The notes under the pieces: model-generated
Databases searched by the model: none
The model's input: only the letters and a program-made list of their open reading frames with translations
Told to the model about the DNA's origin: nothing
Position numbers and translations under genes: made by a program
Part shown: piece after piece, positions 1 to 64,000 of the stretch
Layout: each line of letters opens with the position of its first letter
Numbering within the stretch: the stretch's first letter is position 1
DNA from: Methylotenera sp.
Lineage (GTDB): Bacteria; Pseudomonadota; Gammaproteobacteria; Burkholderiales; Methylophilaceae
NCBI GenBank assembly: GCA_013141495.1
Contig: JABFQV010000002.1
Coordinates: 124,001 to 188,000, forward strand
Direction: 5' to 3'
Length of the DNA: 64,000 bases

Positions 1-1095
1 TTTTTTGAAGCGGATAGAAATTGCAGTGTTGCCTTCGTGTAACCGTTTAGCGGTGCGTACATAGAATGGCACACCTTTCCAGCGTGGGTTATCAATGAAT
101 AGTTTTAAGGCGGCGTAAGTTTCGGTGACACTAGATGTGACGCCATCTCTAGCAAGCTCTTCTAAATAACCATGCACATTTTCGCCATGACCATCACCTA
201 CACACACTCGGCCTGCCGTGTACTGCGCGCGGAATGCGTGTTTGTTAAGCTCATTGACTGGAATAGGGCGGATAGATTCTAAAAGCTTAATTTTTTCAGC
301 CCGAATACTGTCAGGACTCAAGTCTTTTGGTTTTTCCATAGCCACTAAGGCTAAGGTTTGTAACAAGTGGCTTTGCACCATATCGCGCAATGCGCCCGTT
401 GCATCGTAAAAAGTGGTGCGGTCGCCCACGCCTAACGTTTCATTGTTAGTGATTTGTACGTGATCAATATGCTCGTTGTTCCAAAGTGGCTCAAACATGG
501 CATTAGCAAAACGCGTGAGCATTACATTTTGTAGCGCGGATTTACCTAAATAGTGGTCAATGCGGTAGATTTGACTTTCTTTTAGATATTTTGTGAGTTC
601 AGCTTGTAACGCTTGTGCAGAGGTCAAATCAGTACCGAATGGTTTTTCAATCAACACGCGGCGCCAGTATTTGCTTTCATCCACCAAGCCTACGCTTGAT
701 AGTTGTGCAACAATCGTTGCGAAATCAGTTGGGCGTACTGATAAGAAATATGCCAGGTTTTGTGGAAACACTTTTTCATCTGATAATTTTGCTTGCAGTT
801 TTTTGAATGCATCAGGATCAGTTGGTGGGTTTGAGTGGTAATGGTTACGTGCAATAAAGCGTTCAAATACTTTTTCATCAAAGCCATTTTTAAATTTAGC
901 ATCTAGCATGCCTTTGATTTCTGTAGCCCAAGCTTCACGCGACACTTCACCGCGACCTACCGAAAGAATAACCATGTGGTCTGGTAGGCGCCCAGCGGCA
1001 TCTAAGCGAAATAATCCTGGCATTAACTTAATGCGAGATAAATTACCGCTTGCGCCAAAGAGTACAAGGGTGCAGGGGTCTATTTTTTTTGACAT
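1..1095 (-). CDS. zwf: glucose-6-phosphate 1-dehydrogenase (3' end outside window)
   Basis: Oxidises glucose-6-phosphate to 6-phosphogluconolactone with NAD(P)+, the first step of the oxidative pentose phosphate or cyclic ribulose-monophosphate route. The 365 codons present run from the start to the window edge; the family is about 490 residues. The N-terminal dinucleotide-binding loop reads LVLFGASGNLSR (about residues 10-21) and the substrate-binding signature RIDHYLGK lies at 178-185, with Asp180 and His181. Two positions differ from the forms I remember: GASGNLSRIK where GASGDLxxRK is usual, and DHYLGKS where DHYLGKE is usual. It diverges from pgl, which handles its product. The gene is clearly Zwf; it could be one of several paralogues, as methylotrophs often carry more than one. 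Confidence 0.95.
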   Translation of the reverse strand, partial: MSKKIDPCTLVLFGASGNLSRIKLMPGLFRLDAAGRLPDHMVILSVGRGEVSREAWATEIKGMLDAKFKNGFDEKVFERFIARNHYHSNPPTDPDAFKKLQAKLSDEKVFPQNLAYFLSVRPTDFATIVAQLSSVGLVDESKYWRRVLIEKPFGTDLTSAQALQAELTKYLKESQIYRIDHYLGKSALQNVMLTRFANAMFEPLWNNEHIDHVQITNNETLGVGDRTTFYDATGALRDMVQSHLLQTLALVAMEKPKDLSPDSIRAEKIKLLESIRPIPVNELNKHAFRAQYTAGRVCVGDGHGENVHGYLEELARDGVTSSVTETYAALKLFIDNPRWKGVPFYVRTAKRLHEGNTAISIRFKK

Positions 1096-1203
1096 AATTT
1101 CAATTCTCTCAATAGGTTTTTATAAGGTTTGGGGCTACTTTTACGTTAAAATAGCGCATCATTAAATTTGTAGTAATTATACCGAAAAAGGCACGACTGT
1201 TTT

Positions 1204-1926
1204 ATGCAAAGCTCACAAACACTTCAAGTTAAATCACTCAATTTGGCCAATAATCAGACCTCGCGCTGGCATAGTTTTAACTCGCAAGATGAAATTAACC
1301 AGGCAACCGTAAAACGCATTCTTCAAGCGGCTAAGGACGCGATTAAAAAATACGGCAGTTTTTTAATCGTTTTGGCTGGCGGTAGCACGCCAAAAAGCGT
1401 GTATCAGTTACTCGCCAAAGAGCAAGCTGACTGGGAAAACTGGCATATTTATCATAATGATGACCGTTGTTTACCAGTGGATCATCCTGAACGTAACAGC
1501 AAAATGGCACGTGAAGCTTGGCTTAATCATGTGGCGATTCCACCGAGCCAAATTCATGATATTCCTGCAGAGCTAGGCAATATTGAAGGTGCAAAAGCAT
1601 ACGCCCAAACCCTAGCAGGTGTACGTACTTTTGATATGGTAATTTTAGGGCTGGGTGAAGATGGGCATACTGCGAGCTTGTTTCCAGATCATGCGGTAGA
1701 TAACAGCGCCGATGCCGTGCCTGTATTTGATTCACCTAAACCGCCAGCGCATCGAGTGACGATTAGCCAAAGTCGCTTGAATGATACGTATGGCGTTATA
1801 TTTCTGGTGACTGGGGCTGGCAAACAGGATGCGGTCAATCGCTGGCTGGCTGGCGAGAGCATTCCGGCTACATTGATTGCACCAGGTTGCGGTGTGGATG
1901 TTTATAGCTTTGGTGTAAGCTTCTAA
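1204..1926 (+). CDS. pgl: 6-phosphogluconolactonase
   Basis: Hydrolyses 6-phosphogluconolactone to 6-phosphogluconate, directly following Zwf in the pathway. The 240-residue length is normal for the SOL/DevB family. Visible signatures are the sugar-phosphate isomerase-like motif VLAGGSTPKSVY near residue 60, the DDRCLPVDHPERNS segment near residue 90, and GLGEDGHTASLFPDH near residue 150, which holds the catalytic His. It is divergent from zwf with a 108 bp gap that must hold both promoters. A strong hairpin terminator follows the stop. Alternative annotation as glucosamine-6-phosphate deaminase is unlikely because of the GHTASLFP motif and the zwf neighbour. Confidence 0.95.
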   Translation: MQSSQTLQVKSLNLANNQTSRWHSFNSQDEINQATVKRILQAAKDAIKKYGSFLIVLAGGSTPKSVYQLLAKEQADWENWHIYHNDDRCLPVDHPERNSKMAREAWLNHVAIPPSQIHDIPAELGNIEGAKAYAQTLAGVRTFDMVILGLGEDGHTASLFPDHAVDNSADAVPVFDSPKPPAHRVTISQSRLNDTYGVIFLVTGAGKQDAVNRWLAGESIPATLIAPGCGVDVYSFGVSF

Positions 1927-1940
1927 ATGGTAATAAAATA

Positions 1941-1969
1941 AAAAAACGCGGTTTAAACCGCGTTTTTTA
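1941..1969. terminator. bidirectional intrinsic terminator between pgl and apbC
   Basis: A-run, perfect stem ACGCGGTTT / AAACCGCGT and T-run. The two flanking genes converge on it, so it can end both transcripts. Confidence 0.9.
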
Positions 1970-1987
1970 TTTAGAACGAGTTGAGAC

Positions 1988-3076
1988 TTAAGTATTCTGA
2001 ATCACAATGTTAGGAAATTTGGCGCTGTGATCCAAGCCGGCATTGGCAATTTTAATAGCAGCTTTACGCGCGATTTCTTTGTAAATGCCAGAAATCTTGC
2101 CGTCCGGTTCCGCAATTACCGTAGGTTTGCCACTGTCTGCCTGTATGCGAATACCTATATCCAATGGCAGTGAACCCAGTAAATCTACGTGATAGTCTTT
2201 AGCCATGAGTTCGCCACCGCCCGCACCAAAAATATGCTCTTCATGTCCGCATTTTGAGCAGATATGCGTGCTCATATTTTCTACAATACCTAAAATCGGA
2301 ATGTTCACTTTTTCAAACATTTTTAAGCCCTTACGCGCATCTAGTAGGGCGATATCTTGTGGTGTAGTCACGATAATTGCACCTGTCACCGGAATTTTTT
2401 GTGCAAGTGTTAGTTGAATATCACCGGTGCCTGGTGGCAGATCAATAATCAAGTAGTCTAAATTGCTCCATTTTGTTTCACGTAATAATTGCTCTAAAGC
2501 ACCGGTAACCATTGGGCCGCGCCACACCATTGGCGTATCGTTATCGATTAAAAACCCAATCGACATCGCTTGTATGCCATGCGCTTGCATCGGCTCCATG
2601 CTTTTACCATCAAGGCTCTCAGGGCGACCGCTAATGCCCAACATTTGCGGCTGACTAGGCCCGTAGATATCAGCATCCAGCAAACCGACTGTTGCACCTT
2701 CCGCTGCAAGGGCTAAGGCTAAATTGACCGAGGTCGTTGATTTTCCCACGCCACCTTTACCAGAAGCCACAGCGATAATGTTTTTTACGTTGGGTAGTAG
2801 TGTGACACCTTGTTGCGCTTTATGCGCCACGATCTTGCTGGTTACATTTACGGTTACTCGACCAATGCCAGCAAGGCTCAGAAGTGCATCAGCCACTAAT
2901 TTCTGCATGTCTGCCATCACAGATTTAGCCGGGTAGCCAACTACAATATCTACACTGACGTCATTGCCGTCAATTTTAATGTTTCTAGCGGATTTGCTAC
3001 TCACGAAGTCTTTGCCGGTATTGGGGTCTATGCATGCTTTTAAGGTGCTTTGAATGAGTAATTCTGTAATTGCCAT
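1988..3076 (-). CDS. apbC: Mrp/ApbC family iron-sulfur cluster carrier ATPase
   Basis: A P-loop protein that binds and transfers Fe-S clusters in the cytoplasm. The N-terminal 85 residues form a MIP18-like (DUF59) domain. The deviant Walker A GKGGVGKS is at 106-113, and DADIYGPSQPQMLG and the Walker B-like DYLIIDLPPGTGD follow. The CSKCGHEEHIFG motif near residue 275 supplies the CxxC cluster ligands. Its 362 residues are normal for the family. It is monocistronic, divergent from metG; the Mrp-metG divergent pair is common in Proteobacteria. Confidence 0.93.
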   Translation of the reverse strand: MAITELLIQSTLKACIDPNTGKDFVSSKSARNIKIDGNDVSVDIVVGYPAKSVMADMQKLVADALLSLAGIGRVTVNVTSKIVAHKAQQGVTLLPNVKNIIAVASGKGGVGKSTTSVNLALALAAEGATVGLLDADIYGPSQPQMLGISGRPESLDGKSMEPMQAHGIQAMSIGFLIDNDTPMVWRGPMVTGALEQLLRETKWSNLDYLIIDLPPGTGDIQLTLAQKIPVTGAIIVTTPQDIALLDARKGLKMFEKVNIPILGIVENMSTHICSKCGHEEHIFGAGGGELMAKDYHVDLLGSLPLDIGIRIQADSGKPTVIAEPDGKISGIYKEIARKAAIKIANAGLDHSAKFPNIVIQNT

Positions 3077-3293
3077 TGTATAAATTCCTGATTTATTCGT
3101 TAGTTGAGTTTTAGGCTAAATAACTTGAGTAAAAAGATAGGGTATTTTAACTGATTGTCATTATTGCTGGTGTATTTTGCCTAAAAATTGGTGGTTTAAT
3201 GGAGCTTATGGATGCAAAATTACCAATCAAGGCTGTGTGAACCATGCGTCATTTGTTAGAATAGCGTTTTAGCTCAATAGATCCATTTATCTT

Positions 3294-5369
3294 ATGTCTT
3301 CTGCACAAACTCCTCGCAAAATTCTTGTTACCTCGGCACTCCCTTACGCTAACGGCAGTATTCATCTCGGGCATTTGGTTGAATATATTCAAACCGATAT
3401 TTGGGTGCGTTTTCAAAAAATGCAGGGGAATACAGTGCATTACGTATGTGCGGATGACACGCATGGCACACCAATTATGTTGCGTGCCGAAAAAGAGGGC
3501 GTTACGCCTGAAGCGTTGATTGAGGCTGTGCACAAAGAACACTTCGCTGATTTTAGTGAGTTTCTGGTTGATTTTGACAATTACTACTCGACTAATGCGC
3601 CTGAAAATAAAGCGCTCTCTCAAGATATTTATAAAAAGCTCAAAGCTGCTGGCAAAATCGCCACTAAAACGATAGAACAGTTCTATGACCCAGTTAAAAA
3701 CATGTTCCTGCCGGACCGCTTTATTAAAGGTGAATGTCCAAAATGTCACGCAAAAGACCAGTATGGTGATTCTTGTGAAGTATGTGGCGCAACTTACAAC
3801 CCTACCGAATTGATTAATGCCTATTCGGCAGTGTCTGGTGCCGCACCGGTGCGCAAAGAAACAGAACATTACTTCTTCAAGCTCTCTGAATGCGAACCGT
3901 TCTTAAAAGACTGGACGCGTTCAGGCACATTGCAAGGTGAAGCTGCCAATAAAATGGGCGAGTGGTTCGAAAATGGCTTGAATGACTGGGATATTTCACG
4001 CGATGCGCCATATTTCGGCTTTGAAATTCCAGATGCGCCAGGTAAATACTTCTATGTATGGCTGGATGCCCCTATCGGCTATATGGCTAGTTTCAAAAAT
4101 CTTTGCCAAGCCAAGGGGTTGGATTTTGACGAGTATTGGTCGAAAGAGAGTCAGACAGAGCTTTATCACTTTATAGGCAAAGATATTCTTTATTTCCATG
4201 CGCTATTTTGGCCGGCTACGCTTGAGTTTTCAGGGCACCGTAAACCTACGCAAATTTTCGCGCACGGTTTTTTGACCGTAAACGGTGAAAAAATGAGCAA
4301 ATCGCGCGGCACGTTTATTACCGCACGTAGCTACTTGGACCACATTAAAAACCCTGAGTATCTGCGCTATTACTATGCAGCTAAATTAAATAGCACAATG
4401 GAAGACATCGATCTTAATCTTGAAGATTTTGTTGCACGCGTGAATAGTGATTTAGTGGGTAAATATATCAATATTGCGAGTAGAACCGCTGGTTTTATCA
4501 ATAAGCGTTTTGATGGCAGGTTAAAAGCATCCCAGGCGAATCCGGTGATTGCTGAGATGAAGTCAGCTGCTGCTCGAATCGCTGAGGCTTATGATCATCG
4601 TGATTACGGCAAAGCACTGCGTGAAGTTATGTCTTTAGCTGATCAGGCTAATGGCTTTGTTGCTGAAGCCGCGCCTTGGGTGATGGCTAAACAAGATGGG
4701 CAGGAGACCCAATTGCAACAAGTGTGTTCAGACGCACTTGAAATGTTCCGCTTGCTGACTTTGTATTTGAAGCCTGTGCTACCAAAGTTAGCCAGCGAGA
4801 TTGAATTATTCCTTAATATCGCACCGCTGACTTGGGAAAGTGTAACAGCGTCATTAGCACAAGATCATCAGATTAACGTTTACGAGCACCTTATTACACG
4901 TGTGGATGCTAAATTGATAGAAGCGATGACCGAAGCCAATAAAGAAAATTTGCTGGCAACACCTGCTCCACAACCGCATTCTGAGCAACGTCATGCAGCG
5001 CATCAGCAGAATGACGCTAATGCTGAAGCAACTGAGGCCGAGTACATCAGTATTGATGATTTTACAAAGGTAGATTTACGCATCGCTAAAATCGTCAATG
5101 CCGAGCATGTAGAAGGGGCTGAGAAACTACTTAAACTCACACTGGATATCGGCGAACAAAAACCACGTCAGGTATTTGCCGGAATTAAATCTGCTTACGA
5201 TCCAGCGACACTGGTTGGTCGTTTAACCGTGATGGTTGTTAATTTGGCGCCACGCAAAATGAAATTCGGCATGAGTGAAGGTATGGTGCTGGCGGCGAGT
5301 GATGAACGTGGCGGGCCATTTATTTTAAGCCCAGACACCGGCGCACAATTAGGTATGCGTGTTAAATAG
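3294..5369 (+). CDS. metG: methionine-tRNA ligase
   Basis: Charges tRNA-Met. The HIGH-type motif appears as IHLGHL near residue 26 and the KMSKS loop as KMSKSRG near residue 333. The zinc knuckle is two CxxC pairs, [18 protein letters not shown], near residue 147. After an Ala/Gln-rich linker (about 560-590) comes a C-terminal tRNA-binding (Trbp/OB) domain beginning [16 protein letters not shown], which dimerises the enzyme. The 691-residue length is that of the long dimeric bacterial form. The start ATG follows a short leader with no riboswitch or T-box seen. Confidence 0.97.
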
Positions 5370-5488
5370 TGCTATTATGCATATGAATTAATTCGTGTGA
5401 AAATTTCCCACAAATTAATGATAATTGTACTTAGGTATCACAGTATTAAAAATTAAATACATATTCATGTGTGCGAAAGGATTTATGA

Positions 5489-5941
5489 ATGAAGTTTATC
5501 AATATTCAATTTATAGCATTATTGTTATTTTCAGGGCATGCTATTGCGAGAGATAGTAATGGCATCACAGCCATAGGAGGTGGTTTAGGCGCTGCCGCAG
5601 GCACGGCAATTGGCAGTGTGGTGGGTGGAAAAACTGGTGAGGTGGTAGGTGGCGCAGTAGGTGGTGGTTTGGGCGGCGCAGTCACTACTAAAGGGGAAGG
5701 TCAGGCTGGCGCTGTCATTGGCGGAGCAGCGGGCGGAGCAGGTGGCGCTTATGTAGGACGTAAGGTCAGTGGTAGTAGTACAGGCGCAATTGTTGGAGCA
5801 GGCCTTGGCGGAGCAGGTGGTGCAGTTGCTGGGAAAGTGATTGCTGAGCCAGATTATAGTCATGATGGCTATAGACATGAGCGTAAACATAAACGTGGAA
5901 AAGGCCATCGTAAACACGATCATCACGGCCATGATGATTAA
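5489..5941 (+). CDS. secreted glycine-zipper protein with His/Lys-rich tail
   Basis: No specific function recognised. A signal peptide ends around GHAIA (residue 20). Residues 25-120 contain three near-repeats rich in GxxxG/AxxxG steps (IGGGLGAAAGTAIGSVVGG, GGAVGGGLGGAV, GAGLGGAGGAVAGKV), the pattern of glycine-zipper outer-membrane or pore-associated proteins. The last 30 residues are packed with His, Lys, Arg and Asp, suggesting metal or surface binding (inference). The RBS AAAGGA sits before the chosen ATG; another ATG four bases upstream is out of frame. A strong hairpin terminator follows directly. Confidence 0.8.
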   Translation: MKFINIQFIALLLFSGHAIARDSNGITAIGGGLGAAAGTAIGSVVGGKTGEVVGGAVGGGLGGAVTTKGEGQAGAVIGGAAGGAGGAYVGRKVSGSSTGAIVGAGLGGAGGAVAGKVIAEPDYSHDGYRHERKHKRGKGHRKHDHHGHDD

Positions 5942-5958
5942 TACGTTTTAGTTTGAAT

Positions 5959-5990
5959 AAAAAAAATCCCCGCATGCGGGGATTTTTTTC
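5959..5990. terminator. bidirectional intrinsic terminator
   Basis: A-run, stem ATCCCCGCATGCGGGGAT and T-run between the convergent glycine-zipper and ComEA-like genes. Confidence 0.9.
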
Positions 5991-6015
5991 AAGTAAAGCT
6001 AATGTTGATTAAAAA

Positions 6016-6702
6016 TTACTTAGCTTTGGTAGTTGTTGCTTTTGCATCTGCTTCAGCGGCTTTTTTAGCTTTTGCGGCTTTTTTAGCGTCAGCAGCAGCT
6101 TTCTTGTCTGTAGCTTTTTTATCAGCTTCAGCTTTTTTTGCGGCTTTCTTATCTTCAGCAGTCGCTTTTTTGTCAGCCTTAGTTGTGTCTTCAACTTTTA
6201 CTGCTGGTTTGGCTTCTGTGGTTGCTTTTTCAGTTTTAACTGGTTTCGGTTCTTTAGCTGGTTTATCGCTAGCGACTTTATCTGTTTTTGCGGGTTTAGC
6301 TTCTTTAGCAGGTTTGTCACTCGCAGCTTTCTCAGCTTTAACGGGTTTCACTTCTTTGGCTGCCTTGGGTTCTGCTGCTGGCTTGTCTGTTTTAGCAGGT
6401 TTCGTTTCTTTTGCAGGCTTATTTTCAGTAGGTGCTACAACCGTAGTTTTACCGCTGACTGAAACATCTTTACGTACGTTTGCTAAAGTTACTGCACCAA
6501 TACCATCCACTTTTTCAAGTTCATCAACCGTTTTAAAGCCACCGTTTTTCTTGCGGTAATCGATAATCGCTTGCGCTTTTACTGGACCAATCCCATTGAG
6601 GCTTTCTAATTCAGCTTGGGTTGCCGTATTAAGATTAACACCGGCAATTGCGCTAAAGCTTAAGCTCAAGAAAGCAAGTAAGGCAAACAACATTTTCTTC
6701 AT
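6016..6702 (-). CDS. ComEA-like helix-hairpin-helix DNA-binding protein with long Lys/Ala/Pro tail
   Basis: A signal peptide (about residues 1-20, ending AIAG) precedes a ComEA-type domain at about 21-85: VNLNTATQAELESLNGIGPVKAQAIIDYR and VDGIGAVTLANVRKD, the paired helix-hairpin-helix that binds periplasmic DNA during competence uptake. ComEA in many proteobacteria stops near residue 90. Here about 135 further residues follow, made of KPAKEAKPAKTDK-type repeats that turn into AADAKKAAKAKKA-type repeats, resembling the tail of histone H1-like proteins. The tail would add a large positive charge. DNA-uptake protein is the best reading; the tail's role is unknown. Confidence 0.82.
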   Translation of the reverse strand: MKKMLFALLAFLSLSFSAIAGVNLNTATQAELESLNGIGPVKAQAIIDYRKKNGGFKTVDELEKVDGIGAVTLANVRKDVSVSGKTTVVAPTENKPAKETKPAKTDKPAAEPKAAKEVKPVKAEKAASDKPAKEAKPAKTDKVASDKPAKEPKPVKTEKATTEAKPAVKVEDTTKADKKATAEDKKAAKKAEADKKATDKKAAADAKKAAKAKKAAEADAKATTTKAK

Positions 6703-6817
6703 TTTGATTCTCCGTAAATTTTAAACTACTTATCAATGAATTAATTGCCTGATATATCAGGCAATTGCATAACATCATAGCTTAATAGCTTAAATAAACA
6801 AATGACCTTAATTAGAT

Positions 6818-7570
6818 TCAGGTTAAGCTTGCCTGCGCGCACTCAGCATGAATGACCTCTAACGCTTTAAGTGGGTTCGAGGCTTGCGTAATTGGCCTGC
6901 CTATAACCAAGTAGCTTGCGCCTAGCGCCAAGGCGTTTGCAGGGGTCACAATGCGTGACTGATCATCCTGGCTGGCATTAGCAGGGCGGATGCCAGGGGT
7001 GACTAAGCAAAGTTCATGGCCTAAGTTTGTCCTCAACATTTTGGCTTCTAGTGCTGAGCATACAACGCCATCAAGCCCGGCTTGCTGAGTCAATGAGGCG
7101 AGCTTGAGTACGTGGCTTGCCAAATCAGTTTCAATCCCAATTTGGTTTAGGGTTTGTTGGTTCATGCTGGTCAGCACGGTGACAGCAATTAAAAGTGGTT
7201 TATTGGTAGTATTATTATCCACGGCTTGTTTCGCCGCTTGCATCATTTCCAAGCCACCGCTTGCATGTACATTAAGCATCCAAATACCTAAATTGCTCGC
7301 AGCAGTGCAGGCTTTGGCCACCGTGTTTGGAATGTCATGAAATTTTAAATCTAAAAACACGCCAAAGTTTGAGTGTGTTAATGTTTCTACAAATTGCGGC
7401 CCTGCCGCAGTGAACAACTCTTTACCTACTTTTAGTCGGCATAGTGTCGGATCTAACTGCTCAACCAATCTTAGCGCACTCGTGGCATCCGAGTAATCGA
7501 GCGCAACAATTATTTTTGGATCATGATTTTTTGATTCATGGCTTAGGTTTGTGTTTGATTGGTTAGTCAT
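6818..7570 (-). CDS. pyrF: orotidine 5'-phosphate decarboxylase
   Basis: Last step of UMP synthesis. IIVALDYSDATSALRLVEQL opens the TIM barrel and the catalytic DLKFHDIPNT motif (Asp-Lys-x-x-Asp) lies near residues 74-83; GYPGI-type phosphate binding is represented by LVTPGIRP. I use the ATG giving MTNQSNTN, 250 residues; an in-frame upstream start would add 40 residues overlapping the lapB C terminus and looks spurious. It lies 23 bp downstream of lapB, the same pairing as in Escherichia coli (yciM-pyrF). Confidence 0.95.
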   Translation of the reverse strand: MTNQSNTNLSHESKNHDPKIIVALDYSDATSALRLVEQLDPTLCRLKVGKELFTAAGPQFVETLTHSNFGVFLDLKFHDIPNTVAKACTAASNLGIWMLNVHASGGLEMMQAAKQAVDNNTTNKPLLIAVTVLTSMNQQTLNQIGIETDLASHVLKLASLTQQAGLDGVVCSALEAKMLRTNLGHELCLVTPGIRPANASQDDQSRIVTPANALALGASYLVIGRPITQASNPLKALEVIHAECAQASLT

Positions 7571-7593
7571 GTTGTTAAGTCGATATGTTTTGA

Positions 7594-8766
7594 TTAAACG
7601 GTAGTGGGTTCTGCGGGTAATGCTTCCCAGGCATTGCAAGCTGGGCACTGCCAATGGTGATATTTGGCCTTGAAGCCACACTGTTCGCAATAGTAAGCTG
7701 TCTTAAAGCCTATGGCATGGCGTACCGCTTGCTGCATCAGTTGTGTATCCTGGATGTTTGCATTTTGTGGTTGGCTGGCTTCTACAATGGCACGGGCTTG
7801 TAATAGTTGGTCTAGCGTACTCAAACTAGGCATTTTGATGAGTTCGTTACGTGCTAATGTGGCGGCGCTTACTGCGCCTTCTTCCGCTAATGTTGCTTCA
7901 TATAATACGTTAACCAGTGAGCTGAGCTGGTAGGTTTGCAAGTAGGTTCTCAGCAAACTTAAACCTTCGGTTGTTTGATTTAAGGCGCGATAGCTAGCGA
8001 GTAATTTCGGTGCGATTAAACCTAGGTATTCAGGTTTTTGAAATTCTATGCGTTTCCAGGTAGAAATGGCGGCTTTATGGTCATTGGCTTCCGCCTCTAA
8101 GTCGCCCAGCAAGACATTGGCGCGCACGCAGTTTTTATTGGCATTGAGCGCAAGGTCTAAGTCAAACCTAGCGGTATGTGTGTCATTTTCAATCTTAGAT
8201 TTAACCGCCATTTCACAATAATAGTGTGAAATTTCCACGCGGAAAGGCACCCCGGACAAGCGCTCTAGCTCTGTCGCTGCTTTAATGGCACGTTCCCATT
8301 CGCGTTCACGCACATAAATTTCAAGTAGGGCGCGTAACGCAGGTTGGCGGTATCTCTCATCATTGAGTGATTCAAACAGCTCTTCGGCACGGTCTAGCAG
8401 ACCTGCTTTTAAGTAATCTTGAGCAAGTTCGGCGGTGACTGCTAGTTTTTGTTGGGGCTCAAGTTCTTTTTTTGACAGCAAGTTTAAGTGTAAGTGAATG
8501 GCGCGATCCACTTCGCCACGTTTTCTGAATAAACTGCCTAATGCAAAATGCAGTTCCAGTGAATCTGTATTGGCTTGAACGGCCTCAGTAAAGGCCTCAA
8601 TGGCTTTATCGTGTTGATTGGTGATTAAGAAATTTAAACCTTTAAAGTATGCAGCAGGTAGTGCAGTTGATTCAGCCAGTAGCTGTTTAAGGTCAACGCG
8701 TGCGGCTAGCCAGCCTAGGCTAAAAAATAGTGGTAATGCCAGAAGCCACCAAAACTCAAATTCCAT
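7594..8766 (-). CDS. lapB: lipopolysaccharide assembly protein B
   Basis: Inner-membrane-anchored TPR protein which, in E. coli, with FtsH controls LpxC turnover and coordinates LPS synthesis. Residues 1-20 form the membrane anchor (FWWLLALPLFFSLGWLAA). Multiple TPR helices follow, and a C-terminal rubredoxin-like metal site CEQCGFKAKYHHWQCPAC lies near residues 358-375. Length 390 is normal. The partner lapA, often directly upstream, is not present between ihfB and lapB here; the 114 bp gap contains a terminator instead, so lapB probably has its own promoter. Confidence 0.93.
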   Translation of the reverse strand: MEFEFWWLLALPLFFSLGWLAARVDLKQLLAESTALPAAYFKGLNFLITNQHDKAIEAFTEAVQANTDSLELHFALGSLFRKRGEVDRAIHLHLNLLSKKELEPQQKLAVTAELAQDYLKAGLLDRAEELFESLNDERYRQPALRALLEIYVREREWERAIKAATELERLSGVPFRVEISHYYCEMAVKSKIENDTHTARFDLDLALNANKNCVRANVLLGDLEAEANDHKAAISTWKRIEFQKPEYLGLIAPKLLASYRALNQTTEGLSLLRTYLQTYQLSSLVNVLYEATLAEEGAVSAATLARNELIKMPSLSTLDQLLQARAIVEASQPQNANIQDTQLMQQAVRHAIGFKTAYYCEQCGFKAKYHHWQCPACNAWEALPAEPTTV

Positions 8767-8829
8767 TTTGTTTCACTTTTAGATTTATTGTCAGCTTGCA
8801 TTTTACCTGAATTGTGGATAGCCACATAA

Positions 8830-8859
8830 AAAAACGGCAGCTTGAGGGCTGCCGTTTTA
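8830..8859 (-). terminator. intrinsic terminator after ihfB
   Basis: On the minus strand, stem AACGGCAGCC...GGCTGCCGTT (written with its loop CTCAAG as AACGGCAGCCCTCAAGCTGC then CGTT) followed by a T-run. It separates ihfB from lapB. Confidence 0.85.
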
Positions 8860-8880
8860 ACTAGAACTTAAAAGCAATTA

Positions 8881-9162
8881 TTAGCTTAAATCAACGCGTT
8901 CGCGTAGTTCTTTGCCTGCTTTAAAGTGAGGTACATGTTTTTCTGGTACCTGTACTTTACTGCCAGTTTTAGGGTTGCGACCTAAGCGTGGCGGGCGGTA
9001 ATTCAAGCTAAAGCTTCCAAAGCCGCGTATCTCAATGCGTTCACCACTAGCAAGGTTGTCAGACATCGCGTCTAAGATTGCCTTGACTGATAGTTCTGCA
9101 TCTTTTATCACTAATTGCGGAAAACGCTCCGCAAGTAGTGTGATTAGCTCAGATTTTGTCAT
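8881..9162 (-). CDS. ihfB: integration host factor subunit beta
   Basis: DNA-bending nucleoid protein, paired with IhfA. The 93-residue protein carries the family core [26 protein letters not shown] at about 42-67, including the intercalating proline of the beta arm (RNPKTG). IHF would also be the usual architectural helper for sigma-54 promoters such as the one before amtB. The rpsA-ihfB order is the conserved one; the gap to rpsA is 37 bp. Confidence 0.96.
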
Positions 9163-9199
9163 GCCAATTTGCCTTTTCTTGGGTACTAATTATTAGCTA

Positions 9200-10702
9200 T
9201 TATTTTTTGCTGTCTAATTTGGCTTTTAACAAAGCACCAAGATTGGTAGTACCGGCAGTTGCTCCGTCATCTGGAACTTGTGCAGGTTCTTTTGTTTTAG
9301 CAGATTTAGCTTTAGGTTTAGCTTCTGACTTCTCTTCTGAAGTTGCGCCTGATGGGTCAGCAGTCAATTGTTTTACGCCTAATGAAATGCGCTCTTTTTC
9401 AACATCAATAGCTAAGATAACAGCTTGTAACTCGTCACCTTTTTTGAAGTTGCGGATTGCTTCTTCGCCAGTTTGTGACCATGACAAATCAGACAGGTGA
9501 ACTAAACCGTCAATACCGCCTGGCAAACCAATGAACACGCCAAAGTCAGTGATAGATTTGATTTGACCTGAAACTTTATCGCCTTTAGCGTGCGTTGCAG
9601 AGAAATCATCCCATGGATTTGCTTGGCATTGTTTCATACCTAATGAAAGGCGACGACGCGCTTCATCAATCTCAAGAATCATTACTTCTACTTCGTCACC
9701 CAATTGAGCGATTTTGCCTGGATGGATGTTTTTGTTTGTCCAGTCCATTTCTGAAACGTGAACTAAACCTTCGATACCTGGCTCGATTTCAACGAATGCG
9801 CCGTAGTCAGTCAAGTTAGACACTTTACCGAATAAGCGTGTGCTTACTGGGTAACGACGTGTTAATGCAACCCATGGATCATCGCCCAATTGTTTAATAC
9901 CTAGTGAAACACGATTTTTCTCTTGATCGAATTTCAAGATTTTTGCTTCGACTTCTTCACCTACTGTAAGCACTTCTGATGGGTGCTTAACACGACGCCA
10001 GGCTAAATCAGTAATATGTAGTAAGCCATCAATGCCGCCTAAATCAACGAACGCGCCGTAGTCAGTAATGTTTTTAACGATACCTTTAACTACCGCACCT
10101 TCAGCCAATGTGCTTAGCAATGCGTCGCGGTCAGCGCCAGCGCTAACTTCCATGACAGCACGGCGTGAAACAACGATGTTGTTACGTTTACGGTCAAGTT
10201 TGATTACTTTTAAATCACATTCTTTGTTTTCAAATGGTGTGGTGTCCTTAACTGGACGCACGTCAACCAATGAACCTGGCAAGAAAGCCATGATGCCGTT
10301 TACAGAAACGCGTAAACCACCTTTAACTTTACCGCTTACAAAACCTTTAATGATGCGACCTTCGTTCATTGCGTCTTCTAAATCTAACCATGTTTCCATG
10401 CGTTTAGCTTTTTCGCGTGAAAGTATCGTAGAACCGAAGCCATCTTCCAGTTTTTCAATTGCCACTTTAACAAAGTCGCCCACTTGAACTTCAAGTTCAC
10501 CTTGAGCATTACGGAATTCATCAGCGTTAATAACGCTTTCAGATTTAAGACCAGCGTTAACAATCACATGATCGTTATCAACAGATACAACTTCAGCAGT
10601 AATCACTTCGCCAGAGCGCATTTCCTGGCGAGCTAAGCTTTCTTCAAAAAGCGCAGCAAAAGATTCCATGGGTGAAGCAGTAGATTTAGAGGTAGAAGCC
10701 AT
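9200..10702 (-). CDS. rpsA: 30S ribosomal protein S1, five S1 domains
   Basis: Binds mRNA on the 30S subunit and helps initiation. I can align five S1 OB-fold repeats: about residues 20-85, 103-170, 190-262, 275-349 and 362-437; repeats 3-5 show the clear [22 protein letters not shown] pattern. The sixth repeat of the usual 555-570 residue form is absent; residues 438-500 are instead a Lys/Ala/Glu-rich low-complexity tail ending [13 protein letters not shown]. No frameshift is needed to explain this, since the downstream 37 bp gap to ihfB has no S1 coding remnant. The leader folds into hairpins and the RBS is poor, as in autoregulated rpsA. Confidence 0.95.
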
Positions 10703-10746
10703 TAAATAAAATTACCTAAATAATCCCACCTAGCAGTGGGGTAATT
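10703..10746 (-). promoter_or_regulatory. structured leader of rpsA
   Basis: Nested inverted repeats lie directly before the rpsA start: inner CCCAC (10725-10729) with GTGGG (10736-10740), and outer AATTAC (10710-10715) with GTAATT (10741-10746). The only purine-rich RBS candidate (AGG) falls at the base of the stem. E. coli rpsA likewise has a folded leader with a weak Shine-Dalgarno and is repressed by free S1; the same control here is inferred. Confidence 0.45.
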
Positions 10747-10775
10747 AAAAAACCGCAAATCTGTGAGATGTGCGG
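10747..10775 (-). terminator. terminator or attenuator between cmk and rpsA
   Basis: On the minus strand, CCGCACATCT - CAC - AGATTTGCGG (one mismatch) is followed by six T. It ends cmk transcription or attenuates read-through into rpsA. Confidence 0.75.
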
Positions 10776-10827
10776 ACGACAAAAGTACAAAGATGGAATT
10801 ATAACTAAAACATTGAAAAATAAAAGA

Positions 10828-11517
10828 CTATTTGTATATTTTATGCTGATAATTTTGTAAAACTACGTTTACTGCTTCAGAAATAGTTAAATGATCAGTT
10901 TCTAGCAGAACAGCATCTTTTGCCATGATAAGCGGAGCGCTTGCCCGGCCTTTGTCTCTTGCGTCACGCTCTTGTAAATCCAGCAGAATACTTTCATAGT
11001 TAGCGGTTTGATTTTTACCTATTAACTGTTGATAACGGCGATTAGCGCGCACTTCGGTAGATGCGGTGAGAAATATTTTAAGTTCAGCTTCAGGAAAGAT
11101 GACTGTACCCATATCACGGCCATCGGCAACTAAGCCGGGCGACTTGCAAAAACTATGTTGTAATTCTACAAGAGCGGCTCTCAACGGTGCATGAATAGCC
11201 ACTTGGGACGCGCCTTTGCCCATGGCTTCGGTACGAATTTCATCAGAAATATCTGCATTGTTGAGATAAACCTGACCATTTTTAAATTGAATACTCAATG
11301 CTTTTGCGCATTCTGCTACGGCTTCGGCATTGTCCCAGGCGATGTTTTTTTGCTTTGTAGCAAAAGCAACCACACGATAAAGCGCGCCTGAATCCAGATA
11401 AGCGAACCCTAGCGCATCTGCAACTAATTGGGCAACCGTGCCTTTGCCTGAGGCCGAGGGGCCGTCAATGGCAATGACAGGGACTAGGGGCTGGGAACTA
11501 GGGGCTAGGGTAATCAT
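10828..11517 (-). CDS. cmk: cytidylate kinase
   Basis: Phosphorylates CMP and dCMP. P-loop [17 protein letters not shown] at about residues 14-30; [13 protein letters not shown] and the RANRRYQQL lid segment are typical. The start overlaps the aroA stop as ATGA, so the two are translationally coupled. The first ten codons after the start ([10 protein letters not shown]) come from a short C/T-rich repetitive stretch and are extra compared with many homologues, so a later start such as a codon near VPVIAIDG is not excluded although no ATG exists there. Confidence 0.94.
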
Positions 11518-12797
11518 GCTTTGGCGATTTTTTTAAATTCTTCAAAATAATTAGGGAAAGTCTTATTTACACATTTAGGGTCGTTGATGGTGATTGGAAC
11601 ATCCCCTAAAGATACCAGTGAAAAGCACATCGCCATGCGGTGGTCGTCATAAGTGTCAATCACAGCATTAGGCGTCAGTTGTGTGGGCGGGGTTACTTTA
11701 ATGTAGTCTGCGCCCTCAATCACCGTGGCACCAACTTTGCGCAGCTCGTTTGCCATGGCGGCAATGCGGTCGGTTTCTTTTACACGCCAGCTGGCGATGT
11801 TGCGCAATGTAGTCGTGCCTTTTGCAAATAAAGCCAGTATCGCTAAAGTCATCGCCGCATCGGGGATATGGTTGCAGTCGAGGTCAATCGCGATGAGTTC
11901 ATCCGTTTTACTCGCTGTAATATGGTTTGTGCCGTAAGTGAGTTTGCCGCCCATTAAAGCAAGCGCTTCTGCAAAGCGCACGTCACCTTGAATACTCTGT
12001 TGGCCTAAGCCTGCTACTGTGACTTTACCGGCAATTGCGCCAGCGGCTAAAAAGTATGAGGCACTTGAGGCGTCACCTTCTACATAAATTTCATGAGGCG
12101 AGGTGTAGCTACTATTGGCTGGAACAGTAAAACTTTGCCAACCATTGCGTTCCACATTCACGCCGAACTTCGCCATCAAGTTAAGGGTGATTTCAATATA
12201 AGGTTTTGAAATCAGTTCACCTACGACTTCAATGGTTGCTTTTTGTTTTGTGAGCGGCAATGCCATGAGTAAGGCAGTTAAAAATTGGCTGGAGACATCA
12301 CCGCGAATCTTGATGGGTTTTGATAAGTTAATGTTAGGTGAAGTTATTTTTAATGGCGGGTAGCCGTCATTGGCTAAGTATTCGATGTTAGCACCAGCTT
12401 GCCTTAACGCATCGACTAAGTCGCCAATCGGCCGCTCGTGCATGCGGGGCACGCCAGAAAGTTCGTAATCTCCGCCAGCTAAAGCAAGTGCTGCAGTAAG
12501 GGGTCTAAACGCTGTACCTGCGTTACCAAGAAACAAGTCAGCCTGTTTGTTTGGAAAGTTGCCACCGCAACCCACTACCCGCCATGCGTTTTGGGCAAAA
12601 TTCTCTAGCTTGACGCCTACGCTTTGCAATGCTTCCAGCATGCGTGAAGTGTCGTCTGAAGCGAGTAAATCGCGGATCTCGGTAGTGCCACTTGCAAGCG
12701 CCGCGAGTAATAAAGTGCGGTTTGAAATGCTTTTTGAGCCTGGTAGGGTGATTGTGCCTTGAGCCTGATGGCTGGCAGCTAGTATGAGTTGTTCCAT
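11514..12797 (-). CDS. aroA: 3-phosphoshikimate 1-carboxyvinyltransferase (EPSP synthase)
   Basis: Transfers enolpyruvyl from PEP to shikimate-3-phosphate in aromatic amino-acid synthesis. The 427 residues show [20 protein letters not shown] near residue 19, [18 protein letters not shown] near residue 91 (PEP site LGNAGTA), [13 protein letters not shown] and the C-terminal [19 protein letters not shown]. It lies between tyrA (23 bp upstream) and cmk (overlapping), the usual beta- and gammaproteobacterial arrangement. The LGNAGTA loop has the class I type residues. Confidence 0.96.
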
Positions 12798-12820
12798 TGT
12801 TTTGTTTTTACGTTTTTAGA

Positions 12821-13702
12821 TTATAGTTTTTTAGTTGCTGCCCAATTGTTGCGTGCCACGCTGGCGCGTTCAAACAAGGCAAATAAGGCGTCACCATCTT
12901 CGCGTTCCAGCATTTGCTTCAAATCAGACAGCTCCTTTTGATAAGCGGTGATTTCATTAAGCAGCGCCGTTTTGTTTGCCAAGCTAATATCTCGCCACAT
13001 TTCAGGGTGGCTGCCGGCAATACGGGTAAAGTCTCTAAATCCGCTCGCGGCAAATCCAAATAGCTGTTCTGCGTTTGGTCGTGAAGCAACTTCATCTACC
13101 AGTGCAAATGCTAATAGGTGGGGTAAATGGCTTACGGCAGCAAATATGCCGTCATGGGTTTCTGCCGACATTTCACTGACATTTGCGCCGCAGGTTTGCC
13201 AAAGCTCACGTACGCGGTGAATAGCATCCGGATTGGTTATGACCGTAGGGGTTAACACAACATTTTTATTGCGATATAAATCAGCCGTTGCTGCCGTTAC
13301 GCCGCTTTTCTCAGCGCCTGCAATCGGGTGGCCACCTACAAATTGGGTAAATTGCGCACCTAGAATTTCTTTTGCCGTACTTAATACGTCATTTTTAGTG
13401 CTTCCTGCATCAGTAATCACTGTATTGGCTGTTAGGTGCGGCTTAATGGCGTTTAGGATGGCTGGGGTTTGTGCCACTGGTGCTGCGATCAAAATAATGT
13501 CTGCATCTTTTATTGCGTCTGCAACATTGCTGGAAGCAATGTCGATCGCACCTAAATCAACCGCAGTTTGCAGACTTTTAATCGAGCGGCCAACACCAGC
13601 TATTGATGCAGTACAGCCTGCTTTTTTCAAAGCAAGCGCAACCGAGCCGCCAATTAAGCCCACACCAAAGATAACAATTTTTTTTAAAACAGGATTTTTC
13701 AA
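12821..13702 (-). CDS. tyrA: prephenate/arogenate dehydrogenase
   Basis: Oxidative decarboxylation leading to tyrosine. The Rossmann motif IFGVGLIGGSVALALKKAG is at about residues 11-29, and the substrate-binding stretch GGHPIAGAEKSGVTAATADLY lies near 122-142. The 293-residue protein has no fused chorismate mutase or ACT domain. First visible gene of the tyrA-aroA-cmk operon; hisC or pheA, often upstream in this group, is not adjacent here. Confidence 0.94.
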   Translation of the reverse strand: MKNPVLKKIVIFGVGLIGGSVALALKKAGCTASIAGVGRSIKSLQTAVDLGAIDIASSNVADAIKDADIILIAAPVAQTPAILNAIKPHLTANTVITDAGSTKNDVLSTAKEILGAQFTQFVGGHPIAGAEKSGVTAATADLYRNKNVVLTPTVITNPDAIHRVRELWQTCGANVSEMSAETHDGIFAAVSHLPHLLAFALVDEVASRPNAEQLFGFAASGFRDFTRIAGSHPEMWRDISLANKTALLNEITAYQKELSDLKQMLEREDGDALFALFERASVARNNWAATKKL

Positions 13703-13783
13703 AGCAAATTTATTCTAATTAGCAACAGGCAGAATTGTAGCATTGAACCCTGATTTTATCTGCGATAGCAACATGCAACGTGT

Positions 13784-14506
13784 TTATTGCAACCATTTGC
13801 CATTGATGAGCATTTCCAATGGTTTGTAATTTTGTTTATAAACCATTTTTGGACTGTCTTTAATCCAGTAGCCTAGGTATAAATAGGGTAGCTTAAAGCT
13901 TTTAGCCCAGTCGATTTGCCATAAAACATTATAGGTGCCATAGCTGGCATTAGCGTTACTGGTATCATAAAAAGTGTAAACCGCTGAAATACCATCACTG
14001 ACTATATCAATCACACTCACCATTCTGAGTTGATTGTTTTCTCTAAACTCAACCAGTACGCTATCTACATTGCTTTGGCACAAAAAGCTTTGGTATTGCT
14101 CTACGTCATCTACCTGCTTAGTGAACTTGCCATCAGTATGTCGTGCGCATTGATAAGCGGCATATAGCGCATAATGCTCTTCATAAAAGGCTACGGGCAC
14201 AATGGTCGTTGTTAAATTTTGATGCTGTTTGAGTGCGCGTTTTTGGCTACGATTGGGTGTGAAATCTTGCAGAATAACCCGTACAGGCACGCAAGCTTGG
14301 CAGTTTTCACAATGCGGTCTGTAAGCAAACTTGCCACTTCGTCGAAAGCCTTGCTGTATCAAACTGCTATAAATCTCAGTATCGACTAAATGTTGTGGTG
14401 TAGCAATTAAACTTTGCGCTAACTTATTGGGCAAGTAGCTGCAACTGTAACCGGTAGTCACATAAAACTGTAGCTTATTTAAAGTGTTGTCGTTAGGCAG
14501 ATGCAT
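13784..14506 (-). CDS. bpt: aspartate/glutamate leucyltransferase
   Basis: Transfers leucine from Leu-tRNA to proteins beginning with Asp or Glu, marking them for ClpS/ClpAP (bacterial N-end rule). The 240-residue protein has the N-terminal Cys-rich ATE motif CSYLPNKLAQSL, then GFRRSGKFAYRPHCENCQACVPVRV (residues about 53-77) and the C-terminal acetyltransferase-like GTYNVLWQIDWAKS ... YLYLGYWIKDSPKMVYKQNYKPLE. It lies next to aat, the second enzyme of the same pathway, separated by a REP-like repeat. Confidence 0.95.
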   Translation of the reverse strand: MHLPNDNTLNKLQFYVTTGYSCSYLPNKLAQSLIATPQHLVDTEIYSSLIQQGFRRSGKFAYRPHCENCQACVPVRVILQDFTPNRSQKRALKQHQNLTTTIVPVAFYEEHYALYAAYQCARHTDGKFTKQVDDVEQYQSFLCQSNVDSVLVEFRENNQLRMVSVIDIVSDGISAVYTFYDTSNANASYGTYNVLWQIDWAKSFKLPYLYLGYWIKDSPKMVYKQNYKPLEMLINGKWLQ

Positions 14507-14534
14507 GTTTAAACCCGGATTTTCTATTAGACCG

Positions 14535-14641
14535 CGTCATTCCCGCGTAGGCGGGAATCTAGGCTAGGTGAATGTCCTTGAATGTAAGTTGCTCATGCGC
14601 CCTTGAAGCCTGACTGGATTCCCGCCTACGCGGGAATGACG
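14535..14641. repeat. REP-like inverted repeat unit (dRS3-like arms)
   Basis: Perfect 25 bp inverted repeat: 14535-14559 and 14617-14641, separated by 57 bp. Each arm contains ATTCCCGCGTAGGCGGGAAT, which fits the Neisseria dRS3 pattern ATTCCC-N8-GGGAAT, and is itself near-palindromic. The whole 107 bp unit looks like a bacterial interspersed mosaic or small MITE-like element. It would form a strong hairpin in RNA between aat and bpt. Confidence 0.85.
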
Positions 14642-14696
14642 TAGTTAAACAAAGCTTGATTTTGGCAAAATAACGTATGCAAAGCAACTAGTTGTT

Positions 14697-15419
14697 CTAA
14701 TGGCTTCCATTAGAAAATTTGGCTAATGGGAAATTTCGGATTAACCGTGATAACTGCTTTATAAAAGCATCACGACTAATTTCATGCGCACCGAAGCTTG
14801 CGAGATGCGCCGTTTTCATTTGGCAATCTATCATACCAACCCCCTGAGCTTTAAGATGCTCTACCAGGCTTACAAAAGCGACTTTTGATGCGTCTGTCAC
14901 TAGATGAAACATGCTTTCACCGTAAAACATATTGCCTATTTTAACGCCGTAACAGCCGCCGACTAATTGACCGTTCTGCCAAGATTCGGCAGAAACTGCA
15001 TAGCCTGCAACATGCAACGCGCAATAAGCGTCAATGATGTCCTGCGTAATCCATGTGCCTGGTTGTTCAGCTCTAGGGGTTTTGCTGCAAGCGGTAATCA
15101 CCTCACGAAAAGAGGTGTTGAAGCGCAACTCAAATTTTTTGTTTTTAAGTGTTTTTTTGAGTGAGGTAGATATTTTTAATTCGCTTGGAAAAAGCACCAT
15201 GCGCGGGTCAGGACTCCACCAAAGGATAGGTTCCCCCTCACTAAACCATGGGAATATGCCATGCTGATAGGCCTTAAGAAGGCGCGAAACTGATAAGTCA
15301 CCGCCAACTGCAATCAAACCATTAGGCTCAGTGAGCGCTACGGAAAGTGGTGGGAATTGGCAGTTGCCGTCAATACTCGCAACACGCCCGTTCGGTAATT
15401 GATAATAAGCGTGGCTCAT
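14697..15419 (-). CDS. aat: leucyl/phenylalanyl-tRNA-protein transferase
   Basis: Adds Leu or Phe to N-terminal Lys/Arg, making N-degrons for ClpAP. The 240 residues show the family signature [21 protein letters not shown] near 28-48, [26 protein letters not shown] near 51-76 and [19 protein letters not shown] near 154-172. Transcribed leftward toward bpt; no terminator other than the repeat hairpin lies between them. Confidence 0.97.
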
Positions 15420-15534
15420 AAATTTGATGTTGAATTAGTGGTTTGATGCGAGCTGTGCTTAACACGTCTTTAATTGCCTAAGCTAGCATTATCATACTGT
15501 AATTATGATTGGGTTTATTAGAGCCAAATAAAAT

Positions 15535-15573
15535 AAAAAAGCCCCGTACGGTGAATTGTACGGGGCTTTTTTT
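15535..15573 (-). terminator. intrinsic terminator of rne
   Basis: Stem GCCCCGTAC / GTACGGGGC with an 8-nt loop, flanked by an A-run and a T-run; on the minus strand it follows the rne stop. Confidence 0.88.
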
Positions 15574-15606
15574 ATAGTCGCAGTTCGCTAAATAAAGCGT
15601 TTGAGT

Positions 15607-18300
15607 CTATTTATTTTGCGTTTCTACCATGACTAAAGGCTCGGCAGTGGCGTCCGCTTTAGCTTGATTCTGCCAAGTGGCCGCTTTGCGAGGTGCGCGT
15701 GGCTCTTTAGATTCTACGGGAGCAGACGCTTTTGGCGCATCGGCTTTAGTTTCTACTAATTGCAACCCTGAAGCAGCCAAGTCAACTGGTTTTGTTTCGG
15801 CTTTAGCTTTACGTGGTCGTGCTGGACGTTTTTTATCCGTTTTAGCCGCCACACCTTCATTCACCTCTGCAGTTGTTGCTACATTAACGTCTGCATTTAT
15901 TTCAACAACGGCTTCTGTATTGTCACGCTTAGCACTGCTTGCTTTATTAGGGGCGTTTTTTTGGCCTCTGGCTTTTTTTGCGCCTGTTGGTGTGTTTTTT
16001 TCTGCTGTTGCTACCTCAACTACTGGCGTGCCCTGATTTGAGGCATCATTTGTCTTGGCTTCAACAACCTGAGTGATGCTTTCAGCTTTGTTATCACTCA
16101 TGGCAGGTGCCTGAGCAGAAGCTTCTACGCTAACATTGGCTTGATTAGCGCTGATTTCTTCATTTGGTACGAAAGGAAGGTTACCCTCACGCACAGCGCT
16201 ATCATCGCGATCGCGGCGACCACGGCGATTATTACGGTTGCGACGACTGCCACGCTCTGTAGTTTGTTCAGTGGTTTCATTGCCTGTTGCTTCTACTGGG
16301 GCTTTGGTTTGCTGATTACGTGCAGGCTCATTACGTTGAGTTTCAGTACGCGCTTGCTGTGGTTTTTGCTGACGAGGTTCTTGCTGCTTGCCTTCTGTAG
16401 GTCGTGCCTCTTGCGCTTTTGCATCCTGATTGCGGTTAGGGCGCTCTTGATTAGCGGCTTTATCCGTACGTTCATTTTTCTCACCACGCTCATTGCGATT
16501 GCGTTCATTGCGATTGCGGTTACGATTACGATTGTTGCGATTGCTCTCAGAACGTGCTGCATTGGCTTTTTCAGCTTCAATTTTTTGTGATTCACTTTCA
16601 GTTGATGGTGCGCTAAAAAAGTTTTTAATACGGGCGAACAGTGACAGCTTAGGCTCAGTTTTTTCTGCGACTACTTTTTCTGCAACGATAGGTGCAGGGG
16701 CCGCAGGAGTAATGCCTTTCACTGCTGCCACTGGGCGAACCGCTTTTGCTTCTTCTGCTGCATTGGGAATGTAAGTGGTTTCAGTCGGGAGTTCTACCAG
16801 CTTGTAGCTTGCGCGACTAGTTTCTTCTGTTACATCATCATGCTTAACACGCGTGATGTTGTAGTTAGGTGTTTCAAGGTGAATGTTTGGAATCAACACC
16901 ACTTCAACGCCCATACGCTGTTCAATTTTATGAATATCAGCCCGTTTTTCATTCAGCAAGAACGTAGCCACTTCAACAGGCAATTGCACTTGAATAATCG
17001 CGCTATTTTCTTTCATGGCATCTTCTTGCGTAATGCGCAGAATATGTAGAGCAGTTGACTCAATACCACGAATATGACCTGTACCATGACAGCGTGGGCA
17101 AGGGATATGATTGGTTTCACCCAAGCTAGGGCGCAAGCGTTGACGAGATAACTCCAGCAAGCCAAAGCGCGAAATCTTGCCGGTTTGTACACGTGCGCGG
17201 TCAGCATGCAGGGCATCACGCAATGCATTTTCAACCTCGCGCTGGTTGCGTTGGCTTTCCATGTCAATGAAGTCAATCACCACCAAGCCGCCTAAATCAC
17301 GTAAACGCAATTGACGTGCGACTTCTTCAGCCGCTTCAATGTTGGTATTAAATGCGGTATGTTCAATATCGCTACCACGGGTTGCACGGCCTGAGTTTAC
17401 GTCAACAGAAACTAATGCTTCAGTATGGTCGATGACAATCGCGCCACCAGATGGTAAGCGCACTTCACGTGAGAAGGCTGATTCAATCTGGTGTTCAATT
17501 TGAAAGCGTGTAAATAGTGGAATTTCATCTTGATACAATTTAACGCGTGCCACGTTGCCTGGCATCACGTGATTCATAAACTGTACCGCTTGCTCATGAA
17601 TGTCTGGCGTATCAATTAAAATTTCACCAATATCGGAGCTAAAGTAATCGCGAATTGCGCGGATGACTAAGCTACCTTCCTGGTAAATTAAATAGGCGCC
17701 GGCCTGCATGGCGGAGGCGCCATCAATCGCAGTCCATAATTGTGTGAGATAGTTTAAATCCCACTGCAACTCTTCAGCGTTGCGACCAATACCAGCAGTA
17801 CGCGCGATAATGCTCATGCCTTTGGGCACTTCAAGTTTGGCTAATACGTCGCGTAGTTCGTCACGGTCCTCGCCTTCAATGCGGCGTGACACACCGCCGC
17901 CACGTGGATTATTTGGCATTAATACCAAATAACGACCAGCAAGGGATATAAAAGTAGTCAGCGCCGCACCTTTGTTGCCACGCTCATCTTTATCAACCTG
18001 TACGATGAGTTCCTGGCCTTCTTTTAAGGCATCCTGGATGCGGGCACGGGCATCTGTGCCTTCTTTGTAGTAGCTACGTGATACTTCTTTAAAGGGTAAA
18101 AAGCCATGGCGATCTTGTCCGTAATCGACAAAAGCGGCTTCTAAAGACGGCTCAATACGCGTAATGACGCCTTTGTAAATATTGCTTTTACGCTGTTCTT
18201 TACCAGCGTGCTCAATATCTAAATCGACGAGTTTTTGACCATCTACAATCGCAACGCGTAATTCTTCAGATTGCGTTGCATTAAATAACATACGTTTCAT
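15607..18300 (-). CDS. rne: ribonuclease E
   Basis: Major endoribonuclease for mRNA decay and rRNA/tRNA processing, and scaffold of the degradosome. The N-terminal 520 residues hold the S1 domain ([22 protein letters not shown]), 5'-sensor, and the DNase I-like centre with SVDVNSGR and VVIDFIDM carrying the two catalytic aspartates. The Zn-link [12 protein letters not shown] is present. Residues about 560-897 are disordered: an Arg/Asn-rich block ([18 protein letters not shown] near 600) for RNA binding, then Ala/Glu/Lys-rich sequence. An 828 bp region before the start may include an autoregulatory leader. Confidence 0.96.
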
Positions 18301-19128
18301 TGTTTGCTCCTGCGCTAAGTAATAGCAGGCAGACTAATGCATGAAAAAACTCAGCATTGAGTGAAGGCATTTAAGGTGAAAGTGTCGAGTGTCGACTGAA
18401 ATACTAAAGGTGTGCAAGGTGCTTGATGCACGCTACCCAGTGTAGTTAACACTGGTGAAACATAACGTTTTACAAAGATAACAATGGCGCAATTTAACGA
18501 AGTCTAATTTAAAGACGTAGGCGGAAAACCGCGCGTAACTTAATATAGATTCGTCAATTCAGTTATATGGATCGAATCCAGTTTTACCGAGCCTAGTCGT
18601 AAAAAACCACATGGGCTGAGTCAGATTGAGTTATCTAATTTAATTGTTTCAGCAGAGAATCTCATGTTGAAACAAGTTTATTGTTCGTTAAAGCAAACTA
18701 ATTGTTAAATTTATGCTTAAATGTGGTCTAAATATCAGGCCAGTTAGCGCTTAAATTCGTTAAAATTCTATCTTTAGTACATCTATAATTTGCTGGATTA
18801 TTTAATTTCGTACTGCAAGCCTTTCGGGTCGAGCAACGTTGATTTGATAACCTGTCAAATTTTACTTTTCACTTTAAGTCGCGCTTTATCTTTATTTTGT
18901 CTGCGGCGGCTTTAGCGCTAAATTTACTTACCGCTACTTTATAATATGGCGAGCGGTGTTAACCAAGTGTTTAGTGGTCACTATTTTTAAATAAAGACAT
19001 CAGGCGATAATTAAATCGTCGCAACACGATGTGTTTATTGGTATTAAGTGTATTCTTATCAACCATTTATACAGTTGACTTCATAAGAATTCGCAAAGTA
19101 TAAGCTACATCTTTCATAAAAGCTACGA
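18301..19128. other. long intergenic region upstream of rne and rluC
   Basis: No ORF with coding character seen over 828 bp. It must hold the divergent promoters of rne (leftward) and rluC (rightward). A perfect 7-bp hairpin CCAGTGT - AGTTA - ACACTGG lies at 18437-18455, inside the probable rne leader. On the plus strand TATAAT occurs at 18940-18945 as a possible -10 for rluC, without a good -35. Long untranslated leaders are known for rne and serve feedback control by RNase E; a homologous structure here is inferred only. Confidence 0.5.
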
Positions 19129-20151
19129 ATGAACAATTTAAATACACAACATCAAAGCAGTAAAGTCTCAACTGTCAGTGAATCAGCCGCTGCATTTTTA
19201 ACAGTTGATGAAGCCAGCGAAGGGCAGCGCGTTGATAATTTTCTCACCAAAACCTTAAAAGGTGTGCCAAAAAGTCATGTCTATCGTATTTTGCGTAGCG
19301 GTGAAGTGCGCGTAAATAAAAAACGTATCGATGCTGATTTTCGATTAAGTTTGGGCGATGTGGTGAGGATTCCGCCTACACGTTCTACTGCCATTGAAAA
19401 AACAGAGCAAACTGCGCCAGCTACCTCAAAATTTGAGCATGCGATTATCTTTGAAGATGACGCCATGTTAGTGATTGATAAACCTGCTGGTTTTGCGGTA
19501 CATGGTGGTAGCGGCATTAGCCGGGGCGTGATTGAGCAGTTACGTTTAGAGCGTCCTCGTGCCAAGTTTTTAGAGTTGGTACATCGTTTAGATCGGGAAA
19601 CATCGGGTGTGTTGATGCTGGCTAAAAAGCGCAGTGCTTTGGTGGCGCTGCATGAGGCGATTAGAAACAACCAAACAGATAAGCGTTACTTGATGCTGGT
19701 AAGCGGTGAATGGCTGGAGTCCAAAAAACGTGTGGTGCTGGATTTGCAAAAATATCTTTTGCCCAATGGCGAACGCCGCGTCAATGTGGTGACTGATATC
19801 TCTAAAGATAAATATGATGAACGCCAAACATCGGAAACGCTGTTTCGTTTATTGAAAAATTTCAATAGTAAAACGATGGGGCAATTTAGTTTGCTTGAAG
19901 CGCAATTAGTTACCGGGCGCACGCACCAGTTACGTGTGCAGTTGGCGCATTTGGGCTTTCCTATTGTAGGTGATGATAAATATGGTGACTTTGCCGTAAA
20001 TAAAGCATTAGCCAAGCAGGGCATCAAGCGCATGTTTTTGCATTCTGCCGTGACTAAAATACGTCACCCTTTGACCAATGATAAACTTGAGCTTAATGCA
20101 CCTTTGCCAGTAGAGCTCAGTAAGTTCGTACAAAAATTAGAGAAGGAATAA
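19129..20151 (+). CDS. rluC: 23S rRNA pseudouridine synthase, RluC type
   Basis: Converts uridines in 23S rRNA to pseudouridine. An S4 RNA-binding domain (RVDNFLTKTLKGVPKSHVYRILRSGEVRVNKKR, about 34-66) precedes the RluA catalytic domain with HRLDRETSGVLMLAKKR near residues 151-167; the Asp of RLD is catalytic. GRTHQLRVQLAHLGFPIVGDDKYG lies near 263-286. Length 340 is typical. The rluC-phosphatase-Rieske-sppA order suggests one rightward operon. Confidence 0.92.
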   Translation: MNNLNTQHQSSKVSTVSESAAAFLTVDEASEGQRVDNFLTKTLKGVPKSHVYRILRSGEVRVNKKRIDADFRLSLGDVVRIPPTRSTAIEKTEQTAPATSKFEHAIIFEDDAMLVIDKPAGFAVHGGSGISRGVIEQLRLERPRAKFLELVHRLDRETSGVLMLAKKRSALVALHEAIRNNQTDKRYLMLVSGEWLESKKRVVLDLQKYLLPNGERRVNVVTDISKDKYDERQTSETLFRLLKNFNSKTMGQFSLLEAQLVTGRTHQLRVQLAHLGFPIVGDDKYGDFAVNKALAKQGIKRMFLHSAVTKIRHPLTNDKLELNAPLPVELSKFVQKLEKE

Positions 20152-20159
20152 TTGAAAGT

Positions 20160-20816
20160 ATGCCAAAGCAGTTTGATTTAATCGTTTGGGATTGGGATGG
20201 TACTTTAGCCGACTCTACTAGTATGATTACCAATGCCGTATTGAAAGCGGCTCAGCAGGTAGGGTTGCCAACCTTAGCGCGTCAAGAGGCCAGTAATATT
20301 ATTGGTTTAGGTTTATATGAAGCTATTGAAGCGTTGTATGGAAAACTACCGACCGAACAAGCACAAGAAATGGCAAGGCTTTATACTGTAAATTATTATG
20401 CAGGTGAAAGTGAAATACCGTTGTTTGAGGGCGTTGCTGATACTATTAAGATGCTAAATATGCGCGGTTTTAAGTTGGCGGTAGCTACAGGCAAGGGCAG
20501 GCGCGGACTTGATCTAGCGTTTGAGCATTGTGGATTAGGCAAGTATTTTCATGCGACACGTACTGTGGATGAATGTTTTTCTAAACCGCATCCGCAAATG
20601 ATCGATGAACTCATGGATCATTTAATTGTATTGCCAGAGCGTACGTTGATGATCGGCGATACGAGTTATGATTTACAGATGGCAAACAATGCCGGAGTAA
20701 GCGCTGTGGGCGTCACTTATGGTGCGCAGTCAGCAACACAATGGCAGCATTTGAGCCCGATTCAGCAATTTGATGATTTTGCCAGCCTAGGACAGTGGTT
20801 GCTAGAAAATGCATAA
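20160..20816 (+). CDS. HAD-superfamily phosphatase, Gph/PGP-like
   Basis: A haloacid dehalogenase phosphatase of subfamily IA. Motif I is WDWDGTLADS (residues 9-18) with the nucleophile Asp, motif II lies in AVATGKGRRG and motif III in KPHPQMIDELMDHL followed by MIGDTSYDLQMANNAG. The closest described relatives are phosphoglycolate phosphatases, but the substrate cannot be read from sequence. It starts 8 bp after rluC and overlaps the Rieske gene by 8 bp, indicating coupled translation. Confidence 0.88.
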   Translation: MPKQFDLIVWDWDGTLADSTSMITNAVLKAAQQVGLPTLARQEASNIIGLGLYEAIEALYGKLPTEQAQEMARLYTVNYYAGESEIPLFEGVADTIKMLNMRGFKLAVATGKGRRGLDLAFEHCGLGKYFHATRTVDECFSKPHPQMIDELMDHLIVLPERTLMIGDTSYDLQMANNAGVSAVGVTYGAQSATQWQHLSPIQQFDDFASLGQWLLENA

Positions 20817-21180
20817 TACGGATAGTGAGCAAGGCCTTATTGCAATTGAGAGTGCAGACTTGGTTGACGGAGGCAAGGGGATTAGGTTCGCATTGCCAGC
20901 TTTAGGCGAATTTGTCACTGGGTTTGTGGTGCGATTTCAAGGTAGGCCATACGCCTATGTAAACCAATGCGCCCATGTTTCGGTTGAGTTAGATTGGAAC
21001 GAGGGCGATTTTTTTACGGCGCAACAAGACTTTTTAATATGTAGCACCCACGGCGCGCACTATCGGCCGGATAATGGCTTTTGCGTCATGGGGCCGTGTA
21101 AAGGTAAAAGTTTGAAACCAATTGAAGTCATTGAACAAAATCAAAAAATTATTATCAATGTAGCATCGGTTATCGGGTAA
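20809..21180 (+). CDS. Rieske [2Fe-2S] ferredoxin-like protein
   Basis: A 123-residue single-domain Rieske protein. The cluster ligands are visible as CAH (about residues 54-56) and CSTH (about 78-81), followed by GAHYRPDNGFCVMGPCKGKSL, the usual second loop with its extra cysteines. No signal peptide or membrane anchor is seen, so it is cytoplasmic, unlike bc1-type Rieske subunits. Its partner oxygenase or reductase is not nearby; the position between a phosphatase and sppA is common in betaproteobacteria but its electron-transfer role is unknown. Confidence 0.88.
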   Translation: MHNTDSEQGLIAIESADLVDGGKGIRFALPALGEFVTGFVVRFQGRPYAYVNQCAHVSVELDWNEGDFFTAQQDFLICSTHGAHYRPDNGFCVMGPCKGKSLKPIEVIEQNQKIIINVASVIG

Positions 21181-21214
21181 TAAATAAAAAATAACATATT
21201 AGGACGCTTGAATT

Positions 21215-22228
21215 ATGTCAGAAGAAAATCAGCAAACGGTTGCTGCAAACAATGTAGAAAATAAAGCTTCACAAGCTGAAGATACCAAATGGCAGCGTGA
21301 CGCCATTGAGCGCTTAGCTTCAGCCGCACTTACCGAGCAACGCACAGCGCGTCGCTGGGGCACTTTTTTTAAAGGGCTTACTTTTACCTATCTGCTGATT
21401 GTTTTACTGATGGCGCTGGGTGTTTTTAGCGGAGCCAAGAAAAAGTTTGACGCACACACGGCACTGATTGATATTTCTGGGGTTATTCAGGCGGGTGGCG
21501 ATGTCAATGCTGAGGCTGTGATGAGTAGCCTGCATGATGCCTACGATAATAAAGGCACAAAAGGGATAATTTTGCGCATCAATAGCCCAGGTGGCAGCCC
21601 GGTGCAGGCGGGTATCATTTTTGATGAAATCAAACGTCAAAAAAAGCTACACCCTGCAATTCCCGTGTATGCCGTGGTTGAAGATATTTGCGCCTCGGGC
21701 GGTTATTACATTGCAGCTGCTGCAGATAAAATTTATGTGGATAAAGCCAGTATTGTAGGCTCTATCGGCGTGTTGATGGACGGTTACGGCTTTACTGAAA
21801 TCATGAAAAAAGTCGGTGTTGAGCGTCGTTTGATGACGGCAGGTGAAAATAAGGCAATGCTGGATCCGTTCTCACCGGTAAACCCAAGGCATCAGCAGTT
21901 TGCGCAAACCATGTTAAATGAAATTCACGAGCAATTTAAAACAGTGGTCAGGCAGGGTAGAGGCGCACGCTTAAAAGAAACCTCTGAAACTTTTAGCGGT
22001 TTATTTTGGAGCGGTGAGCAAAGTATTAAAATCGGGCTAGCAGATGCGATAGGCAGTGCAGATTTTGTCGCGCGAGAAGTCATCAAGCAAGAGGAAATTG
22101 TAGATTTTACCTACCAGGATGATTTTGCCAGCCGCATTGCCAAACGTATTGGCGCCAGTGTGAGTGAAGGCGTATCTAATGTGATTGCTAAACAACTGAT
22201 AAGCGCGGGTGAGGTGAAGTTGCGCTAG
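21215..22228 (+). CDS. sppA: signal peptide peptidase, S49 (SppA) family
   Basis: Membrane-bound serine protease that degrades cleaved signal peptides. A single transmembrane segment lies at about residues 52-71 (GLTFTYLLIVLLMALGVFSG). The crotonase-like core has GIILRINSPGGSPVQAG near residue 110 and the catalytic-Ser motif DICASGGYYIAAAADKIY near 150. Its 337 residues correspond to the single-domain short form rather than the duplicated E. coli SppA. Last gene of the rluC operon, with a strong terminator 43 bp later. Confidence 0.93.
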   Translation: MSEENQQTVAANNVENKASQAEDTKWQRDAIERLASAALTEQRTARRWGTFFKGLTFTYLLIVLLMALGVFSGAKKKFDAHTALIDISGVIQAGGDVNAEAVMSSLHDAYDNKGTKGIILRINSPGGSPVQAGIIFDEIKRQKKLHPAIPVYAVVEDICASGGYYIAAAADKIYVDKASIVGSIGVLMDGYGFTEIMKKVGVERRLMTAGENKAMLDPFSPVNPRHQQFAQTMLNEIHEQFKTVVRQGRGARLKETSETFSGLFWSGEQSIKIGLADAIGSADFVAREVIKQEEIVDFTYQDDFASRIAKRIGASVSEGVSNVIAKQLISAGEVKLR

Positions 22229-22270
22229 ATTTCAACATCTTGGATATAAAAACCAAATCTCTATCTTTAC

Positions 22271-22306
22271 AAATAAAACAGGGCGCTTCAGCGCCCTGTT
22301 TTATTT
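22271..22306. terminator. bidirectional intrinsic terminator
   Basis: Perfect 16-bp stem around the loop TTCA (core CAGGGCGC / GCGCCCTG with flanking A and T runs) between convergent sppA and rsuA. Confidence 0.92.
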
Positions 22307-22330
22307 GCAGGATTACACTGCGTTTGAATG

Positions 22331-23062
22331 CTAATTGTTTAAATGCTGAGTTGCACCTAATTTGCGCAAATCATCGTTACTTAACCAGCGCCATTCACCC
22401 ACGGCTAAATCATCTGGCAACTTTAATTCGCCAATCTGTATGCGTTTTAACGCTTCAACACGATTACTAATGGCGGCAAGCATGCGTTTTACTTGGTGAT
22501 ATTTTCCTTCAGCCAATGTCATGTGAATCACATGGTCGTTAATGCGTGTGCAAGCTAACGCTGCGATTGGCGCGTCTTCATCAATCAACTGCACACCTTT
22601 TAGAATATGTGCGATTTGGCTGTCGTCAATCGCATGTTTGCAGGTCACTTCATACACTTTAGGTACTTTGTGTTTGGGCGAACTCATGCGATGAATAAAC
22701 TGGCCGTCGTCCGAAATCAGGATTAAGCCGGTGGTGTCTTCATCCAGGCGACCGATGCATTGTACGTCACGCACAACCAATGGATGCGGCAATAAGCTAT
22801 AAATGGTGGGGTGATGCTGGGTTTTGTGTGAGCACTCATAATTACTGGGTTTATGTAGCATTAAGTACGATTTTTCACGGTAATCCCATGTTTCACCTTT
22901 AACACTGTAGTGCAAATTGTCGGTATCAAAACTCGCATCTGGGTCGTCGCACAGCGTGCCATTGACGGTGACTTCTTCATTGATAATCATGATGCGACAT
23001 TGTTTGCGTGTGCCAAAACCTTGGTTACACAGGATACGTTCTAAGTTTAGTTTTTTAGCCAT
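22331..23062 (-). CDS. rsuA: 16S/23S rRNA pseudouridine synthase, RsuA family
   Basis: N-terminal S4 domain (LERILCNQGFGTRKQCRIMI) and RsuA-type catalytic motif GRLDEDTTGLILISDDG near residue 102 with its catalytic Asp. KVYEVTC and KYHQVKRMLAAISNRV are the other family blocks. I start at MAKKLNLERI (243 residues); a start ten codons earlier adds an unlikely hydrophobic stub and lacks an RBS. RsuA (16S U516) is the likeliest identity; RluE/RluB-like specificity cannot be excluded. Confidence 0.88.
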   Translation of the reverse strand: MAKKLNLERILCNQGFGTRKQCRIMIINEEVTVNGTLCDDPDASFDTDNLHYSVKGETWDYREKSYLMLHKPSNYECSHKTQHHPTIYSLLPHPLVVRDVQCIGRLDEDTTGLILISDDGQFIHRMSSPKHKVPKVYEVTCKHAIDDSQIAHILKGVQLIDEDAPIAALACTRINDHVIHMTLAEGKYHQVKRMLAAISNRVEALKRIQIGELKLPDDLAVGEWRWLSNDDLRKLGATQHLNN

Positions 23063-23221
23063 GGCGCTATTATAAGGTACAAATAAAAACACCTACATGA
23101 TGTGAGCGTTTTTATTGTTTACTGAGCGTGACTTAATTGCCTAGCTAATTCACTGTAATCCTTATGCGCTCATAAGCTGGTTTAAGTTAAACTAACGCTT
23201 TAAATTGTAAGTAATCGTTAT

Positions 23222-24028
23222 ATGTCTTTTAAACACATCATTTCACGCGACAATCCAGTTTTTAAGCAACTCAAAAAACTGGCAGATAATGCACGCGAGC
23301 GGCGCAGCGAGGGTAAAACCTTGTTAGATGGCGTACATTTAATTGAGTCATTTATAGCGACCTTTGGCGCGCCAGATGTCGCTGGGATTGAGTTGATTAT
23401 CATCCCTGAAGGTAAAAGCAGTGTGGAGGCGACTGGCTTAATCCAAAGTCTGGTGGATGTTTCTACCGTGATGTTGCCTACCTTGATGTTTGCCGAACTC
23501 ACGCCAGTTGCTAACGCCACTGGTATTTTAGCATTGGTAAAAATACCGCAACTGCCAATTCCACAGAATCCTTCATTTGCCTTAATGTTAGAAGATATTC
23601 AAGACCCGGGTAATATTGGCAGCATGCTACGTACCGCTGCCGCATCTGGTGTTGAAGTGGCTTATTTGAGCACCAGTTGCACCGATGCATGGTCACCCAA
23701 GGCATTGCGTGGCGGGCAGGGCGCGCAATTCGTATTGCCGATTGTGGAACGTGCAGATTTAATAGCGGAATTGCAAAGCTTTCAGGGGTGCAGTTACGCT
23801 ACTACAATGGCAGGTGAATCACTCTATGCACAAGATTTATCGCAGCCTAGCGCTTTTGTGATTGGTAATGAAGGCGCCGGGTTGCGTAATCAAACCATTG
23901 CTGCCGCAACCAAGCGCATCACTATACCGATGGCAGAAACTTCGCTGGGTTCAGTTGAATCTTTAAACGCGGGTGCGGCCACTGCGGTTTGTTTGTTTGA
24001 ACGTTTGCGTCAAGTTTCTTTAAAATGA
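23222..24028 (+). CDS. TrmH/SpoU family RNA 2'-O-methyltransferase
   Basis: A knotted (SPOUT) methyltransferase acting on tRNA or rRNA ribose. The N-terminal substrate-binding domain begins HIISRDNPVFKQLKKLADNARERR. The SpoU motifs are ALMLEDIQDPGNIGSMLRTAAASG (motif 1, with catalytic Arg), AFVIGNEGAGL (motif 2) and IPMAETSLGSVESLNAGAATAVCLFE (motif 3). The 268-residue length fits 23S rRNA methyltransferases of the RlmB group, though the exact target site is unknown. It is followed at 4 bp by the pilin gene. Confidence 0.9.
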   Translation: MSFKHIISRDNPVFKQLKKLADNARERRSEGKTLLDGVHLIESFIATFGAPDVAGIELIIIPEGKSSVEATGLIQSLVDVSTVMLPTLMFAELTPVANATGILALVKIPQLPIPQNPSFALMLEDIQDPGNIGSMLRTAAASGVEVAYLSTSCTDAWSPKALRGGQGAQFVLPIVERADLIAELQSFQGCSYATTMAGESLYAQDLSQPSAFVIGNEGAGLRNQTIAAATKRITIPMAETSLGSVESLNAGAATAVCLFERLRQVSLK

Positions 24029-24032
24029 AAGC

Positions 24033-24557
24033 ATGGGACTAGGAATGCAATTTATCCCGATACAACCATACGTGAAACCTAAACACTTTGTACAAGGTTT
24101 TACTGTAATAGAGATGATGGTAGTCGTCGCGATATTAGGTATTTTGGCAATGATTGCGATACCTTCAAGCATGCATCGCATTATTAAAGAGCAGATTGTA
24201 GCGGCTATGCCCTTGGCGGATATAGCTAAAACGCCTATTGCGGCAGGTTGGGCAACATCTAAAACTTTGCTGGCAGACAATGCCGAGGCAGGGTTGCCTG
24301 GTGATGACAAAATCGTCAGTAATTTTGTGCGTTCCGTACTGGTTGAGAATGGTGCAATTCACATGACATTTGGCAATAAAGCACATCCGCAAATTAAGGA
24401 TAAAGTGCTTTCAATGCGCCCTGCAGTGATTGAGGAGTCACAAATTGTGCCAGTGACTTGGGTATGCGGCAACGCCAAGGCGCCTGAAAAGATGACGGTA
24501 AAGGGTGAAAATAAAACCAATGTACCAGCTGATTATTTACCGCATTTATGTAAATAA
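24033..24557 (+). CDS. type IV pilin-like protein
   Basis: A class III/prepilin peptidase site G|FTVIEMM lies at residues 22-23, with Glu at +5, followed by the hydrophobic helix MVVVAILGILAMIAIPS. The leader is unusually long (22 residues) if the first ATG is used; a start at the second Met (MQFIPIQPY) gives 18. Two cysteines near the C terminus (VCGN and HLCK) could form the D-loop disulfide. The globular part is Ala-rich and pilin-like. Whether it is the major pilin, a minor pilin or a pseudopilin cannot be told; the pilU-like ATPase at 28 kb would act in the same system. Confidence 0.85.
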   Translation: MGLGMQFIPIQPYVKPKHFVQGFTVIEMMVVVAILGILAMIAIPSSMHRIIKEQIVAAMPLADIAKTPIAAGWATSKTLLADNAEAGLPGDDKIVSNFVRSVLVENGAIHMTFGNKAHPQIKDKVLSMRPAVIEESQIVPVTWVCGNAKAPEKMTVKGENKTNVPADYLPHLCK

Positions 24558-24581
24558 TCAGCATCAAAAATACTTGTGGAA

Positions 24582-25493
24582 TCAATGTACCTTTGAACTG
24601 CCTGGCGTGGTAACTTCAGCGACGAGCAGTTGTATTGCATCTACTTTGTCAAACTTGTAATGCGTATTGCAAAAATCACAGTTCACTTCAATCTGACCTT
24701 GTTCCTCAATAATGCTGTTTAGCTCGTCAGGACCTAACATGCGTAGCATATTGGCCACGCTTTCACGTGAGCAACTGCAAAAAAACGCAGTATGGCTGGC
24801 TTCAAACAAGCGTATATCTTCTTCGTTAAATAATCGTTTAAGCAGGGTTTCAGTGGGTAAGTTCAACAATTCGTTATCGGTAATTGTGCTGGCTAAGTGG
24901 CCAACACGGTTCCACGTGTCTACATCATGTTCAGCGTGCTCTTCGTTTTGTGTGACTTGATTCATTGTTTCCGGCAGTTTTTGCAACAACATGCCTGCGG
25001 CAGCGTTGCCGTCACAGCTTAACCAAATTTTGGTGTCGATTTGCTCTGAGCGCAGCATGTAGTTTTCGAGTATTGCACTGATGCTATCGCCCTCTAACGG
25101 CACAATGCCTTGATACGCTTGACCGCCATCTTTTGGGTCTAGTGTAATCATAAACTGACCGTGTTCAATCAGATCAAACAAACTTTGTTGATCATTCACG
25201 TCACCAGTCCATTTTGCTGTAGCACGTATGCCAAAATCTGAGTTGCATTCTACAACCAGCAGTTTTAATAAACCCTTGCTTTGAATTTGCAATACCAGAG
25301 AGCCGTTCATTTTAAGCGTAGCTGTAAGTAGGGCGCTTGCAGCCATTAGTTCACCTAATGCCTGCCTTAAGCCTGAGGGTAATGATTGTTTGTTAAGTGC
25401 GAGTTGAAACGTGCTGGTAAGATTAACCAGATTGCCGCGTACCGGCGTGTTTTCAAATACAAAGCGTTGTAATGTGTCTTGATTATTTTTCAT
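24582..25493 (-). CDS. hslO: redox-regulated holdase Hsp33
   Basis: Cytoplasmic chaperone activated by oxidation. The zinc-binding redox switch in the C-terminal part is complete: CSC (about residue 238) and CDFC (about residue 271), matching the CxC...CxxC family pattern. The N terminus RFVFENTPVRGNLVNLTSTFQLAL is characteristic. Length 303 is normal. It converges on the pilin gene with only 24 bp between stops and no clear terminator. Confidence 0.95.
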   Translation of the reverse strand: MKNNQDTLQRFVFENTPVRGNLVNLTSTFQLALNKQSLPSGLRQALGELMAASALLTATLKMNGSLVLQIQSKGLLKLLVVECNSDFGIRATAKWTGDVNDQQSLFDLIEHGQFMITLDPKDGGQAYQGIVPLEGDSISAILENYMLRSEQIDTKIWLSCDGNAAAGMLLQKLPETMNQVTQNEEHAEHDVDTWNRVGHLASTITDNELLNLPTETLLKRLFNEEDIRLFEASHTAFFCSCSRESVANMLRMLGPDELNSIIEEQGQIEVNCDFCNTHYKFDKVDAIQLLVAEVTTPGSSKVH

Positions 25494-25566
25494 GGTTGCA
25501 TTTTAACATTGGATGCTAATCCATTAATAACTTCATTTCTAACACCATTAAAAAATTACTTGTAAA

Positions 25567-25581
25567 TGATAATGATTATCA
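25567..25581. promoter_or_regulatory. Fur box upstream of TonB-dependent receptor
   Basis: TGATAATGATTATCA is a perfect match to the 7-1-7 Fur inverted repeat (TGATAAT-n-ATTATCA). It lies 49 bp before the receptor start, in the promoter zone. This predicts repression by Fe(II)-Fur when iron is plentiful. Confidence 0.92.
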
Positions 25582-25629
25582 TGTAGAATCGCTTTAATAA
25601 AAAATCATTGAATACTTAAGAGATTTGTC

Positions 25630-27705
25630 ATGGAAAAAATTAAATTAGACCTAAAATTAAACCTGAAACCAAATAAAATCGTATTGGCGGTTGCTTCTTT
25701 ATTGTTTTATCAAACCCCTGTAATGGCTACAGAAATTGAATTGCCACGCATTGATGTGATAGGTGAAAGTGAACAAGCCATTTCTAAACAGGCAGGCTCA
25801 GTCGCGGTAATCAAACAAGAAGAGTTAGAAATAATGCAACCACTTTCGGCTCAGGATGCACTCAAGTCTGTGCCTGGCATTGTTATTCGTGAAGAAGAAG
25901 GGTTCGGGTTCATCCCAAATATTGGCATGCGCGGCTTAAATCCTAATCGTAGCCAAAAACTGCTGGTATTAGAAGATGGTGTGCCAGTAGCGCCAGGTTT
26001 GTTTTTAGCAAATGAGTCTTACTACAGCCCGCGTATTGAACGCATGCAAAGTATTGAGGTGCTAAAAGGTGCCGCCGGTTTGCGTTATGGCCCAACAACC
26101 ATTGGCGGCGTGATCAACTACAAAACTAAAAACCCGGAAGATGGTGTTAAGTTAACAACAAGAGTCGGCAGCAATGGTTTTAGGTTACTAGGTTTGGATG
26201 CAGGTGGCGCTTCCCCTTCTGGTGAAGCGGTTGCTGGGATCAGCGTGATTACATCACGCGGTGATGGCTTTAGACATAATGGCTTTGACATGAATGATGT
26301 CGTTGCAAAAGGCGGCATGCAAATTGGTGATAATCAATGGATTAGTGCAAAGTTTTCATACTATGACAATGAGGTGAATACTTCATATGTGGGCTTGAGA
26401 CCAAACGAATATAAAAACAACCCAAGTAAGAACCCAGCACCAAATGACTACTTCATTACCGATCGTAAATCATTTGATATTAACCATGAGTGGGAAATCG
26501 CCAACGGCGTTAAGCTGAATACATTGCTGTATTGGAACAATTTGAACCGTGATTACTGGCGTCGTGACATTGCAACTAGAACTGTAGATGGCACTACTTT
26601 TGTAGCGTGTACTGGTGTAAGTAATTGTATGACTGGGCGTAACCGTGAGTTTGAGATGGCGGGTATTGATTCTCGTTTGTTTATTAATCACAACAGTTTT
26701 GGCATCAAAAATGAAACTGAAATTGGTGTGCGTTTGCATTCCGACTCATTAAGCAATAAAACAGTCCGCTCTAAAACTGATCCTGACGCTAGATCTGGTG
26801 CGCTAACTGGAGATGAAACACAAAAGGCAGAGGGTGTTGCTTTATACGCTCAAAATAGATTTGAGCTAAATGACAAGGTGGCAGTGACGCCAGGCTTGCG
26901 TGTGGAGTCTTATGGCCAGAGACGTAAAGATGAAATAAAAGGCGTTAGAGGCAAAGCGAATAACACAGAGGTCATGCCAGGCATTGGCGCTACATGGCAA
27001 GTGGTGCCAGAAGCACAGTTATTTGCTGGCGCGTTTAAGGGGTTTTCTCCAGCAATGGTGGCGACAGCCATCTCAACAGACGGTGTTGATCAGCAGTTAG
27101 ATGCAGAGCGTTCGACTAACTATGAAGTGGGTGTGCGCGGCGCTATGCAACGACTAACTTATGAAGCAACTGTATTTCACATGGACTTTGAAAATCAAAT
27201 CGTGAATCAAAGCTTGTCTGCTGGTGTTAATCAAGCTAATGGAGGTGAAACTTTAAACCAAGGGCTTGAATTTGCACTGGGTTACGAAATTGGTGATGGT
27301 TGGAGTGTTGATGGTAATGCGACCTATGTGGCTGTGGCTGAGTTTAAAAATGACTCGCTCGGACCAGATGGTAACCGCTTGCCTTATGCACCTAAATTAA
27401 CAAGTAACATGAATTTGAATTATAAACTAGGTGGTTTAAAAGCAAGTTTGGGTGCTTATCATGTTTCGCGTCAATATGTTGATTCTGCAAATACCAAAGC
27501 CGAAAACGCAATTGGCACATTGGGCGAAATATCTGCTTACACCACATTTAATCTTAATGCTAATTATGATATTGACAAACATCTGTCATTATTTGGAACA
27601 GTGCGTAATTTAACCGACAAGAAATATATTGCTAGCCGCAATCCGGATGGTATTTTTCCTGGTGTTGAACGTAACGTTGAGATTGGTGCAAGTTACAAGT
27701 TTTAA
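25630..27705 (+). CDS. TonB-dependent outer-membrane receptor, siderophore/iron type
   Basis: Imports ferric chelates across the outer membrane using TonB energy. A long signal peptide ends near TPVMA (residue 34). The plug domain covers about 38-160 (IDVIGESEQAISKQAGSVAVI, DALKSVPGIVIREEEGF, VLKGAAGLRYGPTTIGGVINY) and the 22-strand barrel fills the rest, ending GVERNVEIGASYKF with the C-terminal aromatic Phe that outer-membrane insertion needs. The SANC pair CTGVSNC near residue 320 sits in an extracellular loop. It is FecA-like in the plug; the ligand is not deducible. A Fur box precedes it. No TonB or permease gene adjoins it. Confidence 0.92.
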   Translation: MEKIKLDLKLNLKPNKIVLAVASLLFYQTPVMATEIELPRIDVIGESEQAISKQAGSVAVIKQEELEIMQPLSAQDALKSVPGIVIREEEGFGFIPNIGMRGLNPNRSQKLLVLEDGVPVAPGLFLANESYYSPRIERMQSIEVLKGAAGLRYGPTTIGGVINYKTKNPEDGVKLTTRVGSNGFRLLGLDAGGASPSGEAVAGISVITSRGDGFRHNGFDMNDVVAKGGMQIGDNQWISAKFSYYDNEVNTSYVGLRPNEYKNNPSKNPAPNDYFITDRKSFDINHEWEIANGVKLNTLLYWNNLNRDYWRRDIATRTVDGTTFVACTGVSNCMTGRNREFEMAGIDSRLFINHNSFGIKNETEIGVRLHSDSLSNKTVRSKTDPDARSGALTGDETQKAEGVALYAQNRFELNDKVAVTPGLRVESYGQRRKDEIKGVRGKANNTEVMPGIGATWQVVPEAQLFAGAFKGFSPAMVATAISTDGVDQQLDAERSTNYEVGVRGAMQRLTYEATVFHMDFENQIVNQSLSAGVNQANGGETLNQGLEFALGYEIGDGWSVDGNATYVAVAEFKNDSLGPDGNRLPYAPKLTSNMNLNYKLGGLKASLGAYHVSRQYVDSANTKAENAIGTLGEISAYTTFNLNANYDIDKHLSLFGTVRNLTDKKYIASRNPDGIFPGVERNVEIGASYKF

Positions 27706-27819
27706 TCATCTGCGTGTAAAGCTTTGCGCTGCACCCTCTGAAACAATAACTGTTAACAATGCGTCGAAATGGCGCAGTGCGGTAGGTGAGGGCGCAAAGC
27801 AACCGACAACCATGAGGTT

Positions 27820-28131
27820 TTAATCCATCGCTTGTAAGTAAGGTGGAATATGCCATGAACCTAATTGGTTGCCTAATAAAATTAAGTGGCAATGTAGTCG
27901 ATCATCACCGCTAGCACTGACATCAAACTCATAAGTGCGTAATAGTTGCATGTGACCGCGCCGATTTCTACCCATCCACAATTTACTGCAAACAACGGTT
28001 TGATCTAACAATTGCAAATTAAAGCGTGCGGCCAGCTCAGTGCCGAGCAAAATAGCGCGTTCGCGTTTGTCCAAGCTATCCAGCCAAAACCAGGCAAGTG
28101 CAATTAATACAAATAATAAGGCTAATTCCAT
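27820..28131 (-). CDS. DUF3301 family small membrane protein
   Basis: A 103-residue protein with one N-terminal hydrophobic segment ELALLFVLIALAWFWLDSL followed by KRERAILLG and a small beta-rich domain containing LLDQTVVCSKLWMGRNRRG and RTYEFDVSASGDDR. This matches my memory of DUF3301 proteins, which lack an assigned function. Its start is adjacent to the pilU-like stop, with no gap, so they are cotranscribed. Confidence 0.75.
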   Translation of the reverse strand: MELALLFVLIALAWFWLDSLDKRERAILLGTELAARFNLQLLDQTVVCSKLWMGRNRRGHMQLLRTYEFDVSASGDDRLHCHLILLGNQLGSWHIPPYLQAMD

Positions 28132-29301
28132 TTATTCACTTTCCTTGTTGGTTTCTTCAGGCGTCTCTTCGTGCAGTGATAAGCTGTCAGCCTTAGACTC
28201 GCTGGATTTAGACCCTGCATCTTTGCCGTGTAATTTGAATCTTAACCGTAACTCGTTAATAGAGTCAGCATTGCGTAGCGCATCTTCTTGCGTGATGCGA
28301 CCTTCTTCACTTAGATGAAATAAGGCCTGATCAAATGTTTGCATCCCTAACTCAACAGATTTCGCCATCACTTCTTTAATCATATTGGTTTCACCTTTAA
28401 GTATCAGGTCTGAAATCAACGGTGAGTTCAGTAGTATCTCAATGGCGGCACAACGCCCACCACCTGTTTTTGAAACCAAACGTTGTGAGACAAATGCGCG
28501 CAAGTTGAGTGATAAATCCATATGTAACTGAGCATGGCGCTCCTCAGGAAAAAAGTTAACAATTCGGTCCAATGCTTGATTAGAGCTGTTAGCGTGTAAG
28601 GTTGCCATGCATAAGTGACCAGTTTCAGCGAATGCCAGAGCAAACTCCATGGTCTCCCTGTCACGAATTTCTCCAATTAAAATCACATCAGGCGCCTGGC
28701 GTAATGTATTTTTTAGCGCATTAAACCAGCCATTGGTATCTCGTCCCACTTCACGGTGCGTGATTAAACAATTTTTGCTTTGGTGTACGTATTCAACGGG
28801 GTCTTCTACCGTAATAATATGTCCATAACTATGTTCATTGCGGTAATCAATCAGCGCTGCCAGTGTGGTCGATTTACCCGAACCGGTGCCACCCACCAAA
28901 ATAACCAAGCCACGCTTGGTCATCATGACTTCTTTTAATACTTCTGGTAAACCTAAGTCATCAAATTGTGGAATGTTAGTGGTAATCGTGCGCAGCACCA
29001 TACCCACTTTTTCTTGTTGCATAAACACATTGACGCGAAAGCGCCCAATGTCTTTCGGCCAAATGGCGAAGTTACATTCTTTTTCCGTTGCAAATTCAGC
29101 GCGTTGCTTCTCATTCATGATGGCATCAGCAAAGGTTTTGGTATATTCCCCTGTGAGCTTTTGCTGCGTGACAGGTGTCATTTTTCCGTCAATTTTCATT
29201 GCGGGCGGAAAATCAGCAGAAATAAATAAGTCAGAAGCTTTCTTATCGAGCATGCCGCGCAAAAGGTTGTGCATATAATTGAGCGCTTGTTCATTGGTCA
29301 T
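28132..29301 (-). CDS. pilU: type IV pilus retraction ATPase, PilU-like
   Basis: Hexameric secretion-type ATPase of the PilT/PilU family. Walker A GGTGSGKSTTLAAL near residue 130, Asp box and HREVGRDTNGWFNALKNTLRQAPDVILIGEIRD (Walker B), then the His box GHLCMATLHANSSNQALDR. The C-terminal 40 residues are Ser/Glu-rich and disordered, which favours PilU over PilT (inference). A neighbouring pilT, commonly upstream, is not seen. Runs leftward into the DUF3301 gene. Confidence 0.88.
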   Translation of the reverse strand: MTNEQALNYMHNLLRGMLDKKASDLFISADFPPAMKIDGKMTPVTQQKLTGEYTKTFADAIMNEKQRAEFATEKECNFAIWPKDIGRFRVNVFMQQEKVGMVLRTITTNIPQFDDLGLPEVLKEVMMTKRGLVILVGGTGSGKSTTLAALIDYRNEHSYGHIITVEDPVEYVHQSKNCLITHREVGRDTNGWFNALKNTLRQAPDVILIGEIRDRETMEFALAFAETGHLCMATLHANSSNQALDRIVNFFPEERHAQLHMDLSLNLRAFVSQRLVSKTGGGRCAAIEILLNSPLISDLILKGETNMIKEVMAKSVELGMQTFDQALFHLSEEGRITQEDALRNADSINELRLRFKLHGKDAGSKSSESKADSLSLHEETPEETNKESE

Positions 29302-29439
29302 TCAGAAAACCTCATACATTAGAGTTACAATACGTCTTAAGTTATTTAGCGTTATAGAATAATTTATAACGAATTGTAAGCCAAACAACCCAGTTGTCAG
29401 CCATAGTTTTGCCAGTTATTAGGACAAAAATCACTTAAA

Positions 29440-30114
29440 ATGAATGAAATGCGTGAAAAAGAAGCTATCAGTGCTTATTTAAAACTTTTGCAAGCAAAAG
29501 GTGCTGCAAGTGCTGTGTTGCATAGGCGCGCGCTATTTTTAGATAAATTGAGTAGCGGGCTCGCTGCTAAAACACTAGGCGGTGGTGACTATCGGCTAGT
29601 GATAGAAGAGGTGATGGAAATAATTCCGGCTGATGATTGGCATGAAAGTCTGACTGCGGCACGCGAGTTTTACCCATTCTGGATAAAAGATATTAAAGCG
29701 ATTGCAGCACTGAATATCAACCCCGGTTTTGATATTCAACCATCGCAGTGGAAACCAGATCATGCCACGTTAAAGTCATTAACCGATAGTTTAGAAACTG
29801 AAAAGTTTGATACTTCAGAAAATTGGCCACTCAAGGCTTATACGCAGGCGCTACGCCTTGAAGGCGCAGAGCAAGCCACTGTAGATACCCGCGTTAAGCT
29901 TGCTAAAATCATACTGATACGGCTTAGAAATGCACCTGAGAAAAATCACAAAGCTTACCGTATTGCGGTTGACCAGACGCTTCCACTTTTTAATATCAAG
30001 CAAACAAGACGCTTATTTTTAGTCGTCGTGCGCGAGTTTTATCATTTTTGGACAGGTAACCCAGATGCGGCAAATATGGTACTTAAAGACGGCTCTGGCA
30101 ATATTCTGCTCTAG
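29440..30114 (+). CDS. hypothetical protein with internal duplication
   Basis: Not recognised. 224 residues, cytoplasmic, helical, no signal peptide. The motif REFYPFWIKDIKAIA (about residue 70) recurs at the C terminus as REFYHFWTGNPDAANM (about residue 200), and each copy follows a helix ending in LTAA or VVV, so the protein may be two copies of a roughly 110-residue unit. It is monocistronic between pilU (divergent) and amtB. No catalytic motif is visible. Confidence 0.7.
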   Translation: MNEMREKEAISAYLKLLQAKGAASAVLHRRALFLDKLSSGLAAKTLGGGDYRLVIEEVMEIIPADDWHESLTAAREFYPFWIKDIKAIAALNINPGFDIQPSQWKPDHATLKSLTDSLETEKFDTSENWPLKAYTQALRLEGAEQATVDTRVKLAKIILIRLRNAPEKNHKAYRIAVDQTLPLFNIKQTRRLFLVVVREFYHFWTGNPDAANMVLKDGSGNILL

Positions 30115-30151
30115 ATCTTGCCTAGGTTAAGATAAGACACTTCTACTCAAT

Positions 30152-30168
30152 TGCACAATTAAGGTGCG
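30152..30168 (+). promoter_or_regulatory. NtrC binding site 1 (amtB)
   Basis: TGCAC-AATTAA-GGTGCG matches the NtrC consensus TGCACC-N5-GGTGCA at ten of the twelve conserved positions, with correct spacing. Centre about 116 bp before the predicted start of transcription. Confidence 0.75.
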
Positions 30169-30181
30169 GCGTGCTCATCAG

Positions 30182-30198
30182 TGCATCAATAAGGTGCA
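30182..30198 (+). promoter_or_regulatory. NtrC binding site 2 (amtB)
   Basis: TGCAT-CAATAA-GGTGCA, same architecture as site 1 and exactly 30 bp from it, about three helical turns, so NtrC dimers would lie on the same DNA face. Confidence 0.75.
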
Positions 30199-30249
30199 GA
30201 TTTAACTTTTAATTTTTTTATAGTTTTTAAAAAACAACAAGTTAGATAT

Positions 30250-30265
30250 TGGCGCATTCTTTGCT
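30250..30265 (+). promoter_or_regulatory. sigma-54 promoter of amtB
   Basis: TTGGCGCATTCTTTGCTT holds the -24 GG (30251-30252) and -12 GC (30263-30264) with the obligatory 10-nt spacing; consensus TGGCACG-N4-TTGCW. Transcription would start near 30276, leaving about 24 nt with a Shine-Dalgarno before the ATG at 30300. Confidence 0.85.
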
Positions 30266-30299
30266 TAACTTTCTTATTTTTGAAATTAAAGGGCTATCA

Positions 30300-31490
30300 A
30301 TGGAAGCTTCAATCTCAGCTAGCAATACGTTATTTGTATTGATAGGCGCTATTATGGTGCTGGCGATGCATGCGGGGTTTGCTTTTTTAGAGTTAGGCAC
30401 CGTGCGTAAAAAAAACCAGGTTAACGCCTTGGTTAAAATTATGGTGGATTTTTCTGTATCGACTATTGCTTACTTTTTTATTGGCTACAGTATTGCCTAT
30501 GGCGTTAATTTTTTTAGTAGTGCAGAAACGTTAGCGGCAAAAAACGGCTTTGAATTAGTTAAGTTTTTTTTCTTACTCACCTTTGCTGCGGCAATTCCAG
30601 CCATTATTTCTGGTGGCATTGCAGAGCGCGCTAAATTTAACCCACAACTTGCGGCGACCTTCTTATTGGTAGGTTTTGTGTATCCATTTTTTGAAGGCAT
30701 TGCCTGGCATAATCACTTTGGTTTACAAGATTGGTTGCATGCTAGTTTCGGCGCTAATTTTCATGACTTTGCTGGCTCGGTTGTGGTACACGCGATGGGT
30801 GGCTGGATTGCATTAACTGCAGTACTTCTATTAGGCGCTCGCAGAGGACGTTATAGTAAAGATGGTGCTTTACACGCTCATCCACCCTCAAATATCCCAT
30901 TTTTAGCGCTAGGTGCATGGATATTAACAGTTGGCTGGTTTGGTTTTAATGTGATGTCAGCGCAATCAGTGCAAGGCATTTCTGGCTTAGTTGCAGTAAA
31001 TTCGCTCATGGCATTGGTTGGTGGCACATTGGCTGCATTAGTGATGGGTAAAAATGACCCAGGCTTTGTACATAATGGCCCACTTGCTGGTTTGGTAGCT
31101 GTATGCGCTGGCTCAGATGTCATGCATCCTTTAGGCGCATTGGTGACGGGTTTAGTCGCAGGTGTGCTATTTGTAAAAGCATTTACACTCACGCAGAATC
31201 GCTGGAAAATTGATGATGTGCTAGGTGTGTGGCCATTGCATGGCTTATGTGGTGCTTGGGGTGGGATTGCTGCCGGTATTTTTGGTGCTAAAGCACTTGG
31301 TGGCATCGGTGGCGTCAGTTTGGGTTCACAGCTAATCGGAACAGCACTAGGTGTGAGTGTTGCGCTGGTTGGCGGTGTGGCTATTTATGGTGCAATTAAA
31401 AAACTGGTCGGTATTCGCTTGAGCGCGGAAGAAGAGTTTGATGGGGCAGATTTAAGCATTCATAAAATTGCATCCTCGACAGATAATTGA
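30300..31490 (+). CDS. amtB: ammonium transporter
   Basis: Trimeric inner-membrane ammonium channel. About eleven hydrophobic helices are visible; the pore twin histidines are His164 (GSVVVHAMGGW) and His314 (VWPLHGLCGAW). The C-terminal cytoplasmic region LSAEEEFDGADLSIHKI is the conserved PII-contact helix. I start at MEASISASN (396 residues), because the upstream in-frame ATG at 30249 lies inside the sigma-54 promoter and so cannot be transcribed from it. No glnK lies adjacent, unlike the common glnK-amtB pair. Nitrogen control by NtrC is predicted. Confidence 0.95.
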   Translation: MEASISASNTLFVLIGAIMVLAMHAGFAFLELGTVRKKNQVNALVKIMVDFSVSTIAYFFIGYSIAYGVNFFSSAETLAAKNGFELVKFFFLLTFAAAIPAIISGGIAERAKFNPQLAATFLLVGFVYPFFEGIAWHNHFGLQDWLHASFGANFHDFAGSVVVHAMGGWIALTAVLLLGARRGRYSKDGALHAHPPSNIPFLALGAWILTVGWFGFNVMSAQSVQGISGLVAVNSLMALVGGTLAALVMGKNDPGFVHNGPLAGLVAVCAGSDVMHPLGALVTGLVAGVLFVKAFTLTQNRWKIDDVLGVWPLHGLCGAWGGIAAGIFGAKALGGIGGVSLGSQLIGTALGVSVALVGGVAIYGAIKKLVGIRLSAEEEFDGADLSIHKIASSTDN

Positions 31491-31916
31491 TCAGTTGATT
31501 TACAGCCTGATTTTCCATTAGAACCTAAAAACTCAAGCCACTGCTTTTCTAAGCGTCGCGAAGCATTCAGTAACTGAAGCGGTACGTCAAAAATCTGCAT
31601 GCTTCGCGACGCTCAGCATTACGTTTGGGAGTGTTGTTTACCATCACCCTTCATTTAGCTTAAAATCCAGACTAGATTTCACATTAAAATTGTGTGGTTA
31701 ACTCGACACGAAAATCATTCTAAAGCTATGGTAAATCATACATTTACGCTAACGGTTTTCGTTCCTGGTCTGGGTTAATGGAACATCTAGATTAAATTCA
31801 CTTAGCACCTGTTGCCTAAACAAGTGTAGTATCAAAGACTGATAGTGCTTTTTATTGTAGCTAAACGCGCTAGTGTGCTGTGCACATTTGATTTGCACCT
31901 CAATCGGAGGTTTAAT
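31491..31916. other. intergenic region with an inverted repeat
   Basis: No coding potential seen over 426 bp after amtB. It contains a 15-bp perfect inverted repeat AGCGTCGCGAAGCAT (31552-31566) and its complement (31599-31613), separated by 32 bp, which could act as a weak terminator or be a degenerate REP unit. The promoter of the next gene should lie near its right end. Confidence 0.5.
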
Positions 31917-32363
31917 ATGAAACGTTTTTTATTTATAGTAGCGGTGGCTTCGTCACTGCTTAGTATTCCAGCAATGGCTGCAGATGTAGGGGTTTCAGTC
32001 AGCATTGGCCAGCCAGGCTTTTACGGTCGAATTGATGTCGGAGACTATCCTTACCCACAGCCACGGGTAATCTATCGTCAACCAAGGGTAGTGGAGCGTG
32101 TTTATATAGAAAGCGAACCCATTTATCTGCGAGTACCACCTGGCCACGCTAAAAATTGGAGTAAACACTGCCGTAAATATAATGCTTGTGGCGAGCGCGT
32201 TTACTTTGTGCAAGACAGCTGGTACAACAATGAATACGCGCCACGCTACCAAGAGCGGCAACATGATCGTGGCGATGAGCATTCTGATTACAACGATGAC
32301 CGCAGAGAGTCTCACGGCAATAAACACCAAAAAAACGGTAAGGGCCATGGCGGTAAACACTAA
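31917..32363 (+). CDS. small secreted protein with His/Lys-rich C terminus
   Basis: Function unknown; similar proteins are scattered through betaproteobacteria as far as I recall. The start is set by RBS TCGGAGG and gives 148 residues with a signal peptide cut near AMAADV (residue 22). The mature part begins GVSVSIGQPGFYGRIDVGDYPYPQPRV, a Pro/Tyr-rich strand region, then IYLRVPPGHAKNWSKHC and YNACGERVYFVQDSWYNNEYAP, with two cysteines likely disulfide-bonded. The tail is HGNKHQKNGKGHGGKH. An earlier in-frame start adds 24 residues ahead of the signal peptide and is rejected. Confidence 0.8.
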   Translation: MKRFLFIVAVASSLLSIPAMAADVGVSVSIGQPGFYGRIDVGDYPYPQPRVIYRQPRVVERVYIESEPIYLRVPPGHAKNWSKHCRKYNACGERVYFVQDSWYNNEYAPRYQERQHDRGDEHSDYNDDRRESHGNKHQKNGKGHGGKH

Positions 32364-32596
32364 ACTTAAGTGACAGCGAGAGTGGAAGCACTTGGCACTT
32401 TGAAAATTTACATGCCTCGTATCGCCAGCCAGTTAATTAAACTTGTTTTTTTCAGGTGTATGACGCCGATTAGTGATCTCTAAATAATGCTTCTTGCCAA
32501 AATGGGTGATTGGCTTTTGAAAATACCGTCATCTGGGTGCTGTGCTGTCAGTTAACAATTAGAATTAACAACTCAAATCTATCCGTAGGAAATATA

Positions 32597-33142
32597 TTGA
32601 AATACTTGCTTGTCGTAATTAGCCTGTTTTTTCAGGTTGCAACTGCATATGCAGAAGAGCCACTCAGACCAGGCATTTGGGTGCGCATGAAAGATTCTTT
32701 GTTGCAAACGTGGGATTCTACAGACTACGAACTTTATGTGCCTATCAGTGCTTGGCATAACAGAAGTTACTATAGCTCTGAAAAAATTGATACTTACAAT
32801 GAGCAGCCATGGGGCTTAGGCTTAGGCAAGTATCGGTTCGATGAAGAGGGTGACTGGCATGCGCTCTACGTAATGGCATTTCAAGACTCACATAGCGACA
32901 TAGAGCCACTCGCGGGTTATGCCTTTCAAAAAATATGGCGGCCAACAGATGATCTACGTCTAGGTGTTGGCTACAGCGTAGGGCTAACGTTACGCAAAGA
33001 TTACAATTATTTACCTTTGCCAATACTTGCACCACTATTTTCTGTGGAATATAAACGATTAGCGCTACAATCTACTTATATTCCAGGCGGCACCGGTAAT
33101 GGAAACATCTTGTTCACATGGTTACGTTGGCAATTGCAATAG
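32597..33142 (+). CDS. pagP: lipid A palmitoyltransferase PagP
   Basis: Outer-membrane beta-barrel enzyme that moves palmitate from phospholipid to lipid A. The core matches PagP closely: ELYVPISAWHNR, YNEQPWGLGLGKYR, WHALYVMAFQDS, PLAGYAFQKIWRP, YNYLPLPILAPLFSVEY and TYIPGGTGNGNILFTWLRWQ. From the TTG start the catalytic residues are His54, Asp97 and Ser98; the His-Asp spacing of 43 equals that of E. coli (33/76). I choose TTG at 32597 with RBS TAGGA because it gives a clean signal peptide ending ATAYA; a longer ATG form from 32510 (210 residues) puts 29 residues in front of it. The C terminus RWQLQ ends in Gln, not Phe. Confidence 0.92.
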   Translation: MKYLLVVISLFFQVATAYAEEPLRPGIWVRMKDSLLQTWDSTDYELYVPISAWHNRSYYSSEKIDTYNEQPWGLGLGKYRFDEEGDWHALYVMAFQDSHSDIEPLAGYAFQKIWRPTDDLRLGVGYSVGLTLRKDYNYLPLPILAPLFSVEYKRLALQSTYIPGGTGNGNILFTWLRWQLQ

Positions 33143-33242
33143 TTGAAAAATAGTTTGCTTGTTAACTATTGGCGTGCCCCAGCAGTTGCTACTCCTTACG
33201 GGCTTTTACAAGCACACCTTAGCTGTAAATTGAGCCATATTG

Positions 33243-34487
33243 TTAATGTGGTTTTTGAATGTTGCAGCGATCAGCCAGATAGGTCATGACCTCATTTAAC
33301 TTTTCATCGGACTCATCTAATAAAAAAGGTGTAGCCTCATCAATAAAGTCATCCCACAATGATTTAAGTTGATCCACTTCATCGTGAGGTGCTTTTTTAA
33401 TGAGATTAAGCACTGCATTTTGCATAAGACCATTTTCACGAATACTTAATACGGCTTTTTTAGCTTCATTTCTTTTTAACGTGGTTTTTTGAGGGACGCC
33501 TGCGGCTGTGCATAGGAACAATGTAAGCAGCAAAATATCATCTTCAGTTCCTCCCGTAAGTGCAAACCAGTCAGCGGCCAGCCCTTGGTCGAATCGACTT
33601 ACTTCATTTAACTGGTCACGAATATAAAAGTATTTGCGGTCTTTCAGGTCGCTGAAAGCAGATTCCAGTGTTACGGATTGATTCACTATTTTAGGAATAT
33701 CCTCTTTGTTAATGCTTGAGAGAACGCTGGTTGCCTCGTCTTGAAACGCTAGTGGTAATTCTTGTATAAAATTGGCTTTGCAAGTCACATCACCTAAAAA
33801 TTCATGCTCTTTGCGAATGGCACTGAAAGTTTCAAATAAACCAGCTTCATTATAAGGATGCGTTTTGTTCGCCAGTATTTTTTTTGTACCATACGCCAAC
33901 AATAATAAAGCGGTGCGAATAACATGTTCAGCAGGCGCATGATGCTCATGCAGTTGATTGATCGACGCTCCAACCTTCTTGACCAAGAGGGTGGCAAAAT
34001 CAATGTTTTTTTTAAATCGTTCACAGTCTGCCAAAGTTTGCCTGTATTTGGTAACGGACAGCTTTTTACTTAAACACTTTTTAAGAAACTCGCGCTCAGA
34101 ATCTAGTCGGGGTGAACCAAAGTAATCATCTTCTGGTAGGCAGTACAGCGCTTTTAGCATTTGCGACCCACCGCGTGACAGTGCTCGAAATGGCTTTTCT
34201 TTTAATAACTGTGAGGCTTTATCCAGCTCAGCATCCGTTGTATCCTCAAGATACAAACTGACCAAACTCACCATGCGCGTCATGGATACTTCCAGGTTTT
34301 TTCTTAAGTGCGACGACTCTCCAAAATAATCGGCTATTTGAACAGATCCTGTGGCCGCCTCATCGACAATTGCATCAATACGTGTTTGATCAACGTAACT
34401 GTGCTGAACAGCATGCCTAAACGCTTTTTCAAAATAAGGCGCATTATCATAGGCTGCAATAGATTGTGTATTTTTAGCAGAGGTCAT
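33243..34487 (-). CDS. hypothetical protein of J-domain operon (414 aa)
   Basis: Not recognised. 414 residues, soluble, predominantly helical by composition, no signal peptide or transmembrane segment. No catalytic motif is visible; recognisable local features are a conserved-looking RALSRGGSQMLKALYCLPEDDYFG block near residue 100 and a His-rich NQLHEHHAPAEHVIRTALLLLAYG near residue 190. Last gene of a four-gene leftward operon headed by a J-domain protein, 49 bp after the 223-residue gene. A client or adaptor of the J protein is a possible role (inference). Confidence 0.75.
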   Translation of the reverse strand: MTSAKNTQSIAAYDNAPYFEKAFRHAVQHSYVDQTRIDAIVDEAATGSVQIADYFGESSHLRKNLEVSMTRMVSLVSLYLEDTTDAELDKASQLLKEKPFRALSRGGSQMLKALYCLPEDDYFGSPRLDSEREFLKKCLSKKLSVTKYRQTLADCERFKKNIDFATLLVKKVGASINQLHEHHAPAEHVIRTALLLLAYGTKKILANKTHPYNEAGLFETFSAIRKEHEFLGDVTCKANFIQELPLAFQDEATSVLSSINKEDIPKIVNQSVTLESAFSDLKDRKYFYIRDQLNEVSRFDQGLAADWFALTGGTEDDILLLTLFLCTAAGVPQKTTLKRNEAKKAVLSIRENGLMQNAVLNLIKKAPHDEVDQLKSLWDDFIDEATPFLLDESDEKLNEVMTYLADRCNIQKPH

Positions 34488-34536
34488 AAGTGGCTATTTA
34501 ATAATGAAAAGATTACGCATATTTAAAGAATATTAC

Positions 34537-35208
34537 TTAAATTGCAGAGTCTTCGTCCTCATCATCGCCTCTAGTGACTTTTGCTACCGGATCAGCATTT
34601 ACTACGACTTCATCATCATCTTCAGTAATTAGCGCAATTTCAGAAGTCAATTGATCCTGAAGTTTCGTCTTTAATAAGGCATGAACAATATTGTAAATAT
34701 CAGCGTGGTTATGACGTAGCAACCAAGTCAGTTCTTTCCAGTCATGATCGCTAATCTCCGCGCGCGTAATATCATCTGTATCAAGTGCTGCAAAAGTATC
34801 ACCCGTCACTTCTTCAGCACGATCTGAAAGATAATCTGCCAAGGTCTCATAACCAAACTCAAGCTCGGCGATGGCTTCGATAAATTCGTTAGCATCGGCA
34901 TCTTCTCGAAACAGCACGGAGTTGAACATGCCGCGCAGATGCTCATGCGACATATCTTTATAGAGTCGATCTAAAACCACGACGCGTGCAAACTGCTCAG
35001 GGGTAATTAACAAATTTAAAAGTGACTGCTTGGATGAATCATATTCACGGATAACAGCTAGCAGGTCTTTAGATGGCATTTCATCAAGCACTTCAACCAG
35101 CGCATGATCACCATCGGTTTCTACTAGCGCCGTGAGTAAAGCTTCTGCGCTTACAATATCGCCCGATTGAATAAGGCTACGTGCTTGTACAACGATTAAA
35201 TTGGTCAT
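34537..35208 (-). CDS. hypothetical acidic protein of J-domain operon (223 aa)
   Basis: Not recognised. The N terminus (VQARSLIQSGDIVSAEALLTALVETDGDHALVEVLDEM) resembles helical-repeat or TPR-like pairing, the middle is helical, and the last 40 residues are strongly acidic (TEDDDEVVVNAD, RGDDEDEDSAI). Cytoplasmic by sequence. Third gene of the operon; 55 bp separate it from the 163-residue gene. Confidence 0.72.
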   Translation of the reverse strand: MTNLIVVQARSLIQSGDIVSAEALLTALVETDGDHALVEVLDEMPSKDLLAVIREYDSSKQSLLNLLITPEQFARVVVLDRLYKDMSHEHLRGMFNSVLFREDADANEFIEAIAELEFGYETLADYLSDRAEEVTGDTFAALDTDDITRAEISDHDWKELTWLLRHNHADIYNIVHALLKTKLQDQLTSEIALITEDDDEVVVNADPVAKVTRGDDEDEDSAI

Positions 35209-35263
35209 TTTTATCCTATTGAATAAATACAGGGCATTTGCTAAAGTTGACTAATACAGCGCT

Positions 35264-35755
35264 TTAATTACTGTCGAACCCATGCTCAGATAGCCATTCG
35301 CCGCCTGATTCTGCTAGGTCATCCGACTCCTCTGTTTCCATTTCTTCCGCGGCGTCTTCACTCACCTCATACAGCGCATATAAATGCTCGAGCATCACTG
35401 TGGTTAATAAACACTGCTCGCCACCAACCTCAGTTTTTAGTTTAGCAACCAGATCAATTGCCCAAGGGGCAAATTGAACGCTAGAAGAGATGGTGTCCCA
35501 CGCAGGAAACTTGGCAGGCTCTTTATCAAGATAGCTCAAGATCACTTCTGGCTTTTTCACTACCACACTTCTATGAAAAACAACCGCTAACATTTCAGGG
35601 TTGGTTTTAATCATAGGCATTAAATCTGATATCTGCGAACGTTTTTCTACAAGACGCTCAGCGAGGACATCATCACCACTTGAGTCAGTTTTTAAGTCAT
35701 CAATGTCGGCCACATAAGTAGCCATTAAGTCAGTAAAGTAGCGCGATATTCTCAT
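35264..35755 (-). CDS. hypothetical acidic protein of J-domain operon (163 aa)
   Basis: Not recognised. Helical, soluble; the C-terminal 35 residues are acidic (EDAAEEMETEESDDLAESGG). Its ATG overlaps the stop of the J-domain gene by 4 bp, so the two are made in a coupled way and probably act together. No known fold is evident. Confidence 0.72.
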   Translation of the reverse strand: MRISRYFTDLMATYVADIDDLKTDSSGDDVLAERLVEKRSQISDLMPMIKTNPEMLAVVFHRSVVVKKPEVILSYLDKEPAKFPAWDTISSSVQFAPWAIDLVAKLKTEVGGEQCLLTTVMLEHLYALYEVSEDAAEEMETEESDDLAESGGEWLSEHGFDSN

Positions 35756-36033
35756 TTTTTTAATATTCCATTAAAGTAGTTTTGCCAAATTTCATGGGCG
35801 GTGTCTATCGGGCTATCCAATAGGCTACGTCTGCGGTTTTCGTCAAATGCTTTTCTTTTATCAGCATCAGAAAGCACTTCGTAAGCTTCTTGCACCATTC
35901 TGAACTTTGCAGGCGCATCAATTGATGTGTTTTTGTCAGGATGGAATTGAGTAGCCATTCTGCGGTAAGTCGTTTTTATTTCAGCTAAGGTAGCATTTGC
36001 TGAAACGCTCAAAACTGCGTAGTAATCTTTCAA
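35752..36033 (-). CDS. small J-domain (DnaJ-like) protein
   Basis: 93 residues: the J domain fills residues 1-68 (DYYAVLSVSANATLAEIKTTYRRMATQFHPDKN), with the HPD tripeptide needed to stimulate DnaK ATPase at about 32-34, and ends VLSDADKRKAFDENRRR. A short tail SPIDTAHEIWQNYFNGILKK follows. There is no G/F region, zinc finger or client-binding domain, so it is a class C J protein whose client contact must come from the tail or from the three genes behind it. Confidence 0.88.
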   Translation of the reverse strand: MKDYYAVLSVSANATLAEIKTTYRRMATQFHPDKNTSIDAPAKFRMVQEAYEVLSDADKRKAFDENRRRSLLDSPIDTAHEIWQNYFNGILKK

Positions 36034-36344
36034 TTTTATCCGCCAAATTTAGTGCTAAAAAACTGTGTGTTTATCTTATTTAATTCAAAGCGTAACGTTA
36101 GTTATTGTAACTAGATAATTATTGTAACTAGAATCGTGAAATTAAAAAAAGAAAACTGCGCTCAATTTCGATACTGTTGACGCTATGCTACTTTTACTTG
36201 CATTCATAGTAGTGGTATCACGTAAATGGTAATTAGATTTGAGGTGTATTTAATTATTTGAATTTTCGACAGAACCGTCGCAATTACTTAGTTGCTTCGC
36301 GCTTAGTTACTTGGTGTAGTGTTAGCTGGCGTAGTCGCAGAAAA
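36034..36344. other. intergenic region before the J-domain operon
   Basis: AT-rich, no ORF seen. It carries a short tandem duplication TTATTGTAACTAGA at 36102-36115 and 36119-36132 (17 bp period), upstream of the J-domain gene, where a promoter or operator would lie. Confidence 0.45.
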
Positions 36345-36374
36345 CAAAAAAGGCCTTGATATACAAGGCCTTAT
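36345..36374 (-). terminator. terminator of the tRNA-Ala/tRNA-Glu transcript
   Basis: On the minus strand, AAGGCCTTG - TATAT - CAAGGCCTT followed by T5; it lies 26 bp beyond the 3' end of tRNA-Glu. Confidence 0.85.
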
Positions 36375-36399
36375 TTACGTTGCCAATGATTATAATTAT

Positions 36400-36475
36400 T
36401 GGCGTCCCCACCGGGATTCGAACCCGGGTCGCCTCCGTGAAAGGGAGGTGTCCTAGGCCTCTAGACGATGGGGAC
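36400..36475 (-). tRNA. tRNA-Glu (anticodon UUC)
   Basis: 76 nt with encoded CCA. Acceptor GTCCCCA pairs with TGGGGAC, the T arm carries GGTTCGAATCC, and the anticodon stem-loop CCTCCCTTTCACGGAGG shows TTC. Second of two tRNAs, 80 bp after tRNA-Ala. Confidence 0.96.
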
Positions 36476-36555
36476 CTAAGATTTTACTGCTTTGTTACAA
36501 GTGCGACATTTTACTACAACTTACTGCTTAATTTAAAGCTAATTTTTAACTATTT

Positions 36556-36631
<76 letters not shown>

Positions 36632-36777
36632 GTACCTACATCTTTTCGCTTTCAATCAATTGCGTCATCAGCGAGGCGCCATATTAAAGATGGGCGGCGC
36701 GCTTGTCAATGACTTTCATTATATTTTGCTTAATTTATATTTCAGCCGCTAATTTCTCTATATCAAGATTTTGCAAG

Positions 36778-37224
36778 TTAACCGCGAATATTAGATTGGC
36801 TTTCAAATTGGATTAAATCTACGCGAGGTAGGGGTTGCCAGCCGGTTTTGCGATGTTCAGCCACAACATTGGTGAATACACCGCCACGTACGTAAAACTT
36901 AGCGGTTACGCGCATGAATTTTGGCTGGGTTGCTGTTACCAAGTCATCTAAAATTTGATTAGTGACTGCTTCATGGAAGCAGCCTTCATCGCGAAATGAC
37001 CACATATAGAGTTTTAAGCTTTTAAGTTCTACACAGGTTTGGTCCGGAATATAGTCTAAGTAAATCACAGCAAAATCTGGTTGACCTGTTTTAGGACAAA
37101 GGCAGGTGAACTCTGGGATTTCCATGTGAATGTGAAAATCACGTGCTGTGTTTGGGTTTTCAAATGTTTCTAATGTTTTAGAAGGTTGTACGGTAGGTTT
37201 TGCACCTAAAGATTGTTCTGTCAT
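36778..37224 (-). CDS. queF: NADPH-dependent 7-cyano-7-deazaguanine reductase
   Basis: Reduces preQ0 to preQ1 in queuosine synthesis; a T-fold enzyme. At 148 residues it is the short, unimodular type I form. The catalytic Cys lies in [14 protein letters not shown] (about 49-62) and the QueF signature is [22 protein letters not shown] (about 76-97). It is divergent from smc, so the 87 bp gap holds both promoters. Confidence 0.95.
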
Positions 37225-37311
37225 GATAGAAAATGGGGCTTTTGGCTTAAAAAACGTTATTATAACGCTTAAAATTCAAACCAAACTTTGTAATAAACAT
37301 CAAATTTCACT

Positions 37312-40300
37312 TTGCGTTTAACTCACCTAAAACTTGCTGGTTTCAAATCGTTTGTTGATCCAACAACGTTGCACATTCACGGGCAGCGCGTAGGTGTTGT
37401 TGGCCCCAATGGTTGCGGAAAATCCAATGTAATGGAGTCCGTGCGCTGGGTGCTGGGCGAGTCGTCAGCTAAAGAGATGCGTGCTGACGCCATGGATGCG
37501 GTGATATTTAATGGCTCTGGTAACCGCAAGCCTATATCTCGTGCCAGTGTTGAGCTGGTATTTGATAACAGCCTAGGCGGCGCATCGGGCGAATGGTCAC
37601 AATATGCCGAAATCTCTGTTAAACGTGTGATTGAACGCGATAAAGGCTCAACTTACTATATTAATAATAGTGTAGTGCGGCGGCGTGATGTGGCTGATTT
37701 ATTCTTGGGTACTGGCTTGGGTGGCCGTGCTTACGCGATTATTGGGCAAAATACTATTAGTCGCATTGTGGAAGCCAAGCCTGAAGAGATGCGCATATTT
37801 TTAGAAGAAGCGGCAGGCATTAGTAAATATAAAGAGCGTCGTCGTGAAACTGAATTACGTTTGCGTGATACGCGTGAAAATTTAACGCGGGTTGAAGATA
37901 TTCTGCGTGAACTCGATAAACAGATTCTGCGTCTGCAATCACAAGCTGTTGTTGCCGAGAAGTACCATCAGATGCAGACTGCGCTTAACATGACCAAAGG
38001 TCAGGTTTGGTTATTAAAAAAACGTGATGCCAGCGCGCATTGGCAGAGGTCGCAGCGCACTGTTGAAAAGCTGGTAATTGAGCTTGAAGCGCAAATGGCA
38101 AGTTTGCGCAGTAGTGAAACTGCGCTGGAAATTGCACGGCAGCAGCATATTGCATCAAGCGAGGCTGTTAATACGGCACAAGCGGGTTATTACGAGGCGA
38201 ATGCGGTGGTTTCCAATCTTGAAAATCAAGTGAAAAATACCGCTGATGCACGAGAACGCATGCAAATACAATTGCAGCAGCTGGTTGCACAATTAGAAAA
38301 AAGCGCCGGTCAGCAGAGCCAAATTGAAATCTCACTAGCAAAAGCACAAACTGAATTGCTTGAAGAAAATGCAAGCTTTGCTGATACAGATATAACCGTT
38401 GAGGCCGCGCGCAAAGCTGTCCCAGCTCAACTACAACAGTATCAAGCCGCCCACGCAGCGTTCAATACCAGCCAAACCGCGTGGTTAAATGCAGAGCAAC
38501 GCTTACGCTTGGAGCAGGCTGGTATTGGGCATATAGCACGTGCTACAGATGAAACCAAAGAACAACTAAAGCGCTTGCAGCAAAGTTACGCAGGTTTGCA
38601 AATACCGGCAGATGATGCGCTTACTGAGAAGCAAATGCAGTTAACTGGTTTGGACGCTGAAATTGCAACGTTAGAGTCACAAAACGCGCAAGCACTGCAA
38701 AATGAGCAAACGATTCATGCGGATTTAATAACGCGCAGAGAAGAAGTGCATCTGCGGCAACGTGAGCTACATTTACTTGAAGCGGAAATCAGTTCTTTAA
38801 CTAAAATTCAGCAATCTATGCGCGATGGCAATAATGAAGCCACGCTGACTGCTTGGTTGAAAAGGTCCGGCTTAAATGATAACGCGCGTATTTGGCAGGC
38901 TGTGCGCATTCAATCAGGCTGGGAAACAGCGTTTGAAGCTGTTCTTGGTGCTAGACTTAATGCGATTATGCATCATGAACTAGCCGTTGAAAATAGACCG
39001 CCAGCCGCATTAAGTTTGGCGTTAACAGCACCTGAAGCCGTGTTGAATGTTACGCCACAATCATTAGCCTTTACATCTTTATATTCACGTATTGACCATA
39101 TTGAACCTCATCATCAGGCTGTACTGCATGATTGGCTAACGGGTGTGTACTTGCTAGAGGAGGGTGAAGACGCGATCTCTGCAAGCCATAGACTTAACAG
39201 CGGTGAGTGCTTAGTTAATAAGCAAGGTGACATTTACACTCGGTATAGCGTGACGTATTTTGGTGCACAATCACTATTACACGGTGTGTTAGAGCGACAA
39301 GCGCGTCTGGAGCAATTGGCGCAGCAACTGCCAGAGGTTCAAAAGCATTTAACTGATACGAATAGTCAGTTAGCGCAATCTGAAAGTGCGCTTCAAGCGT
39401 TGCGCGCTAATCAGCATCTGCTTCAGCAGCAATTAAAGACTTTTACCCAGCAGGCGCATCAGCTTAATCTGAGCTTGCAACAGCTTAAACAGCAGCAATC
39501 TAACGCAATTCAGCGACAAAAATCTCTGCAAACAGATTGTGTTTTAGCAGAAGAAAAACTCAGTAAACTTCAGGATGAAAGTTTGCAAAAAGAAAAGTTA
39601 GTGAGCGAGATTGCAGCCAGCTTAACGCAGTTGCAAGCTGAAAAATCCAGCAAAGACGCTGAAAAACAATCGGCTGAGGCATTGTTAAACGAGGTGCGCC
39701 AGCAACTACAAACGGCTGAACGGGTACAGCAGGAAAAAAGATTTAACATTAAGCTTATTCAAAACAATATCAATGAGTTAAATTCAAAACTTAAATTTTT
39801 ACATGAAGAAAAAACCTCACTTCAATTGCGTTGCAACGAGGTTGAAACCACCTTGGAAGCTACTAAAATGGAGGCTTTGAAAGCCAATTTAGAAGCTGCG
39901 CTAAATGCGAAGCAGCAGCGTGAACTGGCGTTAGCCAATACCAGAAATGCAATGAGTGATTGTGAATCTGTATTGCAACAACAGGAGCGGTTGCGATTGC
40001 AGCATGAGCAACAATTACACCCATTACGCGATAAGCTGGAAGTGAGCCGATTAAACGAACAAGAAGCACGTTTGCATTTTGAGCAATGCCAAGCTGAACT
40101 AACGGCCGTCAACATTGAGGAGTCACTGCTTGCCAACCAATTATCGCAATCAATGGGTGCGGATGTAAAAATTTCTGACTTGGAAAAAAAGAAAAGCAAG
40201 CTTGAGATTGATATTGAGTCATTAGGCGCAGTTAACCTAGCGGCTATTCAGGAACTTGCGAGCGAGCAAACGCGCAAGGATTATTTAGACAGCCAATGTC

Positions 40301-40836
40301 GTGATCTGTTAGAAGCCAGCCAAACACTTGAGGATGCTATTCGTAAAATAGACCGCGAAACTCGTAGCCGTCTGCAAGCCACTTTTGATGAGGCCAATCG
40401 ACACTTTAACGAACTATTTACCACTTTATTTGGTGGTGGGCAGGCGAGATTAGAGTTGCTTGGTGAAGAAATCCTGGATACTGGTATGCAGGTGTTTGCT
40501 CAGCCGCCAGGCAAAAAAAATAGCACCATCCATTTGTTGTCTGGTGGCGAAAAAGCCTTAACTGCTTTGGCATTGGTGTTTGCCTTGTTCAGGCTGAACC
40601 CTGCGCCATTTTGCTTGATGGACGAAGTAGATGCACCACTTGATGACAGCAATACTGAGCGTTTTTGTGCCATGGTAAAAAAAATGTCTGAAAGAACACA
40701 GTTTTTATACGTAAGTCATAATAAAATTACCATGGAGATGGCGCAGCAATTGATAGGTGTTACCATGCAGGAGTCTGGGGTTTCACGTATTGTTGATGTA
40801 GATATGGAAGCAGCTGTGAGAATGGCAGAAGCTTAA
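37312..40836 (+). CDS. smc: chromosome segregation protein SMC
   Basis: Core ATPase of bacterial condensin, organising replicated chromosomes. N-terminal head with Walker A GVVGPNGCGKSN at about 29-40, two long coiled coils rich in Gln/Glu/Lys/Leu (about 170-480 and 660-1000) around a hinge near 510-630 (GWETAFEAVLGARLNAIM), and a C-terminal head with signature LLSGGEKALTALALVFA and Walker B PFCLMDEVDAPLDDSN. Length 1174 is typical. The start is TTG, giving MRLTHLKLAGFKSFVD, the conserved N terminus. It leads into zipA and ligA. Confidence 0.97.
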   Translation: MRLTHLKLAGFKSFVDPTTLHIHGQRVGVVGPNGCGKSNVMESVRWVLGESSAKEMRADAMDAVIFNGSGNRKPISRASVELVFDNSLGGASGEWSQYAEISVKRVIERDKGSTYYINNSVVRRRDVADLFLGTGLGGRAYAIIGQNTISRIVEAKPEEMRIFLEEAAGISKYKERRRETELRLRDTRENLTRVEDILRELDKQILRLQSQAVVAEKYHQMQTALNMTKGQVWLLKKRDASAHWQRSQRTVEKLVIELEAQMASLRSSETALEIARQQHIASSEAVNTAQAGYYEANAVVSNLENQVKNTADARERMQIQLQQLVAQLEKSAGQQSQIEISLAKAQTELLEENASFADTDITVEAARKAVPAQLQQYQAAHAAFNTSQTAWLNAEQRLRLEQAGIGHIARATDETKEQLKRLQQSYAGLQIPADDALTEKQMQLTGLDAEIATLESQNAQALQNEQTIHADLITRREEVHLRQRELHLLEAEISSLTKIQQSMRDGNNEATLTAWLKRSGLNDNARIWQAVRIQSGWETAFEAVLGARLNAIMHHELAVENRPPAALSLALTAPEAVLNVTPQSLAFTSLYSRIDHIEPHHQAVLHDWLTGVYLLEEGEDAISASHRLNSGECLVNKQGDIYTRYSVTYFGAQSLLHGVLERQARLEQLAQQLPEVQKHLTDTNSQLAQSESALQALRANQHLLQQQLKTFTQQAHQLNLSLQQLKQQQSNAIQRQKSLQTDCVLAEEKLSKLQDESLQKEKLVSEIAASLTQLQAEKSSKDAEKQSAEALLNEVRQQLQTAERVQQEKRFNIKLIQNNINELNSKLKFLHEEKTSLQLRCNEVETTLEATKMEALKANLEAALNAKQQRELALANTRNAMSDCESVLQQQERLRLQHEQQLHPLRDKLEVSRLNEQEARLHFEQCQAELTAVNIEESLLANQLSQSMGADVKISDLEKKKSKLEIDIESLGAVNLAAIQELASEQTRKDYLDSQCRDLLEASQTLEDAIRKIDRETRSRLQATFDEANRHFNELFTTLFGGGQARLELLGEEILDTGMQVFAQPPGKKNSTIHLLSGGEKALTALALVFALFRLNPAPFCLMDEVDAPLDDSNTERFCAMVKKMSERTQFLYVSHNKITMEMAQQLIGVTMQESGVSRIVDVDMEAAVRMAEA

Positions 40837-40879
40837 GTTGGCTGCTGACTAGTTTAATAATGTTGAAGGTTTATTGGTG

Positions 40880-42358
40880 ATGAGTGATTTGCAAATAGTA
40901 TTGATTGTCATAGGTGCGTTAATTATTGCCGCCGTGCTCATTCTTAACTGGTGGCAAGAGCGACGATTTAATCAGCAGGTCGAAAGTAGTTTTACTCACT
41001 TAAAAAGTGATGCGCTACTTGATGAACCCACATTAGATATTAGTAAGCTTGATGTAAGTCAGTTTGATCATCAAGATGACTTTGCCTCGAGTGGTTTTTC
41101 TAACGATGATGATTTACCTCAACAAGTATTAGATGCGCCTTTGCAAGAAGCTGAAAATTCAGCCATGCTAAATGAAGATCGTTTTGTTCCAGCAGCTCAA
41201 TATGAGGTATCTGGTCATGTGTTGGCAGATGAAACTTCAATCGATGCAACTTATGCTGAGCTCGTCAATAAATCTTCAAAAATTACCCCAATTGAGGCTG
41301 AAGTTAAAAAACTCGAATCAACGCCTGAAATTAAACCAGCGCAACATCATGAAATTAAAGCGATTTTTGATGAAGCATTTAGCCAACCTGATAATGATGC
41401 GACAGTGCAACATAATTCTATTGAAGATATTCCACACCTATCTTCAAAACAAGCCGCGTTTGAAGAGCCTGTGCTGAGCTTGCCAGCTATGCTGCACTCG
41501 CAAATGGACTTAACCGCCGTATTGTATTTGGCGGCAGAATCAAGCTTTAATGAACTGAATAATGCATTGCATGGGTTATTTGACGGCTATGAAAAGCCAG
41601 TTTACATCCATGCTCTGGATTCAAATAAACAATGGCTTTTATTAAGCGATACCTTATCTAAACCGAAAATTTTAAATCAACAAGCTTCACGGCTTACTTG
41701 CAGCTTACAGCTGGCAGACCGCGCTGGGCCGATTTCACGCAATATGTTGAATCGTTTTCAATTGGCGGTTGAAACGCTTGGTTTAGATATAAATGCCCAC
41801 GTGGAATGGCAAAGTTCTGGGGATGCCTTAACTGCGGCAAACGCGCTGGATGCATTTTGTATGGATGTGGATAAAACTATGGGGTTTCATCTGGTGCATG
41901 GTGATAACGGCGCGTTTACTGGCACTAAATTAAGAGGCTTGGCAGAGTCGCAAGGGTTAGTGTTGTCGGCAGATGGTGCTTTTAAATATTTTGATGAAGC
42001 AACTGCCGCGCAAGCTTTAAACAACCCAGCCGTCATGCAGAAGCCTTCTTTCATCATGTTTAATCGTGATCAACACCCTTTTAGCCCTGAAATGCTAAGA
42101 ACATCCGTCGTGAAAGCGGTTAGTTTTCAATTGGATATTCCGCATGTTAAGCACTGTGCAGAGGTCTTTAATCACATGGTGCAAGTAGCAAAGCAAATGG
42201 AAACCGGCTTAAATGCGGTATTGGTGGATGATAACAATCGGGTGCTGGGCGATATGCAAATTGAAAAAATCCGTCAACAACTCAAGGTGATTCATGCCAC
42301 GATGTTAGTGCGGGGCATTGTCCCAGGTTCTGAGAGTGCGCATAGATTGTTTTCTTAA
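40880..42358 (+). CDS. zipA: cell division protein ZipA homologue
   Basis: Membrane anchor for FtsZ at the division ring. An N-terminal transmembrane segment LQIVLIVIGALIIAAVLILNWW is at about residues 4-25, immediately followed by QERRF. A long acidic linker runs to about 200, and a C-terminal ZipA_C-like domain (about 350-492) includes FIMFNRDQHPFSPEML. Identification rests mostly on topology, the smc-zipA-ligA order and weak domain likeness. I start at the ATG at 40880; in-frame TTG and GTG just before it are less likely. Confidence 0.8.
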   Translation: MSDLQIVLIVIGALIIAAVLILNWWQERRFNQQVESSFTHLKSDALLDEPTLDISKLDVSQFDHQDDFASSGFSNDDDLPQQVLDAPLQEAENSAMLNEDRFVPAAQYEVSGHVLADETSIDATYAELVNKSSKITPIEAEVKKLESTPEIKPAQHHEIKAIFDEAFSQPDNDATVQHNSIEDIPHLSSKQAAFEEPVLSLPAMLHSQMDLTAVLYLAAESSFNELNNALHGLFDGYEKPVYIHALDSNKQWLLLSDTLSKPKILNQQASRLTCSLQLADRAGPISRNMLNRFQLAVETLGLDINAHVEWQSSGDALTAANALDAFCMDVDKTMGFHLVHGDNGAFTGTKLRGLAESQGLVLSADGAFKYFDEATAAQALNNPAVMQKPSFIMFNRDQHPFSPEMLRTSVVKAVSFQLDIPHVKHCAEVFNHMVQVAKQMETGLNAVLVDDNNRVLGDMQIEKIRQQLKVIHATMLVRGIVPGSESAHRLFS

Positions 42359-44380
<2,022 letters not shown>

Positions 44381-44389
44381 GCGCTCGTT

Positions 44390-45205
44390 ATGGATACTCA
44401 AAACTATCATCAATATTTAGAGCCAGTGATTACAATTGCCAAATCTGCTGGGGCAGCCATTATGCAAGTGTATGCCACAGACTTTAGCGTTAAAAACAAA
44501 GATGACAATTCACCATTGACTGATGCCGACTTGGCAGCACATCATGTGATTACCAATGCGTTAAAGCAACTTGCACCGCACCTCCCAATTCTCTCTGAGG
44601 AGTCAGAAGGCATAGATGAAAAAATACGTAAAACTTGGAGCCAGTATTGGTTAATTGACCCTCTAGATGGCACCCGTGAGTTTGTAAAACGCAACGGGGA
44701 GTTTACGGTTAACATTGCGTTAATTGACCAACATATTCCAGTGCTTGGTGTAGTTTATGCCCCCGTAGATGACTTGCTTTATTATGCTGTCAACGCACAT
44801 GGTGCCTATAAGCAAGCCGGGGCAAATCCTGCATTAAAAATTCACACTAAAACATTGGACCCCAAGCGGCCAATTATTGCAGGCAGCCGCTCGCATAGCG
44901 ATGAAAAAATGCAGCGCTTTTTGCATAACATTAAAAACCATACGGGCCAGGTGCCTGAACTTATCAGCATGGGAAGCTCTCTAAAAATATGTTTGGTGGC
45001 TGAAGGGCAGGCAGATGTATATCCTAGATTAGGGCCAACTTCTGAGTGGGATACAGCCGCCGCGCATTGCATATTGCAAGAAGCCGGTGGAGATATTGTT
45101 GAAGTTTCAGGCAGTGCGTTGCGTTATAACACCAAACGCTCATTATTAAATCCAATGTTTTTTGCGTCTGGCAAGGGCTCACAACAATGGGAAATTTATT
45201 TATAA
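44390..45205 (+). CDS. cysQ: 3'(2'),5'-bisphosphate nucleotidase
   Basis: Inositol-monophosphatase-superfamily, Mg2+-dependent enzyme that hydrolyses PAP made during sulfate assimilation. Metal-binding motifs: LSEESEG (about residues 64-70), DPLDGTREFVKRNGEFTVNIAL (about 89-110) and EWDTAAAHCILQEAGG (about 221-236). Length 271 fits CysQ. It ends the smc-zipA-ligA run; no terminator is evident before the TPR gene. Confidence 0.93.
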   Translation: MDTQNYHQYLEPVITIAKSAGAAIMQVYATDFSVKNKDDNSPLTDADLAAHHVITNALKQLAPHLPILSEESEGIDEKIRKTWSQYWLIDPLDGTREFVKRNGEFTVNIALIDQHIPVLGVVYAPVDDLLYYAVNAHGAYKQAGANPALKIHTKTLDPKRPIIAGSRSHSDEKMQRFLHNIKNHTGQVPELISMGSSLKICLVAEGQADVYPRLGPTSEWDTAAAHCILQEAGGDIVEVSGSALRYNTKRSLLNPMFFASGKGSQQWEIYL

Positions 45206-45289
45206 GCTTATTCCTTTGATCTTATTACAAGCTATTTTTATTAAACCCCAAGCATTCTAACTACCTAGCCATAGAGAAGATAAACAAAA

Positions 45290-46201
45290 ATGAAACTACA
45301 AATCACTTTAACTTCAATATTTATTTCATTGTTTTTTAACAATGTTTACGCCATAAGCCCCAATGCGGCAGATTGCAATAAAGCTTTTGAGCATGGAGAT
45401 GTAGCCGCGGCAACAACCGCTGCAAAAAAGGCATTAGATATTAATAAATCGGACCGTGACGCTTTGATATGCCAAGGACGATTGCTCAGTGTCAAAGATG
45501 ATCTAAATGGTGCTTTAGCTGCGTTTAATGCTGCAAATGAATTTTCAACCGATGCTTTTGATAAAGCCGTCATTGCCTTGGTTACGGCGCATGCCTATAA
45601 AACTGCTAAACAGTTTCCTCAAGCAATTTCAAGCTATCAGCAAACAATTGAATTAGCACAATCCGCAAAACATCAAGGATTTGAGCGGATGAGCCTTGTT
45701 GCCATTGGTGATATTTATTTTCAGGATAAACAATATACTCAGGCGCTTGAGTTTTTTATATCAGCGAACAAACTAGACGCTAATGATAATGAGCGCGGAG
45801 AAAGCTATGAAAGAGTTGCACTTACTTATCATGAGCTAAATCAACACACTTTAGCACTTGAGCATCAGCTTAAAGCTTACTTCATGCATGAAAAAGCAGG
45901 CACATTAGATCAATATGCACATTCAAGCATTGAGCTTGGCCGCTATTACACAATTGAAAAAAATTACGCGAGTGCAGAACGAATTCTCAATAAAATTATT
46001 AACTTCGCCAAAAAGCAAGGCGGTGCGTATTTTGAAGCGAAAGGAAGCATCGTGCTAGCTCAACTTAAAGTTGCGATGGGTGATACTTCATCAGCTAAAG
46101 ACTTAATAGAATATGCAAAATTGATCGCCAAGAATACCAATGACCAAATTTTGGATGAAGAGATAAATAAAGAAACCCAACAGCTGTTGGACAAGAATTA
46201 G
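45290..46201 (+). CDS. secreted TPR-repeat protein
   Basis: Signal peptide to about residue 21 (FNNVYA), then six or more tetratricopeptide-like helix pairs (AFEHGDVAAATTAAKKALDINKSDRDALICQGRLL, AYKTAKQFPQAISSYQQTIELA, FQDKQYTQALEFFISANKLDANDNERGESYERVALTYHELNQ). Predicted periplasmic scaffold; a specific partner cannot be named. It stands alone, tail to tail with an IS remnant. Confidence 0.82.
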   Translation: MKLQITLTSIFISLFFNNVYAISPNAADCNKAFEHGDVAAATTAAKKALDINKSDRDALICQGRLLSVKDDLNGALAAFNAANEFSTDAFDKAVIALVTAHAYKTAKQFPQAISSYQQTIELAQSAKHQGFERMSLVAIGDIYFQDKQYTQALEFFISANKLDANDNERGESYERVALTYHELNQHTLALEHQLKAYFMHEKAGTLDQYAHSSIELGRYYTIEKNYASAERILNKIINFAKKQGGAYFEAKGSIVLAQLKVAMGDTSSAKDLIEYAKLIAKNTNDQILDEEINKETQQLLDKN

Positions 46202-46251
46202 CTAGTTAAAAGTAATATGAAGTCTAATATTTTTTTCAATCAATTAAATGT

Positions 46252-46560
46252 AGTGGTCAAGTAAATCAGGACACTTCAATCGGCACATTTACTTCATCAT
46301 TACCATTGTCTTGCTGAATTACATTTTTTCAGTTTTTAATCTCAATCAATTCAAACTGATTGGCATAATGCATTTGCCATACACGCTCCATTTTCAAGTT
46401 CAAGAAAAAGCGCTCCATCACTGCATTGTCATAACAATTACCACGACCACTCATGCTGGCTGTGACGTGATATTTTGACAGCAATGCTAAATATTCCTCA
46501 CTCGTATATTGAACTCCACGATCCGTATGCACAATCAGTCCCGTGCCGTGGTCAAATTCA
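46252..46560 (-). mobile_element. IS3-family insertion sequence remnant
   Basis: Encodes the C-terminal third of an IS3-type OrfB transposase: GLIVHTDRGVQYTSEEYLALL (second Asp of the DDE triad), SMSGRGNCYDNAVMERFF (Glu), and LKMERVWQMHYANQFELIEI. The rest of the transposase is missing. The sequence TGGTCAAGTAAATCAGGACA beginning near 46252 looks like the IS terminus on the side of the TPR gene. The other IS end was deleted at the junction with the signal-peptide gene. Confidence 0.8.
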
Positions 46561-46652
46561 GCTGCTATTGCCAAGTTGGTCGCCATGCCAGACGCAAGCA
46601 TAGTCGTTAACGTAAGCAACGTGACCATGAGTAATTTTTTCAAGTTCTTCAT
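46329..46652 (-). pseudogene. chimeric ORF: orphan signal peptide fused in frame to transposase fragment
   Basis: Residues 1-31 are a textbook signal peptide (MKNLKKLLMVTLLTLTTMLA, cleavage after ATNLAIA). From about residue 34 the sequence becomes the IS3 transposase C terminus. The start lies 6 bp after the stop of the upstream VTT-oxidoreductase gene, so the original gene was the last member of that operon and encoded a secreted protein now lost. If made, the product would export a transposase fragment; I regard it as a pseudogene. An IS insertion with a deletion explains it. Confidence 0.75.
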
Positions 46653-46658
46653 AAAGTC

Positions 46659-48794
46659 TTAACCTCTTTTCCATGCATGATATTTCTCTACCCAAGCAAG
46701 AATACGATGCGGCACATGTGCACGTTTCCACTCACCAGCTGCGTATTTGTTGGCCTCTGACCAGGTAGGGTAGGTGTGTATCGTGCCTAGAATTTTGTTG
46801 AGGCCTAGCCCGTGTTTCATCGCCAGTACAAATTCAGCCAGCAGGTCGCCAGCATGCTCGCCGACAATGGTGGCGCCTAAAATTTTGTCTTTACCCGGCA
46901 CGGTGAGTACTTTTACAAAACCATGTGCGGCTTCATCAGCAATGGCGCGATCAAGATCATCCAAGCCGTATTTCACCACTTCATAGGCAATGCCTTGTGC
47001 TTTGGCTTCATCTTCAGATAAGCCAACGCGTGCGACTTCCGGGCTAGTAAATGTGGCCCATGGGATGACTGAATAATCTGCTTTGAAGCGTTTCAGGCTA
47101 CCAAACAGTGTGTTCACGGAGGCATACCATGCTTGATGTGCTGCGGTATGTGTGAACTGATAAGGGCCTGCAACATCACCAGCAGCGTAGATATTGGGGT
47201 AGCGTGTTTGCAACCAGGCATCCACTTCAATTGTGCGGTTTTTTGATAATGGAATGCCTAATTCTTCTAAACCGAAGCCTTCGGTACGAGCAGTTCTGCC
47301 CACTGCGCAGAGTAGCGCATCAAACGCAATTGCTTCTTCTTTGCCATCTTTGCTACTTACAATCAAGCGTTGTTGACCATGCGTATCTCGTTCGCAACGC
47401 ACAGTGCTGGTGTGGGTCAATACGCGCACACCATCGGCAATTAAGGCTTCTTCTACCAGTGCAACGGCATCGGCATCTTCTTTACCCATTAGGCCGCTAC
47501 GCGCTACTAAGGTAACTTGACAATCAAGCCTAGCAAAGGCTTGCGTCAGTTCGCAGCCAATTGGCCCGCCACCCAGCACAACGAGACGATTAGGGCGTTC
47601 AGTGAGTGACCAGATGGTATCTGACGTGTAGTAAGTGACTTGGTCTAAACCTGGAATGTTCGGTATGGTAGGGCGTCCACCCGTCGCGATGATAATGGCG
47701 CGCGTGGTGAGCGTTTGTCCATTGACTTCTACCGTCCAAGGCGACGTGATTTTTGCATAGCCTTGAATCACATCAACGCCTAGTTTGGTGTAACGCTCTA
47801 TAGAATCATGTGGCTCAACTGTGCTCACTACACGTTGTACGCGTTGCATCACCTCAGCAAAATCATACTTAACCTCTGCTTTGGCAATCCCCAGCTTATC
47901 TGCGTGTTTTACCTGGTTTACAAAAGTAGCCGAGCGAATAATGGCTTTGGAAGGCACGCAGCCATAATTCAGGCAATCGCCACCCATTTTGTGGCCTTCT
48001 ATCAGGGTGACTTTAGCACGCGTAGCAGCAGCAATGTAGGATGAAACCAAGCCTGCCGCACCGCCGCCGATCACCACCAAATTGCGGTCAAACGTGTTAG
48101 GTTTTGGCCAATTAGCATAAAGTTGACGCGTTTTATAGGCAGCAACACCCCAGCGTGCCAACCACGGAAAAATAGCTAATAAGGCGAATGAGCCAATCAG
48201 GGTAGGGGATAAAATGCCAGAAAGGCTGGTCAGTGAGGCGAGTTGTGTGCCTGCATTAACATAAACGACTGTGCCTGCCGCCATGCCGACCAGGCTCACC
48301 CAAAAATAGGTGCTGGTTTTAAGCGGAGTTAACCCCATAAGCAAATTGATGAGAAAAAACGGAAACACGGGGACTAAACGTAATGTGAACAGATAAAATG
48401 CGCCGTCTTTTTCAATGCCTGCATTAAATGCAGAGAGCTTGTCACCAAAGCGCTTTTGAATGGTATCGCGCAACACAAACCGTGCGGCCAAAAAGGCTAG
48501 CGTTGCGCCGATAGTGGCTGAAACAAGTACAATAGGCAACCCCACCCAAAAGCCAAAAATGGCACCACCCGCTAAAGTTAAAATGGTCGCGCCAGGGAAA
48601 GATAAGGCGGTTACAACAATATACACCAGAGAAAAAATAGCGATAATGAGCAAAGGGTTGATGTCATAGGCCTGCAACAACCCATCACGGCTCGCCTTGA
48701 GCGCCTCAAGGCTTAAAAATCGTCCAAGATCAAAAGCAAAAAATAGCGCGATTAACGCAATGAAGAGGACAATAATGCTTAAACGGTTTTTCAT
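46659..48794 (-). CDS. VTT (DedA-like) membrane domain fused to FAD-dependent disulfide oxidoreductase
   Basis: 711 residues. The first 220 form a polytopic membrane domain of the SNARE-associated/DedA (VTT) type, with FPGATILTLAGGAIFGFWVGLP and LRLVPVFPFFLINLLMGLT. The rest is a mercuric-reductase/lipoamide-dehydrogenase-like flavoprotein: FAD site LVVIGGGAAGLVSSYIAAA, redox disulfide GGDCLNYGCVPSKA, NAD(P) site VVLGGGPIGCELTQAFARL and C-terminal HTYPTWSEANKYAAGEW. The merA-type C-terminal vicinal cysteines are absent. Substrate unknown; a quinone or small disulfide reduced at the membrane is possible. Upstream lies the ArsM/radical SAM cluster. Confidence 0.88.
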   Translation of the reverse strand: MKNRLSIIVLFIALIALFFAFDLGRFLSLEALKASRDGLLQAYDINPLLIIAIFSLVYIVVTALSFPGATILTLAGGAIFGFWVGLPIVLVSATIGATLAFLAARFVLRDTIQKRFGDKLSAFNAGIEKDGAFYLFTLRLVPVFPFFLINLLMGLTPLKTSTYFWVSLVGMAAGTVVYVNAGTQLASLTSLSGILSPTLIGSFALLAIFPWLARWGVAAYKTRQLYANWPKPNTFDRNLVVIGGGAAGLVSSYIAAATRAKVTLIEGHKMGGDCLNYGCVPSKAIIRSATFVNQVKHADKLGIAKAEVKYDFAEVMQRVQRVVSTVEPHDSIERYTKLGVDVIQGYAKITSPWTVEVNGQTLTTRAIIIATGGRPTIPNIPGLDQVTYYTSDTIWSLTERPNRLVVLGGGPIGCELTQAFARLDCQVTLVARSGLMGKEDADAVALVEEALIADGVRVLTHTSTVRCERDTHGQQRLIVSSKDGKEEAIAFDALLCAVGRTARTEGFGLEELGIPLSKNRTIEVDAWLQTRYPNIYAAGDVAGPYQFTHTAAHQAWYASVNTLFGSLKRFKADYSVIPWATFTSPEVARVGLSEDEAKAQGIAYEVVKYGLDDLDRAIADEAAHGFVKVLTVPGKDKILGATIVGEHAGDLLAEFVLAMKHGLGLNKILGTIHTYPTWSEANKYAAGEWKRAHVPHRILAWVEKYHAWKRG

Positions 48795-48872
48795 AGTTTT
48801 TTTCTAATTTAATTTAGAGAGCTTTGCACGAAGCTAAAAATAGTGCTATTTTTAACCAAAATATCAAAACCC

Positions 48873-48945
48873 GTCATTCTGAGCGTAGCGAAGAATCCAG
48901 TATAATCAATTGGTTGCCTGGATTCTTCGCTACGCTCAGAATGAC
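48873..48945. repeat. 28-bp inverted repeat (REP-like)
   Basis: Perfect inverted repeat: GTCATTCTGAGCGTAGCGAA plus GAATCCAG (48873-48900) with its complement at 48918-48945, loop 17 bp. The arm is also internally palindromic (GAGCGTAGCG region). It is a different family from the repeat at 14.5 kb but the same design, and separates the radical SAM gene from the VTT-oxidoreductase gene, where it could serve as a terminator. Confidence 0.85.
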
Positions 48946-49024
48946 AAAGTTAACGTATTTAGCAATAAAACAGTTTCGTGCAAAGCTACTCTTAGTACTT
49001 ATTTAATTTAACGCTTGGGTTTGA

Positions 49025-49966
49025 CTACATTTCACTGCAAGACGCCCCATATTTAAAGCAGCTGTAGCAGCGGTGGTGCTTCATGCTCACGGCTTGTTGC
49101 ATACTTTCTGTGAGCGTGTCAGCCAGTCCATAATCAGCATCATCATCGACCAAGGTGCACGCATACACGCGCATTGTGCCTTTTACTTTAATCACCATTT
49201 TGCTGAATGCGCACATATAAGCACGGCGCGAGTCTTCTGTTTGGTAGGTGACCATGCAGTTGGCGCTGATTTGCGGCGTTGCTACATCCAAGCCAGGTGG
49301 ATGAAAGTCGGGGAATTCCACGCGGTGTAAATCTTCTGGCAAGCCAGCCATTTTAAAAACTGCTTTAAATTGCTTTGCAGTTTCTTCTGGTGTGTTGTCT
49401 ATTAGCATTTGATTGGCAACAGAAACCGAAAACCCCATCTCTTGCAATGCCCGCAAACCTTGCAACGCTAAATCAAACATGCCAGCACCTCGTCCAATGT
49501 CATGTTTAGACGCTTCAAAGTGGTCTAAACTTACACGAAAGTGCAGTTTATTTTGGTGCCGTAGCAAAGGGGCAAGCTGGTTTAAGCGTTTGATAAGCGG
49601 TTCAGTCGCATTGGTGAGCACGTGGCAAGGTCTGAATTGCAGTGCGTAATCAAGAATTTTCACCATATCTTTGGCAATAAATGGTTCTCCACCAGTGAAT
49701 GAAAACTGCTTCACTCTCAAGGTGAGCGCTTCATCTATAAATGGTTTAGCATCGGCTAAGCGTAGCAATTGCAAGCGTGTGTCGCCAGGTTTTGAGCCTT
49801 CCAGACAGAACGGACAGGCAAGGTTGCAAGCAGTACCTGTGTGAAACCAAAGTTCATCTAAGGCATGCGGCTTAATAAACCCGCGTGGTTCACCTGCGGG
49901 TGTTTGGTACCATGCGGCTGACTTTACTGGTTTTTCCAGTTGAATCGGAATGACCTTCATATCCAT
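49025..49966 (-). CDS. radical SAM protein of ArsM-linked cluster
   Basis: 4Fe-4S radical SAM enzyme. The cluster motif is CNLACPFC at Cys47, Cys51 and Cys54, followed by FSFTGGEPFIAKDMVKIL (the GGEP SAM-contact motif). The C terminus has further cysteines (YMCAFSKM, VYACTLVDDDADYG, HRCYSCFKYGASCSEM), a SPASM-like set likely binding auxiliary clusters. I start at the ATG overlapping the ArsM stop as TAATG (313 residues); an ATG three codons earlier is possible. It is not the standard CxxxCKHC ArsS type; a role in modifying the methylated metalloid or sugar product is inferred. Confidence 0.85.
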   Translation of the reverse strand: MDMKVIPIQLEKPVKSAAWYQTPAGEPRGFIKPHALDELWFHTGTACNLACPFCLEGSKPGDTRLQLLRLADAKPFIDEALTLRVKQFSFTGGEPFIAKDMVKILDYALQFRPCHVLTNATEPLIKRLNQLAPLLRHQNKLHFRVSLDHFEASKHDIGRGAGMFDLALQGLRALQEMGFSVSVANQMLIDNTPEETAKQFKAVFKMAGLPEDLHRVEFPDFHPPGLDVATPQISANCMVTYQTEDSRRAYMCAFSKMVIKVKGTMRVYACTLVDDDADYGLADTLTESMQQAVSMKHHRCYSCFKYGASCSEM

Positions 49967-51045
49967 TAGCAGCAACCACCTGTCGCATCTGCATTGCTGC
50001 TGTCATAGGGGATGCTCGAACCGCAACCTGCGAAAATGCCAAAGTGCTTGTCAAAATTACCGTAGAAATCAAAATGTTTGGCAAAACGTGAGTCATGCAG
50101 CATGCGCCAGGTGTTGCCGCACACAGGAAAATGCTTACCTGTTTCAATAAAGTGATGTTTATCCAGTATGAAAGCATGCGGATGATGCGGGATAGTGCCG
50201 CGGTACACTACGGATTGACCGTAATCTTCACATGCAGGCTCAAGACCACCTAATTTAAATAAACGATAAGTCGCTGAGAAAAACTTGATATTGCCGGTGC
50301 GCGCCGCCAGTTCAGCATTACCGATGGTAATAGGACGGTCAACCACTAAGCGCGGGTCATCAAAGCCATGCACTTTTGCTAGGTTGTGAAAATCATTCCA
50401 GTACAGTGCACCGCTCAAACACTCGCCATAAAGTACGGGGTCAAGTGTGAGTGCTTTGGGGATGCGTCTATCCGCATAAACATCTGAAAAATAGAGCTCG
50501 CCACCAGGTTTAAGCACACGAAATGCCTCACTTAGTACTGCGGCTTTGTCCACGGCCAAGTTAATCACGCAATTAGACACAATAATATCAACGCTGTTGT
50601 CGGCCAAATCCAATTCGTGCAAACGCTCAATGTAGCCATGTAAAAAAAGCACGTTGCTCTCTGCATGGCCAAACACCTGACGGTGATGGTCTTGATGCTG
50701 ACGTGCTACAGCGAGCTGTTCTTCAGTCATATCCACACCAATGACGCTACCTTGCTCGCCAACGAGTTTAGATAACACGTAAACATCGCGTCCTGCACCG
50801 CAACCGAGGTCAAGCACGGTTAAACCTTCGAGCAACTCCGGCAACACCAAACCGCAACCGTAATAACGCATTAAAACTTCATCATGCACTTGCGAGAGAA
50901 TTGGTTTCACATAATTGGGTAGCCCAGCGTCTGTGCAACAGGCATTAGTTTTTAAATCTACCGAGCCTGTCAGTGTTTCACCATAATATTGGCGTACATC
51001 GTCTTGAATTTTATTTTGTGATGATGTATTGATTGTTTCTTGCAT
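49966..51045 (-). CDS. arsM: arsenite methyltransferase, arsenosugar-cluster ArsM type
   Basis: SAM-dependent methyltransferase of 359 residues. SAM motif VLDLGCGAGRDVYVLSKLVG is at 78-97. The cysteines expected for As(III) binding are present: NACCTDAG (Cys36-37), VSNCVINLA (Cys159) and YGECLSGALYW (Cys209). The C terminus continues past the methyltransferase fold to a Cys-rich end (GCGSSIPYDSS, GGCC), as in ArsM proteins of arsenosugar gene clusters. I start at MQETINTSS; longer in-frame extension overlaps the upstream gene. One base separates it from that gene's stop. Confidence 0.85.
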   Translation of the reverse strand: MQETINTSSQNKIQDDVRQYYGETLTGSVDLKTNACCTDAGLPNYVKPILSQVHDEVLMRYYGCGLVLPELLEGLTVLDLGCGAGRDVYVLSKLVGEQGSVIGVDMTEEQLAVARQHQDHHRQVFGHAESNVLFLHGYIERLHELDLADNSVDIIVSNCVINLAVDKAAVLSEAFRVLKPGGELYFSDVYADRRIPKALTLDPVLYGECLSGALYWNDFHNLAKVHGFDDPRLVVDRPITIGNAELAARTGNIKFFSATYRLFKLGGLEPACEDYGQSVVYRGTIPHHPHAFILDKHHFIETGKHFPVCGNTWRMLHDSRFAKHFDFYGNFDKHFGIFAGCGSSIPYDSSNADATGGCC

Positions 51046-51046
51046 G

Positions 51047-51760
51047 TTATGCCTCGTTTTTATCATGATTGAAATTGGTAATATGGCTACGATATCGCGT
51101 TGCCAGCGCTTGTGGCGCGTGACCGCGAGCAAATGCGAGCGCCAGTTTGCGGTTTTCCCAGGTGCGTCGCCACCAGCCATCGTGTTGCCAGCGACGCGGA
51201 TCAACCAGTAAGGGTGACGCTAACGCCATGAAGTGCCCTGATTTGCGCAAGTTTTTAACCAAGGGCACTTCTTCAAACAAAGGCCATGGCGCGTGTCCGC
51301 CAGCTTCAATATAAGCTTGCTTGGTCATGAATAAACCCTGGTCCCCATAAGGGATGCCATAGCGGCAACGCAGTGCCACTGCCAGTTCTAAAATAAAGGC
51401 TGGCCAAGCGCGCGGTGCATCAAATTTAAATTTAAAGTAGCCGCCCAGTGCGCCTTTTTCTAGTGCGTGTTGCATTACAGTGAGCGGGTCGCTTGGTAAA
51501 TGCGCATCGGCATGTAAAAACCATAACACGTCAGCTTGTGCCGTTGCTGCACCGGCTAGCAGTTGCTTGCCGCGACAAGGCTCGCTTGGTAGCCAATGTG
51601 CTTGATATTGTCTGCATATTGCTTCACACGCAGCGCTGGCTGCACCATCAATCACAATCACCTCGTATGGTGTGTGCGGCAAATGCTGTATTTGCGCTAA
51701 CAGTTGCGCCAGCTTTCGTTCATCGTTATAGCAGGGGATAATAATGCTTACTTTAGACAT
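51047..51760 (-). CDS. family 2 glycosyltransferase, radical SAM/selenodomain-associated type
   Basis: GT-A fold transferase of 237 residues: VSIIIPCYNDERKLAQLLAQI at the N terminus, VIVIDGAASAACEAICRQY, WLPSEPCRGKQLLAGAATAQADVLWFLHADAHLPSDPL with the DxD-like HADAH, and YGDQGLFMTKQAYIEAGG. This is the TIGR04283-like 'transferase 2, rSAM/selenodomain-associated' pattern. It overlaps the preceding gene by 8 bp and abuts arsM, so all four genes form one translationally coupled unit. Confidence 0.85.
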   Translation of the reverse strand: MSKVSIIIPCYNDERKLAQLLAQIQHLPHTPYEVIVIDGAASAACEAICRQYQAHWLPSEPCRGKQLLAGAATAQADVLWFLHADAHLPSDPLTVMQHALEKGALGGYFKFKFDAPRAWPAFILELAVALRCRYGIPYGDQGLFMTKQAYIEAGGHAPWPLFEEVPLVKNLRKSGHFMALASPLLVDPRRWQHDGWWRRTWENRKLALAFARGHAPQALATRYRSHITNFNHDKNEA

Positions 51761-52472
51761 AAGGGCTTTCGCTTGGCATCTTCACCTTTTGCTTGGAGAT
51801 TTTTTGCTGAATAATTTGGCGTGCCAGCGCCAGAAGCGCGCGTCTGGCAGGTCGTTGATCCTGTGCTAGCTTGAGCACTAAGTGAGATAAATCCTCAAAT
51901 TCATCCACATCAAATCCCACTGGCAGCTTACCAACAGCATGTCCATTTTGTTGGCACAGTAAACTTAAGCCGTCGCCCAATCGTGAAGTGCTCCATGGCA
52001 AATTGGTAAGGTCCGGCCACGGCTTGCAGCTGGCCATAATGGAAACGCCGCCGTCGATAGTAGGTTTGAGTACGGTATCAACATTTGAAAACGCATCACC
52101 TAAAGCAACATAATCAGTAACATCAATATCAGGTGCATCGCTCCCGATGTATATCAGTTTATTAAAGCCGCTGGTACGCAGTGCATGATCAAGCGCATTC
52201 AGGCGCTGCCCCAGGTTACCGCTGACTTGGGGTAGCACCTTTGCATCGGCACGCGTTTGCTTGCAAAGATTTACCGCCCATTCACGATCTTTAACGTCTG
52301 CTGGTGCGACTATTACCTTACCAGGCCAAGTCATAACATCTTCCAATACGCAAGCGAGAAGGGCTTCAGCAATTTGATATGCAATTTCCCCTCCGACTTT
52401 GGCAGCAAGCCTTTGCTTACCATTGCCAAGTGCTGGTCGCTTGCAAACAAGAACTAATGTAGGTTGTGTCAT
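51753..52472 (-). CDS. DUF2064 nucleotidyl/glycosyl transferase, radical SAM-associated type
   Basis: 239 residues with a CofC/GT-A-like fold: LVLVCKRPALGNGKQRLAAKVG at the N terminus, the GQRLNALDHALRTSGFNKLIYIGSDAPDID block near 90-118 and KPTIDGGVSIMA near 137. This fits the TIGR04282-like 'transferase 1, rSAM/selenodomain-associated' proteins, which occur with the type 2 transferase. First gene of the leftward cluster; it may activate or transfer the sugar moiety (inference). Confidence 0.85.
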   Translation of the reverse strand: MTQPTLVLVCKRPALGNGKQRLAAKVGGEIAYQIAEALLACVLEDVMTWPGKVIVAPADVKDREWAVNLCKQTRADAKVLPQVSGNLGQRLNALDHALRTSGFNKLIYIGSDAPDIDVTDYVALGDAFSNVDTVLKPTIDGGVSIMASCKPWPDLTNLPWSTSRLGDGLSLLCQQNGHAVGKLPVGFDVDEFEDLSHLVLKLAQDQRPARRALLALARQIIQQKISKQKVKMPSESPYV

Positions 52473-52857
52473 GTTGTTTTTGGCTTTAAATTTACGAGAT
52501 TTACTAAAATATAATAAAGTTTATCGTTTATTAGACGTTCATCAGCCAGGGTCCTTACAAATTTTTTTGGTGAAAATTTGATGCTTCATTAGCTGGTAAA
52601 CTAATTTTGTAACGATTTTTTTAAGGCTTATATTGCATGACGTGTGGTTGCCCTATATTCGAGAATAGTCCCATCTTGGTTTGTGGTAGTTACTTAATCA
52701 TACCATTTCAAGTAACAAGGCAAACGGCGAGTTTAGACTTGTCGCAGGATATGGTGAATGGGGAAGTTAAAAAATAACTTAAATATGTAAGAACTCAATT
52801 GGTGCTTCGTCAAATAGAACAGACTGTTTTAATAGCTTAACTTTAAAAGGTTCCTTC
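52473..52857. other. intergenic region between transferase cluster and glk remnant
   Basis: AT-rich. It must contain the promoter of the leftward transferase/arsM cluster. A 46-codon rightward ORF (52637-52777, MTCGCPIFENSPILVCGS) is present but has no good RBS and no recognisable similarity, so I do not call it. Confidence 0.4.
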
Positions 52858-53016
52858 ATGAAAATACTTGCAGCTGACATTGGCGGCACTAAAACAGAAT
52901 TGGCTATTTTCGATCTGGAACAGCTATCAGATGCCTCATACCTTGAACCCAACTTTGGTATGCGCTTTTTAAATCGCGACCAGAATGGATTTATAACTAT
53001 ATACATTAATATCTAA
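52858..53016 (+). pseudogene. truncated glucokinase (ROK/Glk) N-terminal fragment
   Basis: MKILAADIGGTKTELAIFDL is the ATP-binding N terminus of bacterial glucokinases (DIGGTKT phosphate-1 motif). The frame stays open for 52 codons, turns into unrelated AT-rich sequence around NGFITIYINI, and stops 45 bp before dif; the full enzyme is about 320-340 residues. An RBS (AAAAGG) is intact. No glucokinase continuation is found on the far side of the dif element, so the truncation is not simply the insertion seen today. Confidence 0.75.
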
Positions 53017-53061
53017 TACGTAGGATGAGTAGAATTATGAATACGTATAACTTAGGATTTA

Positions 53062-53089
53062 ATTTTACATAATATACATTATACGAAGT
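53062..53089 (-). other. dif site (XerCD recombination site), attL of integrated element
   Basis: Read on the minus strand: XerC arm ACTTCGTATAA, central TGTATA, XerD arm TTATGTAAAAT. This is very close to E. coli dif (GGTGCGCATAA - TGTATA - TTATGTTAAAT). The plus-strand parts are 53062-53072 (XerD arm), 53073-53078 (centre) and 53079-53089 (XerC arm). If chromosomal, it marks the replication terminus where XerCD/FtsK resolves dimers. Confidence 0.88.
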
Positions 53090-53101
53090 AGCATATATAA
53101 T
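53073..53101 (+). promoter_or_regulatory. putative promoter built into the dif site
   Basis: TATACA (53073-53078, the dif central hexamer, 4 of 6 to TTGACA) and TATAAT (53096-53101) are separated by exactly 17 bp. It would read into the first gene of the element with a leader of about 55 nt, and would be kept in the excised circle. Confidence 0.45.
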
Positions 53102-53161
53102 TTTGCGGAATAGTTATTTATTTTTAACCCTGCTTTTGGTGCATCCAAAAAGGAATGAAAA

Positions 53162-53428
53162 ATGGCAAATGCTACACCGCAAAATAAATACATTATCAAG
53201 CTCACACGTTCCCAGTTAGAGCTGCTGGAAAAAATGCTGTCTCAAGAAATTGCATTACTTGAGTCCGGCTATGCACATCCACATCCGCAAATATTAAAAC
53301 GCACGTTTGATGCGGTTTGGGAGCATCTGAAACCGTCCCCCGAAGAAAAGCTTAAGCGCATGCAAAGCTGGATTAAACAGATTTACGGCAAGCGCATAGC
53401 TGACGTTAATCTGGTTAAGGCGGCTTGA
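53162..53428 (+). CDS. hypothetical protein of dif element
   Basis: 88 residues, helical, slightly basic: TRSQLELLEKMLSQEIALLESGY followed by KRTFDAVWEHLKPSPEEKLKRMQSWIKQIYGKRIADVN. RBS AAGGAATG lies just before the ATG. Not recognised. First gene of the element; stop lies 2 bp before the next start. Confidence 0.72.
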   Translation: MANATPQNKYIIKLTRSQLELLEKMLSQEIALLESGYAHPHPQILKRTFDAVWEHLKPSPEEKLKRMQSWIKQIYGKRIADVNLVKAA

Positions 53429-53430
53429 TT

Positions 53431-53652
53431 ATGGTTACCGCTGAATCTAGGTTTAATCATGCTGCCGACCAATCTTCCAAATGTGAGCCTGTTAGCCTGC
53501 GCAGTTTTGCTGTTAGCACTGGCTTATCACTCGGCTTGCTCCGTAAATTCTGTAATCAAGGTCGTATCATTGGTGCCCGTAAACACGTTCTGACTAAACA
53601 ATGGTGGATTTACCCGCCCGCCAAAATTGTGCCTAGTCAATTACGCTGGTGA
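53431..53652 (+). CDS. small winged-helix DNA-binding protein of dif element
   Basis: 73 residues. SLRSFAVSTGLSLGLLRKFCNQGRIIGARKHVLTKQWWIYPPAKI has the form of a MerR/excisionase-type winged helix, with helix-turn-helix then a basic wing ending in WWIYPP. It may be a regulator or excision factor. I start at ATG 53431, preceded by AAGG; an in-frame TTG two codons earlier overlaps the previous stop. Its stop overlaps the next start as GTGA. Confidence 0.72.
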   Translation: MVTAESRFNHAADQSSKCEPVSLRSFAVSTGLSLGLLRKFCNQGRIIGARKHVLTKQWWIYPPAKIVPSQLRW

Positions 53653-54080
53653 AGCGTAAGAAATATAAGCGCAAGCCATACAAGCCCATTGATAGAGAAA
53701 AATTTAAGGAAGTTAGATTGATGAACAGATTGAGTGTTGAAGATGCTGCCAAGTTGCTTCAGGTGACCAGTAGAACAATAGCGCATTGGGAATGCGGCGC
53801 AACCCGCATCCCCTATTCCGCTTTCAAGCTACTGCGCTGCCTTGCCAATGGTGCATTGTTGCCTTCGGCTTGGAAAGGTTGGGTAATCAAAGGTGACACC
53901 CTTTGGTCGCCCGTGGGAAGACCGTTCCGACAACATGAACTCACCTACATTTCTCATTACTTTACGATGGCGCGTTACTGGCAAGCGGATTATGAACGCC
54001 GAAATACAAAACGGCAAGCGGCGCAAGTAATCGACTTTAAACCGCCTTTGCGCTTGGTGTTAGGGGGTAAGCATGACTAA
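53649..54080 (+). CDS. XafT-like helix-turn-helix Xer activation factor (DUF3653-type phage protein)
   Basis: 143 residues. A basic N terminus (KRKKYKRKPYKPIDREKFKEVRL) leads into a Cro/Xre-like HTH: VRLMNRLSVEDAAKLLQVTSRTIAHWECGATRIPYSAFKLLRCL (about 22-66). Then comes LPSAWKGWVIKGDTLWSPVGRPFRQHELTYISHYFTMARYW (about 72-113), the Trp/Gly-rich region I associate with the VC1465/XafT family and the phage Cf1c-type DUF3653 proteins. XafT lets TLC-phi recombine at dif without FtsK. The GTG start overlaps the previous stop and keeps HTH helix 1; an ATG at 53721 has a better RBS (AAGGAAG) but would cut helix 1. Assignment is by memory of the family, not a search. Confidence 0.72.
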   Translation: MKRKKYKRKPYKPIDREKFKEVRLMNRLSVEDAAKLLQVTSRTIAHWECGATRIPYSAFKLLRCLANGALLPSAWKGWVIKGDTLWSPVGRPFRQHELTYISHYFTMARYWQADYERRNTKRQAAQVIDFKPPLRLVLGGKHD

Positions 54081-54374
54081 TTGCCTAAAAACGCCTCAAA
54101 GCGCCTTAAATGGTTTTATGGGGTATGGGGGAACTCGGTTCCCCCATGTAGACCAGCGCGCTTTCGTGCTTAGCATTAAAAATTCGCGTGCTTTGACCTG
54201 GCGTTTGACTTCAATGGTTATTGCGCGCCATGCAGACGGTTTTAAGGTTTTGGGGTTGGGTTTAAAGTGGTGTGCGTGTCTTATAACATGCACACTTCTT
54301 GCCCCACGGAGCAAAACATGTTTACCTGCAATTCCTTTGTATCCGTTGCCAGTCTTAGCTCTCAGGGGTTTCTT
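54081..54374. other. non-coding centre of the dif element with strong hairpins
   Basis: Contains a perfect 10-bp hairpin ATGGGGGAAC - TCG - GTTCCCCCAT at 54125-54147 and a 9-bp hairpin GTGTGCGTG / CATGCACAC (one G-T) at 54270-54295. Open frames here lack RBS and coding character. In a small circular or filamentous-phage-like element such a region is the natural place for a replication origin, packaging signal or terminator. Confidence 0.5.
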
Positions 54375-54698
54375 ATGCTGAAAAACTATTCCGCCTCAAA
54401 CTATGAAGCACCAAAACCGACAAGGGACGGTGAGTTCATGCTGGATGGCAAACTGGTTGCAGTCAATGTGGACTTGGCTTCCAAGCTGTTTCACACCTCA
54501 ACGCGGCGTGTCCGTCAGATGCTGATTGATGGGAAATTGAAAGGCACTAAGTTTGGCAAGCTGTGGCGTATCAATTACCCGTTCCAAATCGTCATGGGTA
54601 AACGCGGACCAATGCTTGGTTATAACCGATACAGCAAGCGTGTAAAAAGTCGGAACATTAACGATTTTGAAAACTCCACGTTTACGAAGGGAACATGA
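54375..54698 (+). CDS. excisionase-like winged-helix protein of dif element
   Basis: 107 residues from the ATG preceded by AGGGG. The centre VNVDLASKLFHTSTRRVRQMLIDGKLKGTKFGKLWRINY (about 30-68) is a MerR/Xis-type DNA-binding domain: helix-turn-helix plus the 'GTKFGKLWRI' wing seen in excisionase-family proteins. The C terminus is basic. Earlier in-frame starts reach into the hairpin region and lack an RBS. Excision or copy control is the likely role. Confidence 0.75.
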   Translation: MLKNYSASNYEAPKPTRDGEFMLDGKLVAVNVDLASKLFHTSTRRVRQMLIDGKLKGTKFGKLWRINYPFQIVMGKRGPMLGYNRYSKRVKSRNINDFENSTFTKGT

Positions 54699-54799
54699 AA
54701 ATCTTTCAACGGCTGATTACCAAACCAGACAATTTAAAAATTAAGGCACCAAAAGCACACAAATTGAATTTGTATTCCTATACATTATACGAAGTATAG
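54695..54799 (+). CDS. 34-codon ORF running across the right attachment site
   Basis: ATG overlaps the previous stop as ATGA and follows RBS GAAGGGA. The frame (MKIFQRLITKPDNLKIKAPK...) enters the degenerate XerD arm and dif centre and stops at TAG directly after the XerC arm. In the excised circle the same frame would read on past the attP junction for about 40 more codons with a hydrophobic stretch (SYLFLTLLL). So integration may truncate a small membrane peptide; coding status is unproven. Confidence 0.4.
   Translation: MKIFQRLITKPDNLKIKAPKAHKLNLYSYTLYEV
54768..54795 (-). other. degenerate dif copy, attR of integrated element
   Basis: Plus strand: ATTTGTATTCC (54768-54778, poor XerD arm), TATACA (54779-54784) and TTATACGAAGT (54785-54795, XerC arm identical to the left copy). 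The lost XerD consensus resembles TLC-phi attP. Confidence 0.8.
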
Positions 54800-54945
54800 G
54801 TAGTTCCAATTATGTTGCATTTATCTGTGACTTTACATTAGGAACCTAGATGCTCGTTGCAAGCAACGCTCAATTACCGCCTGCTGTTTGATGGCATAAA
54901 ATTAACGGTGCTTTATGAATCTTATTTATTATCACTGTAGCTAGT

Positions 54946-54975
54946 AACGCCTTTACTGCTAAAGGCGTTTTTATT
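54946..54975 (+). terminator. rightward intrinsic terminator
   Basis: AACGCCTTTA - CTGC - TAAAGGCGTT followed by T-rich sequence. No intact rightward gene precedes it other than the dif element, so it may be the surviving end of a gene lost next to dif. Confidence 0.75.
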
Positions 54976-55023
54976 TAGACTGTTTGTTTGTAAATGGTGA
55001 TTGAGTATCTGGAGCGCTAACTC

Positions 55024-56226
55024 TTAACTTAGTGCACGTTCAATACGATCCAACGCATTTTTAAGATTATCCATTGATGTTGCAAATGAAATGCGGAAGT
55101 ATCCCTCTGCGCCAAAGGCTGAGCCTGGCACTACTGCCACATCAAATGATTCTAGTAAGTATTCAGCTAAAGCCATATCTGTAGCTACTTTTATTTTGCC
55201 AGCTTTAAATAGCTTATCAATCGCAGCGCGGGCATCAGGAAATGCGTAAAATGCTCCGCCGGCCATTAGGCAACTTAACCCCGGCATGGTGTTAAAGCGG
55301 TTAACTACATAAATGTGACGTTCTTTAAATGCCGTTACCATTGGGGTGATGCAATCTTGCGAGCCTTCTAGCGCGGCTTGTGCTGCCACTTGCGAAATGG
55401 AGGTGGCGTTGCTGGTAGATTGCGATTGCAAAATCTCCATGGCTTTAATAATGTAAGCCGGACCTGCGGCATAGCCAATGCGCCAACCGGTCATTGAGTA
55501 CGCTTTAGAAACGCCGTTGAGCACAATACAACGATCCTTAAGCGCTGGGGTAGCGTTAAGAATGTTATAAAACTTATCACCTGTTAAATTCACGTGTTCG
55601 TACATGTCATCTGTGGCGACCAGTACATGTGGATGTTTAAGTAACACTTCGCCCAAGGCATGCAACTCAGCCAAGCTATACACCGCACCCGTTGGGTTAG
55701 ATGGTGAGTTGATCATAAAGATTTTAGTATTAGGCGTAATCGCCGCTTCTAACTGTGCTGGCAAAAGCTTAAAGCCTTGCTCAATGCCACATTGTATAAT
55801 CACCGGTGTCGCTTCGGCGACCAGCGCAATATCTGCGTAAGAGACCCAATAAGGTGCGGGAATAATAACTTCATCACCTTTATTAAGCACCGCTAGGCAT
55901 AGATTAAAGATGGTTTGCTTGCCACCCACGCCTACAATCACTTCATTGAGTGCGTAATCAAAGCCATTTTCATTCTTGAATTTTGCAACAATGGCTTTTT
56001 TAAGACCTGGAATGCCAGCCACCGGCGTATATTTGGTAAAACCAGCATCAATAGCTGCTTTTGCCGCATCTTTAATGTGCTGAGGCGTATCAAAATCCGG
56101 CTCACCAGCTGCTAGGCCAATAATATCGCGGCCTTCCGCTTTATATTTACCAGCTTTTGCGGTAATCGCAAGCGTTGGAGATTCTTTAATAGATAAAACG
56201 CGCTGTGATAGTACGGAGTGTGACAA
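55024..56226 (-). CDS. aspC: aspartate aminotransferase family, class I PLP enzyme
   Basis: 400 residues, normal for bacterial class I (AspAT Ib) enzymes. GLAAGEPDFDTPQHIKDAA near residue 37, SNPTGAVYS near residue 175 (Asn binding PLP), and the PLP Lys in NGVSKAYSMTGWRIGYAAG near 238, with the Arg substrate clamp in GYFRISFATS near 380. Aspartate/glutamate transamination is likely, but prephenate aminotransferase activity is also known in this branch. Monocistronic. Confidence 0.9.
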   Translation of the reverse strand: MSHSVLSQRVLSIKESPTLAITAKAGKYKAEGRDIIGLAAGEPDFDTPQHIKDAAKAAIDAGFTKYTPVAGIPGLKKAIVAKFKNENGFDYALNEVIVGVGGKQTIFNLCLAVLNKGDEVIIPAPYWVSYADIALVAEATPVIIQCGIEQGFKLLPAQLEAAITPNTKIFMINSPSNPTGAVYSLAELHALGEVLLKHPHVLVATDDMYEHVNLTGDKFYNILNATPALKDRCIVLNGVSKAYSMTGWRIGYAAGPAYIIKAMEILQSQSTSNATSISQVAAQAALEGSQDCITPMVTAFKERHIYVVNRFNTMPGLSCLMAGGAFYAFPDARAAIDKLFKAGKIKVATDMALAEYLLESFDVAVVPGSAFGAEGYFRISFATSMDNLKNALDRIERALS

Positions 56227-56511
56227 GGTCTGTTCCTTAAAGCAATTGGTAGGTAAATGGTTGAATAGGCGTCATTTTACGCACAAATATGTCGGTTAGG
56301 AATAACTCTCAAGACTATTCAGCGAATAAATCAAGCCTCTAGAACAAGTTGAGGCTTTTAGCGAAGCGCCAATTGAATAAATTAGCTCAAACAACATTAC
56401 TTCAACTTAGGTTTCACATTAAGTTGCGTCATTCCCACTAACCCTTCGACATGGTTAGGTTAGCTCTTCAATCGAGCTTAGGGAACGGCGCCAGCCATAA
56501 AGTATTCATGT
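56227..56511. other. intergenic region downstream of parC
   Basis: No ORF. A weak hairpin AAGCCTC (56333-56339) / GAGGCTT (56351-56357) could end parC transcription on the minus strand. Confidence 0.4.
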
Positions 56512-58806
56512 TTATAGCAACTTACCCTGTCTGGATTGGCTGTTATTGCTGGTATTGAACAAATACCCTTTTTTAGCGCGCTTCAGAAGATGCTTGCTCA
56601 AATCCTCACCGCTAATGGTTTTTACTTTACCTTTAACCATCACGTTTGCAGATAATCCATCGCACAACTCAACGCGCATAAGTAAGGCGCCGTCAGGGAT
56701 ATCCATCACCTTCACGCCCTTGCCACCATTGGGGTATTCATTGATTTCGCTTAGCGGGAATACCAGTAATTTATTCTCGGACGAGGTAACCGCAATATGG
56801 GTGCTTGCGTCTAATTTAATCGGCGGAAAAATAGTTGCACCATCTTCAGGTTTCATAAATGCCTTGCCTGCTTTAGGTCTAGCCATCAGCCCCTTTAATG
56901 GCGCGACAAATCCGTAGCTGTTTGACGTAATAAACAGGAATCGATCGTCATCTTTTCCAGACAGTGCATGCACTAATTTTGCACCATTCTGAACCTCTAT
57001 GATAGCGCTGAGCGGGATGCCATCACCTTTGCCACCTGGAACAATAGATGCATCAAAAGAATAGCATCGACCACTTGAGTCCATTAACACGACTGGTAAT
57101 GTTGTCCTTGTTTCAAGTACAGCGAGTTCACTGTCCCCTGCTTTCCATGCGATAGACTCACGGTCAATGCCATGGCCTTGCCTAGATCTGATCCAGCCAT
57201 TTTTAGACAGCATAATAGTCACAGGTTCATCCACAACAAATGCTTTTTGACCGCCCTGCACACGTTCAACGGGCTCAATCAAGGTGCGTCTGTCGTCACC
57301 GTATTTTTCAGCATCCAGTTTAATTTCTTTAGCAGTCAGTTTGCGTAATTTAGTCTCACTGGCCAAAATCGCTTCTAACCTGCCCGCCTCCTCACGTAGC
57401 TCCTTTAACTCCCGTTCTATTTTAAAGCCTTCAAGCCTTGCTAATTGACGCAATCGAATTTCCAGGATGTCTTCAGCCTGAATTTCACTCAGCTTAAAGG
57501 CTGTCATCAAGTCTGCTTTAGGATCATCTGAATTGCGAATCACTTTGATGATTTCGTCAATATGCAGGAATGCAATTAAGCGACCATCTAAAATATGAAT
57601 GCGACGGCTAATTTTGTCCAAATCAAACTGGCACCGCCTGCGTACCACGCTAAGACGGAATTCAATCCATTCTTGCAGGATTTTAACTAAACCTTTTTGC
57701 GCGGGGCGGCCATCGGTACCAATCATCACCATATTGACCGGGCATGACACTTCCATACTCGTGTGTACAAGTAAAAATGCCATCAACTCGTCACTGGAAA
57801 CCTTGCTCGTTTTTGGTTCAAGAATGAGACGCACATCTTTTTTGCCCTCACTTTTAACTGAATCCAGCATGCTCAATACAGACTGTTTCACCAGTAACTG
57901 GTCTTGGTCTATGGTCTTTTTATCTTTTTTTGGCTTGGGATTAGAAATCGCTTCAATTTCAGCCATGACGGTTTCAACAGAAACGCCGTGTGGTAATTCA
58001 TTGATAATAATCCGCCACTGGCCGCGTGCCATCGGCTCAACTAGCCATCTGGCGCGTAATCTTAATGAGCCGCGCCCAGTCTCATAAGTTGCATGAATAT
58101 CAGTCGTTTGCGAAATTAACTGACCGCCACCTGGAAAGTCTGGCCCAGGCACATGCACCATCAACTCTGCTGTGGTGCAGTCTGGCTTATCCATCACATG
58201 CAATACTGCATTTGCAATCTCGCGCATGTTATGTGGAATCATCTCTGTTGCCATTCCTACCGCAATACCAGAAGCGCCGTTAAGTAACATCATCGGTAAT
58301 CGGGCTGGAAGCAACACAGGCTCTTGAAAAGCGCCATCATAGTTACTTTGAAAATCAACCGTGCCGCGATCAATTTCAGAAAGTAGCAAATCGGCAATCG
58401 GCGATAAGCGCATTTCGGTGTATCGCATTGCCGCCGCGCCATCACCATCACGTGAGCCAAAGTTACCTTGGCCGTCAATAAGTGGGTAGCGTAACGTAAA
58501 ATCTTGCGCCAAGCGCACCGCTGCTTCATAAGCGGAGCTATCGCCGTGCGGGTGATACATACCCAACACATTCCCCACAACACGCGCTGACTTTACCGGC
58601 TTAACGCCGGCAACCAAGCCCATTTCCTTCATTGCGAACAAAATGCGTCTTTGTACCGGCTTCTGCCCATCTTCTACAGATGGTAGCGCGCGCCCTTTTA
58701 CCACTGATACGGCATAAGCTAAATAGGCTTCTTCAGCATACTCACCAATGGCAACGGCACCATTGTCGCTATCGTTATTATTTTCAATCATATGAGCATT
58801 ATCCAT
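56512..58806 (-). CDS. parC: DNA topoisomerase IV subunit A
   Basis: Decatenates daughter chromosomes at termination. [27 protein letters not shown] near residue 30, the quinolone region [11 protein letters not shown] near 86-96, and catalytic Tyr129 in [11 protein letters not shown] coiled tower and an RLxxLE-type stretch follow, with a short C-terminal beta-pinwheel. 764 residues fits ParC rather than GyrA (no GyrA box QRRGGKG seen). Starts exactly at the end of parE. The nearness of dif fits a terminus-associated cluster but may be chance. Confidence 0.96.
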
Positions 58807-60792
58807 TTACACATCGGCCTCAACATCATTACCACGACGCTCCATCCAGGCTTTTCTGGCTGGAGACTCATTTTTTGCCATCAACATATCGAACATTTTA
58901 TGCGCACCCTCCACCTCATTTTCAGGCAACCTCACCTGCACTAAGCGCCGTGTATCTGGACATAACGTCGTTTCCCACAACTGCTCCGGGTTCATTTCTC
59001 CCAGACCTTTAAAACGCTGAATACCTAGCTTTTCCTCTGCAATGCCTTCGCGTTTTAGTTTTTCAATCATCGATATTTTTTCAGCATCGTCAGACACATA
59101 AATTTTGCGCATCGGTTTACTCTTGCCTTGTGCCGGCACATCTATTCGATATAACGGCGGTTGTGAAATATACACATGGCCGCGCTCAATGAGCTTGGGC
59201 GCGTGTCGCAACAGCATCGTGAGCAGCAACACCTGAATATGCGAGCCATCCACATCAGCATCCGACAAAATACATAATTTACCGTAACGCAAACCAGAAA
59301 AATCAGGATCATCTTTAAGGGTGTGTGGCTCAATCCCTAGCGCCACAAAAATATCGTGCACTTCTGAATTACCAAAAATACGTCCAGCGTCCACTTCCCA
59401 TGTATTGAGCACCTTGCCGCGCAATGGCAGCAATGACTGAAACTCATTATTGCGCCCCATTTTGGCACTTCCGCCCGCAGAGTCGCCTTCAACTAAAAAT
59501 AATTCTGCGGCCATGGTCCCCGCAGCTTCACAGTCGGTCAGCTTGGATGGCATCATATTTACGCCAGAAGATTTACGTTTCTCGATTTTCTGTGTTGATT
59601 TATTGCGCGCCGCCGCTGAACGATTCACTAAATCAGAAATACGCTTTGCGTACTCCACATTTTGACTCAACCAGGTTTCCATGAAAGGTTTCACGGATGA
59701 AGCCACCATTTTCATGGCGTCTCGATTGGTCAGTTTTTCTTTAGTTTGCCCTTGAAATTGAGGATCCAGTACTTTTGCGGCCAATACATACCCAACATTA
59801 CTCCAAACATCTTCCGATGAAATTTTAATGCCGCGCTGCATCATACTGTGATGCTCCATGAAGGTCTTGATCGCCTCAAATACGCCATTACGCAGCCCAG
59901 CTTCATGCGTGCCACCTGATAGCGTTGGAATCAGATTGACGTAAGACTCTCCCCCTGCCCCACCTGCGCCAAATGACAATGCCCATAAAGCGCCCTCGCC
60001 TTTTGATATGCCATCATTATTATCAAAATGGTAAAATTCACCTGAAATGGTCGGGATCGGTGACTCATTTTCAATCTCATCACGCTCGCCTAGCATCTCG
60101 TCCAAGTATTGGGGCAATCCGCCTTCATACGTCCATGAACGCTCCTCAAAACCGTCCACCCCTTCAATACTGAGCGTGACACTCACTCCGCGCAGAAGCA
60201 CCGCCTTGGATTTAATTAAATGCTCAAGCTGCGGCAATGACACTCTTGGCGAATCAAAATATTTAGGGTCTGGCCAGCACTTTACGGTAGTGCCAGTGTC
60301 TTTCTTCAGACATTTGCCAATTTCTGTTAACGGCGCGATGCAGTCACCATGCGCAAATGTGAGCCCGTGCACCTTGCCATTACGTTTTACTTTAACTTCC
60401 AGGCGTGTAGAAAGCGCATTGGTGACAGACACACCAACGCCGTGCAAACCGCCAGAAAAACGATACGAACTATTTTCATCCTCTTTATCAAACTTGCCGC
60501 CAGCATGCAATTGTACAAAAACCAACTCCACCGCTGGTTGAGACTCACCGGTGGGAATCTCTACTGGAATGCCTCGACCGTTGTCAGACACCTCAACCGC
60601 GCCATCCTTAAAAATAGTGACAGAAATATGTGTGGCATGGCCGCCAAGCGCCTCATCTGCAGCATTATCAATCACTTCTTGCACAATATGCGTAGGCGAA
60701 TCTGTGCGCGTGTACATGCCAGGTCTGGCGCGTACCGGTTCTAAGCCACGTAAAACCTTTACCGAATCTGCGCCGTATTCTTTTTCTGCCAT
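58807..60792 (-). CDS. parE: DNA topoisomerase IV subunit B
   Basis: ATPase half of topoisomerase IV. GHKL ATP site VIDNAADEALGGHA (about 41-54) and DNGRGIPV; GLHGVGVSVTNALS; the toprim domain LFLVEGDSAGGSAKMGRNNEFQSLLPLRGKVLN and DADVDGSHIQVLLLTML. Length 661 fits ParE rather than the 800-residue GyrB of this group. Its stop abuts the parC start, so both subunits come from one transcript. Confidence 0.97.
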   Translation of the reverse strand: MAEKEYGADSVKVLRGLEPVRARPGMYTRTDSPTHIVQEVIDNAADEALGGHATHISVTIFKDGAVEVSDNGRGIPVEIPTGESQPAVELVFVQLHAGGKFDKEDENSSYRFSGGLHGVGVSVTNALSTRLEVKVKRNGKVHGLTFAHGDCIAPLTEIGKCLKKDTGTTVKCWPDPKYFDSPRVSLPQLEHLIKSKAVLLRGVSVTLSIEGVDGFEERSWTYEGGLPQYLDEMLGERDEIENESPIPTISGEFYHFDNNDGISKGEGALWALSFGAGGAGGESYVNLIPTLSGGTHEAGLRNGVFEAIKTFMEHHSMMQRGIKISSEDVWSNVGYVLAAKVLDPQFQGQTKEKLTNRDAMKMVASSVKPFMETWLSQNVEYAKRISDLVNRSAAARNKSTQKIEKRKSSGVNMMPSKLTDCEAAGTMAAELFLVEGDSAGGSAKMGRNNEFQSLLPLRGKVLNTWEVDAGRIFGNSEVHDIFVALGIEPHTLKDDPDFSGLRYGKLCILSDADVDGSHIQVLLLTMLLRHAPKLIERGHVYISQPPLYRIDVPAQGKSKPMRKIYVSDDAEKISMIEKLKREGIAEEKLGIQRFKGLGEMNPEQLWETTLCPDTRRLVQVRLPENEVEGAHKMFDMLMAKNESPARKAWMERRGNDVEADV

Positions 60793-61223
60793 GCTTATTC
60801 CTTATGTTCCATATTTTTTCTAGCGGCGTATTTTTTGACAAAACTGACGCGGGGTCAAGTTTAACGATAGCACGCGTCTGACTCAATACTAATTTAAGTA
60901 TTGCTAACACCTAAAAATTAAATACTCTGTCAGAGTTTCACAAGAAACTAAAATTGAAGTTAGTTCGACGGGAATACTTAAGCAATTAGTAAGAGATATT
61001 TCATTGGCTGTAGGTGTGGTTAAGTCTAGCCTTGAAACACACATTTACTTAGTATCACCTTCTGCATTAAAAGATTTGATTGTAGGGAGGTTTGGTGTGA
61101 TTTATGCCGTACACCTTAGCGCATCTTTGCCAAAGTCGTCACTGTCGGTAATTAATTAGCCTTATAATACGCCAGTGCCCTTCACTGGCAAGCCAGAACC
61201 TTAACTTTCGTACAATAACTGCA
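60793..61223. other. intergenic region between parE and the flavoprotein gene
   Basis: 431 bp, no convincing ORF or RNA gene. It holds the divergent promoters of parE-parC and of the flavoprotein; I see no clear operator. Confidence 0.4.
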
Positions 61224-62495
61224 TTGAATAACAATACTCCTTACATGGTAGCCATCATTGGCGCTGGGCCTGCTGGGCTCATGGCAGCAGAAACACTCAT
61301 TGCGCAATCTGTTGATGTCCATGTGTATGACGCTATGCCCAGCGTTGGTCGTAAATTTTTGATGGCTGGCATTGGTGGCATGAATATCACCCATGCTGAA
61401 CCTGCCGCACAATTTATCACGCGTTATGGCGCCAGGCAAAATCAAATCGCGCCAATGCTCCAACAATTAAACGCCGCTGACCTGCGGGACTGGGTGCATC
61501 AGCTTGGTCTTGAGACTTTTATCGGATCATCTGGGCGCGTGTTCCCAACAGATATGAAGGCAGCACCTTTATTGCGCGCATGGTTACACAGATTACGTCA
61601 TGCCGGGGTGCATTTTCATGTGCGCCACCAATGGCAAGGTTGGGATGCACAAAAAAACTTGTGCTTTAACACGCCACAAGGCACTTATTCTACCAAGCCA
61701 GATGCCGTTATTTTGGCACTAGGTGGCGGCAGTTGGGCCAAATTGGGTTCGGATGGAAAATGGTTGCCATTACTTGAGCAACAGGGCGTCAAAGTGGAAG
61801 CGCTCAGGCCCGCCAACTGTGGCTTTAACGTTAGCTGGAGTGACTATTTTCAAGCACATTTTTCTGGCGCACCGCTTAAAACCATTACAGTCAAATATGC
61901 AGACAAGCATGACATCAACCATGAAAAATCTGGCGAAATGATGATCACATCCAATGGCGTTGAAGGTAGCCTGATTTATGCGATTTCTGCAACGCTACGC
62001 GACACTATCGAGGCCGACGGCCATGTGCAGATACACTTGGATTTGCTCCCTCATAAAAATATCGATGCTGTCATTCAAGCAATCGCGCATCCGCGTGGCT
62101 CACGCTCGCTGTCAAGCCACCTTCAAAGTCGGCTCAATTTAAAAGGCGTAAAAGTGGCATTGCTCCGAGAGGTACTTTCGGCCGAAGCGCTTAACGACCC
62201 GGTGCAGCTAGGCAACGCCATCAAAGCTTTGCCTATCGTACTTAAATCCACACGTCCATTGGATGAAGCCATCAGCAGTGCGGGCGGCGTAACATTTACG
62301 GACTTAAATGAGGATTTAATGCTAACCAAATTACCCGGTGTATTCTGCGCAGGTGAAATGTTGGATTGGGAAGCACCAACGGGCGGCTACTTGCTCACCG
62401 CCTGCTTTGCCAGTGGACGTGTTGCGGGCAATGGTGTTTGGTCTTGGTTACAAAAAAATCATCTGAATCAAGCTATTTTTAACCCTGAAAAATAG
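61224..62495 (+). CDS. HI0933-family NAD(P)/FAD-dependent flavoprotein
   Basis: Dinucleotide-binding GxGxxG: VAIIGAGPAGLMAAETLIAQ near residues 9-28, then VGRKFLMAGIGGMNITHAE, the HI0933-type 'GRKxxxxGxGxCNxTN' loop in variant form. VILALGGGSWAKLGSDGKW near residue 165 and the C-terminal CAGEMLDWEAPTGGYLLTACFASGRVAGNG close the FAD site. This matches the TIGR03862-like subgroup; its substrate is unknown. The TTG at 61224 or the ATG at 61245 (7 codons later) may be the start; neither has a good RBS. Confidence 0.85.
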   Translation: MNNNTPYMVAIIGAGPAGLMAAETLIAQSVDVHVYDAMPSVGRKFLMAGIGGMNITHAEPAAQFITRYGARQNQIAPMLQQLNAADLRDWVHQLGLETFIGSSGRVFPTDMKAAPLLRAWLHRLRHAGVHFHVRHQWQGWDAQKNLCFNTPQGTYSTKPDAVILALGGGSWAKLGSDGKWLPLLEQQGVKVEALRPANCGFNVSWSDYFQAHFSGAPLKTITVKYADKHDINHEKSGEMMITSNGVEGSLIYAISATLRDTIEADGHVQIHLDLLPHKNIDAVIQAIAHPRGSRSLSSHLQSRLNLKGVKVALLREVLSAEALNDPVQLGNAIKALPIVLKSTRPLDEAISSAGGVTFTDLNEDLMLTKLPGVFCAGEMLDWEAPTGGYLLTACFASGRVAGNGVWSWLQKNHLNQAIFNPEK

Positions 62496-62547
62496 TGGCG
62501 TAACACAGTTTTACCTATCAATGGTGTCTGCTCATAAAACCTCACTC

Positions 62548-63416
62548 CCACATTATCGAGAATGAGTGAAACTTAGATATTTAAGCCGCGATTTTCATTT
62601 TTAACCAATAATCAAAACTTAATTTCCCCGCACCACCGAACAGTAGCGGTAAAAACATCACCAAGTAGATTAATGGCAATTTGTAATTACCAAAGCCATC
62701 CCCAGCCTCATCTATAATACGATAGCCCTTTAACAGATCAGAAAAAGAGCCTACGTACTCGGGAGAATGTACCGTTAAAATAGCCACAACAGTCAGAATC
62801 ATCAACGACATCGTAAAAAAACGCGTGCCTATTCCAAGCAATAAGGCCGCTGCTCCAAAAATTTCAAAATAAGTGGCCATATGCCAACTTATCTCAACGG
62901 GCACTAATTTTAAAGGGAACGGAAACAGCAGATCAGCAAACCAATTCACCCCATGATACTTTTCTAGCCCTGCTTCCAAAAACTCCCAAGCTAGCAAGCT
63001 ACGTAAAAGTAATTGTGGCAACCATGTAGAGGCTCCATCTAAAGCTCGCGTAACATTAAGATAAAACTTCACAAAAATCATCTGGTTAAAGTCAATTGGA
63101 TTCGACATTATTTATTTCCTCATATAAAAGCACAGTCAGCAATATAAAGCTTGGTCGATTAACTACAGCATTACTTACAGCCAACTTAACACTTTGATTA
63201 AATAAGTACATCAACATTGAGGGGGGTGGCAATCTAGTTGTTGAAATTCGTAATTAAACTGAGCATCAAGAACTAGCGGATAGTACAAAGTAAATGCGCA
63301 CTTAAATACCGGCAGTGAAAGCTTATTAGAAAGATCGCTCAGTGAAATGCTCAAATAATTCAATGAAGATTAAAGCGCATTTCCACATTATCGAGAATGA
63401 GTAAAACTTAGATATT
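62548..63416. repeat. 34-bp direct repeat flanking the DoxX gene
   Basis: Copies at 62548-62581 and 63383-63416 (begin CCACATTATCGAGAATGAGT) differ at one base. The first abuts the DoxX stop codon; the second lies in the region upstream of the gene. The span between them is 835 bp. Confidence 0.8.
62581..63108 (-). CDS. DoxX family membrane protein
   Basis: 175 residues with four hydrophobic helices: LLLRSLLAWEFLEAGLEKYHGVNWF, ATYFEIFGAAALLLGIGTRFFTMSLMILTVVAILTVH and LPLIYLVMFLPLLFGGAGKLSFDYW. This is the DoxX (PF07681) pattern, including the GxxK and GGAGKLSxD ends. Family members serve in quinol oxidation or as partners of oxidoreductases; no partner lies adjacent except possibly the flavoprotein, which converges on it. 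Confidence 0.85.
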   Translation of the reverse strand: MSNPIDFNQMIFVKFYLNVTRALDGASTWLPQLLLRSLLAWEFLEAGLEKYHGVNWFADLLFPFPLKLVPVEISWHMATYFEIFGAAALLLGIGTRFFTMSLMILTVVAILTVHSPEYVGSFSDLLKGYRIIDEAGDGFGNYKLPLIYLVMFLPLLFGGAGKLSFDYWLKMKIAA

Positions 63417-63634
63417 CGCCCTCTTCACAAACATCATGCAGTGGGCTTTAGAGGCTTCAAATACCTCCTTACATGGCAGCTGTTTACTTTTGAAGTTCAT
63501 CGCACGGCAACCGTAGGGAAAACTGACATCATAAGTAATAAAATAATATGCACATTGCAGGCAGTCTTGGTGTTTTTGTTTATCCATGTTTATTCATCAA
63601 CTTACTCAGGGATGCAGGACTAATCATCGCAAAC
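63109..63634. other. intergenic region upstream of the DoxX gene
   Basis: 526 bp. Contains the second copy of the 34-bp direct repeat (63383-63416). A 60-codon rightward frame (63441-63623) has no RBS or similarity and is not called. Confidence 0.4.
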
Positions 63635-64000
63635 CTAAAATAACTCAGCCTGTTTAACAGGTGGCGCCGCTAGCAGTTCATCTATGTTAATTTCAAAAAC
63701 GCCAAGCTTGCCACGGCATGGCATAAGCGCCAATGGCGTTGCCTGCTCAAACAAAAATCCATAATACTCTTGGTGAACACCACCAAAATGCGCACGTTGC
63801 AGACGGCTGATACCGTCAGGTAACTCCCCGGGTCGGCAGCATAGTACCAAATTGGCAATACCGACTACGCCACCGAGCTCAAGCTGGTCTTTAGGGGGTA
63901 AGGGAATATCAGTACTGGATTTTAGATAGTCATAATATTCGGCGTACAAGCCTTTACTAGCATGAATCAGAATGGGGCCACGGTATTGCGTACCCCAAGT
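63635..64000 (-). CDS. ASCH/PUA-like domain protein (5' end outside window)
   Basis: 122 codons present; the frame is open through the right edge, so the start is outside. Translation from the edge reads TWGTQYRGPILIHASKGLYA, followed by VVGIANLVLCC, QYYGFLFEQA-like HQEYYGFLFEQATPLALMPCRGKLGVFEINIDELL. The RYRGP-LLIHAS type start, GxVxIxxV strand and PxxCxGxLGxF end are typical of ASCH domains, which bind RNA or modified nucleotides. Function not assigned. Confidence 0.75.
   Translation of the reverse strand, partial: TWGTQYRGPILIHASKGLYAEYYDYLKSSTDIPLPPKDQLELGGVVGIANLVLCCRPGELPDGISRLQRAHFGGVHQEYYGFLFEQATPLALMPCRGKLGVFEINIDELLAAPPVKQAELF

Follow-up and report, generated by a model that had tools for sequence, protein, structure and literature searches.

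To our knowledge, satellites of filamentous phages have come to light in few cases, chiefly in Vibrio cholerae. RS1 is a small satellite of CTX-phi that adjoins a filamentous phage at dif, needs the virion proteins of its helper and carries the helper's replication genes rstA/rstB. TLC-phi is about 4.7 kb long, and elements that, like it, encode XafT are a known kind, reportedly widespread in gamma- and betaproteobacteria according to an abstract from 2019. TLC-phi has an attP composed of a XerC arm and centre with a degenerate XerD arm, integrates reversibly at dif and has a replication module of its own (PMC4246890); it encodes the XafT factor (PMC9765430), and cri has been named as its marker (PMC13142030). 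In a table of the first of these papers RS1 is assigned to the CTX-phi class, whose attP is folded single-stranded DNA, and phi-Lf and Cf1c fall into the TLC-phi class, XacF1 not being among its entries (PMC4246890). XacF1, a phage of Xanthomonas, is described as integrated at dif by XerC/D with an attP that lies inside a regulator gene (PMC5666396). RSA-MFP1 is a full filamentous phage of 5,750 bp from the Methylophilaceae, and the word satellite is absent from the text of its description (PMC13059738).

Here we describe a window of 64,000 nucleotides from Methylotenera sp. (Methylophilaceae; contig JABFQV010000002.1, positions 124,001 to 188,000) in which a small unit lies at dif. The unit shares with TLC-phi the type of attP, the family of the XafT factor and the lack of morphogenesis genes, but where TLC-phi has a replication module the window unit has none that we recognise and carries inovirus-like cis sequences instead, and at 1.4-2.7 kb the units of this kind are smaller than TLC-phi with the length given above. 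With no counterpart of that replication module, the unit cannot be equated with TLC-phi in its entirety; the TLC-phi-like design of its att sites, proposed in the initial annotation, is supported. RS1 is likewise a small element at dif, but the window unit has a TLC-type attP and no rep gene, and with no Rep family recognised in it there is nothing of the rstA/rstB type of replication and integration genes. Cf, phi-Lf and XacF1 (7,325 nt) differ in being complete phages, not satellites, while the position of the XacF1 attP inside a regulator gene is also that of the right core of the phage in G104, discussed below. Inoviruses like RSA-MFP1 come from the same bacterial family as the host of the window and are a candidate kind of helper. 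In the open literature, a scope that takes in few subscription journals, we found no description of such units in the Methylophilaceae, nor of dif satellites without a rep gene, and the initial annotation knew of no such element described in a methylotrophic betaproteobacterium; the rep-less form of the XafT-encoding dif element is apparently new.

The pair of dif sites and precise insertion

The intact dif (attL) occupies positions 53062-53089 on the forward strand and consists of ATTTTACATAA (53062-53072), the centre TATACA (53073-53078) and TTATACGAAGT (53079-53089), of which we take the first to be the XerD arm and the last the XerC arm by comparison with the E. coli dif. On the same strand, attR (54768-54795) reads ATTTGTATTCC, TATACA and TTATACGAAGT, thereby keeping the centre (54779-54784) and the host XerC arm (54785-54795), while its XerD arm (54768-54778) is degenerate, with differences at six of the ten scored positions. 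Comparison of the two sites delimits an integrated element of 1,706 bp from centre to centre (53073-54778, forward strand). The initial annotation had put the same two copies at the ends of 1,706 bp and had noted both the exact string that they share and the missing XerD arm of the right copy, all of which we recovered. That string, TATACATTATACGAAGTA, is found at 53073-53090 and 54779-54796 and nowhere else in the window, where shuffling yielded a mean of 0.03 matches with up to three mismatches allowed. Across the whole genome (2.49 Mb in 20 contigs) the 17-base core is confined to these two places at up to two mismatches, and the XerD arm plus centre occurs without mismatch at one place (contig position 177064, window position 53064) and with three mismatches at four places elsewhere. 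A dif of the left-copy form, at up to three mismatches, was found in 81 of 100 genomes of the family, this one included, and the cumulative GC skew, which covers the 435-kb contig only, peaks at 169,121, 8 kb from the dif at 177,062, in agreement with the dif predicted at the outset. A conserved motif, GCGGAATAGT (53105-53114, forward strand), lies some 15 bp inward from the XerC arm; it is present in units of the window type and adjoins dif as a scar in a few genomes that carry no unit.

The window unit thus has an attP of the TLC-phi type, that is, the XerC arm and centre of dif with a degenerate XerD arm, and the same holds for the 12 other complete units of the family, in which five to eight of ten XerD-arm positions differ. 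Did such units insert precisely into an ordinary dif? We retrieved 60 loci that surround a dif or a phage. A single dif, with no additional half-site at up to one mismatch, is present in 55 of them, of which 47 extend for 3 kb or more on the XerC side, and these 55 were compared with the 12 genomes that carry complete units. Empty partners aligned on both flanks for four of the 12 carriers: G099 with G075 (flanks 95.8 and 95.9% identical), G027 with G084 (95.5 and 95.9%), G076 with G094 (76 and 74%) and G169 with G060 (78 and 82%, the left alignment ending 151 bp before the core). The dif of G084 retains the left-end scar of an element, so that this locus is empty of a full unit and not virgin. 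Among the 55 loci no empty partner was found for the other eight carriers, the window unit among them, and the expectation that relatives would show an empty dif is accordingly borne out for related units and not for the window's own locus. There the nearest relative, G174 (93% identity in the flanking aminotransferase gene), holds a different, decayed element with another copy of the XafT-type gene that appears, by eye, to be interrupted by a transposase gene.

The G099 pair also shows which arm came with the element. The host XerC arm to the right of the element, TTATGCGAATA, is the one found in the empty site of G075, and a differing XerC arm, TTATACGAAAT, stands on the left; since the empty site has the right-hand arm, it was the element that brought the left one. 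This comparison supports the view that the left XerC arm derives from an attP that had a XerC arm but lacked a XerD arm, and it agrees with the circle, bearing a XerC arm and centre only, that had been proposed from the window alone.

Genes of the unit and its relatives

We recognised four credible ORFs in the window unit, all on the forward strand. ORF1 (53162-53428; 88 aa) has a similar ORF in related units and no convincing family, ORF2 (53431-53652; 73 aa) has a weak match to a Cox/excisionase-like HTH (PHROG 575, E 0.0095), and ORF5 (54375-54698; 107 aa) has an excisionase-like HTH with a TIGR01764 match (E 5.8e-5) that lies under the cut-off of that model; ORF2 and ORF5 probably act in regulation or as directionality factors. 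A further candidate, ORF4 (54073-54381), is doubtful, as it overlaps the hairpins described below and differs between relatives. ORF3 (53649-54080; 143 aa, GTG start) combines an HTH with DUF3653 and matches the NCBIfam model NF040522, 'VC1465 family Xer recombination activation factor', over residues 19-124 with E 5.5e-25 and 87.6 bits against a curated cut-off of 70, as well as PF12375 with 34.4 bits against a cut-off of 22.4. Each of the 24 proteins in the ORF3 alignment has a match to NF040522 at E ≤ 1e-5, the window member being the one whose score was set against the cut-off. Since VC1465 is, we presume, the XafT of TLC-phi, which agrees with the name of the model, these profile matches indicate that ORF3 is a member of the VC1465/XafT family. 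No match to ORF3 was found by sequence among solved structures at E < 0.1, and a fold search with its structure model (pTM 0.43, left out of the assignment of function) gave none at E ≤ 0.001, with HTH proteins ranking highest; tblastn of ORF3 returned one phage and six plasmid collection records, all partial and below 60% identity, with no direct relative among them.

Family scans of the window unit ORFs recognised none of the families of integrases, Rep, coat proteins or Zot. The element was said in the initial annotation to have no integrase of its own, which these scans bear out, and it likewise has no coat, Zot or other morphogenesis gene. Rfam had no match in positions 52500-55100, and promoter and terminator scans stayed near chance level.

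A seven-row profile of ORF3, searched in 187 genomes of the family at E ≤ 1e-8, matched in 23, this genome included. Both ends of the unit are visible in 12 of these 23 (G000, G014, G025, G027, G039, G068, G076, G099, G156, G167, G169 and G176), always in the same layout of an intact dif, the gene in the same orientation and then a half-site that lacks the XerD arm, with 1,433 to 2,716 bp between the sites. In G176, which is the same record as locus L033, two units lie in tandem and are 77% alike over 943 bp. One end only is seen on the contig of the gene in six genomes (G083, G090, G095, G146, G168 and G174), because the contig ends or the copy has decayed or moved, and weak ORF3 matches without such sites around them were found in G001, G084, G131 and G166; this classification of sites leaves aside G150 and a second match in G168. 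M. mobilis 13 carries a displaced unit with a single half-site. The reverse scan of the 187 genomes with the exact core gave at least 11 genomes in which a pair of cores on one strand is separated by less than 3 kb, and the XafT-type gene is present in all 11 of those listed. Of 399 sampled genomes of the order, nine matched ORF3 at E ≤ 1e-12, eight of them outside the family. In five of these eight the gene is flanked by sites on either side within 2.1 kb (one of the five, G465, has a left site that itself lacks the XerD arm, as in an array), and the other three have, respectively, a right site only, at the contig end, a dif 5.2 kb away, and none. Related units thus stand at such sites in other families of the order too, where the initial annotation had thought it worthwhile to look. 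The XafT-type gene, the family of units, the tandem array and the inovirus-type cis sequences described next all go beyond what had been read from the window at first.

Hairpins and motifs shared with inoviruses

As folded single-stranded DNA, the interval between ORF3 and ORF5 exceeds each of 200 shuffles in stability. It contains hairpin 1, ATGGGGGAACTCGGTTCCCCCAT (54125-54147, forward strand), a bipartite motif, CCCCATGTAGAC ... GCAGAC (54142-54237, forward strand), and hairpin 2, GTGTGCGTGTCTTATAACATGCACAC (54270-54295, forward strand), a candidate replication origin. Hairpin 2, with three mismatches allowed, occurs at three places in the 187 genomes: in the window unit, in one of the G176 units and on contig C128 of G168, where it differs by one base and lies 45 bp upstream of rep. 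Contig C128 starts at an intact dif and encodes an inovirus with a Phage_CRI rep, regulator, DNA-binding and coat genes, and the surroundings of hairpin 2 there (the same inovirus is that of locus L108) are 84% identical over 49 bp (E 1.8e-7). Exact hairpin 2 is absent from IMG/VR.

The exact bipartite motif was found in two of the 187 genomes, in the window unit and on contig C206 of G168, where it lies about 140 bp past the zot stop; contigs C128 and C206 are presumably parts of one phage. A uniform count puts the chance expectation of this motif at about 0.7 in 187 genomes, and it is for its place after zot that it counts as evidence. Most of its 27 matches in IMG/VR are probably due to chance, and the one that we followed up, the contig G104, has the motif both in a unit and about 20 bp past the zot of a phage. 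In G104 the unit adjoins an inovirus with Zot, a rolling-circle Rep, DUF2523 and a regulator, and att cores stand between phage and unit (a half-site) and at either end of the contig. That the contig has a 17-bp repeat at its ends may be due to trimming and is no proof of a circle. An early match of the window to this contig (29 bp, 93%) falls in the unit of G104, not in its phage, and was dropped; the match of the window unit to the G104 phage rests on the bipartite motif.

Units of other classes share other repeats with inoviruses. Those of G014, G076 and G169 have an inverted repeat in common with the inoviruses of G152 and G018 (28-29 bp identical to that of G152 in G014 and G076), and those of G027 and G068 have TTTATATTACGGACACAT in common with several of G071, G047, G017, G062 and G104; a match between these classes and the inovirus of G071 reaches 97% over 29 bp. 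The phage of G152 also appears to start at a dif. Exact scans of IMG/VR with two such repeats gave three contigs, all three with Zot and a Rep.

As a control, we ran BLAST with the units against 14 zot loci (152,629 bp) and against 50 of the 55 one-dif loci (819,300 bp), five that contained a phage or decayed element having been excluded beforehand. This gave 18 HSPs in zot loci against 14 in controls at E ≤ 1e-3, and eight against 14 at 1e-5. Of the 14 control HSPs, 12 are left-end scars beside dif, two, including hairpin 2 of the window, fall in the inovirus of L108, which is therefore not a phage-free control, and none is in ordinary sequence. The matches in zot loci come from six of the 14 units. 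The window unit had no match at E ≤ 1e-3 in the 14 zot loci, and its link to inoviruses consists of hairpin 2 on the zot-less contig C128 of G168 (L108) and the bipartite motif. The unit thus has the cis sequences of a helper phage, with a putative role in origin function or packaging.

A putative satellite and its possible helpers

A XafT-family protein together with origin-like sequences of filamentous phages makes the unit look like a very small satellite, and we consider it probable that it is a minimal, helper-dependent inovirus satellite at dif that uses host XerC/XerD and a XafT-type factor. Its circular form would have one attP with a degenerate XerD arm, a TATACA centre and a XerC arm. 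The ORF3 protein would activate host XerD, so that XerC and XerD could exchange strands between attP and dif without FtsK; after such an exchange the left site would be a complete dif and the right one would lack the XerD arm. The circle would form by XerC/XerD recombination, XerD acting first under the control of ORF3, as described for TLC-phi (PMC4246890, PMC9765430), and an inovirus would supply replication and packaging by acting on the origin and control sequences that the unit imitates.

Several features of the unit are those of an IMEX (integrative mobile element exploiting Xer): a dif at one end and a dif-like att at the other, no integrase recognised in its ORFs, and precise insertion, which is seen through the four carriers with empty partners and not at the window itself. 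Could it be an IMEX of the XafT type, integrated at dif, that is no phage satellite, moves by transformation or by integrating beside other elements and has hairpins that are relics of a phage ancestor? Zot has no match in the whole genome of the window at E ≤ 1e-3 and is absent from 17 of the 18 dif-linked carrier genomes; its presence in only one of them (G168) means that a resident helper is rare. Against this, the repeats are lineage-specific and match inoviruses of the present day, three unit classes having their counterparts in different phages, and a relic would be expected to lose such repeats, so that their retention leads us to regard an IMEX that is no satellite as rather unlikely.

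A degenerate prophage, in the sense of an inovirus now fixed after the loss of its replication and coat genes, would account for the small size and finds some encouragement in the decayed copies and scars that exist (in G174 and in L101, L098, L127 and L094). It is nonetheless improbable, as units with no more than about 77-85% similarity have much the same ORFs, as do those of a tandem array and of other families of the order. Moreover, no XafT-family match was found in any of the nine proteins of the G104 phage, and no match to the ORF3 profile at E ≤ 1e-8 on contigs C128 and C206 of G168 or C32 of G152. Still harder to sustain is the notion that the unit is an accessory cassette of a larger phage, phage and unit in G104 perhaps travelling as one circle of 7.8 kb. 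The G104 contig does start and end in an att core, but another core separates phage from unit, and the ORF lists of 12 family genomes revealed no phage structural or Rep gene between the sites, family scans having covered the window unit ORFs and two cargo genes only. That the second dif-like sequence arose by chance or duplication can be set aside, given the shuffle expectation of 0.03, the empty sites in relatives and the association with a XafT-type gene in all 11 listed genomes.

If the unit is indeed a helper-dependent satellite, what does it represent? We propose, tentatively, a widespread family of satellites (1.4-2.7 kb) without replicase or coat genes that integrate at dif through a XafT-type factor, in which every lineage would have its origin hairpin copied from the inovirus that helps it, and the helper may in return receive the integration factor from the satellite. 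The latter thought arises from the G104 phage, whose visible right att core lacks the XerD arm and which, having no XafT-family protein among the nine referred to above, might use the factor of the satellite, although here we can only speculate.

Should these proposals prove true, they would place a satellite family in environmental bacteria, and XafT-type integration, the borrowing of phage origins and the exchange between satellite and helper could all be studied outside a pathogen. As the classes of satellite are matched by sequence to inovirus lineages, helper specificity would be directly testable, and units of this size would help to define how small an integrating phage satellite can be.

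Ends of the window unit

Immediately inside its left end, within 53073-53114, the 1,706-bp candidate inovirus satellite at dif (53073-54778) carries a TATAAT box and GCGGAATAGT. The spacing from the dif centre to this box is that of a -35 box, and because of this spacing the promoter of the operon may include dif itself, although the promoter scan was overall at chance level. At the opposite end, the conserved block TGAAAATCTTTCAACGGCTGATTACC is kept in the related, window-type units about 60 bp ahead of the right site, and the frame of about 34 codons that begins at it (block and frame, 54695-54798) reads across the att core.

Extra genes in the largest units

The two largest units, those of genomes G027 and G068, both have extra genes, which encode proteins of 332 aa (L069:13417-14415) and 212 aa (L071:5254-5892), respectively. 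Neither protein had a match among the NCBIfam families; possibly these genes are cargo.

Other events and remnants at dif

At four further loci (L115, L116, L117 and L222), the Zot genes of other inoviruses, or filamentous phages, are found to the XerD side of dif. Two of these loci (genomes G047 and G017) contain the motif TTTATATTACGGACACA twice, 6.9 kb apart, an arrangement that suggests that the site or the mechanism of integration differs.

The start of a putative ROK/glucokinase gene, identified by eye (52858-53006, about 49 codons), ends abruptly shortly before dif in the window, and comparable starts are present at L092 and L081. This truncation may go back to an older event at dif.

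In Methylotenera mobilis 13 (G146; L034/L077), a unit having the right half-site only is located 70 kb from the dif of that genome. This displaced unit adjoins large transposase-like genes, TnsB-like by eye. At L101, L098, L127 and L094, where there is no complete unit, left-end scars of elements, 35-115 bp long, adjoin an intact dif and are traces of lost copies.
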